Shown here: piece after piece, positions 1 to 41,178 of the stretch
Position numbering within the stretch: the stretch's first letter is position 1
Layout: each line of letters begins with the position of its first letter
From: Gammaproteobacteria bacterium MedPE
GTDB lineage: Bacteria; Pseudomonadota; Gammaproteobacteria; Enterobacterales; Psychrobiaceae
DNA: 41,178 bases
Direction: 5' to 3'
Assembly (NCBI GenBank): GCA_001874365.1
Contig: MPDF01000014.1
Span: forward strand, 1 to 41,178
The notes under the pieces: model-generated
Told to the model about the DNA's origin: nothing
Seen by the model: only the letters and a program-made list of their open reading frames with translations
Database searches by the model: none
Program-made: the position numbers and the translations under genes

Positions 1-1
1 A

Positions 2-574
2 TCAGTATCGATAATGCCCAGTAATCCGATACTTAAATAACATGTCCTCTAATTCTGGACCACGCCCAATATTATGGACAATCGTCGGTCTTTTACCGTC
101 AGCAGAACGTTTATTCACGACAATGCCGATGTGAGGTAAGTTGCCATTAACCATCCAAGTGACGATATCGCCAGCTTGATAGTTTTTAGCTAGGTTGGTG
201 ACCTTTAATGATTGACCGTGACGCTTAAAGAATGCTTGTAAGTTCGGCACCCGGCGATGATCGATATTCTTATCTGGACGGGTCAATCCCCAAATACGTT
301 TTGATGGATATTGATTAAAATTAGCCTTGATGTCTTCGTGAACAAGTTGCTGAAAATCGATACCAAGCTGACGATAACTACGAATAATGACGTCAGTACA
401 CACGCCCGTTTGTGCAGGAACATCCCCCATTGGATAATCGAGCTTTACATAGGCGCCATCATAACGAACTTGGTGGTTTAATCGCTCCATGGCTGCAGCC
501 ACCAGTTTTTCATTCTGATTCGCACTAACGCTACAAACGGTCACTAGACTCAGCAATAATATACGACGAAACAT
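2..574 (-). CDS. DUF1287 family exported protein (NlpC/P60-like fold)
   Basis: A 190-residue exported protein of the DUF1287 family. Residues 1-18 form a signal peptide (basic FRR, then a hydrophobic stretch ending VSA), so it should act in the periplasm. The family resembles NlpC/P60-type cysteine hydrolases: the sequence shows TGVCTDV with a candidate catalytic Cys59, the PHIGIV segment with His148, and HNIG with His167. The length is normal and the stop codon (TGA, read on the minus strand) sits at the very edge of the window, so the gene is complete. A peptidoglycan or amide hydrolase role is inferred from the fold and is not established for the family. It is followed upstream by the DUF2007 gene on the same strand, 18 bp away, so the two may be co-transcribed. 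Confidence 0.85.
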   Translation of the reverse strand: MFRRILLLSLVTVCSVSANQNEKLVAAAMERLNHQVRYDGAYVKLDYPMGDVPAQTGVCTDVIIRSYRQLGIDFQQLVHEDIKANFNQYPSKRIWGLTRPDKNIDHRRVPNLQAFFKRHGQSLKVTNLAKNYQAGDIVTWMVNGNLPHIGIVVNKRSADGKRPTIVHNIGRGPELEDMLFKYRITGHYRY

Positions 575-592
575 ATCAACTCCCTGTATTCA

Positions 593-895
593 TTAGGTCT
601 TTGGCTTCTCACATTGCCAGCAAATATCAAAAGCGGCAGGATTTTCTTCATCACAGCCTTTGCAATGCCAGACGAGTGCAGACTCATTATCCATATTACT
701 AATCACGGCTTTTGCTTTTTCAACATCATCAACGGCTACCCATAGCTCAGGCCAAGTATCCAGTGGCGCAAGATCGCCTGCGCCGCTGCCTAGAAACTCA
801 TTTCTGAGTTCACTTTTAATATAGGCACTTTCCAATAAATTTCGCACGTGATTAACCATTAATAGCTGATCATTCGAATAAACAAGTTCCATCAT
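593..895 (-). CDS. DUF2007 domain protein with C-terminal zinc-ribbon-like motif
   Basis: A small cytosolic protein of the DUF2007 (putative signal-transducing) family. The N-terminal two thirds (MELVYSNDQLLMVNHVRNLL... to about residue 75) match the family's ferredoxin-like domain. The C-terminus has two cysteine pairs, C-x2-C and C-x2-C about ten residues apart (WHCKGC and CWQCEKP), which looks like a small zinc ribbon. An extended reading frame begins at a TTG at 910, but an AGAGGA ribosome site lies just before the two ATG codons at 895 and 892, so I start at 895. Function is unknown; the family name does not imply a demonstrated signalling role. The gene is likely co-transcribed with the DUF1287 gene. 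Confidence 0.8.
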   Translation of the reverse strand: MMELVYSNDQLLMVNHVRNLLESAYIKSELRNEFLGSGAGDLAPLDTWPELWVAVDDVEKAKAVISNMDNESALVWHCKGCDEENPAAFDICWQCEKPKT

Positions 896-1167
896 TATTC
901 CTCTATTCAAGTATGTATACTAAAGATTCCTATACTGTGTGCACAATATGATATTAATTATAAATAACCATAGAATCAAACCGTTAAATAAAAAAATAGA
1001 TACTAAATGGGGATATCTGTTAAATTTATAAAAACTGGAGTTATCTTGTGTATCTAAACAGTATCAACCAACGAAGAATTGCCTAATAGATTATTTATAA
1101 ATTTATTGCGACGAGTTATCAACTCAACGCGACTATATAAACATGGACGTTATTTTCGGAATGAACG

Positions 1168-1695
1168 ATGGTTTTTGATACAGCACTAATTAACAAGATG
1201 AAGCGGGGTGAACAAGCTGCTTTTTCTCTGTGTTATCAACTGCTATCTCCTGTCATTTATTCTTCAGTCTTACGTGTTTGCCATTGTAAAAATTCGGCAC
1301 AAGATATTCTCCAAGAAACATTCATCGAAATTTACAAAAATTTAGATACATTGAATGATGAAGGGAGTTTCGTTGCTTGGTGTAAGCGTATAGGCTATTA
1401 CAAAACAATTAGTTGGATTAGAAAAAATAAGAAACACATATCGGAAGCAGATCAAAGCGATGAATTAATTGACAAAAGTGACCTGCAAGTTTCAATAGAA
1501 AATAACCACCAGTTAACCCGGTTAATGCTCAAGATCACACCAGAATCTAGATTGATATTATGGCTCTTTATTGTCGATGGTTACAGCCATGCTGAGATTG
1601 CTGCAATGCATGGAAAAACTGAAAGCTTTTCAAAAAGTATCGTTTCAAGAGCGCTTAAAAAACTTTCGAACGAGGAGCCTGTTCATGAGAAATGA
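1168..1695 (+). CDS. ECF-type RNA polymerase sigma factor
   Basis: A 175-residue sigma-70 family factor of the extracytoplasmic-function class. Region 2 spans about residues 14-85 (AAFSLCYQLL, then the AQDILQETFIEIYKNL core-binding helix and the WIRK DNA-contact end). Region 4 spans about 112-170, with a helix-turn-helix around YSHAEIAAMHGKT and SKSIVSRALKKL. There is no region 1 or 3, as expected for the class. It overlaps the next gene by 11 bp, and that gene encodes a one-pass membrane protein, the usual sigma/anti-sigma arrangement. It likely directs core polymerase to a small envelope-related regulon that often includes its own promoter; the target promoters cannot be identified here. 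Confidence 0.9.
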   Translation: MVFDTALINKMKRGEQAAFSLCYQLLSPVIYSSVLRVCHCKNSAQDILQETFIEIYKNLDTLNDEGSFVAWCKRIGYYKTISWIRKNKKHISEADQSDELIDKSDLQVSIENNHQLTRLMLKITPESRLILWLFIVDGYSHAEIAAMHGKTESFSKSIVSRALKKLSNEEPVHEK

Positions 1696-2128
1696 AAATG
1701 AAACAATCAATCAATTGAGAGACAACATTGAGAAAATTGAAGATTACATCCCTGATGAAAAAGTTTGGGAAGTAATAAACTCTCAAATAACTCATTCCAA
1801 TAAAAAACGTTCACTTACTTTATTAATGGCCATCGCTGCATCAGGAATAATTTTTTTAGCTGTGCCTATATCTTATAAATACAAGAGCAATCAAACACGT
1901 ATCGAAATAAATACATTAGTGAAACAATCTCAAGTATTAGAAAACAGAATATCAGCAATAACAGTTAATAAATCAATTCCAGCGCCATTGAAATGGCAAC
2001 TCCTTAAAACAGAAAAAACGCTGAATAATATTGAAAACGAACAACAAAAAGTGAAAATATGGCGAGAAAGAATCATGCTTTTGCAAGACATAATTACTGC
2101 ATCAAAACATAAAGTTGACTTCATCTAG
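1685..2128 (+). CDS. Putative membrane anti-sigma factor
   Basis: A 147-residue protein read from the ATG at 1685, which has a GAGGAG ribosome site 6 bases upstream inside the end of the sigma gene; the longer open frame that begins at 1571 is just the overlap in another frame. Layout: cytosolic N-terminus of about 40 residues (acidic, DYIPDEKVWEVINSQ), a single membrane helix around residues 41-62 (LTLLMAIAASGIIFLAVPIS), and a coiled-coil-like periplasmic tail. I see no ZAS zinc motif (H-x3-C-x2-C). Function as anti-sigma is inferred from topology and from the 11-bp overlap with the ECF sigma gene, not from a recognised domain. Confidence 0.65.
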   Translation: MRNENETINQLRDNIEKIEDYIPDEKVWEVINSQITHSNKKRSLTLLMAIAASGIIFLAVPISYKYKSNQTRIEINTLVKQSQVLENRISAITVNKSIPAPLKWQLLKTEKTLNNIENEQQKVKIWRERIMLLQDIITASKHKVDFI

Positions 2129-2142
2129 GCAAGGAATACACC

Positions 2143-3174
2143 ATGAAAAAACTAACGATAACTACATCATTTCTAGGGCTATTACTCTTCAGTAAATTAG
2201 CTTACTCATCAAGTGATAACTGTGGACAATTAAGTACAAACGCACTGAAATCGCCAGGCCAGTACTCTTTACTGCAATTTCATGAGCATAACGGAAAAAA
2301 ACTCCGCCAAAGTAACCTAGGAGAGTTAAGCGGCCTTCAGCACCGTATAAAAAAACGGCCACAAACGTTGTATCTAGCACCTGGCTATCATGAGTTATTA
2401 ACAGACCAAGGAGTTTATTTTGGTATAAATATTAAGCCGAATAAAAAGTATGAGGTAGCTCATAGCAAGACAAAGAATAAACGATTTCAAAACGTTGAAA
2501 AAGAAACACAAGATTTCAATCACAACACGAAAAATATAAAGAATTATACTAACACTGAATATCTGACCATTCACGGGATTCGCCATGGCATAAAAATAGA
2601 GCGATTCAATGACACAGCCATTTCAAACAATTTGAAAAATATAAAAAGACTAGCGAACCAAGTCCATATTCAATCAATTCAAGATATGAGATGTAATTCA
2701 TCTAAAGTGTTACCGAGCTTAGGCCCGAGTCGATCACTAAATAAATCAAAGAAATTACCACCTGAAATTTCTTTTAAAATAAACGAACTAACTAAAGAAC
2801 TACAAAAAATTCATAAAACACATGATGAAAAAATAGTAGTCTCATTACCTGCAAGAATTGATGATAATTTCGGAATCATTATCGGCAATCGACAAGAGGT
2901 TTCAAAAGGAATCTTTGTAATATCTGTTTCACCAGACACTTCAGCGGATTTAATTGGCTTACAGTCACAGGATAAAATACTTCAAATCAATAAGGTTAGA
3001 TTAACCGAAAATGAGGAATCGGCATCAACCGTTCAGCTATTCAAAAATGAGCTTAAAAATTATTCGCGCGAAAAGGTCCTTACTCTTCACGTTCAGCGAG
3101 GGGGTCAGGTTATTAAACTAGAGAAAAAGTATACAAAAATCTTACTTCCCGAAATAAAGATTGAAATAAATTAG
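2143..3174 (+). CDS. Exported protein with C-terminal PDZ domain, third gene of the ECF operon
   Basis: A 343-residue exported protein. A signal peptide covers residues 1-22 (MKK, hydrophobic run, KLAYS). The N-terminal 230 residues are lysine- and asparagine-rich and match no family I recognise. Residues about 238-335 form a PDZ domain: FGIIIGN carboxylate loop equivalent, GIFVISVSPDTSADLIGLQSQDKILQINKVRL, and a closing LTLHVQRGG strand. No protease domain is visible. It starts 14 bp after the anti-sigma candidate, with AAGGA about 8 bases before the ATG, so the three genes are probably one transcript. PDZ domains bind C-terminal peptides of exported proteins, so this may be a periplasmic sensor or adaptor for the sigma system; that is inference. 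Confidence 0.75.
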   Translation: MKKLTITTSFLGLLLFSKLAYSSSDNCGQLSTNALKSPGQYSLLQFHEHNGKKLRQSNLGELSGLQHRIKKRPQTLYLAPGYHELLTDQGVYFGINIKPNKKYEVAHSKTKNKRFQNVEKETQDFNHNTKNIKNYTNTEYLTIHGIRHGIKIERFNDTAISNNLKNIKRLANQVHIQSIQDMRCNSSKVLPSLGPSRSLNKSKKLPPEISFKINELTKELQKIHKTHDEKIVVSLPARIDDNFGIIIGNRQEVSKGIFVISVSPDTSADLIGLQSQDKILQINKVRLTENEESASTVQLFKNELKNYSREKVLTLHVQRGGQVIKLEKKYTKILLPEIKIEIN

Positions 3175-3314
3175 TCATTTGAAAATGCTATGACAATGGT
3201 ATCTAGTATTCAAAGGTCAAAAAAACGAACCAATACGTATTCTAATAATCAACTTAATCTTTCTAAATTTGGCTGAGGCAAACGGTTCATGACTATATAT
3301 AGCCCTAATTCTCT

Positions 3315-3614
3315 TTATTTAGGAAACTCAACATTATGTTTTTTCATATACCATAGCAAGACAGGGATCTCGATTGCTGCATAGGTTAATAACGTAAACC
3401 AAAACCAATTTACTTGAGTAATGAGTAAGTTAAATTCTGTTCCAGATCCATAATAAATGGATGCTGATGTCATCAATACAATGCCAGTCGCGATGAGATC
3501 GTGACCTGTTATCTTGGTAAAATTATTACCAGCCACGCGAGGATAAATAACGAAGTAGCCTAAGAAGACCACGATAACGTTGAGTAAAAGTACAGTTTGT
3601 TCTGGTGAAAGCAT
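3315..3614 (-). CDS. Small three-helix membrane protein of unknown function
   Basis: A 99-residue hydrophobic protein that I do not recognise. Three membrane segments are visible: about residues 6-24 (TVLLLNVIVVFLGYFVIYP), 42-58 (LIATGIVLMTSASIYYG) and 68-88 (NWFWFTLLTYAAIEIPVLLW). The C-terminus is short and basic (YMKKHNVEFPK). It stands alone, convergent with the PDZ gene and divergent from the small gene at 3697. The reading frame, start ATG and hydrophobic periodicity support a real gene. Confidence 0.6.
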   Translation of the reverse strand: MLSPEQTVLLLNVIVVFLGYFVIYPRVAGNNFTKITGHDLIATGIVLMTSASIYYGSGTEFNLLITQVNWFWFTLLTYAAIEIPVLLWYMKKHNVEFPK

Positions 3615-3696
3615 GTATATTACGCCGTATTCAATATGAACGTTCTCATTTTTAATGAACTTATGTTAGAGAACTAATTTTAAAGACACATGCTAA

Positions 3697-3993
3697 ATGA
3701 AAAAGACTCATAAGAAAATTGATAATCAATTACGTCAAGCATTAACTAATGCCTGTGAAGAAATTAAAGACAACATTGAAGAGTTCGCTTGGCTAACTCA
3801 TCAAGTTAACTTTGAGCAATTCCCACAATCATTACGAGTAAGCTGTTATTTCTCAAATAGCAGCTCATTATTAGACGCTACTAACTCAGGAACATGCGCC
3901 GCTATTGGGCAGATAATCAAAGTTCACCTTTCTAAAATTGCTATCACCAAATTCGATGATAGCAAACAGATTACTTTTAACAGCGAAGACTAA
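3697..3993 (+). CDS. Small conserved protein, annotated Fis-like in related genomes
   Basis: A 98-residue protein beginning MKKTHKKIDNQLRQALTNACE. From memory, similar proteins in marine gammaproteobacteria carry an automatic 'Fis family regulator' name because of this opening motif, but the C-terminal half here (SLRVSCYF...IGQIIKVHLSKIAI) does not look like the Fis helix-turn-helix, so the name should be treated with caution. Its TAA stop overlaps the stop of the convergent DUF924 gene by three bases (the shared CTAA), a tight tail-to-tail junction. Confidence 0.65.
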   Translation: MKKTHKKIDNQLRQALTNACEEIKDNIEEFAWLTHQVNFEQFPQSLRVSCYFSNSSSLLDATNSGTCAAIGQIIKVHLSKIAITKFDDSKQITFNSED

Positions 3994-4523
3994 AACGACG
4001 AGCCGGGTTGCTGTAAAAACGTTAACTCTTGAGCAGTAGACGTACGCCCTAAGACCTCGTTGCGATGAGGGTAACGTCCAAATTGTTCGATAATTTCTTT
4101 GTGACGTAATTCAAAATCTAAATTGTGTTCCATATTCGGCTGACTAAACAGCTCAACAGCACGCTCATGAATCATTAATGACTCACTATGCATAAACGGC
4201 ATATATAAGAAGCTGCGCTCTTGCGGTGTCAGTAATTTATCGTCGCCGACTCGTATTGCTTCTTGTGCTAACACCAGTGCTAATGAATCAAATGCAAAAG
4301 ATTGCGGCGTATCTCGATACATATTGCGTGAAAATTGATCTAATACAATAATTTCAGCTAATCGTCCCTTGGGCGTCGCACGCCATTGATATAATTCTCC
4401 TAGCACAGCTTGTCGATGAATATCTTTAAATTGCGCATGAATTTGTGCGTCAAAAGCGAGATCTTTCACCCACCATTGACTTGGATCAATTTCATTAAAC
4501 CAAAAATCTAAAACGCTCTGCAT
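3990..4523 (-). CDS. DUF924 family protein
   Basis: A 177-residue protein of the DUF924 family (alpha-helical, TPR-like fold; function not established). Recognisable family signatures are the opening VLDFWF, the WW pair, GRLAEIIVLDQFSRNMYR near the middle, FLYMPFMHSE, and the closing FGRYPHRNEVLGR. A longer frame starts at 4568 but an AAGGAGA ribosome site precedes the ATG at 4523, and family members begin with the VLDFWF segment, so I use that start. It lies tail to tail with the gene at 3697 and stands alone as a transcript. Confidence 0.88.
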   Translation of the reverse strand: MQSVLDFWFNEIDPSQWWVKDLAFDAQIHAQFKDIHRQAVLGELYQWRATPKGRLAEIIVLDQFSRNMYRDTPQSFAFDSLALVLAQEAIRVGDDKLLTPQERSFLYMPFMHSESLMIHERAVELFSQPNMEHNLDFELRHKEIIEQFGRYPHRNEVLGRTSTAQELTFLQQPGSSF

Positions 4524-4656
4524 GTCTTGTTCTCCTTGAGTTTCAAAGGGTGCGACATATTGTCGCACATGGTCATTTTACTCGGCAAACGTGGTCAATA
4601 TCATTCAAAATAGCACTAATATTAATCATATCAATGCCATTATTTAAATGTTCTTG

Positions 4657-4758
4657 TTGTGCTTAGGAAGAATTAACTAGAACAAGGCGCTCGATTGAGC
4701 AATAGCTTGCTATTAGGATTGAGAGCAACGCAGTTATTGTAAATTCTAGCAGGCACAA
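4657..4758. repeat. Quasi-palindromic ~102-bp element, possible MITE/REP-like repeat
   Basis: The ends are TTGTGC (4657-4662) and its exact complement GCACAA (4753-4758). The exact midpoint carries the hairpin AATAGC-TT-GCTATT (4701-4714). Between ends and centre the two arms match imperfectly (AGAATT near both ends; GCTC/GAGC with a G-ATTGAG block on each side of the centre). The symmetry of end and centre argues for one element rather than chance. It lies 44-145 bp upstream of the TonB receptor start. No second copy was noticed in this window, so its identity as a dispersed repeat is inference. Confidence 0.45.
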
Positions 4759-4801
4759 GTGGTCAGTTATTTAATGAAATTGGAATTAGCTAGAGCATAT
4801 T

Positions 4802-6862
4802 ATGAAACTTAATCCTTTGTCAGTACTCATTGCAACAACGCTATGTATCCCTCAAACTTATGCAGCGGTATCAAAAGCGACACCAGAAACTATCGATGTC
4901 ATTACGATTACAGCACCACGAATGATTCAAGACCAAACCACTTTTGCAACCGGTAGTTATGTAGAGCCTGATGTTGCCGACTGGTTGAGTACAATTCCAG
5001 GTGCCAATGTTAACAAAAATGGTCCTATTACGGGAATAGCACAATACCGCGGTATGTTTGGCTCGCGAATAGCCAAGAGTATTGGCGGTCAGAAGATTGT
5101 GAGTGCTGGACCAAACGCGATGGATGCGCCGCTAACTTACCTTAATCCAGTCATGGTCGAGTCGTTATCAGTTTATCGTGGTATTGCACCTGTTAGCAGT
5201 GGTATTGATACCATTGGCGGCGCAATCGATGTGAAATTAAAGCATGCCGATCCCCAAGCCAATGAGCAATTATCAGGCATGGTTCATGCAAATTACAATG
5301 AGCATAATGATGCTTCAACCTTGAGCGGAAATTTACAAACGAGCAAGGATGATTTTGGGCTGTTTATTTACGCTAACCAACAACGCGCCGATGACTACGA
5401 AGATGCCAATAAACGTATTATCAAATCCAGCCAGTATGATAAAACACAAGCGGGATTGGACTTACGCTATGACAATGGTCAGCGTGAAATTGGCGTTAGT
5501 CGGCACCATTCAAAAACAGATGAAACTGGTACGCCAGCACTACCAATGGACATCGATTACATTAAAACAGATCGCTTTAATGTTGATGGGCAATTTACGA
5601 CGACTGATTATGTCTTAAGCTGGCAGTTGGGTTATCAAGATGCCACACATGGCATGGATAATTATCAACAGCGCGTTAATATGATGGCGGGAATGCATCG
5701 TTATACCACGGCCATTGCCACGACGTACGACTACAAAGTCGAATTGGAGCTTGAGCAATGGCTACTCGGGTTGGACGGTGTTAGTGCAACACATGATGCG
5801 GATATTACAAACCCAAATAACGGGATGTTTTTAATTCGTAACTTTAACGAGGTGAAAGACCAACGTCATTCAATCTTTGCACAATACAGCCAAGACGATT
5901 CCTCGATTAATTATACGTTGGGCGCTCGTGTTAAATTTAACAGCAGTGACGCTGGTGATGTATCAAGTTCAATGGCGATGATGAACCCACATGTGATGGC
6001 ATTGCAAACGGCCTTCAATCAGCAAGATAACAGTACGTCTGATACCACATTTGATTTAGTAGCAAATAGCCAAAGCATGCTTAATGACAATTGGACCTTA
6101 ATTGCGGGGGCAGGAATCAAACAACGCGCAGCAAGTTATCAAGAGCGTTACCTATGGCTACCGATGCAAGCAACTGGCGGCCTAGCGGATGGAAAAACCT
6201 ATATTGGCGATGTAAACCTTGATGCTGAAACAGCGTATCAAATCGATGTTGGCGCTCACTATCAAGCGAATGGTATCAGTATCGAACCACACGTTTTCTA
6301 TCAAAAAGTTGATGATTACATTCAAGGGACTTCCGTCACTAATAATCCAAGCGTGATGATGGTGGCCAACATGATGGGTGATGCAACACCGCTGAAATTT
6401 AGTAATATAGATGCAACCATCTACGGATTAGACATCAATTGGCGCGCACCAATTAACGAGAATTTTTCGTTAAGCGGACTGTTTAATTATGTGCGTGGTA
6501 CTCGTGATGATATTAATGACGATCTTTATCGTATTAGTCCACTGAACATGCAAGTTGCACTACATTACCGATTCGAGCAATGGCAAAGCCAACTATCTGT
6601 TCACGCTTTTGACCGCCAAAATAAAGTCTCTGAATTAAATAATGAACAGCGCTCAGCTGGATATGGCGTCGTTGATTGGCAAGGTAGCTATGATGTGAAT
6701 CAGCAACTTTCAATAGGCGTGGGTGTTACAAATTTATTAAACAAGAATTATCAACCACATCTTGGTGGCGTTAACCGTGCTAGAGGCAGTGATTTTGCTG
6801 TTGGTGAACGTATTAGTGCTAAAGGGCGTGCAATGTATGTATCACTAGATTACCAATTCTAG
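4802..6862 (+). CDS. TonB-dependent outer membrane receptor, Met-rich, possibly for a metal
   Basis: A 686-residue outer-membrane receptor. Signal peptide about residues 1-21 (ending QTYA). A TonB box-like stretch DVITITAP lies at about residues 32-39, followed by the plug domain (about 50-150: DWLSTIPGANVNKNGPITGIAQYRG, then VYRGIAPVSSGIDTIGGAIDV). The rest is a 22-strand barrel ending in aromatic YVSLDYQF. The barrel has clusters of methionine (NMMAGMH, SSMAMMNPHVMA, VMMVANMMGD), which recall copper receptors of the OprC/NosA type; the substrate is therefore guessed to be a metal, weakly. It is followed by a terminator shared with the convergent two-component pair. No Fur box was clear upstream. 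Confidence 0.9.
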   Translation: MKLNPLSVLIATTLCIPQTYAAVSKATPETIDVITITAPRMIQDQTTFATGSYVEPDVADWLSTIPGANVNKNGPITGIAQYRGMFGSRIAKSIGGQKIVSAGPNAMDAPLTYLNPVMVESLSVYRGIAPVSSGIDTIGGAIDVKLKHADPQANEQLSGMVHANYNEHNDASTLSGNLQTSKDDFGLFIYANQQRADDYEDANKRIIKSSQYDKTQAGLDLRYDNGQREIGVSRHHSKTDETGTPALPMDIDYIKTDRFNVDGQFTTTDYVLSWQLGYQDATHGMDNYQQRVNMMAGMHRYTTAIATTYDYKVELELEQWLLGLDGVSATHDADITNPNNGMFLIRNFNEVKDQRHSIFAQYSQDDSSINYTLGARVKFNSSDAGDVSSSMAMMNPHVMALQTAFNQQDNSTSDTTFDLVANSQSMLNDNWTLIAGAGIKQRAASYQERYLWLPMQATGGLADGKTYIGDVNLDAETAYQIDVGAHYQANGISIEPHVFYQKVDDYIQGTSVTNNPSVMMVANMMGDATPLKFSNIDATIYGLDINWRAPINENFSLSGLFNYVRGTRDDINDDLYRISPLNMQVALHYRFEQWQSQLSVHAFDRQNKVSELNNEQRSAGYGVVDWQGSYDVNQQLSIGVGVTNLLNKNYQPHLGGVNRARGSDFAVGERISAKGRAMYVSLDYQF

Positions 6863-6885
6863 TCGCTTAATTTACCCCTTATAAT

Positions 6886-6919
6886 TAAGTAACCGCCTTT
6901 GTATAATGGCGGTTACTTA
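6886..6919. terminator. Bidirectional intrinsic terminator between TonB receptor and RegA-type gene
   Basis: A perfect 12-bp inverted repeat, TAAGTAACCGCC / GGCGGTTACTTA, with a 10-base loop, placed between two convergent genes. Runs of A/T flank it on both sides but the T tract is short, so efficiency is uncertain. Confidence 0.75.
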
Positions 6920-6950
6920 TTAGTCACGACTGATAGTAATAAGAACTTAC

Positions 6951-7478
6951 TTATTTTACCACTGGGCGTTTTTGCAGTTTTCGCTGCAACGTACGGCGAT
7001 GCATATTCAATTGACGCGCTGTAGCCGACACATTGCCATCATTTGCCGCTAATACCTGTTGAATATGTTCCCACTCTACCCGTTCCGCAGACATTGCATC
7101 ATCCACTGCTAACTCAGTATCGCAATCGCCTGACTCTCCTAGTAACGATTTCAGTAGAATTTGCGTGGTCACTGGTTTGGCTAAATAATCATTTGCACCA
7201 AGACGCATCGCTTCAACCGCTGTTGCTATGCTGGCAAAGCCCGTCAATAATACAATAGTAGCGTGAGGTAATTGAGTTCTAATTGGCGTGATTAACTGTA
7301 AACCGCTATCACCAGCAAGGTTCATATCAAGTAAGATGTACTCGGGTGAAAGATCTAAACATTGGCCTAGCGCACTGCCCGCATCATGACAAATGCTTGG
7401 CTCAAAATCATACTTTGCTAAACGCCTTGCCAACGTTTGTGCAAATGCAACATCGTCTTCAATGATCAATAATTTCAC
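6951..7478 (-). CDS. RegA/PrrA/ActR-type response regulator
   Basis: A 175-residue response regulator. The receiver domain (about 1-115) has the acidic pair Asp8/Asp9, phosphoacceptor Asp51 (ILLDMNL), Thr79 and Lys101. The output domain (about 130-175) is a Fis-type helix-turn-helix, EWEHIQQVLAANDGNVSATARQLNMHRRTLQRKL, the pattern of the RegA/PrrA/ActR redox regulators. The start is GTG at 7478, with AAAGGA upstream inside the kinase gene; only one base separates it from the kinase stop codon, so the two are translated together. In the family this regulator controls respiration and redox-linked genes; the targets here are not known. Confidence 0.9.
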   Translation of the reverse strand: MKLLIIEDDVAFAQTLARRLAKYDFEPSICHDAGSALGQCLDLSPEYILLDMNLAGDSGLQLITPIRTQLPHATIVLLTGFASIATAVEAMRLGANDYLAKPVTTQILLKSLLGESGDCDTELAVDDAMSAERVEWEHIQQVLAANDGNVSATARQLNMHRRTLQRKLQKRPVVK

Positions 7479-7479
7479 A

Positions 7480-8709
7480 TTAACGTCCTTTAACTAGAGG
7501 TAATTTTACAGAAGCGACAGCGCCTAACTCGCGATGATTACTCAGCACAAGCTCACCATTTAAACGTTCAAAGGTACTGTTAGATAACATAAGCGCCATA
7601 CCAAGTCCTTTATCACTTTCGACTAACGACGCGCCTAATGAACGAGACGCTTCAATACCGCCACCAAAATCTCTAATGTTAATGGTGACGTGAGACGTTG
7701 TGGCCGTTAGCCCTAACTCAACTTGATTCACACCTGATTGTTGGTTGGACTTAACAGCATTTTGCAACAGGTTACAAATTGCAGGTAATAACATCGCATC
7801 AGATTGAATCAACATGGCGTTAAAATCATCATTTGTTATATGGGTCACTAACTCTAACTCTGGGTATTGAAGATTACAGGCCGTTTTAATATCTTTAAGC
7901 AACATTAATGGTGATATTTCAATCGTCTTATTTTCACGAATCGCAGTGGCAAGCTCTCTAAAATGATTGAGTTCATTACGGCAAATTTCCAATGGTGACT
8001 CCATCGCTTTCACCGCTTCTTCATTTGGAAACTCTTCGTGAATTTCTTCAAACAATAGCTGTAAATTTGCCAGTGGCGTAGCCAATTGGTGAGTGACTTG
8101 GGCCGACGCCACCCCCAATGAAATTAATTGCTCACTTTTAAGCTGTTCTTCTCGTTGTTTGGCAATGGCCCGTTCACGATTAGTAATCATTTTCGACATG
8201 GTGCCAACAACTAGTGTCACGACAATGACTGACAAAAGAAAGTTAACCCACATACCAATAAAATGATTGGTCATGTCCATGTGATGTTGATGAGTCGGCA
8301 AGCTCATTAACAATGCGCTATAAGCAATCACCGCACACAGTGATACAAAAGCCAACATACGTGTTGGTAAACTGACCGCCCCAATCACAATCGGCATCAA
8401 TAACAGCGAAACAAACGCATTAGTTGCACCACCGCTATACGCCATCAGCAGTGTTAAAAAAACGATATCAGCAATGGCCTGTGCAGCAACCGCAAAGGAA
8501 GACGCTTGATGGTGGCGATACCAGCGCCAACTAAAAAGATGAAATGCAGTTTCAAATGCAATGATTGTAAGCAAAGGAAATATTGTAATATCTTGTGGCA
8601 TCACAGCAAAAAAACCAATCACAGCGCACAGCTGAATAGCGATTGCCATCGTTCTTAGAAGTAAGATTCGCTCAATTGCACCCATCATTTTAAAATCAAT
8701 TAAAGTCAA
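7480..8709 (-). CDS. RegB/PrrB/ActS-type membrane sensor histidine kinase
   Basis: A 409-residue inner-membrane kinase with about six N-terminal membrane helices (residues 15-172). The loop GGATNAF (93-99) corresponds to the family's ubiquinone-binding GGxxNPF motif, with Pro replaced by Ala. The H-box is THQLATPLANL with phospho-His207. Cys243 in the segment EICRNEL matches the position of the redox-active cysteine of RegB. The ATPase domain has N313 (NLLQNAV), DFGGGI and KGLGMAL. Start is a TTG at 8709 with an AGGT site upstream; the ATG at residue 8 is an alternative. It is expected to phosphorylate the response regulator encoded immediately downstream, according to quinone or thiol redox state. 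Confidence 0.88.
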   Translation of the reverse strand: MTLIDFKMMGAIERILLLRTMAIAIQLCAVIGFFAVMPQDITIFPLLTIIAFETAFHLFSWRWYRHHQASSFAVAAQAIADIVFLTLLMAYSGGATNAFVSLLLMPIVIGAVSLPTRMLAFVSLCAVIAYSALLMSLPTHQHHMDMTNHFIGMWVNFLLSVIVVTLVVGTMSKMITNRERAIAKQREEQLKSEQLISLGVASAQVTHQLATPLANLQLLFEEIHEEFPNEEAVKAMESPLEICRNELNHFRELATAIRENKTIEISPLMLLKDIKTACNLQYPELELVTHITNDDFNAMLIQSDAMLLPAICNLLQNAVKSNQQSGVNQVELGLTATTSHVTINIRDFGGGIEASRSLGASLVESDKGLGMALMLSNSTFERLNGELVLSNHRELGAVASVKLPLVKGR

Positions 8710-8931
8710 TGTGTTACCTCGCTTTTAAAGTCTCAAAATTATACACCTAATTGAATATGTAATGTTGAATTAAACGACAAAAAGATACTATTTCTGTTAG
8801 AAATAACGCCTATAAATCAACCAAGCCAAGCGCTTGCTTGGTTATTCAAAAAAAAGCTGTTAAGGTGACTTGATAAGAATAAAAAAACAGCGACTATTAA
8901 CATGAATTACGCTGTAAAATAGAAGGTGATT

Positions 8932-9588
8932 ATGGCTTTTGTTGCCTTGACACAACAAAACAACGAGCAGATTTTATCGCAACTTATCGATGAATCGATA
9001 ATTGTTGATCCGCAAAGCCCTAAAGGGCGCTTACTTGGCACTGCTGCAACCTTGTTTCGCGATCGCGGTTTTGATAAAACAACAGTGCGCGATCTTGCCA
9101 AAGCGATAGGTATTCAATCGGGTAGTTTGTTTCATCATTACCCTAACAAACAAGAAATTCTAAAGCAGGTAATGCAACAGGCGATTTTACTCAATATTCG
9201 CCGTGTAGATTTGGCGTTGTCACTTAACCACACCATTAAAGACAAATTACTGGCGTTAATTCTCTGTGAGTTTCAAGCGCTAATTTTAGATACCAGTGCC
9301 CATATTTCAGTGTTGGTATTTGAGTGGCGTGCGCTAAATGAAGAAAATCAAACTATCATGCTAAAACTACGCGACGAATACGAGCAATACTGGATTGATG
9401 TATTGGCACAAGCGCAGCAGCAAGGCATGATAAGTATTGATCATCATATATTGCGACGCTTACTAAATGGTGCCATTAATTGGTCACTCAATTGGTATAA
9501 ACCTAACGGTGACTTATCATTAGAGCAGCTCGCAAACATGACATTACAAATGGTACTCAACGACCACGCAACTATAAAACAACAATAA
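8932..9588 (+). CDS. TetR family transcriptional regulator upstream of fadD
   Basis: A 218-residue TetR-type repressor. The helix-turn-helix lies at about residues 22-68 (AATLFRDRGFDKTTVRDLAKAIGIQSGSLFHHYPNKQEIL). The remainder is a helical ligand-binding domain of the KstR2-like kind by general look. I use the ATG at 8932, preceded by GAAGG; an in-frame GTG lies six bases earlier. The acyl-CoA ligase gene starts 24 bp downstream, so the regulator probably responds to an acyl-CoA or fatty acid and controls this operon; that is inferred from context. Confidence 0.85.
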   Translation: MAFVALTQQNNEQILSQLIDESIIVDPQSPKGRLLGTAATLFRDRGFDKTTVRDLAKAIGIQSGSLFHHYPNKQEILKQVMQQAILLNIRRVDLALSLNHTIKDKLLALILCEFQALILDTSAHISVLVFEWRALNEENQTIMLKLRDEYEQYWIDVLAQAQQQGMISIDHHILRRLLNGAINWSLNWYKPNGDLSLEQLANMTLQMVLNDHATIKQQ

Positions 9589-9612
9589 TAGATTAGGTAT
9601 TTGGAGGAAATA

Positions 9613-11301
9613 ATGGACGCATCTTTTTGGGACGGGAAACGCGCCCCCGGTGTCGCAAACAATCTCGACTTTGGGCAATTCAGTTCTGCGATTGAAGTTA
9701 TCGAACAGGCTATGAAAAATTTCCCCGATCGTAAGGCCTTTACTGGCTTTGGGCATTCAATGACCTTTCGAGAAATCGATCAATACAGTGCCGCTTTTAC
9801 TCACTATCTACAAAATCATACCGATCTAAAACCCGGCGACAAAATTGCGATTCAAATGCCTAATACACTGCAATATCCGATTGCAATGTATGGTGCGATG
9901 CGCGCAGGCTTAGTCGTCGTTAACACCAACCCTCTTTACACTGAGCGTGAAATGATTCACCAGTTTAACGACTCAGGGGCGACTGCACTATTATGCATGG
10001 ATATTTTCGCTAAATCAGTGCAAAACATTCAAGATCAAACAGGCGTTAAGACCGTTTTAGTGACATCAATGGGTGATATGCTGCCGACCATGAAACGCTG
10101 GGTGGTTAATACCTTAATAAAACGCGTGAAAAAAATGGTTCCTGCTTACCATCTACCAGAAGCAATTTCCTTTAGACAAATCCTTAAAGAGAACCTCGGC
10201 AAAGGGTTTACCCCTGCACACCTTGCCAACCCTGAAGACACGATTGTTCTGCAATACACAGGTGGCACGACTGGCGTCTCAAAAGGAGCAGAACTCACCA
10301 ACGGTAATTTAATTGCCAATATGCTGCAAGCGGCAGAGCTGTTGCATCAAGAAGATGGTAAAGGCAATCGAATATTTGATACCACTGAAGCCAACGTTGT
10401 TGCGCCTCTACCGCTCTATCACATTTATTCATTTACTGTGCACTTAATGGCTTTTGTTCACCTAGGTGTTCACAGTATTTTAATCGCTAATCCCCGAGAC
10501 ACTAACTTATTCATCAAGGCTATTAAATCATGGAAACTTTCGGGTTTCATTGGTTTGAATACGCTATTTGTATCGTTAATGAATCACCCAGAATTTAAGA
10601 AACTCGACTTTAGTAAGTTAGTATTCACTCTCTCAGGTGGTACTGCATTAGCAACTGATACGTCGGCACGTTGGAAAGAAATGACTGGCTGTTCAATTTC
10701 AGAAGCCTACGGGCTAACAGAAACATCGCCAGCTGCTTGTATGAATCCACTGAATGGTTTTGAGCGTGTTGGTACTGTTGGTATTCCACTGCAAGGAACA
10801 GCCGTCAAATGTATTGACGATCAAGAAAATGAAGTAGCCATCGGTGAGCGTGGGGAGCTATGTATTAAAGGCCCACAAGTCATGAAAGGCTACTGGCAAA
10901 ATGAACAAGCAACCAAGGACACCTTTACTAATGACGGTGAGTGGTTAAAAACTGGAGATGTTGCCATTATCGACGAAGATGGCTTCGTTTCTATTGTTGA
11001 TCGCATCAAAGATATGATTATTGTTTCTGGATTTAACGTTTATCCAAACGAGATTGAAGATGTATTATCTCAACACCCAGACGTTGAAAACTGTGCTGCT
11101 ATTGGTGTTGCCGATGATAGATCAGGTGAAACCGTGAAAGTGTTTATCGTCGCTAAAGGCGACAAGCAATTAAGTATCGATGAAATCAAAGAATTCTGCC
11201 GCGAGCACCTCACCGCTTACAAACTTCCGCGCAAGGTCGAATACCGCGATGAGCTACCAATGACGCCAGTCGGAAAAATTCTGCGCCGCGAACTGCGTTA
11301 A
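9613..11301 (+). CDS. fadD: Long-chain fatty acid--CoA ligase, FadD-like
   Basis: A 562-residue member of the ANL adenylating superfamily that activates fatty acids with ATP and CoA at the inner membrane. Motifs in order: the P-loop-like YTGGTTGVSKGAEL near residue 216, the A5 motif SEAYGLTETSPA near 368, the WLKTGDVAIIDEDGF segment near 443, DRIKDMIIVSGFNVYP near 463, and the C-terminal lysine in TPVGKILRREL. Length and sequence follow E. coli FadD (561 residues) closely, including QMPNTLQYPIAMYG and NPLYTEREM. The frame extends to a TTG at 9601, but GGAGG at 9602-9606 is the ribosome site for the ATG at 9613. Other medium-chain ligases cannot be excluded. Confidence 0.9.
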   Translation: MDASFWDGKRAPGVANNLDFGQFSSAIEVIEQAMKNFPDRKAFTGFGHSMTFREIDQYSAAFTHYLQNHTDLKPGDKIAIQMPNTLQYPIAMYGAMRAGLVVVNTNPLYTEREMIHQFNDSGATALLCMDIFAKSVQNIQDQTGVKTVLVTSMGDMLPTMKRWVVNTLIKRVKKMVPAYHLPEAISFRQILKENLGKGFTPAHLANPEDTIVLQYTGGTTGVSKGAELTNGNLIANMLQAAELLHQEDGKGNRIFDTTEANVVAPLPLYHIYSFTVHLMAFVHLGVHSILIANPRDTNLFIKAIKSWKLSGFIGLNTLFVSLMNHPEFKKLDFSKLVFTLSGGTALATDTSARWKEMTGCSISEAYGLTETSPAACMNPLNGFERVGTVGIPLQGTAVKCIDDQENEVAIGERGELCIKGPQVMKGYWQNEQATKDTFTNDGEWLKTGDVAIIDEDGFVSIVDRIKDMIIVSGFNVYPNEIEDVLSQHPDVENCAAIGVADDRSGETVKVFIVAKGDKQLSIDEIKEFCREHLTAYKLPRKVEYRDELPMTPVGKILRRELR

Positions 11302-11324
11302 CTGACACCTAGTTAACATAATAA

Positions 11325-11352
11325 AAAAGGGCAATCACTAGATTGCCCTTTT
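11325..11352. terminator. Bidirectional intrinsic terminator after fadD
   Basis: AAAAGGGCAATC-ACTA-GATTGCCCTTTT: a perfect 12-bp stem with a 4-base loop and A/T tracts on both sides, between the convergent fadD and RutR-like genes. Confidence 0.93.
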
Positions 11353-11369
11353 CGTTTAAGCAACTGGTA

Positions 11370-12029
11370 TTAATTTAATCCCACACCCTTGAGAATAATG
11401 TGGGTAATTGACGCAATAATACGCTCAAAATCGTCATCATCTAACGAGTCTTTATCCATTGCTGCACGCACCTGAACACCAAAGTCAGCATAATGTTGAG
11501 TTGACCCCCAAATCATAAAGAGTAAATGCATTGGATCAATGGCATCCATTTTTCCTTGATCAATCCATGACTGAAAACCATTGGTAATATTCAAGATTGC
11601 TACGCGATAATCTTGCTTTAAATACTGGCCGATATGCGGTGCACCGTGGATGATTTCACTTGCAAAGATTCTCGATGCATTTGGATTATTCTTTGCAGAT
11701 AACACCTTAGCGCGAATATAGCCGGTTAATGTTTCTTTAGGATCATCTTCAGGATTAATATCAGCGACCGTCGAGTTCCACACTTCAACAATGTCACCTA
11801 AAACGGCAGCGTATAAATCGACTTTGTTTTTAAAGTAATAATGAATGTTAGCACGAGGCAACTCAGCACGCTCGGCAATACGTTTCATTGACGCACCTTT
11901 AAACCCGAAAGTTACAAACTCTTCTTCGGCGGCGGCAATAATACGCAATTGATTTTTCTGACGAATTCGCCCAACAGGTTGATTCGGACGATTTTCAAGA
12001 ATATTCACTTCACTCATAATTTCAGACAT
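11370..12029 (-). CDS. RutR-like TetR family regulator
   Basis: A 219-residue TetR-type regulator. The helix-turn-helix is at about residues 28-72 (AAAEEEFVTFGFKGASMKRIAERAELPRANIHYYFKNKVDLY). The C-terminal domain belongs to the YcdC/RutR type: NPNASRIFASEIIHGAPH and IDPMHLLFMIWGSTQHYADFGVQV align well with E. coli RutR, which senses uracil. No pyrimidine-catabolism gene lies nearby, so the ligand is not assigned. The N-terminus carries an extension before the DNA-binding domain. The LysR gene lies 125 bp upstream in the same direction. Confidence 0.85.
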   Translation of the reverse strand: MSEIMSEVNILENRPNQPVGRIRQKNQLRIIAAAEEEFVTFGFKGASMKRIAERAELPRANIHYYFKNKVDLYAAVLGDIVEVWNSTVADINPEDDPKETLTGYIRAKVLSAKNNPNASRIFASEIIHGAPHIGQYLKQDYRVAILNITNGFQSWIDQGKMDAIDPMHLLFMIWGSTQHYADFGVQVRAAMDKDSLDDDDFERIIASITHIILKGVGLN

Positions 12030-12154
12030 CTGCTTAAGAAGCGCCTAGTATAAGGAATTTGTATGTTGGGTAAAAGTGCTATCAGAAGAAACACCAATCT
12101 AACGGTTAAATTTCAGTTCAATGAAGTGAGTTTTCTAATCCATCGCGAAACCAA

Positions 12155-13060
12155 TCAATCTTCGATCAAGACTCGATTAAAGTAACTCTTCAAAAAATCT
12201 AATAACAAACGCAGTTTTTTAGAGCTCGCACTGCCGGGGGGAAAAACGCCGTAGACATTAATGTCTTTCATAGCGTAGTCGTCTAGTACCGACATCAAGG
12301 TCCCTTGACGGATCTTAGGAATGGCATCGTACATCGGAATTTTTGCTAAGCCATGGCCTCCTTCGACAAAAGCGGTTCTGGCGGCTGCGTTATTGGTTTC
12401 AATGCTTCCCTTCACACTGACTGTGTAAGATCGAGAACCTTTGGTTAACTCAATATTACTCGCCGTCAATTTATAAATTACCCACTCATGATGACTAAGA
12501 TCACTAGGCTTTTGGGGTATACCACGTTTTTCAAAATAACTAGGCGCGCCGCATAAACAGGTTTTTAATGTCGATAACTTCGTTGCTTGCAAACCTGAAT
12601 CTGGTAACGGAGCACCGCGAATAGCCAAATCGATACCTTGCTGCAAAATATTCACCACTTCATCGGTGAGCATGACATCCAGTTCTATCTTTGGGTAAAG
12701 CCCGCGAAATTCATTAAGTGCAGGAACGATGGTTTGCAGTCCGACGTTAACGGGACAAGTTATTTTAAGGCGACCTATGGGATCTGTTTTCAAATTCTCT
12801 ATTTGCTGATTAGCTGCCGTAGCTTGCTGAGCGATAACTCGACAATGTTGATAATAGTCATTACCAGCTTCGGTTAATGAAATAGTTCGGGTAGAACGAT
12901 TAAGCAGTGTAATAGCCAGTTGCTGTTCAAGTTTTTTAATATGATAACTAATCACTGCCCGCGATAACCCTAATTGTTTAGCGGCACCGCTTAACGTCCC
13001 TTGCTCAACAACTTGGGCAAAAACCACCATACTCTTTAATTGTTCAAATGAAATATTCAT
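12155..13060 (-). CDS. LysR family regulator, divergent from DJ-1/yqhD operon
   Basis: A 301-residue LysR-type regulator. Winged helix-turn-helix at about residues 4-63 (FAQVVEQGTLSGAAKQLGLSRAVISYHIKKLEQQL), followed by the periplasmic-binding-protein-like effector domain (about 90-295, GRLKITCPVNVGLQTIVPAL to the end). It is transcribed away from the DJ-1-like and YqhD genes with a 109-bp gap holding a perfect palindrome, the classic layout for a LysR activator of its neighbour. In E. coli the equivalent reductase is controlled by an AraC-type protein (YqhC), so this would be a different regulator for the same enzyme. Confidence 0.9.
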   Translation of the reverse strand: MNISFEQLKSMVVFAQVVEQGTLSGAAKQLGLSRAVISYHIKKLEQQLAITLLNRSTRTISLTEAGNDYYQHCRVIAQQATAANQQIENLKTDPIGRLKITCPVNVGLQTIVPALNEFRGLYPKIELDVMLTDEVVNILQQGIDLAIRGAPLPDSGLQATKLSTLKTCLCGAPSYFEKRGIPQKPSDLSHHEWVIYKLTASNIELTKGSRSYTVSVKGSIETNNAAARTAFVEGGHGLAKIPMYDAIPKIRQGTLMSVLDDYAMKDINVYGVFPPGSASSKKLRLLLDFLKSYFNRVLIED

Positions 13061-13098
13061 TCATTTACCCTCTTTAACTTTCTTATCAAAACATACGC

Positions 13099-13147
13099 CA
13101 TTGTATTAATTATTGATACAATGAAATCAAAATTATCTGCATTGTAT
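13099..13147. promoter_or_regulatory. Putative LysR operator: palindrome plus third half-site
   Basis: CATTGTAT (13099-13106), nine bases, then ATACAATG (13116-13123): a perfect 8-bp inverted repeat that fits the T-N11-A LysR-box form. A further copy of CATTGTAT lies at 13140-13147, nearer to the DJ-1-like gene. The position, between divergent LysR and target genes, matches recognition and activation sites. Confidence 0.65.
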
Positions 13148-13169
13148 GATTTAAATGGAGGCGTAAACT

Positions 13170-13892
13170 GTGGGTTATCAACTTACACATCGAGTAAAAG
13201 CAATGACTACAAAACACGTTTTAATGGTTTTAACCTCTCACAATCAACTAGGTAATACTGGCGAGAAAACTGGCTTTTGGGTTGAAGAGTTTGCTGCCCC
13301 TTATTTTGCATTTAAAGATGCTGGCTATGAAATAACTTTAGCTTCTCCATTAGGTGGACAGCCACCTATCGATCCAAAGAGCGAATTAGCTGACTTTCAA
13401 ACGCAAGATACACAGCGTTTTAACAATGACGAACAAGTGAAAGCGCAATTATCGAATACGCTAAAACTCAGTCAAGTAATTGCATCAGATTACGACGCCA
13501 TATTCTACCCTGGTGGCCACGGCCCATTATGGGATTTAGTCGATGATGCTGATTCAATGGCCTTAATCCAATCAACAATAGACGCAAATAAGCCGGTAGC
13601 AACCGTTTGTCATTCAAGTGCTGTGCTACTTAATATCAAAGACAATAACGATACTTACCTTATTAATGAAAAAGCAGTTTCAGGCTTTACTAATAATGAA
13701 GAAGCGGCTGTTGAGTTAACCCAAATCGTCCCTTTTTTATTAGAAGACGAATTAATTAAACGCGGCGCTGACTATCAACGTGCAGCTGATTGGACACCTT
13801 TTGCGGTTCAAGATGGATTGATTATCTCAGGACAAAATCCAGCGAGCTCTGCGCTTGTTGCGCAAAAGCTTATCACTCACTTGAGCCAATAA
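13170..13892 (+). CDS. DJ-1/PfpI family protein (class I glutamine amidotransferase-like)
   Basis: A 240-residue DJ-1/PfpI superfamily protein of the Hsp31-like subgroup. The nucleophile is Cys147 in ATVCHSSAVLL, followed by His148; the acidic partner lies in TGFWVEEFAAPY (Glu39/Glu40), and YPGGHGPLWDL is the family's glycine-rich loop. Subgroup members often act as glutathione-independent glyoxalases or deglycase/chaperone-like proteins. The GTG at 13170 has GGAGG 8 bases upstream, so I keep it; the ATG at 13203 is the alternative and has no clear site. It is followed 15 bp later by yqhD, and both probably serve in removal of reactive aldehydes. Confidence 0.88.
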   Translation: MGYQLTHRVKAMTTKHVLMVLTSHNQLGNTGEKTGFWVEEFAAPYFAFKDAGYEITLASPLGGQPPIDPKSELADFQTQDTQRFNNDEQVKAQLSNTLKLSQVIASDYDAIFYPGGHGPLWDLVDDADSMALIQSTIDANKPVATVCHSSAVLLNIKDNNDTYLINEKAVSGFTNNEEAAVELTQIVPFLLEDELIKRGADYQRAADWTPFAVQDGLIISGQNPASSALVAQKLITHLSQ

Positions 13893-13907
13893 TTACTAGG
13901 ACTTTTT

Positions 13908-15068
13908 ATGTTAAATTTTAGCTTTCATAACCCAACACGTATTCATTTTGGTTCAAATCAAATAACTCAGATCACCAATGAAATTCCGGCAGATGCCAAA
14001 GTGCTTTTAGTGTATGGCACTGGTTCAATCAAGAATAATGGCGTATACCAACAGGTGACCGACGCCCTCAAAAATCATCAATGGTTTGAATTCTCGGGCG
14101 TAGAGCCGAACCCTAGTTACGAAACGTTAACCAGAGCCTTACCAATAATAGCGTCAGAAAACATCGATTACTTACTCGCGGTTGGTGGTGGCTCTGTTGT
14201 AGACGGCGTTAAATTTATTGCCGCAGCAGCACAATTTGACGGTGATGAGCCTTGGGATATCCTCGCCAAAGGGGCTCCTGTGACAAAAGCACTACCGATT
14301 GGCGCCGTACTGACTCTGCCAGCAACAGGTTCTGAAAATAATGGCAACTCTGTGGTAACACGTGGCCGCGACAAACTGGCTTTTGCAAGCCCGTTAGTAA
14401 AACCTCAATTTGCAGTGCTTGATCCAGCAGTAACACTCACATTGTCAGATCGCCAAATTAGTAACGGCGTCGTTGACGCATTTGTTCATGTGATGGAGCA
14501 ATACCTCACTTACGATGTGAATGGGAAGGTGCAAGATCGCTTTGCTGAAGGACTACTGCAAACGCTTATCGAAGAAGGTCCAAAGGCATTATTACCAACG
14601 ACTAAAGATGATTTAGAGATTCGCGCTAACATCATGTGGTCGGCAACGATGGCACTTAATGGCTTAATTGGCGCCGGCGTGCCTCAAGATTGGTCAACGC
14701 ATATGATAGGACATGAGTTAACAGGTGGCTATGGCATCGATCACGCTCGTACGCTTTCAATTATCCTACCCGCTGTAATGAAAGTGAAACGCAATGACAA
14801 GCATGGAAAATTACTACAATACGCAACGCGTGTTTGGAATATCACCGACGGTAGCGATGATCAGAAGATCTCGCAGGCGATAGCCTTAACTGAAGGCTTT
14901 TTTAAAGAAATGCAAGTTCCAACAAGACTGTCAGATGTGCAGCTAGGTGAGACTGAAGTAAAAGATATCTTAGCGAAGCTAGACGAGCATGGTATGCGAG
15001 CACTGGGTGAACACGGCGATATTGATTTAACTGTCAGTGAGCAGATCCTCAATAGCGCATTAGTCTAA
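13908..15068 (+). CDS. yqhD: NADPH-dependent aldehyde reductase, YqhD type
   Basis: A 386-residue iron-containing-type alcohol dehydrogenase very close to E. coli YqhD throughout (opening NFSFHNPTRIHFG, GGGSVVDGVKFIAAAA for the cofactor, GVVDAFVHVMEQY, GLIGAGVPQDWSTHMIGHELTGGYGIDHA). Metal ligands Asp190, His194, His265 and His279 are present. YqhD reduces short-chain and lipid-peroxidation aldehydes (such as glyoxal, methylglyoxal or acrolein) with NADPH. Start ATG has AGGA upstream. It forms an operon with the DJ-1-like gene and is probably switched by the divergent LysR protein. Confidence 0.93.
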   Translation: MLNFSFHNPTRIHFGSNQITQITNEIPADAKVLLVYGTGSIKNNGVYQQVTDALKNHQWFEFSGVEPNPSYETLTRALPIIASENIDYLLAVGGGSVVDGVKFIAAAAQFDGDEPWDILAKGAPVTKALPIGAVLTLPATGSENNGNSVVTRGRDKLAFASPLVKPQFAVLDPAVTLTLSDRQISNGVVDAFVHVMEQYLTYDVNGKVQDRFAEGLLQTLIEEGPKALLPTTKDDLEIRANIMWSATMALNGLIGAGVPQDWSTHMIGHELTGGYGIDHARTLSIILPAVMKVKRNDKHGKLLQYATRVWNITDGSDDQKISQAIALTEGFFKEMQVPTRLSDVQLGETEVKDILAKLDEHGMRALGEHGDIDLTVSEQILNSALV

Positions 15069-15131
15069 GCAACCCACTTTCTTTTGCGATAAACTAATTG
15101 ACAGTGTTGTTAAGCCCATTGAAATCATGCG

Positions 15132-15743
15132 TTAGTTAGCCTGCCACTCGCTGCTAATTAACGTTTTGTTTGCTTGATTTATTTGACCATGAAACACACC
15201 ACCAGCGTTAATTTTCCCTACGCCTTTCGGCGTTCCTGTCATCACAATATCACCATCTTCTAAGGTAAAATGCTCCTTCAACGATTCAAGAATTTGTTGC
15301 GGTTTATACATCATCAGCTCAACGCCGCCTTGCTGAATAGCCTCACCATCGATAGCTAGTTTTAGGCTTAAACTGTCATCGATGTTCTCGATACTGACAA
15401 AATCTCCCATCACCGCAGAGCCGTCAAATGCCTTGGCGCGTTCCCATGGTAGGCCTTTGGCTTTCAGTTTGCTTTGGAGCTGACGTTTAGTGAGATCGAG
15501 GCCAAAACCTACAGCGCGAAATTCGCCGCCAATGACCATCAGGCAGATTTCGCCTTCGTAATGCAGTGGCTCTTGGTGAAAGCTGATTAGTTCGTTTGAA
15601 ATCGCGCTATTGGGTTTAAGAAACACCACCATTTCGTCAGGCATTTCATTACCGAGTTCTTGGATATGATCGACGTAATTACGGCCGATGCAGATAACTT
15701 TGCTGGGAGTGATGGGCTTGTCATCGAGATTAACGCTATTCAT
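15132..15743 (-). CDS. Fumarylacetoacetate hydrolase (FAH) family protein
   Basis: A 203-residue compact FAH-domain protein. Conserved features: CIGRNYVDHIQELGNE, FLKPNSAI, the metal-binding YEGEICLMV (Glu63, Glu65), GFGLDLTKR (Asp83), KAFDGSAVMGDF, and the closing DGDIVMTGTPKGVGKI. The loop between the second glutamate and the aspartate is shorter than in FAHD1-type proteins. Members act as hydrolases, isomerases or oxaloacetate tautomerase/decarboxylases on small keto acids; the substrate here is not known. It is convergent with yqhD and 67 bp downstream of the chemoreceptor gene on the same strand. Confidence 0.88.
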   Translation of the reverse strand: MNSVNLDDKPITPSKVICIGRNYVDHIQELGNEMPDEMVVFLKPNSAISNELISFHQEPLHYEGEICLMVIGGEFRAVGFGLDLTKRQLQSKLKAKGLPWERAKAFDGSAVMGDFVSIENIDDSLSLKLAIDGEAIQQGGVELMMYKPQQILESLKEHFTLEDGDIVMTGTPKGVGKINAGGVFHGQINQANKTLISSEWQAN

Positions 15744-15810
15744 GAGCTAAGAGTACTTTCAAATTAAATTTGCAAAGTATCTTAGCCCAAGTAGCAACAA
15801 GCCGACAGTG

Positions 15811-17412
15811 TTAAAGTTTAAATTGTGCGACGTTGCGGTTTACTTCATCCATCGAAGCGATGATTTGTGTGCTGTTAGCATCTAATGTCATACTACCTTT
15901 GGCTGTTTGCTCTGCAATATCAATGATTTGTTCTAGATAACCATTCACATGAGCCGTCGCCGTTTTTTGCTCCTGAGTTTGCACACTAACAAATTCACTA
16001 CGCTCTTTAATCCCTACGACTCGCTCTAATACCTGATTAAGTGCTGTGGCGACTTCAGAGTTTTTATTAACACAACTATGAGCGCGCTGTGTCCCTGACT
16101 CCATCATCGTTTTAGCATCTTGTGCCTGCTGTAAAATGGTACTGATTGTGTCGTGAATATTGGTCGTAGATTCTTGTGTTTTCATGGCTAAAGTGCGAAT
16201 TTCATCCGCAACTACTGAGAACCCTCGGCCCGATTCACCAGCGCGTGCCGCTTCTATTGCAGCATTTAATGCAAGAAGATTAGTTTGATCGGCAATGGCT
16301 TCAATGACGTTAAGTACATCGGCTATTTGCGTGCTCGAGTTACTTAACGAATAAATGACATCGCTGGTTTTTTCAATATCTGCTGAAAGGTTTGCGATCT
16401 CATTAACCGCCTCTTCCACCAATTGAACGCTAACTTGAGTTTCTTCATGAATACCGTCTGCTTGAGTTTTAACTTGCCCCGCGCTTTGTTCGACAGTGTT
16501 CATTGATGAATTAACCTGAGTCATCGCACTACTGATATTATCAATCTCTACTTTTTGCTGAGAGGTACCGCGTTGAGTATTAACAGCGACATCTGAAAAG
16601 TTAGCTAAACGTTCCTTAGTTGTCGCTACCGATGCTGATATATCAGCGACAGTGACATGCACTTTAGCAATAAACTCATTAAATTCAGTAGACAATTGAG
16701 CCACTTCATCATCGCCTTTCATCGCTAAGCGTTTCGTTAAATCGCCATCGCCACGGGACAACTCAACAACAGCATCAATAAGCGTGTGAATAGGCTTAGT
16801 GAGTTTACCCGCTAGCACGATGGCAGAGATCAATGACACTAGTGCAATAACACCAAGCAACGATAAACTAACGATGAGTTTATCGCTAATTGAAATTTCC
16901 ACTTCGTTCGCACGTATTTGAGCGTCGTTTATTGTCGTTTCAACAAGTTTATTAAGGCGCTTTACGATATCGGTTTGCTGCTGATCTAACACGATTTGAG
17001 AAACTAGTGTCCCTTGCCTTTTACCGGATATTCGTTTTAATACGTTTTCAGACCAACGTTTTTCTAGTGTTTCAATTTGCTGGATCTCCTGAGCCATTGA
17101 CGTTGAGAAGCTGTTGTCTTTTGCAATGGTTAATTGTTTTTCAAATTGCGTAATAATACTCTTAAAATCACGTTTAACAGCGTCACTTGATTGGGGCTGA
17201 GTCATTTGAGTAATACTAGCTGCAAATTGATTTGCTTGGTTAAAAATATCCCCCGCTGAGCGACTGCTGCTAACAGCATTTAATGGCTGTTTAAACGCAA
17301 ACACCGTCACACTGCCTTGTTCTTTTAACGCAATAACCAAGTAGACGCTGAGCGCAGAAAACACCAGAATCATACTGATAAAGCTTAATAACAGTTTGTT
17401 TCGAATCGTCAT
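15811..17412 (-). CDS. Methyl-accepting chemotaxis protein
   Basis: A 533-residue membrane chemoreceptor. Membrane helix 1 at about residues 9-28, a helical periplasmic domain of about 155 residues, membrane helix 2 at about 185-205, HAMP at about 206-258 ([25 protein letters not shown]) and a long signalling coil whose tip holds the conserved [20 protein letters not shown]. There is no C-terminal CheR-docking pentapeptide. It starts 9 bp after the stop of the di-heme peroxidase gene with AGGACG upstream, so the two are co-translated. The ligand is unknown; the pairing hints at sensing linked to peroxide or respiration. Confidence 0.92.
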
Positions 17413-17421
17413 TGTGGCGTC

Positions 17422-18429
17422 CTAATACGGTAAAATGGGCAAAGTCACAGGTTTGTCGTCACCGGTAAGCGTTAATAAAAATGCTTTGATATCGGCAACT
17501 TCTTGCGAGGTTAATTGGATGTTTATGAGTTGCGGTGACCGTGACTCTCGCGTGACCAAATCAGACGCGTAGTGCTCGATAACCTCTTCTAGTGTTTTAA
17601 AACGTCCATCGTGCATATAGGGGGCACGCTGACCAATATTACGTAACCCTGGTGTCTTGAATGCGAAGTTTTCTAAGGCGTTATTTGTGCGTGCGCCGAG
17701 CCCTTTGTCAGTGCCAGACAATGCAATATCGTGAAATCTATTGTCGGTAAAATTCCAACCTGTATGGCAGGTCATACACAGTGCTTTACCATTAAATAGT
17801 TCAAAGCCTCGTTTAGCTTGATGAGAAATAGCCTTTTGATCACCTTCAATCCAGCGATCAAAGGGCGCAATGCCAGACACAATAGTGCGCTCAAAGGTCG
17901 CGATCGCTTTCTTGATATTTTCAGTAGTAACACCTTCACCATTAAAGGCTCGCTGAAACCATGTTTGATACTGAGGTACAGCACTAAGGCGCTCAACCAC
18001 AACGGCCATTGGTGTATTCATTTCTACCGTTGACTCTATTGGCCCTTGTGCTTGTTCTTCAAGCGTTGGCGCACGACCGTCCCAAAAAAACTGATTGCCC
18101 CATGCTGCATTAATAACCGTCGGAGAGTGGCGATCTAATGCAGTATTTTGTGCGCCCACAGACAGTGTTGTGGCATCTTCCCAACCAAAGCTTGGGTTAT
18201 GACAAGTGGCACAGGTCATATTAAAGTTTTGCGATAAACGCGGATCAAAAAACAACATTTTCCCTAATGCTGCCTTTTCTGCTGAGTACAAGTTATTACT
18301 CGGAAAAGGAATTTCAGTGGGACGTTTATACAATGCTTGCCATTGATTGGCACTTGTCGGTAATGAAAAAATTACCAAGCAAGAAAGAATAAATTGCGGA
18401 ATTCGCAATAAAAAAACACTTTTTTTCAA
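17422..18429 (-). CDS. Periplasmic di-heme cytochrome c peroxidase (CcpA/MauG superfamily)
   Basis: A 335-residue exported di-heme protein. Signal peptide about residues 1-27 (ending PTSA). Two heme-binding CxxCH sites: CATCH at 73-77 and CMTCH at 218-222. FFWDGRA (near 115) and RAPYMHDGRFKTL (near 268) are family signatures; Met272 sits where peroxidases have their methionine ligand, whereas MauG has a tyrosine, so I favour peroxidase activity (hydrogen peroxide to water using electrons from small cytochromes). Start is TTG at 18429 with AGGAG 7 bases upstream. It is the first gene of an operon with the chemoreceptor and is divergent from the TPR/ATP-grasp gene. Confidence 0.9.
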   Translation of the reverse strand: MKKSVFLLRIPQFILSCLVIFSLPTSANQWQALYKRPTEIPFPSNNLYSAEKAALGKMLFFDPRLSQNFNMTCATCHNPSFGWEDATTLSVGAQNTALDRHSPTVINAAWGNQFFWDGRAPTLEEQAQGPIESTVEMNTPMAVVVERLSAVPQYQTWFQRAFNGEGVTTENIKKAIATFERTIVSGIAPFDRWIEGDQKAISHQAKRGFELFNGKALCMTCHTGWNFTDNRFHDIALSGTDKGLGARTNNALENFAFKTPGLRNIGQRAPYMHDGRFKTLEEVIEHYASDLVTRESRSPQLINIQLTSQEVADIKAFLLTLTGDDKPVTLPILPY

Positions 18430-18614
18430 GACATTGCTCCTGATTACACAGTATATTTGTAAATAAGATGACGAAGATAAGGGTTAGCAATAAATAATCT
18501 ATTGATTAGACTTATCCGTTGACAGGACATCAGAAAGTGAATTGATAGATAATATTTCACTGGATTTGGAATAAGTTATGCCATGTGACACTAGTCACTA
18601 AAGAGTGAATACAG

Positions 18615-20120
18615 ATGACTCAAGAAAACGATCCCATTGCCTTAATGCAACAAGGTAATTACGAAGCAGCAAGAGCTGGCTTTAAGGCACAGCTAGAAAA
18701 AAATCCAACAGCCGTCAATGCACTGCACTTTTATGGCATGCTTTCTATCATCCTTAATGATATTGCCGATGGTATTAGCTATATGTCGTTGAGCCTATCG
18801 CTATCTCCTGATAACTCTGCATTTATTAGTAATGCGATTCAAGCATTGGAATTGTTAGCACACAACAAGCATGGCAATGCTAATAAAATACTGAGCCAAC
18901 AGTTAACAAAAGCGACTAAAAATCATGTACCTAGTGCCCTCAGTGTTGCCAAGTTTTACCTTAAAAAAAAGCAAGCTAAAGATTGCTTAGACGTGTTGGC
19001 GCCTCATACTTCTCCGTCATTTGAAACACTGTTCTATAAGGCTATCGCTCATCAATTATTGTCACAAAAAGAAGTCGCGCGCCGCGCAATGGAACGGGCA
19101 TTAACCTGCAAACCTTATCATCCCCTCTATTCTAGTAAAGAGGCCAACGACAAGCCGCGTGTATTGCTGATTTATGCCTTAGAAAACCTTGATTTTGTGC
19201 CACAAATTGGTGATGAGATCGCTTTTAGTATTTATGGCGGTCATTTTGATGCCAACAAGTTCATTGATATAAACCAAGTCAATATTAGCCGTTTGTTTGT
19301 GAGTGATAGTGATAACTTTAGAGAGTCAGTAAAACAACTTGGCCATTATGACTTAATCATCAATTGTATCGCTGATATGGAAGTTTGCGCTAATGCACTG
19401 ACGCTATTGACTCAGTTTGAACGTTTTACTCATGAAACAATTAATCCACCAACGGCTGTGTTAAATACATCGCGCGTAGATATTTACCAACAATTGTCAT
19501 CATTATCTTTACAAATTGCCGACACTAATATTTTTCACTCTAATGCGCAGTTTGCTCATTATAATAGTGGGTTTCCAGCGTTAGCTCGTCCACTTGGCAG
19601 CAGCACAGGGATAGGGTTAGTAAAGCTTGAAGATAAAGAGTCTCTTGACCAATATTTATCACAAAGCAATGGTGAAATACTCAATATTTGTCCATTCATC
19701 GACTTTAAATCAAGCGATGGTTTATACCGAAAGTATCGCGTGTTTGTTATCGATGGTGAGATCTATCCGGAGCATTGTGTTGCCCATAACCACTGGAATG
19801 TACATAGCTCGTCACGGATGACATTAATGAAAGATAATGAACAACTGCGCCAACAAGAGCGACTTTTTGTCGACGATATATCTACTGTCTTGTCCCCTGC
19901 ACATCAAGCAACCATTAAACAAATTTATAAGAAACTGTCACTTGATTATTTTGGCATTGATTTTTCGTTCACGACTGACGGGGAGCTTTTAATATTTGAA
20001 GCGAATGCAGGAATGAGAGTTAATACAGACTATTTGAAGGACTTTGAATACTTGACTACGCCAATTACCAAAATAATTGACGCATTCAAACAAATGATTA
20101 ACTACCGAATAACGACTTAA
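18615..20120 (+). CDS. TPR/ATP-grasp fusion protein of unknown substrate
   Basis: A 501-residue cytosolic protein with no signal peptide. Residues about 1-175 form degenerate TPR helices (QGNYEAARAGFKAQLEKNPTAVNALHFYGML, then a second set ending AMERALTCKPYHPLYSS). A middle domain (about 185-290) resembles the pre-ATP-grasp fold. The C-terminal part (about 310-490) is ATP-grasp-like: ALARPLGSSTGIGLVKL as the nucleotide-binding loop, YRKYRVFVIDGEIYPEH, and the metal-binding GIDFSFTTDGELLIFEANAGM with the Glu and Asn that hold magnesium. Such enzymes join a carboxylate to an amine or thiol with ATP. I recognise no specific pathway; a peptide-modifying ligase with TPRs for partner binding is an inference. 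Confidence 0.75.
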   Translation: MTQENDPIALMQQGNYEAARAGFKAQLEKNPTAVNALHFYGMLSIILNDIADGISYMSLSLSLSPDNSAFISNAIQALELLAHNKHGNANKILSQQLTKATKNHVPSALSVAKFYLKKKQAKDCLDVLAPHTSPSFETLFYKAIAHQLLSQKEVARRAMERALTCKPYHPLYSSKEANDKPRVLLIYALENLDFVPQIGDEIAFSIYGGHFDANKFIDINQVNISRLFVSDSDNFRESVKQLGHYDLIINCIADMEVCANALTLLTQFERFTHETINPPTAVLNTSRVDIYQQLSSLSLQIADTNIFHSNAQFAHYNSGFPALARPLGSSTGIGLVKLEDKESLDQYLSQSNGEILNICPFIDFKSSDGLYRKYRVFVIDGEIYPEHCVAHNHWNVHSSSRMTLMKDNEQLRQQERLFVDDISTVLSPAHQATIKQIYKKLSLDYFGIDFSFTTDGELLIFEANAGMRVNTDYLKDFEYLTTPITKIIDAFKQMINYRITT

Positions 20121-20149
20121 TTACTGTTTAAACGGCGTTAACACTTAGG

Positions 20150-21367
20150 TTAAAAATAATATTCTAAACTCACTTCAATATTATCATCATTGCGTAAGTT
20201 ATAGAGTACATTACTCGGTTCATTGCTACTGAAAATACGCGCATCGACACGCCATTTCCAGTTGTCGTCTATACGACTGGAAGCCTCAACAAATGCACTG
20301 CGCGTGTTTGAATGATCGAGATCTTGAATCATGCCAAAGAGCACTTCTGTGCCATTTACATCATTGACTACCAAACGAGAACCTAACATTACATCATTTT
20401 GTCCTGCGGCTTCAAAGCTGCTGTCGCGATCGTCAAACTGATATTCCATTAACCAGCCGATGTCCCACACCGAATCAAACACGCCAACAGAGGTGTATTC
20501 AAACCCCGTAGTCATTGCAAAATAATCCTGCGGGACAAACAAAGAATCATCATCATAGTGACGTGTTATCCCTTCAAATTTCAGGATCCATGAATCCACA
20601 ACAGCCAACACGTCAACGCCCACTTGTGATATTTGACGATAATATGCACTTAGCGAAACCCTGTCTCCACGATTATTACTATTGAGTGAAAGGTTAGGAT
20701 CACGTGATGTGCCATCAAAATAAGAGACGCCAAGCTCCCATATATCAATGCTATGGCTCCAACGTACAGCAAAGTCAACGTGATGTTCTTCATCAGACGA
20801 TTGATATTTCACGTTGTCAGTATCCACGATATAAGGCCCGCGCAAGCGCCCGTTTTCGCCAGCAAAAGTTCGCTCACGAAACCCCGGTAGTACAAACAAA
20901 TCCAAATTACCCCAGTCACGAACCAAGGTTAGATTAATCATTGGCTGACCCAATTTATCTTCGCCATCAACGGCTTCAATAGCATCAGTTTGATTAATGA
21001 TATCAACTAAATGCGCCGACTCAGTTTGTCCCCAAAAAACACTGCCGATACCTGTCCGTATTTCCCAATCGTCACCGACGTGAAGCCACATCAGTTCACG
21101 AATATCGCCATGGCTACGTTCGTCGTCTTCGTTATCCCAACGGTAAAACGGTTTAAACGTAATACTATCTAAATCATCATTCCAACTGTGATAAATTTCT
21201 GGCTCAATAAACATTGAAAACTGTTTATCAACTTGCTTTGGATACAAAGCATCTTGCGTATATAAGCGATAATCCGCAGCCGCTTTTACCGACACTTGCG
21301 TCTCGGCAAAGCTACAGGTTGCGATTAAGCCACTTAATGCGATAGCCAGTGTGCTTAATCGATTCAT
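20150..21367 (-). CDS. Outer membrane beta-barrel protein of an RND transport operon
   Basis: A 405-residue exported protein. Signal peptide residues 1-21 (ending CSFA). The rest alternates polar and hydrophobic residues as membrane beta strands do, and the final residues VSLEYYF form the aromatic C-terminal signal used for barrel assembly. It resembles DUF1302-type porins that accompany MmpL-like RND exporters, but I cannot assign the family firmly. The start codon overlaps the stop of the LolA-like gene by one base (TAATG), so the two are coupled. It is last in the operon and probably provides the outer-membrane step for the exported substrate. Confidence 0.75.
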   Translation of the reverse strand: MNRLSTLAIALSGLIATCSFAETQVSVKAAADYRLYTQDALYPKQVDKQFSMFIEPEIYHSWNDDLDSITFKPFYRWDNEDDERSHGDIRELMWLHVGDDWEIRTGIGSVFWGQTESAHLVDIINQTDAIEAVDGEDKLGQPMINLTLVRDWGNLDLFVLPGFRERTFAGENGRLRGPYIVDTDNVKYQSSDEEHHVDFAVRWSHSIDIWELGVSYFDGTSRDPNLSLNSNNRGDRVSLSAYYRQISQVGVDVLAVVDSWILKFEGITRHYDDDSLFVPQDYFAMTTGFEYTSVGVFDSVWDIGWLMEYQFDDRDSSFEAAGQNDVMLGSRLVVNDVNGTEVLFGMIQDLDHSNTRSAFVEASSRIDDNWKWRVDARIFSSNEPSNVLYNLRNDDNIEVSLEYYF

Positions 21368-22161
21368 TATCTAGCTCTCTTTAACGTCGCCTTGTTAAAG
21401 TCTTTAGCGTTAAGACCCGTATTAAATGCCAGCTCTTCAATCAAATAATCAGTGCTTTTTTTGGTTTGATTATTCGTCATGTTTTGTTTGTGTGAACGCC
21501 AATATTTGTCTAAATACAATTTGTAATCAGAAAAGGTTAGCGTTTTCAGCAAACTGTTTTTACGATCATAAAATTCAATTTTATGTGCGCGATAATGTGA
21601 ATGATCCATCCAAATAATTTGACGGGTATAACCCGAGTTTTTATCAACTGGATCTAGTTCAACAACATACGATAGCTCACCATTGATGGTTTCATCACGT
21701 AAAAATTTGTAGGTATATTTTTCAATTTCAAACGAGCTCAAATCTTCAAATGCAAACTCACTGCCCATAAACGGACCTGACTTATTACGTGAAGCAATAC
21801 GTTTAACTCGCTTAAGCGCTGGTAAGTACATCCATTGCTCATCAGACTTAACAGCGTGAGAGAAGCTCAAGAACGCCGTGCCTTTTACATCACGAGGCTG
21901 TTGAAAAATAGTCAGCGCTTTGTCGCCATCGTCAGCCACTTCAAGCGATTTAATTTTCATTTTACGTACTGTTTCTTGTCCTTTAGCATTACGTAAAATC
22001 ATTTGTGCTTTGGCGGTTGAATCTCCCCAACCAATGTCTCGAGCTTTGCGCTCTTTAGCAATTGCCAATCCCTTTTCTTGGGCAGTTTGTGCCAGCACAG
22101 ATCCCGCAATTAAGCTTAATCCTAAGGCGGATACTGTCAATAATTTATGCAGCTTGTTCAT
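21367..22161 (-). CDS. LolA-like periplasmic protein (outer membrane lipoprotein-sorting family)
   Basis: A 264-residue exported protein with a signal peptide (residues 1-24, ending GSVLA). The body matches the LolA-like family annotated 'outer membrane lipoprotein-sorting protein': WGDSTAKAQMILRNAKGQE, LTIFQQPRDVKGTAFLSFSH, WMYLPALKRVKRIASRNKSGPFMGSEFAFEDLS, and a C-terminal half-barrel. Such proteins carry lipid-like molecules across the periplasm in a hydrophobic cup. The gene starts 17 bp inside the RND permease gene and ends one base into the barrel gene, so all three are one coupled unit. Confidence 0.88.
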   Translation of the reverse strand: MNKLHKLLTVSALGLSLIAGSVLAQTAQEKGLAIAKERKARDIGWGDSTAKAQMILRNAKGQETVRKMKIKSLEVADDGDKALTIFQQPRDVKGTAFLSFSHAVKSDEQWMYLPALKRVKRIASRNKSGPFMGSEFAFEDLSSFEIEKYTYKFLRDETINGELSYVVELDPVDKNSGYTRQIIWMDHSHYRAHKIEFYDRKNSLLKTLTFSDYKLYLDKYWRSHKQNMTNNQTKKSTDYLIEELAFNTGLNAKDFNKATLKRAR

Positions 22162-24487
22162 CGCTTGCTCCTTGTGATTTTTCTGAATTTGAAGTTTTGT
22201 CTAACCATAGTAAATAGGCAGGTAAGAATAAGAAATCAACAACTAATGCGGCCACAATAATTATTGCGGTTAGCAGGCCCATATCGGCATTAAGTCTAAA
22301 CGACGACAACGCTAGAATTGAGAAGCCGATTGCTAACACGAGCGTTGTTATCCACAATGCTTGACCAACACTGGCAAAGGAATAACGGATACTATCTTGT
22401 GTTGATTTACCTTCATTCTTGGCATGTTGGTATTTACTTAAAAAGTGCACGGTATCGTCAACAATAATACCCAAGGTCATACTTAGTACGACGGATAGTC
22501 CCATGTTGATTTCACCGGAATACATTCCCCAAATACCAAACCCGATACAGGCTGGCACTAGATTTGGGATCAAGCTAATTGCTCCTAAGCGCCATGAACG
22601 TAATGCAAACACCAACAGCCCTGAAATCAACACCAATGCGAACAGTGTTCCCATCAGCATGCTGCTCATATTTTGTTGCCCGATGTGAGCAAACATTAAG
22701 TTAGGACTAGCAGCAGCCATACGTAAATTTGGTGCATTTTGAGCCATCCATTGCTGAGTACGTTGTTCAAACTCAGTAAATTCAACGCTGCCTAGGTTTT
22801 GTAAAATTGCGGTAATGCGTGTTGCTGACTTATCAATATTGATTTGATTATTCAGATCAAGACCGTACGGCAGTGACATCTCATATAACAACAAATACTG
22901 TGCTGATAATTCTCTGTCTTGAGGTAAACGGTAATACGACTCGTCATCTCCGTGCATGTTCTTATTTAAACGCTTGAAGGTATCACTAATCGTTAATACG
23001 TGATCAACTTCTGGTTGCGCACGTAGCCAGTTACTAAAGGCATCGACTGTTTTCAACATCTCTGGCTTATTAAGCCCAGATGCTTCTTCACTGTAAAGCG
23101 CGAAATCAATGGTCGACATACCACTTATGTTTTCCTGCTGGAAATCAGTTGACTGTCTAAACGCGGTACTTTCATCAAAATAATCGGTGGCAATGTCATT
23201 CACATTATTGTTAAAGGTTGCCGTTATCGCAATCACCATAACAATTAAAGAAATTGGCAATAGTCGACGATGATTATCAATGACTTTGTCACCTAATCGT
23301 TCGATCCAATGACTTTTTCCAGTGGTTACTTTAACTGCGCGCATCGGTAATATTTTCAAAATAGCTGGCAATAAGGTAACTGACAACACGAAAGCAATCA
23401 TGACACCTAAGGCTGTTAAATTGCCTAAGTCCGCCAGTACCGGAACATCAGAGAAGTTCAGAGTTAAGAAGCCAATTGCTGTTGTCGCAGAAGTAATAAA
23501 AATAGGCATTAAATTGAGGTTCATACTGTACTCAAGCGCCTGCTCTTTCGTTTGTCCTTGCCTCATTGCATACAACATTGATGAAATGACATGGACACAA
23601 TCGGCAACGGCTAGCGTCATCACCATCGTTGGTACATTAACCGTTGCGGTACTTAAGAAATACCCCATCCATCCTGAAATCCCCATGGTTGAAGCAATAG
23701 AGACGATAATAATAATGAGCGTTGCAAAGGTTCCTGTAAAAGAACGTAATAATACCCATAAAATGATAATGACCATTAAGAACATCAACGGCACTAAGGT
23801 ACTTGCATCCTTCTGCGCTTCCGTCGCGAAGGAATCATTCATGAATACGATACCTGTGTGGTAGAACTCGTGATCAGGGTATTTATCTTTGAAACTGTCG
23901 GTTAAGTCGGTAATAGATTTTGCAATTTCCATCACGGCCAATGCCGCTTCCCCCGCTGTTTCAGGGTTATCACCATCAGGTAACTGAACGGTAATACTAA
24001 TGACAGCAACTTCTCCGTTCTCTGACACGATGCGTTTGACTAAATTAGGTTCAGAGGTTGCTATGCTCTTAGCTCTAGCGATAGCCTCTGGTGTCATAGA
24101 TTCAATATCCATGACGAGATCTTCGACGATTAGATCGTCTTCTTCTGCCCAGGTATGCTGATAATTAGAAAGTGAATCAACCCGTGTTGAACGAGGCGTT
24201 TGCCAGGATTCATCGGTTAATTCTTTAATGAGTTGAAGTGTATTTTTATTAAAAACATCACCCGATTTCGGTGCGATTATGATATTGGCATTTTCGTTTT
24301 TATTAAAAATACCCTGCATCTTTTCAAATGCAATTAACTGCGGATTTTCACTGCCGAAGAAAACTTTATAGTCACCTCGAAAATATAAATTTTGACCGCC
24401 CATTCCAGCCACTACAAAGAAAACAATGCCAAACAACAGCATTAACCACGGTTTCTTAATGACGACTTCAAGCCATAAACGTTTCAT
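22145..24487 (-). CDS. RND superfamily permease (MmpL/HpnN-like lipid exporter)
   Basis: A 780-residue inner-membrane protein of the RND superfamily in the MmpL/sterol-sensing-like branch. It has two homologous halves, each with one leading helix (residues about 13-30 in the first), a large periplasmic loop (to about 225) and a cluster of five helices (about 225-375, and about 610-770). The second-half helix NMGLSVVLSMTLGIIVDDTVHF carries the paired aspartates typical of proton-coupled members, and the first half has VMTLAVADCVH. Family members move hydrophobic molecules such as lipids or hopanoids. An AGGGA site precedes the ATG. It has its own promoter region with an operator, downstream of a terminator that ends the TetR gene. 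Confidence 0.9.
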   Translation of the reverse strand: MKRLWLEVVIKKPWLMLLFGIVFFVVAGMGGQNLYFRGDYKVFFGSENPQLIAFEKMQGIFNKNENANIIIAPKSGDVFNKNTLQLIKELTDESWQTPRSTRVDSLSNYQHTWAEEDDLIVEDLVMDIESMTPEAIARAKSIATSEPNLVKRIVSENGEVAVISITVQLPDGDNPETAGEAALAVMEIAKSITDLTDSFKDKYPDHEFYHTGIVFMNDSFATEAQKDASTLVPLMFLMVIIILWVLLRSFTGTFATLIIIIVSIASTMGISGWMGYFLSTATVNVPTMVMTLAVADCVHVISSMLYAMRQGQTKEQALEYSMNLNLMPIFITSATTAIGFLTLNFSDVPVLADLGNLTALGVMIAFVLSVTLLPAILKILPMRAVKVTTGKSHWIERLGDKVIDNHRRLLPISLIVMVIAITATFNNNVNDIATDYFDESTAFRQSTDFQQENISGMSTIDFALYSEEASGLNKPEMLKTVDAFSNWLRAQPEVDHVLTISDTFKRLNKNMHGDDESYYRLPQDRELSAQYLLLYEMSLPYGLDLNNQINIDKSATRITAILQNLGSVEFTEFEQRTQQWMAQNAPNLRMAAASPNLMFAHIGQQNMSSMLMGTLFALVLISGLLVFALRSWRLGAISLIPNLVPACIGFGIWGMYSGEINMGLSVVLSMTLGIIVDDTVHFLSKYQHAKNEGKSTQDSIRYSFASVGQALWITTLVLAIGFSILALSSFRLNADMGLLTAIIIVAALVVDFLFLPAYLLWLDKTSNSEKSQGASDEQAA

Positions 24488-24504
24488 GATTCTTATCCCT
24501 AAAT

Positions 24505-24517
24505 TGACGATTCGTCA
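24505..24517. promoter_or_regulatory. TetR operator upstream of the RND operon
   Basis: TGACG-ATT-CGTCA, a perfect 13-bp palindrome lying 18-30 bp before the RND permease start and after the TetR terminator. The same TGACG-N3-CGTCA form occurs twice in front of the TetR gene. A weak -35 (TTGAAC, minus strand, 24523-24528) lies just upstream, so a bound repressor would block the promoter. Confidence 0.75.
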
Positions 24518-24530
24518 CTTAAGTTCAAAT

Positions 24531-24556
24531 AAAAAGCAGCGTTAACTTAACGCTGC
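24531..24556 (-). terminator. Intrinsic terminator overlapping the TetR stop codon
   Basis: GCAGCGTTAA and its exact complement TTAACGCTGC are separated by one base (24536-24556). Read on the minus strand the hairpin is followed by TTTTTATTT. It covers the TetR stop codon, so the regulator and the RND operon are probably separate transcripts. Confidence 0.8.
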
Positions 24557-25312
24557 AACCTCTGCGGCAAAAACTTCTTTCCCAATGCGTTGCCAAGTAG
24601 CGTGATAATCCAACTCATCACTCATTGGCAGCCACTTTAATCCATCTAGTAGCACATTCATGTTAAACAATAATGCATTAGACATATCAAGTCTAGCAAC
24701 GGCTTCGGTGTCTTGTGCACTCGCTAAAATTGCACTTGAACCAAAAGACATAGACCACAACGCAAAACAAACTGCATTGATGTCATCGCGCCGGTTAGGT
24801 GTCATATCACCAGCCTCAATAGCTTGCGCAATAAGCTCATCAACTAGCAGAGTGATTTCCATCTCTAACTCTCGTTGAATCGCAATACGCCCTGTACTCG
24901 CCCGCTCTAACACCGCTGGTGTCTTAACCATTAATACACAAAATGACGCAGTCACATGCATTTGACTGTGTAGTTGGTGTGCATAAACTATGGCTAAACA
25001 CTTTTCGCGAGAACTACCTTGCATCTTCAACGCTCTTTTCACCAAAGAGATAATGAACTTCATTCCTTTGGTTGACAGCGCACAAAATAAATCTTCTTTG
25101 TTAGCGAAATGGTTATAAACAGTGCCCTTTGAATAATCACAAGCAGCCACTAATTTGTCCATTGTTAAACCTGAGAACCCTTCATGAGCCATGATTTTTT
25201 CAGCCACATCAAGTAGCTCCAACTCACGGTTCATTACGTTTTGTTCGCGTTTTGTTAGCGCCCGGCGAATAAAACATTTAGGGTTATCATTGCTATCACA
25301 TTTTTGCATCAT
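24542..25312 (-). CDS. TetR family repressor of the RND operon
   Basis: A TetR-type regulator of about 256 residues from the ATG at 25312 (a second ATG follows at 25309). The helix-turn-helix is DVAEKIMAHEGFSGLTMDKLVAACDYSKGTVYNHFANKEDLF, followed by a helical ligand-binding domain. The open frame extends to 25375, but that extension is encoded by the operator repeat itself, and a likely promoter begins transcription inside it, so the longer start is unlikely. An ATG at 25234, before NRELELLDVAEKI, is another possibility. Operators in front of its own gene and of the RND operon suggest autoregulation and repression relieved by a transported compound. Confidence 0.85.
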   Translation of the reverse strand: MMQKCDSNDNPKCFIRRALTKREQNVMNRELELLDVAEKIMAHEGFSGLTMDKLVAACDYSKGTVYNHFANKEDLFCALSTKGMKFIISLVKRALKMQGSSREKCLAIVYAHQLHSQMHVTASFCVLMVKTPAVLERASTGRIAIQRELEMEITLLVDELIAQAIEAGDMTPNRRDDINAVCFALWSMSFGSSAILASAQDTEAVARLDMSNALLFNMNVLLDGLKWLPMSDELDYHATWQRIGKEVFAAEVAALS

Positions 25313-25343
25313 TGGAACAACGGCTAAGCCGCCCTTAGTTTTT

Positions 25344-25374
25344 TGACGCTTCGTCAAACTTTGACGAAGCGTCA
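25344..25374. promoter_or_regulatory. Double TetR operator, 31-bp perfect inverted repeat
   Basis: Two 13-bp palindromes, TGACG-CTT-CGTCA (25344-25356) and TGACG-AAG-CGTCA (25362-25374), are arranged as mirror images around a single C at 25359, giving a perfect 15-bp inverted repeat. Their centres are 18 bp apart, a spacing typical of two repressor dimers binding side by side. The site covers the predicted transcription start of the TetR gene. Confidence 0.85.
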
Positions 25375-25401
25375 TTTTATGATCTTTATTGTAAATTTCA
25401 A
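25374..25401 (-). promoter_or_regulatory. Promoter of the TetR gene
   Basis: On the minus strand, TTGAAA (25396-25401) and TAAAAT (25374-25379) are separated by 16 bp. Transcription would start about seven bases later, inside the double operator. Confidence 0.65.
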
Positions 25402-25473
25402 GTACATTTTATCAGTATCTGAGTTTGATAATACTAATTCTTTTAGGAGAGTAGCTGACTGAATGCACACTAA

Positions 25474-25511
25474 AGATGATTTTAAGCACACTTTTATGCT
25501 TAAAATCATCT
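25474..25511 (-). terminator. AT-rich hairpin after the diguanylate cyclase gene
   Basis: A perfect 15-bp inverted repeat (AGATGATTTTAAGCA and its complement) with an 8-base loop, 67 bp past the cyclase stop codon. It is AT-rich and its T tract is short (TTTAG), so it may be a weak terminator or a regulatory hairpin. Confidence 0.5.
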
Positions 25512-25577
25512 AAATAACGGCAAGATTGCATACCATGAGACAAGTGTTAATAAGAAATAGTACGTCAAAAATACCGT

Positions 25578-27212
25578 TTAAGTAGAGTAGCAGTTTTTAC
25601 CACGCTTTTTAGCTCGGTATAAAGCAGTATCGGCAAGCTTCAATAGACTATCACTAGATTCTTCTTTCTCCGCATTATATACGGTGATACCAATACTTAA
25701 GGTTACATAGTCAGCAACATCACTGCGCTGATGAGGTATGTGGTCTTTTTTGAGTTGCTCTAAAATGCTATCAGCTACAATTTCAGCACCACTGAGCGGC
25801 GTATTAGGCAACAAACAGACAAACTCTTCGCCACCATAACGAGCAACAAAATCTTCTGGTCGACGCATTACAGATTTTAAAGCACTAGCAATTTTTTGCA
25901 GACACTCATCACCCTCAATATGACCGTAGAAATCGTTATATTTTTTAAAATTATCAATATCCATCATAAGAATAGCTATTGGCCACTGCTGTCGCTGAGC
26001 GGACAATAATAAGTTTTTAATCGCCTTGTCTAACCCGCGACGATTGGCGACATTAGTAAGGCCATCAGTTAAAGAAGACTTTAATAACTCTTGTTTTTGA
26101 CGTTCAATGGTCTGTGCAAACTCTTCAAATGATTTGGCAATGGCGGTGATTTCATCCTTGCCTCCGACTTTTAAGTCAATACTTTCACCAGCCAATCGCG
26201 ACACCACTTTTTTATTCAATAAAACTAAACGTCTAATTAGGCGACGCTGAATATAAAAAACAATAATGATTATAACGACAAAGGTAACAATTGCAGCACT
26301 ACCTAAGGTCTTAGTTTGGGCGTCAACGGTCTCTGAAAAGTCCTTAATATCTTCAAGTACTGTTCCGTTATACTTAAACGATTCATATTCAGCTAATCTC
26401 GCATAATCAATCACTAAGTTTCGGACAAAATCAGCACGTCCATGCGTTCGGCCAAGCACACGTAATGATTGTATCTTCATTGCCATCGCGCCATCCGCAG
26501 CCACTAAACCTTCATAAAGATCACTTAATAGTAACTTCTGAGAATCTTCAAAGTTTAATGTCTCGACTGAACGATTATAGAATTTGGTGATGTTTCTTGA
26601 CATATTCTTAATTTTATTGAGGCGCTTAAACGATAACCCCTCTTCTGCCATTATAACTAAACGGCTAACCGTATGTGCAAAATCACTATGAGCCAGCTCT
26701 TCATCGTGAATCGCAATATCATGAATTCGATAAACAGCACGGCGCTGCTTAAGCAATAAATCACTAATAGTTAACTGCTCTTCAATTAACGCATTTAATG
26801 CATCTATTTCTTGGGCAATGACATCCAATTGCATTAATAAACGCTGCGCATTCCCAAGCTCGACAACCCGCGGTCTGATTGCAGAAATTTTTACTTTGAG
26901 ATCATCAAACGCAATTCGCCGTTGGCCTTGTGAATTGGCCATTGTAAGACTATCGGTAGCGTACGTTAACTCATTAACTTGACTGTACATCTTTGCATAG
27001 CTCATCACCTTGGGAAATGAGGTTGCCGTTGTATCATCTAGCAACTTTTCGAAGGCAGCTAATCGGTCGTACGCGATCAACGCTACAATGGAACTCAGCA
27101 CCAAGACAATTGAAAAAGATAGTGTAAATACGGTATTGAGCGATGAATGAACACGTCGATACTTTTGCTGACTGTCGCTTATTTTAAATGGCACAGGTTT
27201 ATTATCTTTCAT
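25578..27212 (-). CDS. Membrane-bound diguanylate cyclase (HAMP-GGDEF)
   Basis: A 544-residue inner-membrane protein that should make cyclic di-GMP from GTP. Membrane helix 1 at about residues 27-48, a helical periplasmic domain of about 255 residues, membrane helix 2 at about 304-321, HAMP at about 322-375, and GGDEF at about 380-544. The active site is GGEEF (460-464), with LTNVANRRGLD and MMDIDNFKKYND upstream. The product-inhibition site RxxD (Arg451-Asp454) lies five residues before GGEEF and is intact. The gene begins 11 bp inside the end of the degenerate 5'-nucleotidase gene, so the two products are made together and may form a sensor/output pair. Confidence 0.92.
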   Translation of the reverse strand: MKDNKPVPFKISDSQQKYRRVHSSLNTVFTLSFSIVLVLSSIVALIAYDRLAAFEKLLDDTTATSFPKVMSYAKMYSQVNELTYATDSLTMANSQGQRRIAFDDLKVKISAIRPRVVELGNAQRLLMQLDVIAQEIDALNALIEEQLTISDLLLKQRRAVYRIHDIAIHDEELAHSDFAHTVSRLVIMAEEGLSFKRLNKIKNMSRNITKFYNRSVETLNFEDSQKLLLSDLYEGLVAADGAMAMKIQSLRVLGRTHGRADFVRNLVIDYARLAEYESFKYNGTVLEDIKDFSETVDAQTKTLGSAAIVTFVVIIIIVFYIQRRLIRRLVLLNKKVVSRLAGESIDLKVGGKDEITAIAKSFEEFAQTIERQKQELLKSSLTDGLTNVANRRGLDKAIKNLLLSAQRQQWPIAILMMDIDNFKKYNDFYGHIEGDECLQKIASALKSVMRRPEDFVARYGGEEFVCLLPNTPLSGAEIVADSILEQLKKDHIPHQRSDVADYVTLSIGITVYNAEKEESSDSLLKLADTALYRAKKRGKNCYST

Positions 27213-28710
27213 TTATTTTTGCTTTTATATCAACTAAACGTCCATCTATTTGCGGAGATAACATTTTGTCACGGGTAATATTATCGGTAACAATATCAGA
27301 CACCAACCGAATAGCTAGATGCTTCGCATCGAGTTTTTTCAAATCTTTAAACATAGTATAACCATCACCACCAGACACTAGATAATCTGTCGTGGCAAGC
27401 CGATACATTTGAGTGAGTTGAATATCCTGACCATTAATTTTAATCGATTTAACACGCTGACCAACAGGCTCTCGACTATCAAAAGTAATGGTCATGCCAG
27501 ATATTTGAGCGAAACGCCCCTTATAAACATCAATTGCGCTGACAGCATTCTCCATCGCCTCAAATAAGGTTGCCCCACTAATTTCAATTAACGCAATCAT
27601 ACCGCGATATGGCAATTCATTAGCGATCGTTTCACGTGTTATAGGGCTTCCAGCTGCATAATTGAGATCGCCGCGAATTGAACCACTATTAATAATTGAG
27701 ATTTGCGCATCTGCAAACTCTCTCACACTGTCAGCGATATAATTACCAAAAGCATTTTCAGAACTACGCACTATTGTTCTTTTAGTTGTTATCGGTACCG
27801 TGAACTTTCCAATTTCTACCGCCAAAATCAATTTAAGTCGATCAACATGACCAGCGACTTGTTTTGCAACTGCTTTATCTTGCTCATACTTATCTATGTC
27901 TTTAATAACGTATGAAAAATCTTTCAAGTGAGAAGGTGACTTGTTATCTATCGTCAGTGATAAAACGGCAATACCATCGGGTGACTTAATGAACACATCG
28001 CGTTCATGGTATTTTCGAGAAGAATAATCAATATCTTCATAGCTTTCATCTTTGTGTAAGCTAACGTCAATAACATTATCATCAAGCAACTGATTAATCA
28101 CTGGATAGTAGCCCGTATATTGCAATACTAAGAGCTCTGCCCCTGCTTCACGCAGCTCTGCAGCCGCTTTTTTAATAGCACGTTGAGGATCAGTCAATGA
28201 CACTTGGCTAAAAGTATAATCTTCTAAGTCAACATTATCGATTATTGACATAAAACCAATGGTGACACCGTGTTGCTCGGTAATTGTACTATTAACAATA
28301 CCATCGAGTCCTTGATTTGTTTTAGCATCAATAACATTAGTCGCAACGATAGGAAATGTGGCGTCATAAGACCGCAAAGAAAGATTTTTAGCGTAAAAAC
28401 TAAACTCTCGTCTACTGACACCCATTGCATCGGGCTCAAGAGAATTCAGTAAATCTATAATGTGAGAACCTTTATCAAAGGACGAGAGAATACTAGGCCC
28501 TAGGCTACCACCGCCAAAGAAGAAAAAGGTTTTTTGATTAGCTCGGCGTTGCTGCTTAAGCATTGTTGCCAGCTTTGCATAACGCCCTTTATTACCATGA
28601 ATTTCAGGCATTTCACTAGCAAATACAATATTCACTTTTTGATGAGTAATTTCACTTCCTGACACCGGCATACACGCCAATATCATCAAAATCGACACAA
28701 TCAATCGCAA
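27202..28710 (-). CDS. UshA-like 5'-nucleotidase family protein with degenerate metal site
   Basis: A 502-residue exported protein (signal peptide about residues 1-19). The C-terminal 5'-nucleotidase domain (about 300-490) is well kept: NSGSIRGDL, NELPYRGMIALIEISGATLFEAMENA, GRFAQISGMTITFD and VSGGDGYTMF, the segments that bind nucleoside. The N-terminal metallophosphatase domain keeps the fold (HGNKGRYAKLATML) but not the metal ligands: the D-x-H motif is FASEMPEIHG, the GD motif is GGGSLGPS, the GNHEFD motif is SRREFSF, and the later histidine motifs read LQYTGYY and DVSLHKDES. It is therefore probably a non-catalytic, nucleotide-binding periplasmic protein. It precedes and overlaps the diguanylate cyclase gene. 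Confidence 0.85.
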   Translation of the reverse strand: MRLIVSILMILACMPVSGSEITHQKVNIVFASEMPEIHGNKGRYAKLATMLKQQRRANQKTFFFFGGGSLGPSILSSFDKGSHIIDLLNSLEPDAMGVSRREFSFYAKNLSLRSYDATFPIVATNVIDAKTNQGLDGIVNSTITEQHGVTIGFMSIIDNVDLEDYTFSQVSLTDPQRAIKKAAAELREAGAELLVLQYTGYYPVINQLLDDNVIDVSLHKDESYEDIDYSSRKYHERDVFIKSPDGIAVLSLTIDNKSPSHLKDFSYVIKDIDKYEQDKAVAKQVAGHVDRLKLILAVEIGKFTVPITTKRTIVRSSENAFGNYIADSVREFADAQISIINSGSIRGDLNYAAGSPITRETIANELPYRGMIALIEISGATLFEAMENAVSAIDVYKGRFAQISGMTITFDSREPVGQRVKSIKINGQDIQLTQMYRLATTDYLVSGGDGYTMFKDLKKLDAKHLAIRLVSDIVTDNITRDKMLSPQIDGRLVDIKAKINER

Positions 28711-28939
28711 AATAATTCCCTCAACAAACGTCCGTATTACTAATCTAGACTTTTTAGCTAGCTACTGCAATTGACAGTATACAAAAGATGTAAAATAACT
28801 GTAGATCGAACGCTTATTACTCAAAAAGTAACGAAAATGCTTAAAAACAGACAAATAAAGCATCGAAGCTCAGAATGTAAAATAGATAGCTTCAAACAAG
28901 ATAGGCAGGAAATCAGGATAACTAATACAGTCCATAAAA

Positions 28940-28971
28940 AAAGCCACATGATATTGCTATCACGTGGCTTT
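28940..28971 (-). terminator. Intrinsic terminator of the rpsF-rplI operon
   Basis: AAAGCCACATGATA / TATCACGTGGCTTT, a 14-bp stem with one mismatch and a 4-base loop. On the minus strand it is followed by a run of seven to eight T, 28 bp after the rplI stop codon. Confidence 0.9.
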
Positions 28972-28999
28972 CTATTTGTTACCTATGAAAGGCTACTGA

Positions 29000-29449
29000 T
29001 TACTCAGCAACGATTTCGATAGTAACTGTAACATCAACTTCTGTATGAAGGTGAATAGCGATTTCGAACTCACCAGTGTGGCGTAAAGCGCCTTCTGGAA
29101 GACGAACTTCACTTTTAACAATCTCTGCACCAGCAGCAGTAACTGCATCAGCGATATCGCGAGTACCGATAGAGCCGAATAGTTTACCTTCTTCGCCAGC
29201 TGAAGAAGTGATAACAACGTTGTTTAACGCGCTAACAGCTTCGCCACGAGCTTGAGCAGTTGCTAATTTAGCCGCTAGACCAGCTTCTAATTCAGCGCGA
29301 CGCTCTTCAAATTTTGCTACATTTTCTTTGCTAGCAAATACCGCTTTCTTTTGCGGAAGTAGGAAGTTACGTGCGAAACCAGATTTAACTGATACTTTAT
29401 CGCCTAACTCACCTAGCTTAGCAATTTTATCAAGTAGAATAACTTGCAT
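29000..29449 (-). CDS. rplI: Ribosomal protein L9
   Basis: A 149-residue large-subunit ribosomal protein. The N-terminal 23S rRNA-binding domain opens [36 protein letters not shown], the standard L9 signature; a long connecting helix (about 40-75, [23 protein letters not shown]) leads to the C-terminal domain ([15 protein letters not shown], ending in TVEIVAE). Length equals the E. coli protein. Last gene of the rpsF-priB-rpsR-rplI operon, 30 bp after rpsR. Confidence 0.98.
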
Positions 29450-29479
29450 TACCTTTCTCCTAAAATTTCAATAACCGGC

Positions 29480-30030
<551 letters not shown>

Positions 30031-30038
30031 GAGTCAAA

Positions 30039-30434
30039 TTACTCAGCAGCAGGTTGCTCAGCATTTGCTTCATCGCTAGCCGGAGCTTCACGACGTTTAG
30101 TCTCACGACGTTCTTCTTTTGCTTTAGCAATGTCAGAAGCTTCAGTGATAGCGCCTTTAGTACGAAGTACTAGGCTACGGATCACAGCATCGTTGTAACG
30201 GAAAGTGCTTTCTAGCTCATCCATTACTTCTTGACCAGCTTCAACATTCATAAGAACGTAGTGTGCTTTGTGTAGTTTGTCGATTGGGTATGCTAATTGA
30301 CGACGGCCCCAATCTTCTAGACGGTGAATTTCACCACCAGAATCTTTGATAGACGCAGTGTAACGCTCAATCATTGCAGGTACTTGTTCACTCTGATCAG
30401 GGTGAACCATAAATACGATTTCGTAATGACGCAT
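30039..30434 (-). CDS. rpsF: Ribosomal protein S6
   Basis: A 131-residue small-subunit ribosomal protein, first of its operon. Opens [25 protein letters not shown]; central [29 protein letters not shown] and [14 protein letters not shown] are diagnostic. The acidic, alanine-rich tail ([12 protein letters not shown]) may receive extra glutamates in vivo as in E. coli S6, which ends in a glutamate run. AAGGAA lies seven bases before the ATG. Its leader carries a probable S6:S18 binding structure and a strong promoter. Confidence 0.98.
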
Positions 30435-30457
30435 TTATATTTCCTTACGGTTTATTA

Positions 30458-30492
30458 GCCCGTACTTGGCTCGGCAAGACCAGTATGAGGGC
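30458..30492 (-). promoter_or_regulatory. Putative S6:S18-binding leader element of rpsF
   Basis: In the minus-strand leader, GCCC and GGGC close a structure whose inner stem is CTGG/CCAAG with a loop holding TTGCCGAG. The CCGA element in a loop and the position just before rpsF resemble the conserved S6:S18 operon leader motif known across bacteria. An alignment to that RNA model was not possible here. Confidence 0.5.
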
Positions 30493-30524
30493 AAGGAATT
30501 ATGGATAGCCGAATTTGGACGCGA

Positions 30525-30553
30525 ATTATAGATTAATTGACCAGCTAGGGCAA
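30525..30553 (-). promoter_or_regulatory. Promoter of the rpsF operon
   Basis: On the minus strand, TTGCCC (30548-30553) and a perfect TATAAT (30525-30530) are 17 bp apart, placing the transcript start near 30518 and giving a leader of about 85 bases. Confidence 0.75.
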
Positions 30554-30612
30554 TGCCTAAACAACAATATCTACCAATAACATTAAAGCTGTGATCTAAA
30601 CCGCTACAATCA

Positions 30613-31056
30613 CTAATTTAACCAGCCTGTTTTCATTGAAACACCAACGATAACAAACAAAATTGACACAATAGTAACGGGAATAATATGCCAAGCTAAT
30701 GCGCTAATATTATGCGGAGAAAGTGTTGGAATAATACGTAACCTAGCATCAATAGCTAATAGCGCAGTTAAAGCCAACAACCCAAGTTTTATACTAATAA
30801 TCTTCGCTATCGGGTCACTCCAATCAAACCACATCGCCACTTGAGGTACTAGAGTAAATGCCATATATAAACCAGTAGTCACTTGAATAATTAACGCTGG
30901 AATGCCAACTTTTTCATAACCTTGCTCAAAACTTCGCAAAGACTCTACATCTTTGGTCTTTAACGCACGAGGTAGAATCGTTGTCGCAAGGACAATATGA
31001 CCGCCTGTCCATACAGTTGCCGCGAGAATATGCAGTAATAATGCTATTGAATACAT
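30613..31056 (-). CDS. CopD-family membrane protein
   Basis: A 147-residue inner-membrane protein with four predicted helices (about 2-24, 47-70, 84-102, 120-143). The opening YSIALLLHILAATVWTGGHIVLA, with His8 and His20, is typical of the CopD/YebZ-like family that includes copper-resistance proteins and uncharacterised members. Real copper function is not shown. It lies between rlmB and rpsF as a separate transcription unit, downstream of the terminator at 31126. Confidence 0.8.
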   Translation of the reverse strand: MYSIALLLHILAATVWTGGHIVLATTILPRALKTKDVESLRSFEQGYEKVGIPALIIQVTTGLYMAFTLVPQVAMWFDWSDPIAKIISIKLGLLALTALLAIDARLRIIPTLSPHNISALAWHIIPVTIVSILFVIVGVSMKTGWLN

Positions 31057-31125
31057 GATTTAATCTTCACTTAGATGATGACTAAATACTAAAAGACGTT
31101 GTTTAATGCTGTATTGATCAAAAAC

Positions 31126-31153
31126 AAAAAAGGCCCGTTTTCACGAGCCTTTT
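31126..31153 (-). terminator. Intrinsic terminator after rlmB
   Basis: AAAAGGCTCG-TGAAAA-CGGGCCTTTTT read on the minus strand: a 10-bp stem with one G-T pair and a T tract, 18 bp after the rlmB stop codon. Confidence 0.9.
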
Positions 31154-31170
31154 CTACAAAAAGAAATGCA

Positions 31171-31911
31171 CTACAAACCGCGTTGGCGTACCACTTCAAA
31201 TAAACAAATGCCTGTCGTAACAGACACGTTTAAACTTGAAACGCTACCAGCCATCGGCAGTGATACTAAATGGTCACAGTGTTCACGTGTTAAGCGGCGC
31301 ATGCCACTACCTTCTGCGCCCATTACAATGGCAATAGGGCCCGTTAACTTAGTATCATATAACGGTTGACTTGCTTCACCTGCCGTACCGTAAATCCAAA
31401 TGCCGCGCTCTTGAATCTCACGCATCGTACGCGCCAAGTTAGTCACTTGGATCAAAGGCATCGTTTCAGCCGCGCCACAAGCAACTTTACGAACAACGGG
31501 TGTTAATGAAGCCGCGTTATCCTTAGGAACGATAACGGCATGGACACCAGCGGCATCAGCACTGCGAATACAAGCACCTAAATTATGAGGGTCAGTTACA
31601 CCATCAAGAATCAGTAAAAACGGTTGGTCTGTACCATTTAAAATCTCATCAAGATCAGCTTCAGTCTTCACTCTTGCAGCGCGAACATTTGCAATAATAC
31701 CTTGATGAGATTCTTCACCAGCACGATCTTCTAATTTGTTCTTTCCAACAAACGATACACTCACGCCATGGCGACGTGCTAAGCCAATCACCTTGTTCAT
31801 GCGTTCGTCATCACGACCTTTTAGCGCGAAAATTTCTAAAATACGCTCAGGCTCGTTGTTTAATACGGCTTCAATACTGTGAATGCCGAATAATAAATCG
31901 TGTTTACTCAT
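31171..31911 (-). CDS. rlmB: 23S rRNA (guanosine-2251-2'-O)-methyltransferase
   Basis: A 246-residue SpoU-class methyltransferase that uses S-adenosylmethionine to modify G2251 in the 23S P loop. N-terminal substrate-binding domain ([22 protein letters not shown]) to about residue 75, then the knotted catalytic domain with motif 1 [20 protein letters not shown], motif 2 [14 protein letters not shown] and motif 3 [18 protein letters not shown]. The start overlaps the rnr stop by one base (TAATG), the common rnr-rlmB arrangement. Confidence 0.97.
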
Positions 31912-34325
31912 TACTTCTGATTACTCTTGCTGCTTGGTTTCGTTGATGGCTTTTTACTACGGCTATTTTTACCAGCACGTGATTTTGAAGCACCACTTTT
32001 CTTGGTGTTTTTCGCCCCAGACTTTTTATCGTCTTTTTTGACTTCTTTCTTACCTGAACTGCGTTTATTCGGCTTTGATGACTTTTCATCACCACTGCGA
32101 CGAGAACTGCGGCGCTTCTTAGGTTCGAAAGAGTTAAGTGTTAAATCGATTTTCTTTTCGTCAAGGTTTACCGAAGCTACCTTAACGTCAATGCGATCCC
32201 CCATGTGGTACGTCACATTAGAATGTTCAGCGACTAACCGCGCGTTCACTTGATCAAAGTGGTAATAATCTTCTGGCAAGGCGCTAATGTGCAACAGTCC
32301 TTCAATGTTGATGTCGTCTAAACGAACAAAACAACCGAAACTAGTGACCGTTGCAATAGTTCCCGCAAAGCTATCGCCAACATGCTCAAGCATATATTCA
32401 CACTTGAGCCAATCGCTTACGTCACGTGTTGCATCATCGGCACGGCGTTCAGTCATCGAACAATGAACACCTAACTCAGACATATCAGACGCCTCATAAA
32501 CATGAGCACCAATTTTCTTGCCTTGCGCTTTCGCTAATTTCTTTTGCTTAACCAATAACGACTTAATTGTACGATGCAAAATCAAATCAGGGTAACGACG
32601 AATTGGCGACGTGAAATGACTGTAATTACTCAATGCCAAGCCAAAGTGGCCTTCGTTTTCCGGCGCATAAACCGCTTGTTTCATTGAACGTAACAGCATG
32701 ATTTGAATTAATTCACTGTCATCGCGAGTTTTAACCACTTCAAGCAATTGAGCATAATGCTTAGGCTGCGGTTTATCGCCACCAGCAAGCTCAAGACCTA
32801 ACTCGCCTAAAAATGCACGGAAGTTCATTAACTTCTCATCACCGGGTAAATCATGCACCCTAAACAGCGCGTTACCTTCGTGTTTTTCAACAAATTTAGC
32901 GGACGCAACATTCGCTAAAATCATGCACTCTTCAATCATCTTATGTGCATCATTTCGAACCAGCGGTACGATGTTTTCAATTTTACGTTTCTCGTTGAAA
33001 ACAAATTGCGTTTCACTGCTTTCAAAAGCAATAGCGCCACGTTCTAAGCGTCTTGCATTTAACGCAGTATATAGTTTGTGAAGCTCTTCAAGCTCAGGTA
33101 CACGCTCACTATATTCTTCACGCAATGTTTTATCACCATCTAAAATGGATGCTACTTTTGTGTAAGTAAAACGTGCATGTGAATTCATCACTGCGGGGTA
33201 GAATTTCGATCCCGATAAATTACCCGCGTCGCTAATGGTCATTTCACACACCATACACAGGCGATCAACGTGTGGATTGAGCGAACATAAGCCGTTAGAT
33301 AAAATCTCAGGTAACATTGGAATAACGTTGCCAGGGAAATACACTGAATTACCGCGAGCAATTGCTTCTTCATCTAAAGCGCTGCCTTTTGCAACGTAGC
33401 TACTTACATCAGCAATGGCAACCCACAAACGCCAACCGCCACTTTTCTTACGCTCACAATAAACAGCATCATCAAAATCACGCGCGTCTTCACCGTCAAT
33501 GGTCACTAACGGTAAATGGCGTAAATCTTCACGGCCTTGTTTTGCTTCTTCTGGCACGTCTTCAGACAAACCACTAATTTCATCAAGCACCGCTTGTGAG
33601 AATTCATGAGGTAAATCGTGATTGCGTAATGCCATCTCGATTTCCATACCAGGATCCATCTCATCACCCATAATTTGCGACACAATGCCCAACGGGCTTT
33701 GATGACGTGATGGACGTTTGGTGATGGTAACAATAACCACTTGGCCGTTACGTGCGCCATTCACTTGATCATTTGGAATGATAATATCTTGCGCGATACG
33801 CGCTTCATCAGGCACAACAAACGAAATATCACCATCGACAAAGAAGCGACCTACGTATTCCGTTTTACCAAACTCAACTACACGAACAATACGGGCATCG
33901 CGTTTACCGCGCCCAAACGTACTGTGCTGAGCTAATACAGTGTCACCGTGAAATACAGTGTGCATTTGTTTTTGGTCAACAAATAAGTCTTTGCCACCTT
34001 CATCAGGACGGAAAAAACCAAAGCCATCACGGTGACCAATAATTTTACCGCGCATTAAATCCATGCGTTCAGGTAGGCCATAACTGCCATTGCGGATATA
34101 AACCGCTTGACCATCACGCTCCATCGCGCGCAAACGGCGGCGTAAGCCTTCTAGTGGCTCTTCTTCGGTTATGTTGAAGGCTTGTGCAATCTGTTCACGC
34201 TTTAGTGGTGCATCAGAATTCTTAAGCAGTTCGAGGATTAATTCGCGGCTTGCGATAGGGTTTTCGTATTTTTGCTGTTCGCGCTCAAAATGAGGATCTT
34301 GATCCGCTGAGAAGTTTTTAGACAT
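31911..34325 (-). CDS. rnr: Ribonuclease R
   Basis: An 804-residue 3'-to-5' exoribonuclease that degrades structured RNA. Order: N-terminal helix-turn-helix (about 20-85), two cold-shock domains (about 90-245), the RNB catalytic domain (about 265-600) with the metal-binding [12 protein letters not shown] aspartates and [15 protein letters not shown], the S1 domain (about 645-730, [32 protein letters not shown]), and a basic tail of about 75 residues rich in Lys and Ser ([15 protein letters not shown] onward). A basic tail is usual for RNase R and helps bind RNA and ribosomes. It is followed by rlmB with overlapping codons. Confidence 0.97.
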
Positions 34326-34447
34326 TCATTTTCGTCATTGTTAAAAAATTGGCGGCAGTATAACAGATTTATAGTTCGCTGCCTAAAAATGAATCATTTA
34401 TCCTGAGATATTTTAAGTATTTGGAAACAATGCCACAATTTGCTGAC

Positions 34448-34627
34448 TTAACTAGCGATATTAAATAAGAAATAGATGAAAGCAGCGAATGATATAACGC
34501 TTAAAACAACCATAATAGTTAGTGTTTTGGACTGGCGCATCGAGTCAACTAATGCAAATTCTGTTTGCATTTCGATAAGCTCTTCAACGGGCGTGTAAGT
34601 CTTCTTGATAGGTGCTTTATGGTTCAT
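34448..34627 (-). CDS. Small single-pass membrane protein, 59 residues
   Basis: A short gene inside the 400-bp gap between rnr and the pilin-like gene. It reads MNHKAPIKKTYTPVEELIEM and continues to a stop at 34448; residues about 36-56 (LTIMVVLSVISFAAFIYFLF) make one membrane helix, preceded by a basic, charged N-terminus, suggesting N-in/C-out. AAGGA lies seven bases before the ATG at 34627. I recognise no family. Reading frame, ribosome site and hydropathy support it; conservation was not testable. The rest of this gap (34328-34447 and 34628-34728) shows nothing I can name. Confidence 0.65.
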   Translation of the reverse strand: MNHKAPIKKTYTPVEELIEMQTEFALVDSMRQSKTLTIMVVLSVISFAAFIYFLFNIAS

Positions 34628-34728
34628 CTTTATATCCTTAATGAGATGTAGTACTACTGTGGACAGTACAAAAATTCATTAAGTTCCTTGTAAATAGCAA
34701 TGAAGAGATAAAGCGTCTTTTTATACAC

Positions 34729-35262
34729 CTAACAGTCTTCGTCGATGTTAAAGGTTGGCGACTCACCTACAACTGTTGGCAATACATACTCAACGTAACA
34801 ACGGTTTATTTGGGTGATAACACCAATGTTGGTTACATCATTCAACCCTGTAGGTGAAATTCGTGAACGATGAGCTCCAATACCGCCTGCACCGCCTGGT
34901 TCAAACGTTGAGTCCCAATCATTGGCAAAGTCGACATCTAATATTAACGCTACGTCCGCTTCTGCCCGTGCAAAATTAGGATGATACGCAAAGTAACCAT
35001 AACGAATAGTAATCGGTGAGCCGTTATAATCTAAATCTTGATAACCCGATAAATTAACTAGGTTTTTAATTTGTGCTTTCGCATGAATAAGCTGCACGCT
35101 AGAACGAAAAGTCCCCGCTAATCCATTGAGTGTAGCAATACGCGCTTCCTTCGACACGTTAATAAACTTCGGCGCTGCAGTCACCGCCAGTATGCCCAAG
35201 ATAATGATAACTATCACTAACTCGATCAACGTGAATCCTTTCTGAAACTTCAATGTAGTCAT
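34729..35262 (-). CDS. Type IV pilin-like protein (MshA-like prepilin)
   Basis: A 177-residue prepilin. Short basic leader ending at the prepilin peptidase site KG/FTLIELVIVIIILGILA, with the conserved Glu5 of the mature form, then the hydrophobic helix and a globular domain with two C-terminal cysteines (RCYVEYV and the final DEDC) that could form the usual disulfide loop. APKFINVSKEARIATLNGLAG resembles MSHA-type pilins. No other pilus assembly gene is nearby, so it is either an orphan minor pilin or pseudopilin. Confidence 0.88.
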   Translation of the reverse strand: MTTLKFQKGFTLIELVIVIIILGILAVTAAPKFINVSKEARIATLNGLAGTFRSSVQLIHAKAQIKNLVNLSGYQDLDYNGSPITIRYGYFAYHPNFARAEADVALILDVDFANDWDSTFEPGGAGGIGAHRSRISPTGLNDVTNIGVITQINRCYVEYVLPTVVGESPTFNIDEDC

Positions 35263-35327
35263 AATGCTCTAACAGAATAATTTGCGCTTAAGTCAGTTAA
35301 CTTTAGCACAAAAATAAATAGACAACG

Positions 35328-36002
35328 TTACCACGCTAACCAAATAACATGTCGTGCGCCCTTGCCATTCGTATGCGCTCGAACTGTCACAGGTTTCGTT
35401 TTAAATCCCGCTTTGACTAATCGCGTCGTAAACGCGCTATCAATACCTGCCGACCAGTAAGCAACAATACCGCCGGGGCGTAATGCACTTTTCGCCGCCT
35501 TAAGACCTGCGGGCGTATAAATCCAACCATTATCCTCAGCAGTGTGCCCTTCAGGGCCATTATCAACATCAAGTAAGATGGCATCAAATTGACTTTTTGC
35601 ATTACGTAGCACTTCCCCAACATCTCCCACGTGGATCTTTGTACGAGGGTCATTCACTGGATGATTAGTTAGTTTACCTAACTCCCCCTTATTCCATTCC
35701 ACCACTTCACTGATCAATTCAGCAACTGTTACTGTCGCCTCCTTGTTAAGTGAATCAAGGGCTGAGCGCAAGGTAAACCCCATACCTAATCCACCAATTA
35801 AAACTTGCGGTTTAGATTGTGATTTTATTTTTTCACACGCGAGCGTTGCTAGTGCATCTTCAGACGCATGCATACGGCTATTCATTAAATCACCGGGAAT
35901 ACCTGCAATTTTTATGGTGAATTCATCATTACGAGATAATAAACGAAGCTGACCTTGTTGATTGGGAATAGGCGCTGTGCCTAAAACAGTAAAACGAGCC
36001 AT
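35328..36002 (-). CDS. Spermidine synthase-like protein (class I SAM-methyltransferase fold)
   Basis: A 224-residue protein with a Rossmann-like fold. VLIGGLGMGFTLRSAL is the nucleotide-binding loop, TVAELISEVVEWNK contains the acidic residue after strand 2, and FDAILLDVDNGPEGHT matches the spermidine-synthase-type strand 4. It is shorter than true spermidine synthases and lacks their full N-terminal beta domain, so polyamine synthesis is not assured; in databases such proteins are named 'spermidine synthase' by family only. It stands alone between the pilin-like gene and a divergent secreted-protein gene. Confidence 0.75.
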   Translation of the reverse strand: MARFTVLGTAPIPNQQGQLRLLSRNDEFTIKIAGIPGDLMNSRMHASEDALATLACEKIKSQSKPQVLIGGLGMGFTLRSALDSLNKEATVTVAELISEVVEWNKGELGKLTNHPVNDPRTKIHVGDVGEVLRNAKSQFDAILLDVDNGPEGHTAEDNGWIYTPAGLKAAKSALRPGGIVAYWSAGIDSAFTTRLVKAGFKTKPVTVRAHTNGKGARHVIWLAW

Positions 36003-36240
36003 GGGAAGTTCCTAAGTTTCAATTGGCCAGATTATACCTATTTTCGACGGCGAAATAATCCTGCAATGATGAAAATTGCTTTCCCATAATGCATTGCTAA
36101 TTGAAAAACCAGTAAGATTTATTTGCAAAACTTCACATCATAAAATTCACAACCCCTTGTAAATTAATATAAATACCTCTTTGGCGTATTTGTTGCTGAT
36201 GATTATCTAACGGTTAACTCTGTATAGGGAATATTTCACC

Positions 36241-38352
36241 ATGAATAAATTATTTAAACACCATCTTTTGATAAGTTTCGTTGTTCTTTTGGCGGTATGT
36301 GGTAGGGCGAATTCACAAGGCCAGCCATTTTCTGAATGCCCAACCGAAGCCTTTTTAATACAAGATAAATTGGCTAATTTATACGGCGTGCAATTGGCGA
36401 CAGGTTTTTACGAAAAAATATCACCGAATGATTGGGGCCAAGAAAAAATGAATGCATTGGCGTTCAACATTCATGATCGTTACCTCTACGCATTTAATTA
36501 TTATTACGGCACCATCGTCCAACTCGATAGTAACTACGATGTCACCATGATCCCTATCGATAATATGCCTAACAAAGGTTTTTATGTTGGTGACATTGCC
36601 GTCGCTGAAAATACATATTACCTCTACCGTCCCGGCAGTGCTTACGGGCTCTATCGCATTTCACTAGACGAAAACAACGAGGAATATCGCCAAATAGTTA
36701 ATGTTATTAGCGGTAGTGACTTGAGTTTAGCCATCTACGATTTAGCCTTTCATCCTAGTAATGGTTTCGCTTACTCAGTTGATCGTTGGGGAAATCTATT
36801 AAAAATTAACGTTCAAACTGGTGCCTCGGAAACCCTCAGTAATGTCGGCCAATCAGGTACATTTGGTGCTGTATATTTCGATGTCACTGGCAACCTTTAC
36901 ATCAGTCGTAACAACGATGGCCATATATTTCGAATCAACACGAATTGGGATTACCCTGTGGCAGAATTCTTTGCATTTGGCCCATCATCAAGCAATAACG
37001 ATGGTGCGCGATGTGCCTTAGCGCCCATTGTTTCACTCGATGCCCCAACAACGGACTTTGGTGACGCCCCTGATTCGTATGGTTCAAGCATCAATAATAA
37101 CGGTGCTCGTCATGATGTTGGAGATGGCACATTGTTTCTAGGAGCGGCAGTTACTAGCGAACCAAATGCGTATGCCGACAATGGCTCGGATATTAACGAC
37201 AATGACGGAATTCAATTTGCAACGGGCATCGAAGCAGGAAAAACAGCCATCGTAGAGATAACGTCTTCGGCGACAGGCTTTGTTAACGGCTGGGTTGATG
37301 CTGACAAAAATGGTCAATTTGATAATGATGAAAAGATCATATCAGAACAGGCCGTCACAGCTGGCAATAATATCGTGGCGTATGACGTGCCGACATGGAG
37401 TGAGACTGGCACAACATGGTCAAGATTTAGACTAAGCTCTCAAGCCTCATTATCTGCCGTTGGTGGTGTGTCAGACGGGGAAGTTGAAGATTATCAAGTG
37501 AATATTGCCGAGCAGAATGTTACAGCTAGCCATTATCCATCCGTTGATTCGTGGGCAACGTTAGCCTTTGAAGATAATTGGCCATTAATGGGTGACTACG
37601 ACATGAACGATCTTGTGGTTTACTATCGTTTATCAAGTTACGACGTCGCTGGCACCATGTTGAGCATCAAAATTGAAGGAAAAATCGTTGCAATAGGCGC
37701 GTCTTACCACAATGGATTTGCTTTTAGGATCCCCGGTTTATTGAGTAACCAAGTAGACACGGGACGAATGAGCTTTAAGATCAACGATGTTGAGCAGAGT
37801 AATTCAGCACTCGAAACCGACAGAACTGAAGCCATCTTCATCATTGCAGATGATCTATGGGATTTTGTTACGGCCGGCGAAGATTGTAAATACTACCGTA
37901 CAGAGCCGGGCTGTGGCTCCAACATTCAAATGAGTTTTTCGATTGAAATTCCATTAGTAGCCAATGTCGATAAAGCAAATATTGCAAGTTTTCCTTACGA
38001 TCCCTTTATCTTTGCCGCTCAAGGCCATGAAAGAAATTACTTATTCGGTGAAGCACCAGAGCGTAGGTTTGAAATTCACTTAAAAAACCAAGCGCCTACA
38101 GAGGCCTTCCAAGAAAATTTCTTCAACCGTGGCGACGATACTTCTAATCCAAATAACGGCGAATACTTCATTAACGCGAATGGAATGCCATGGGCAATTA
38201 ACATTCCTTACCAATGGCAACATCCGTTGGAGTACATGGACATAAAATTCGCGTATCCCGATTTTCATGGCTATGTCACTTCATCGGGAAGCGAAAAGAC
38301 AGACTGGTTTACCGTTGAGAAAAGTACAACCAAAAATGTTTTTAAACAATAA
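36241..38352 (+). CDS. Secreted multidomain protein with GEVED and LruC domains
   Basis: A 703-residue exported protein. Signal peptide about residues 1-25 (ending RANS). Residues about 30-255 look like a beta-propeller-type region (FLIQDKLANLYGVQLATGFYEKI, repeated LAFHPSNGFAYSVDRWG-style blades). DFGDAPDSYGSS (about 277) opens a GEVED domain ending GGVSDGEVEDYQVNI (about 420). The C-terminal part (about 435-700) is an LruC-type domain: WATLAFEDNWPLMGDYDMNDLVVYYRL. These domains are typical of secreted or surface proteins with calcium-rich acidic loops. Function is unknown. It is followed 10 bp later by a lipoprotein gene. Confidence 0.82.
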   Translation: MNKLFKHHLLISFVVLLAVCGRANSQGQPFSECPTEAFLIQDKLANLYGVQLATGFYEKISPNDWGQEKMNALAFNIHDRYLYAFNYYYGTIVQLDSNYDVTMIPIDNMPNKGFYVGDIAVAENTYYLYRPGSAYGLYRISLDENNEEYRQIVNVISGSDLSLAIYDLAFHPSNGFAYSVDRWGNLLKINVQTGASETLSNVGQSGTFGAVYFDVTGNLYISRNNDGHIFRINTNWDYPVAEFFAFGPSSSNNDGARCALAPIVSLDAPTTDFGDAPDSYGSSINNNGARHDVGDGTLFLGAAVTSEPNAYADNGSDINDNDGIQFATGIEAGKTAIVEITSSATGFVNGWVDADKNGQFDNDEKIISEQAVTAGNNIVAYDVPTWSETGTTWSRFRLSSQASLSAVGGVSDGEVEDYQVNIAEQNVTASHYPSVDSWATLAFEDNWPLMGDYDMNDLVVYYRLSSYDVAGTMLSIKIEGKIVAIGASYHNGFAFRIPGLLSNQVDTGRMSFKINDVEQSNSALETDRTEAIFIIADDLWDFVTAGEDCKYYRTEPGCGSNIQMSFSIEIPLVANVDKANIASFPYDPFIFAAQGHERNYLFGEAPERRFEIHLKNQAPTEAFQENFFNRGDDTSNPNNGEYFINANGMPWAINIPYQWQHPLEYMDIKFAYPDFHGYVTSSGSEKTDWFTVEKSTTKNVFKQ

Positions 38353-38362
38353 GGAGCAAGGT

Positions 38363-38896
38363 ATGAAACGCTTAAATACGACAATAGCATTAATAAGTAG
38401 TTTAACGTTGTTAGCCTGTGGTGGTGGCGGTGGTGGTAGTTCTAGCACGCCAACACCGACGCAGACCCCAGCGCCAACACCTGTGCCGACGCCATCACCA
38501 ACGCCTGTGCCATCGCCGACACCAGTACCTACACCAACGCCTGCGCCGGATCCTAATGCAGTTTATGACACAACGGCCGAACTCGTTGTTGCAGCAGATT
38601 TTGAAATGAAGCAGGAATACGCAGTCGATGTTCGTTACACCAACTCGCAACAACGCAATGTTTATTTATCTGTGTGTAGCGACTTCACTAATGAGCAAGG
38701 CCAAGTAACCGTAAATTACAACAGCTGCTTGTTGCGTACTTCATTAACAGACAATTACAGTACTCGCTTGAATGTAGCCAATGACCATAATCAACTCGTG
38801 ATGGCAATTTGGTATTTAGATGACGTAGAAAACCCACGGTATGAGTTTTGGGAAAACGACAATACGTCATCTAATAAATTATTCGCTGTGCAGTAA
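38363..38896 (+). CDS. Lipoprotein with proline-threonine-rich linker
   Basis: A 177-residue putative lipoprotein. AAGGAG at 38351-38356 fits the ATG at 38363, better than the longer frame from 38267. The signal ends in the lipobox LLAC with glycines after the cysteine (LTLLACGGGGGGSSS). A linker of about 35 residues is made of repeated PTP/PSP units, followed by a small C-terminal domain (about 75-177, ELVVAADFEMKQEYAVDVRYTNSQQRNVYLSVC) with two later cysteines. It is probably anchored in the outer membrane and co-expressed with the upstream LruC protein, which it may help display; that is inferred. Confidence 0.75.
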   Translation: MKRLNTTIALISSLTLLACGGGGGGSSSTPTPTQTPAPTPVPTPSPTPVPSPTPVPTPTPAPDPNAVYDTTAELVVAADFEMKQEYAVDVRYTNSQQRNVYLSVCSDFTNEQGQVTVNYNSCLLRTSLTDNYSTRLNVANDHNQLVMAIWYLDDVENPRYEFWENDNTSSNKLFAVQ

Positions 38897-38906
38897 TTCG
38901 GGCCCG

Positions 38907-39236
38907 TTAGCGATTAATCAATTCGAACACAGAGAAGAGCATGACAACCAAAAAGTACCCAATGATACGCCATTGATGTTTAGTCATTATCTTCTCTTTC
39001 GTTTGAGAAAATCGAGGGGAATAATCACGATTATAAGCCGCGGGACGAGCAATGATAAAAACGCCACTGACGCCCGCAAAGAGTATCATGACCAAACCGC
39101 CAGCAGCTTTACCGGAACCACTAGCAATGATTTCTAAAATATTATCTAGTAGGCCGGTATAGCGAGGTACATACCCTAGCAGGGCAGCAATTATGAATGC
39201 AGCCATTACGTAGGCTATTTTTCGATGGGTAATCAT
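38907..39236 (-). CDS. Small membrane protein translationally coupled to motX
   Basis: A 109-residue protein not recognised. Three membrane helices are visible: about residues 8-24 (YVMAAFIIAALLGYVPR), 43-62 (AAGGLVMILFAGVSGVFIIA) and 90-105 (IIGYFLVVMLFSVFEL). Its ATG overlaps the motX stop codon by one base (TAATG), so it is translated with motX. Whether it belongs to the flagellar motor is unknown. Confidence 0.65.
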   Translation of the reverse strand: MITHRKIAYVMAAFIIAALLGYVPRYTGLLDNILEIIASGSGKAAGGLVMILFAGVSGVFIIARPAAYNRDYSPRFSQTKEKIMTKHQWRIIGYFLVVMLFSVFELINR

Positions 39237-39871
39237 TATCTAATAAGTGGTCGCTGCGCTTTTCTAATAACTCGTTCAGGCATTAATTTAGCAAGTTTCT
39301 CTAATAACATTTCAGCTTTTAAACGTTCTTCATCGTCAGCAATAATTGAATTATAGAGCCAGTGATAAGCATTTTCGTAATCACGTGGGCTTCCTTGCTC
39401 ATTACCCAGTATTTCAACTAATCGTAATTGCGCTTTCAAACTTCCCAAGCTCGACGCTTCAGTTAAATATCGTAAAGCGCGCTTCATATCCTTTTGGAAG
39501 AATTTACCAATGTGATAGTAACGCCCGAGCTGCTCAATCGCTTCAACAAGTCCTTGATGAGCACTTTGCTCCATCATATAAACACCATATTTAGCATCTT
39601 CTGGCACACATACCCCATACGCCAGCATGTCGCCATATAAAAACTGATAACTTGGCAGTTTTACAATTTCGGCGCGTGCTTTGATATCTTCGACCAACTG
39701 ACAGTCATCTTTACGCACTTGTTGTAAGTGAGTATTTTTGGCAATTAATGCCAATAACTCACGTTGAGTATATAGTTGTATTACGCCCTCTTCCTCTTCG
39801 GCAGAAAACGCAGCGTTGCTAATAGTAGCCGTACTCATGGCGATTAATACACTTAAAAATAATGTCTTCAT
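39236..39871 (-). CDS. motX: MotX, sodium-driven flagellar motor T-ring protein
   Basis: A 211-residue exported protein matching MotX of Vibrio and relatives: DDCQLVEDIKARAEIVKLPSYQFLYGDMLAYGVCV, YMMEQSAHQGLVEAIEQLGRYY and GSPRDYENAYHWLYNS. Signal peptide about residues 1-23. Two or three Sel1-like repeats fill residues 75-180. MotX sits in the periplasmic T ring with MotY and recruits the PomA/PomB stator of sodium-driven polar flagella. I use the ATG at 39871 because the leading RRRTNNEF extension is not part of a signal peptide. A small membrane protein gene follows with overlapping codons. Confidence 0.92.
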   Translation of the reverse strand: MKTLFLSVLIAMSTATISNAAFSAEEEEGVIQLYTQRELLALIAKNTHLQQVRKDDCQLVEDIKARAEIVKLPSYQFLYGDMLAYGVCVPEDAKYGVYMMEQSAHQGLVEAIEQLGRYYHIGKFFQKDMKRALRYLTEASSLGSLKAQLRLVEILGNEQGSPRDYENAYHWLYNSIIADDEERLKAEMLLEKLAKLMPERVIRKAQRPLIR

Positions 39872-40001
39872 TTTAAACTCGTTGTTTGTTCTTCGTCGCA
39901 CTTTGCCATTTCATCACAAAAGTTTGCACCAAACATACTCTTATTTCAAAATATCGTTACAATAGCGCCTTTAGTTTTGTCCGCTTGCATTAGGAAATAT
40001 C

Positions 40002-40655
40002 ATGGCTTTTGTTTATAACCCACCAACGACTCCATGGCTTGATATTGTTTATCAAGATAACGACATTGTCGTCGTTAATAAACCTAGCGGCTTACTGTCA
40101 GTTCCTGGACGCGAATTAATTCATCGCGACAGTGTTACCTTACGTCTAATGCGCGTGTTACCAACCGCCTTAATTGTCCATCGCCTAGACATGGACACGT
40201 CAGGCATTATGTTGTTCGCACTTAACAAAGCCGCGCAAAGTGGTATATCTCGTCAGTTTCAACAGCGTACTACGCAAAAGACCTATCTAGCCAAAGTACT
40301 CGGCCATCCAGACAGCGACACGGGCTCCGTCGATCTGCCATTAATCTGTGATTGGCCAAATCGACCATTGCAAATGGTTGACCACAATGTTGGTAAACCT
40401 TCACTCACTCATTGGAAACTACTAAGCAAAACAGATAACACCACGATGGTTGAACTAACACCAATAACCGGCCGTTCTCATCAATTACGAGTGCATATGC
40501 AACAAATAGGCCATCCAATTTTAGGTGATCGCTTTTACGGCAAGCCCGATGCGCACCCATTAGCGCCTCGCTTATGTCTGCATGCACATACATTAAGCAT
40601 CATGCATCCGATTACAAAAAAACCACTGTCTTTCACGACGCCGTGCCCATTTTGA
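40002..40655 (+). CDS. rluA: Dual-specificity 23S rRNA/tRNA pseudouridine synthase RluA
   Basis: A 217-residue pseudouridine synthase very similar to E. coli RluA (219 residues) over its whole length: YNPPTTPWLDIVYQD, VVNKPSGLLSVPGR, VHRLDMDTSGIML with catalytic Asp63, VDLPLICDWPNRP, and ITGRSHQLRVHMQQIGHPILGDRFY. There is no S4 domain, as in RluA. The enzyme modifies U746 of 23S rRNA and U32 of several tRNAs. Confidence 0.96.
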   Translation: MAFVYNPPTTPWLDIVYQDNDIVVVNKPSGLLSVPGRELIHRDSVTLRLMRVLPTALIVHRLDMDTSGIMLFALNKAAQSGISRQFQQRTTQKTYLAKVLGHPDSDTGSVDLPLICDWPNRPLQMVDHNVGKPSLTHWKLLSKTDNTTMVELTPITGRSHQLRVHMQQIGHPILGDRFYGKPDAHPLAPRLCLHAHTLSIMHPITKKPLSFTTPCPF

Positions 40656-40739
40656 TTGGCATACACATTGCTTTGTGGCTATGTTAGCTTGAATCCCGTT
40701 TAAATGAAAAATCACCTGACTTTTAATAGTGAGACTCCT

Positions 40740-41178
40740 ATGCATCGGCCATTTATCAACGCATTATTAATTATTTTCATGACCATTGTTGGATTGACGC
40801 CGCATTTAGCCCACGCAACCACCAATACCGACGCTGCGAAAAAAATGGCTGAAACGGTGATGAAAGATAACAAACCGATGCCAAAAATGAGCAATGAAGA
40901 ATCACTTGCCATGATACTTCCTCAAGAAGAAGTCACTTGGTTAACAGGAGAAAGCGGCAAATTTTTGGCATTAAAGCGCGAATACCTTGCCGCTAAGCAT
41001 CGCGGTGTTGCAATCTTCGTCAGTGATTTATCCGCCCCCATCAATTACAGCTTAGATATTGAGCCTCTTCGTACAACGATTAATAATTATGGATTTTCTT
41101 CTATCACTATTAACGCGCCAAGTTTAGAGCTATTTGCGGCAGCGACACAAGATAAAACCGAAGAACAAGCGCCTGAGG
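40740..41178 (+). CDS. DUF3530 family exported protein, cut by window end
   Basis: An open frame of 146 codons from the ATG at 40740 that runs off the window without a stop. Signal peptide about residues 1-26 (ending AHA). The segment VTWLTGESGKFLALKREYLAAKHRGVAIFVSDLSAP followed by LRTTINNYGFSSITINAP resembles the start of DUF3530 proteins, which have an alpha/beta-hydrolase-like fold and unknown function. The rest of the protein lies outside the window. Confidence 0.75.
   Translation, partial: MHRPFINALLIIFMTIVGLTPHLAHATTNTDAAKKMAETVMKDNKPMPKMSNEESLAMILPQEEVTWLTGESGKFLALKREYLAAKHRGVAIFVSDLSAPINYSLDIEPLRTTINNYGFSSITINAPSLELFAAATQDKTEEQAPE

Follow-up and report, generated by a model that had tools for sequence, protein, structure and literature searches.

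The window, by which we mean the whole analysed stretch of 41,178 nucleotides (contig MPDF01000014.1 of Gammaproteobacteria bacterium MedPE), contains two overlapping genes on the minus strand. The gene at positions 27202..28710 starts with TTG and encodes a protein of 502 aa with a hydrophobic N-terminus and the fold of UshA and CD73, here called the pseudo-5'-nucleotidase. The gene at 25578..27212 starts with ATG and encodes a membrane protein of 544 aa with a GGDEF domain (Pfam, E 2.7e-52). Both genes share 11 bp (27202..27212), as the preliminary description had reported. Scans for promoters and terminators around the gene pair gave no signals above those of shuffled sequences. The membrane protein is composed of a first membrane helix, a periplasmic helical sensor of about 255 residues, a second membrane helix, a HAMP-like linker and the GGDEF domain; the membrane helices were placed by eye. 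Its active site motif GGEEF and the inhibition site RxxD are intact, in agreement with the earlier reading, and both are present in 45 of 45 related cyclases, window included. Judged by these motifs, the protein is predicted to be a diguanylate cyclase.

By fold and ancestry the 502 aa protein is a member of the 5'-nucleotidase (UshA/CD73) family. The only Pfam match at E 1 was 5_nucleotid_C (E 1.1e-36; 126.8 bits vs a cut-off of 23.6), and Metallophos (PF00149) was not found in this protein at the same threshold. The fold model (pLDDT 82) shows the two domains of UshA and CD73, and Foldseek identified 2z1a as best match (E 1.9e-37), with CD73 (6xue) at E 8.0e-36 and UshA (1oi8) at E 3.2e-31 and a TM score of 0.75. 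A signal peptide is suggested by the hydrophobic N-terminus; residues ~24-270 form a metallophosphatase-like N-terminal domain and residues ~300-500 the C-terminal domain with the nucleotide pocket. The dimetal ligands and the catalytic His/Asp of an active 5'-nucleotidase are lacking. Using the numbering of E. coli UshA, nine catalytic or metal-binding residues were scored, and all of them are substituted in the window protein: D41 to E, H43 to P, D84 to G, N116 to R, H117 to R, D120 to S, H217 to T, H252 to D and H/Q254 to S. The former D84 site lies in residues 62-73 (FFFFGGGSLGPS; 28492..28527, minus strand), where it is now G68. The former GNHEFD site reads SRREFSF (residues 99-105; 28396..28416, minus strand), and most relatives have KREFS[FY] at this place. 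For comparison, 66 of 69 intact-type sequences contain 8-9 of the nine residues when H/Y is tolerated at position 43, D/N at 120 and H/Q at 254. The claim that every metal-ligand motif of the phosphatase domain is altered was thus borne out, and an alignment over the metal ligands with the 69 intact-type sequences confirmed, at the level of sequence, a dead metal site. None of the ligands was displaced in this alignment, which rules out shifted metal ligands.

The C-terminal domain differs from this pattern of loss, as the preliminary description had also noted. Within the 5_nucleotid_C domain (27343..27813, minus strand) the pocket residues R315, N341, R346, Y368, G398, Y443 and D449 (numbers of the window protein) are kept. 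Among 46 members from the order of the window (window included), R379, N405 and D504 are present in all 46, R410 in 45 with one exchange to K, and the aromatic residues at positions 429 and 498 in all 46. The aromatic clamp and the ribose and phosphate residues are therefore retained, with the exception of N431, which lines the base site and is found in only 12/46 members of this GGDEF branch and in 16/19 members of a second branch with histidine kinases. In human CD73 the residues N390, D506, R354 and R395 hold ribose and phosphate (PMC8677862), and their equivalents are kept in 45-46/46 and 19/19 members. This conservation makes a nucleotide the likely ligand of the pseudo-nucleotidase. The ligand may be other than an ordinary nucleotide, because N431 is kept in so few members of the GGDEF branch, and the site of binding may be a remodelled one, since the N-terminal domain carries invariant residues of its own (F63, S69, P72, D79 and H83) around the former metal site; G66, G67, S69 and P72 of the window protein are identical in 46/46 order members. 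It is conceivable, but in our view rather unlikely, that the pseudo-nucleotidase regulates the receptor with a non-nucleotide ligand (a flavin, a NAD-like cofactor, a sugar nucleotide or another aromatic compound), or reports the state of the envelope with none. The absence of N431 in 34/46 members and the invariant residues of the N-terminal domain are in line with this explanation, as is the finding that the equivalent pocket of CD73 also accepts caffeine and riboflavin (PMC8677862). A ligand of this sort would, however, not need all of the conserved ribose and phosphate equivalents.

The same gene pair was searched for in other genomes. All 46 order members adjoin a receptor whose periplasmic domain is of a single kind; it is connected to GGDEF in 45 cases and to no output domain in one. 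The partner was adjacent in 18/18 of the first members and then in 28/28 newly drawn genomes. In a second branch, from another group of the phylum, 19/19 members are dead and each has as its neighbour a receptor that shares this periplasmic domain (56-116 bits); these partners contain HisKA and HATPase_c in 19/19 cases. Recovery of the first 18 partners is given by construction, as alignment A4 was made from them, whereas the partners obtained later (28 and 19) are independent of it, as is the lack of matches beyond the 18 source partners in a search with A4 at E 1e-8. A chance pairing is ruled out by the 28/28 newly drawn genomes and the 19/19 loci of the second branch. No such partner was detected near the intact enzymes, that is for three matches in the order, three in the class and twelve enzyme-like matches in the phylum. 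The class search (369 genomes) yielded five matches, two known members and three intact-type enzymes. From the phylum search 13 of 45 new matches were inspected; one was a pseudo-nucleotidase with a kinase and twelve were enzyme-like without partner. Plasmid records gave 98 matches, all below 60% identity (29-33% among the 15 matches listed) and compared by identity only.

Overlapping genes are common in bacteria, and the two genes could in principle share an operon without physical interaction of their products. We consider co-transcription as the only connection quite improbable, since the pairing holds in 65/65 cases from one order (four family labels) and a different group of the phylum (two family labels), with changing neighbourhoods, and the periplasmic domain stays constant while the output domain is changed or lost. 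No further gene family is common to all 46 order and 19 second-branch loci; in the second branch just two genes recur in 19/19 loci and the next family is found in 7. A gene for valyl-tRNA synthetase (named by eye) is close by in 14/46 loci, and the TetR-type gene of the window occurs in 4/46, all four from the genus of the window. What stays constant as partner of the pseudo-nucleotidase is the periplasmic domain, not the cyclase itself, because histidine kinases encoded beside the same protein carry this domain as well.

The part in common with these kinases comprises both membrane helices and the periplasmic domain (26211..27140, minus strand), the latter spanning about residues 50-300 of the cyclase. 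Comparison of sequence profiles indicates that this domain is probably a helical sensor related to that of TorS (PF21689). With hhalign the match to TorS reached 97.3% (E 1.9e-11) and 86-92% once the membrane helices were trimmed, vs 3% for reversed TorS and, for an MCP four-helix bundle, 92% untrimmed and 10-11% trimmed. The Pfam model PF21689 itself matched 3/18 members weakly at E 0.1 (best E 8.1e-5) and did not match the periplasmic domain of the window at this threshold; the sensor domains of the members stay below its cut-off. In whole genomes the model found one cyclase (G001) with 22.5 bits vs a cut-off of 27, and nothing at E 0.01 in G000, G006 and G007. The best NCBIfam match of one kinase partner (G1175) was TorS, over the kinase part and below cut-off. 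The domain may also be a general helical-bundle sensor, because for 5/19 kinase partners the Pfam match is to the four-helix MCP module instead, in two of them over the cut-off. Two sequences of the periplasmic domain were modelled (pLDDT 53) and had no PDB match at E 0.001; a profile search against solved structures gave eight weak matches, mostly coiled coils, with a best E of 0.032. The divergence of the nucleotidase follows that of the periplasmic domain with r 0.86 (reached by 0/2000 permutations), and the partial correlation is 0.62 for the periplasmic domain given GGDEF and 0.19 for the GGDEF domain, all these values being inflated by shared descent.

The catalytic losses are shared by the relatives. 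Only 0-2 of the nine residues are left in 46/46 aligned order members (window included) and 0-1 in 19/19 members of the second branch, so that at least 7 of 9 are gone in 65/65. One or two original residues, mostly D41, remain in 31/46 order members and a single one in 17/19 of the second branch (H252 in 13, D84 in 4), which would be the starting point for a protein still catalytic through another metal site or chemistry and encoded next to an independently regulated cyclase. This is very unlikely, as H43, H117, D120, H217 and H252 are missing from 46/46 order members, the replacement K-R-E-F-S is itself conserved, and the window genome encodes a separate intact nucleotidase (contig C29). In phylogenetic analysis all 65 members fall into one clade without any intact enzyme, with a weak support of 0.25 for the joint node; the support of the 46-member branch was 0.44 and 0.99 with all 46 members, and 0.98 and 0.51 after removal of one or two. 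The pseudo-nucleotidase is under purifying selection: comparison of the window with a relative of 87% identity, its nearest, gave dN 0.074 and dS 0.86 (dN/dS ~0.09). Because of these values and the loss of at least 7/9 residues in all 65 members, the catalytic loss does not represent decay. A pseudogene or assembly artefact, as the lost catalytic residues might suggest, is refuted by this ratio, by the full-length reading frames and by the 64 further members with such losses.

The proposal that a dead enzyme is reused as partner of a cyclase is strongly supported by these results, with the ligands unshifted and both the pairing and the losses shared in relatives. Regulation of the adjoining receptor by the pseudo-nucleotidase is well supported, and the pair probably represents a two-protein receptor working like TorT-TorS, with the pseudo-nucleotidase binding a ligand and controlling the receptor output. 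The best reading is that a dead nucleotidase replaces the binding protein in a TorT-TorS-like receptor with exchangeable output domain. The pseudo-nucleotidase would be exported to the periplasm, where it would be unable to hydrolyse but would bind a ligand in the conserved pocket of the C-terminal domain; a nucleotide or nucleoside is the most likely one. Both domains would shut around the ligand like a flytrap, and the protein, free or loaded, would dock on the partner's periplasmic helical sensor. The signal would then cross the second membrane helix and the HAMP-like linker and determine how active the GGDEF domain is, and with it c-di-GMP; in the sister branch it would set a histidine kinase in place of GGDEF.

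TorT-TorS serves in TMAO sensing in E. coli. TorS requires TorT, a periplasmic binding protein encoded beside the receptor (PMC6814406), and the pair described here likewise combines a periplasmic protein with an adjoining membrane receptor gene and a distantly similar sensor domain; in contrast to TorT-TorS, it has a dead nucleotidase as partner, and its output in this order is GGDEF instead of a kinase. Similarly, in the polyamine system of Vibrio cholerae the periplasmic binding protein NspS controls the membrane-bound c-di-GMP enzyme MbaA (PMC8967002), but NspS binds polyamines and MbaA contains GGDEF and EAL, whereas here a dead nucleotidase is combined with GGDEF only. With E. coli UshA and human CD73 the pseudo-nucleotidase shares the two-domain fold and the nucleotide pocket, but not the dimetal centre and the catalytic His/Asp, and a receptor adjoins in every member examined. 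FimX, Bd1971, Lcd1, Tlr0485 and DcpA are cytoplasmic and sense via degenerate GGDEF, cNMP-binding or GAF domains. These five are tabulated as nucleotide sensors in a census of c-di-GMP sensory systems, which also covers diguanylate cyclases with, as here, periplasmic input, linker and GGDEF, and whose main text contains the word "nucleotidase" 0 times (PMC8846402). No system with a dead nucleotidase and such a receptor was found in the literature searched.

The known binding-protein-assisted receptors TorT-TorS and NspS-MbaA use periplasmic binding proteins, for which a dead enzyme seems to be the substitute in the present pair; this enzyme is retained although the output differs between kinase and cyclase. 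The annotation "5'-nucleotidase" would be misleading for the dead clade. With somewhat less than an even chance, this dead relative of CD73 may serve bacteria as the subunit that binds nucleotides in a membrane receptor sensing them outside the cell or in the periplasm; it would have lost catalysis once and replaced the binding protein of TorT-TorS-like systems. The pair is a candidate for a route by which nucleotides outside the cytoplasm could act on c-di-GMP. If the receptor reading is true, one lineage would report nucleotides released by lysis or nucleotide nutrients, for example, to c-di-GMP, and another would report them to a phosphorelay.

The pair consists of two genes on the minus strand of the window. 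The gene at 27202-28710 encodes a protein of 502 residues with a hydrophobic N-terminus, in which 5_nucleotid_C is the sole Pfam match (E 1.1e-36) and no match to Metallophos was obtained. It overlaps by 11 bp, as the preliminary description had stated, with the gene at 25578-27212, which encodes a membrane protein of 544 residues with a GGDEF domain (Pfam, E 2.7e-52). A model of the 502-residue protein, predicted from 17 aligned sequences with pLDDT 82 and pTM 0.75, shows the fold of UshA and CD73. Past a gene named by eye as that of ribosomal protein L9, a hairpin followed by T residues was seen by eye on the minus strand at 28936-28971; it would divide the L9 operon from the pair and is absent from the list of the terminator scan. 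A 31-nt inverted repeat with a 14-bp stem is located at 25344-25374, at the very start of a called TetR-type gene. Because the called TetR-type gene of a relative (G006) begins at a point equivalent to a later start in the window, this repeat may be the operator of the regulator and the true start may lie later.

Residues are given in the numbering of E. coli UshA; for the positions other than F429, F498 and H117, a UshA-type relative has the matching types of residue. Alignment with intact enzymes demonstrated that the window protein lacks all nine catalytic residues (D41, H43, D84, N116, H117, D120, H217, H252 and H/Q254). Metal ligands in shifted positions were ruled out by this alignment; the site is dead, and the motifs previously described as altered are truly lost. 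Within the cyclase branch, the 46 members found in the order of the window, H43, H117, D120, H217 and H252 are each kept in 0/46, N116 and D84 in 4/46 each, H/Q254 in 5/46 and D41 in 23/46. Counted per member, none of the nine residues is kept in 15, one in 26 and two in 5. Among 69 intact-type sequences, scored with H/Y allowed at 43, D/N at 120 and H/Q at 254, 62 keep all nine and four keep eight; the remaining three keep seven, six and one. The N-domain residues F63, S69, P72, D79 and H83, near the old metal site, are each present in all 46 members and mostly missing from intact-type sequences, and therefore this domain appears to have been rebuilt, not abandoned. Between the window gene and its nearest relative dN/dS is about 0.09. 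A pseudo-nucleotidase outside the receptor-paired family was seen in a clostridial record (L028:2936-4996), where a second nucleotidase copy with eight of the nine catalytic residues gone lies just upstream of an intact one.

According to PMC7922932, the base is sandwiched by F429 and F498 in UshA, and H117 takes part in catalysis. For CD73, PMC8677862 describes that F417 and F500 stack the base, while the ribose is bound by N390 and D506 and the phosphate by R354 and R395. CD73 F417, F500, N390, D506 and R395 correspond by position to 429, 498, 405, 504 and 410, which is in part visible in the alignment, and R354 probably corresponds to 379. In the cyclase branch this pocket is kept: R379, N405, G458, D504 and an aromatic residue at both 429 and 498 are each found in 46/46 members, and R410 in 45/46 with K in the other one. 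N431 is kept in only 12/46.

A profile of six members was searched against 394 genomes of the order, of which 21 matched at E 1e-40. Eighteen of the matches, the window included, scored above 340 bits, and each adjoins a receptor that carries the same periplasmic domain; the remaining three (166-173 bits) are intact enzymes without such a partner. For a fresh test, 196 genomes from a single family were searched and 37 matches obtained, of which 28 were new. Each of these 28 is followed immediately, in the same orientation, by its partner, with gaps of -86 to +94 bp and with GGEEF. The gene pair and its losses are common to other genomes: a partner is present in 46/46 members, which keep zero to two of the nine residues. 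GGEEF and RxxD, earlier described as intact in the window cyclase, are seen in 45/46 partners, and a simple hydropathy rule detected a hydrophobic N-terminus in 44/46 pseudo-nucleotidases. In a congener of the window organism (G004; L072:5674-6543, minus strand) the receptor, as judged from the alignment, stops right behind its second membrane helix and lacks an output domain, a natural variant beside a full-length pseudo-nucleotidase. The nearest named relative, an uncultured Gammaproteobacteria bacterium (87% identical), is the same as genome G007 and was counted once. Four of nine genomes of the window's genus gave no match at E 1e-30. A profile of the periplasmic domain, made from those same 18 places, matched 18 places in the 394 genomes at E 1e-8, all beside a pseudo-nucleotidase, and no orphan domain was found at this threshold.

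Of 51 matches obtained in 349 genomes of the phylum, 45 had not been seen before, and 13 of these 45 were examined. One of them, from G1175, is a dead nucleotidase with KREFSY where GNHEFD stood. Its 1179-residue partner matches the periplasmic domain in the first 340 residues (106 bits), and the rest contains PAS, HisKA, HATPase, REC and Hpt domains; of the NCBIfam models TorS fits this partner best, across the kinase part and with a score short of that model's cut-off. The other 12 keep seven to nine of the nine residues by our own count, with Q and D at positions 217 and 252 in three of them and D at 43 in two, and no such receptor was found beside them. Among the genomes around G1175, 19/59 match. 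Each member of this kinase branch keeps at most one catalytic residue (H252 in 13, D84 in 4, none in 2), keeps the pocket (N431 in 16/19) and is encoded next to a receptor that has the periplasmic domain (56-116 bits) as well as HisKA and HATPase_c; a receiver is present in 18. No further gene family common to all 19 loci was found. At one locus (L276, G1242) the pseudo-nucleotidase is immediately preceded by a second kinase-cluster ORF, of 897 aa, and followed by the 767-aa partner. At another (L283, G1222) the kinase frame ends early after 711 residues, and a further piece of 168 residues, from the same cluster, comes next; this break is natural or an assembly error.

Judged by its sequence, the sensor domain of the partner is TorS-like. 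The Pfam TorS sensor matches only weakly, in 3/18 members (best E 8.1e-5), and residues 29-183 of the window cyclase match the NCBIfam TorS model with E 1.3e-6 and 26.9 bits, where the cut-off is 676.5. When the profile of the domain was compared with that of 21 TorS sequences, the result was 97.3% (E 1.9e-11, 297 columns), and 86-92% with the membrane helices trimmed on one or both sides. As controls, reversed TorS gave 3% and four-helix bundles of MCPs 92% untrimmed and 10-11% trimmed; membrane helices therefore inflate such scores, and the trimmed figures are to be trusted. The Pfam four-helix MCP module also matches 5/19 kinase partners, two over its cut-off, and one TorS-type protein of G003, from the genus of the window, which counts against a special tie to TorS. 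To act, TorS itself requires TorT, a periplasmic binding protein (PMC6814406).

A FastTree tree that included intact enzymes places all 65 dead members in a single clade, within which no enzyme falls. This clade divides into the cyclase branch (46 members, support 0.987) and the kinase branch (19 members, support 0.841); their joint node has a low support of 0.25 and its parent node 1.0. The cyclase branch was a clade in each earlier tree without the kinase branch, with support of 0.44 for all 46 members and of 0.98 or 0.51 when one or two divergent members were left out. A single loss of catalysis and a single switch of output would explain this most simply, although neither is proven. Pairwise divergences of nucleotidase and periplasmic domain, in correlations that are all inflated by shared descent, gave r 0.86 for the 44 members other than G004 and G097, a value reached by 0/2000 permutations. 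The periplasmic and GGDEF domains of the cyclase gave 0.83. The partial correlation was 0.62 for nucleotidase and periplasmic domain given GGDEF, and 0.19 for nucleotidase and GGDEF given the periplasmic domain. A run with all 46 members gave 0.87, its GGDEF column being distorted by G004.

The preliminary description knew of no system of this form. In the literature searched, which covered few subscription papers and so gives no proof, we found none either, nor any description of a nucleotidase-like protein that partners a cyclase or a TorS-like receptor. The word nucleotidase is absent from the main text of a census of c-di-GMP sensing (PMC8846402). Constant in the family are the dead nucleotidase and one kind of periplasmic domain, while the output is GGDEF in 45, a kinase in 19 and absent in one, as would be expected of a nucleotidase that acts on the periplasmic domain. 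UshA closes around its ligand by a large hinge rotation (PMC7922932), which resembles the flytrap closure of binding proteins (PMC8846402, section 10). From this constant pairing and the flytrap-like closure we infer that a ligand would bind in the C-domain pocket, a nucleotide as this ligand being the weakest step. The pseudo-nucleotidase would then close and dock on the helical bundle of its partner, and the resulting shift would pass through TM2 and the HAMP-like linker.
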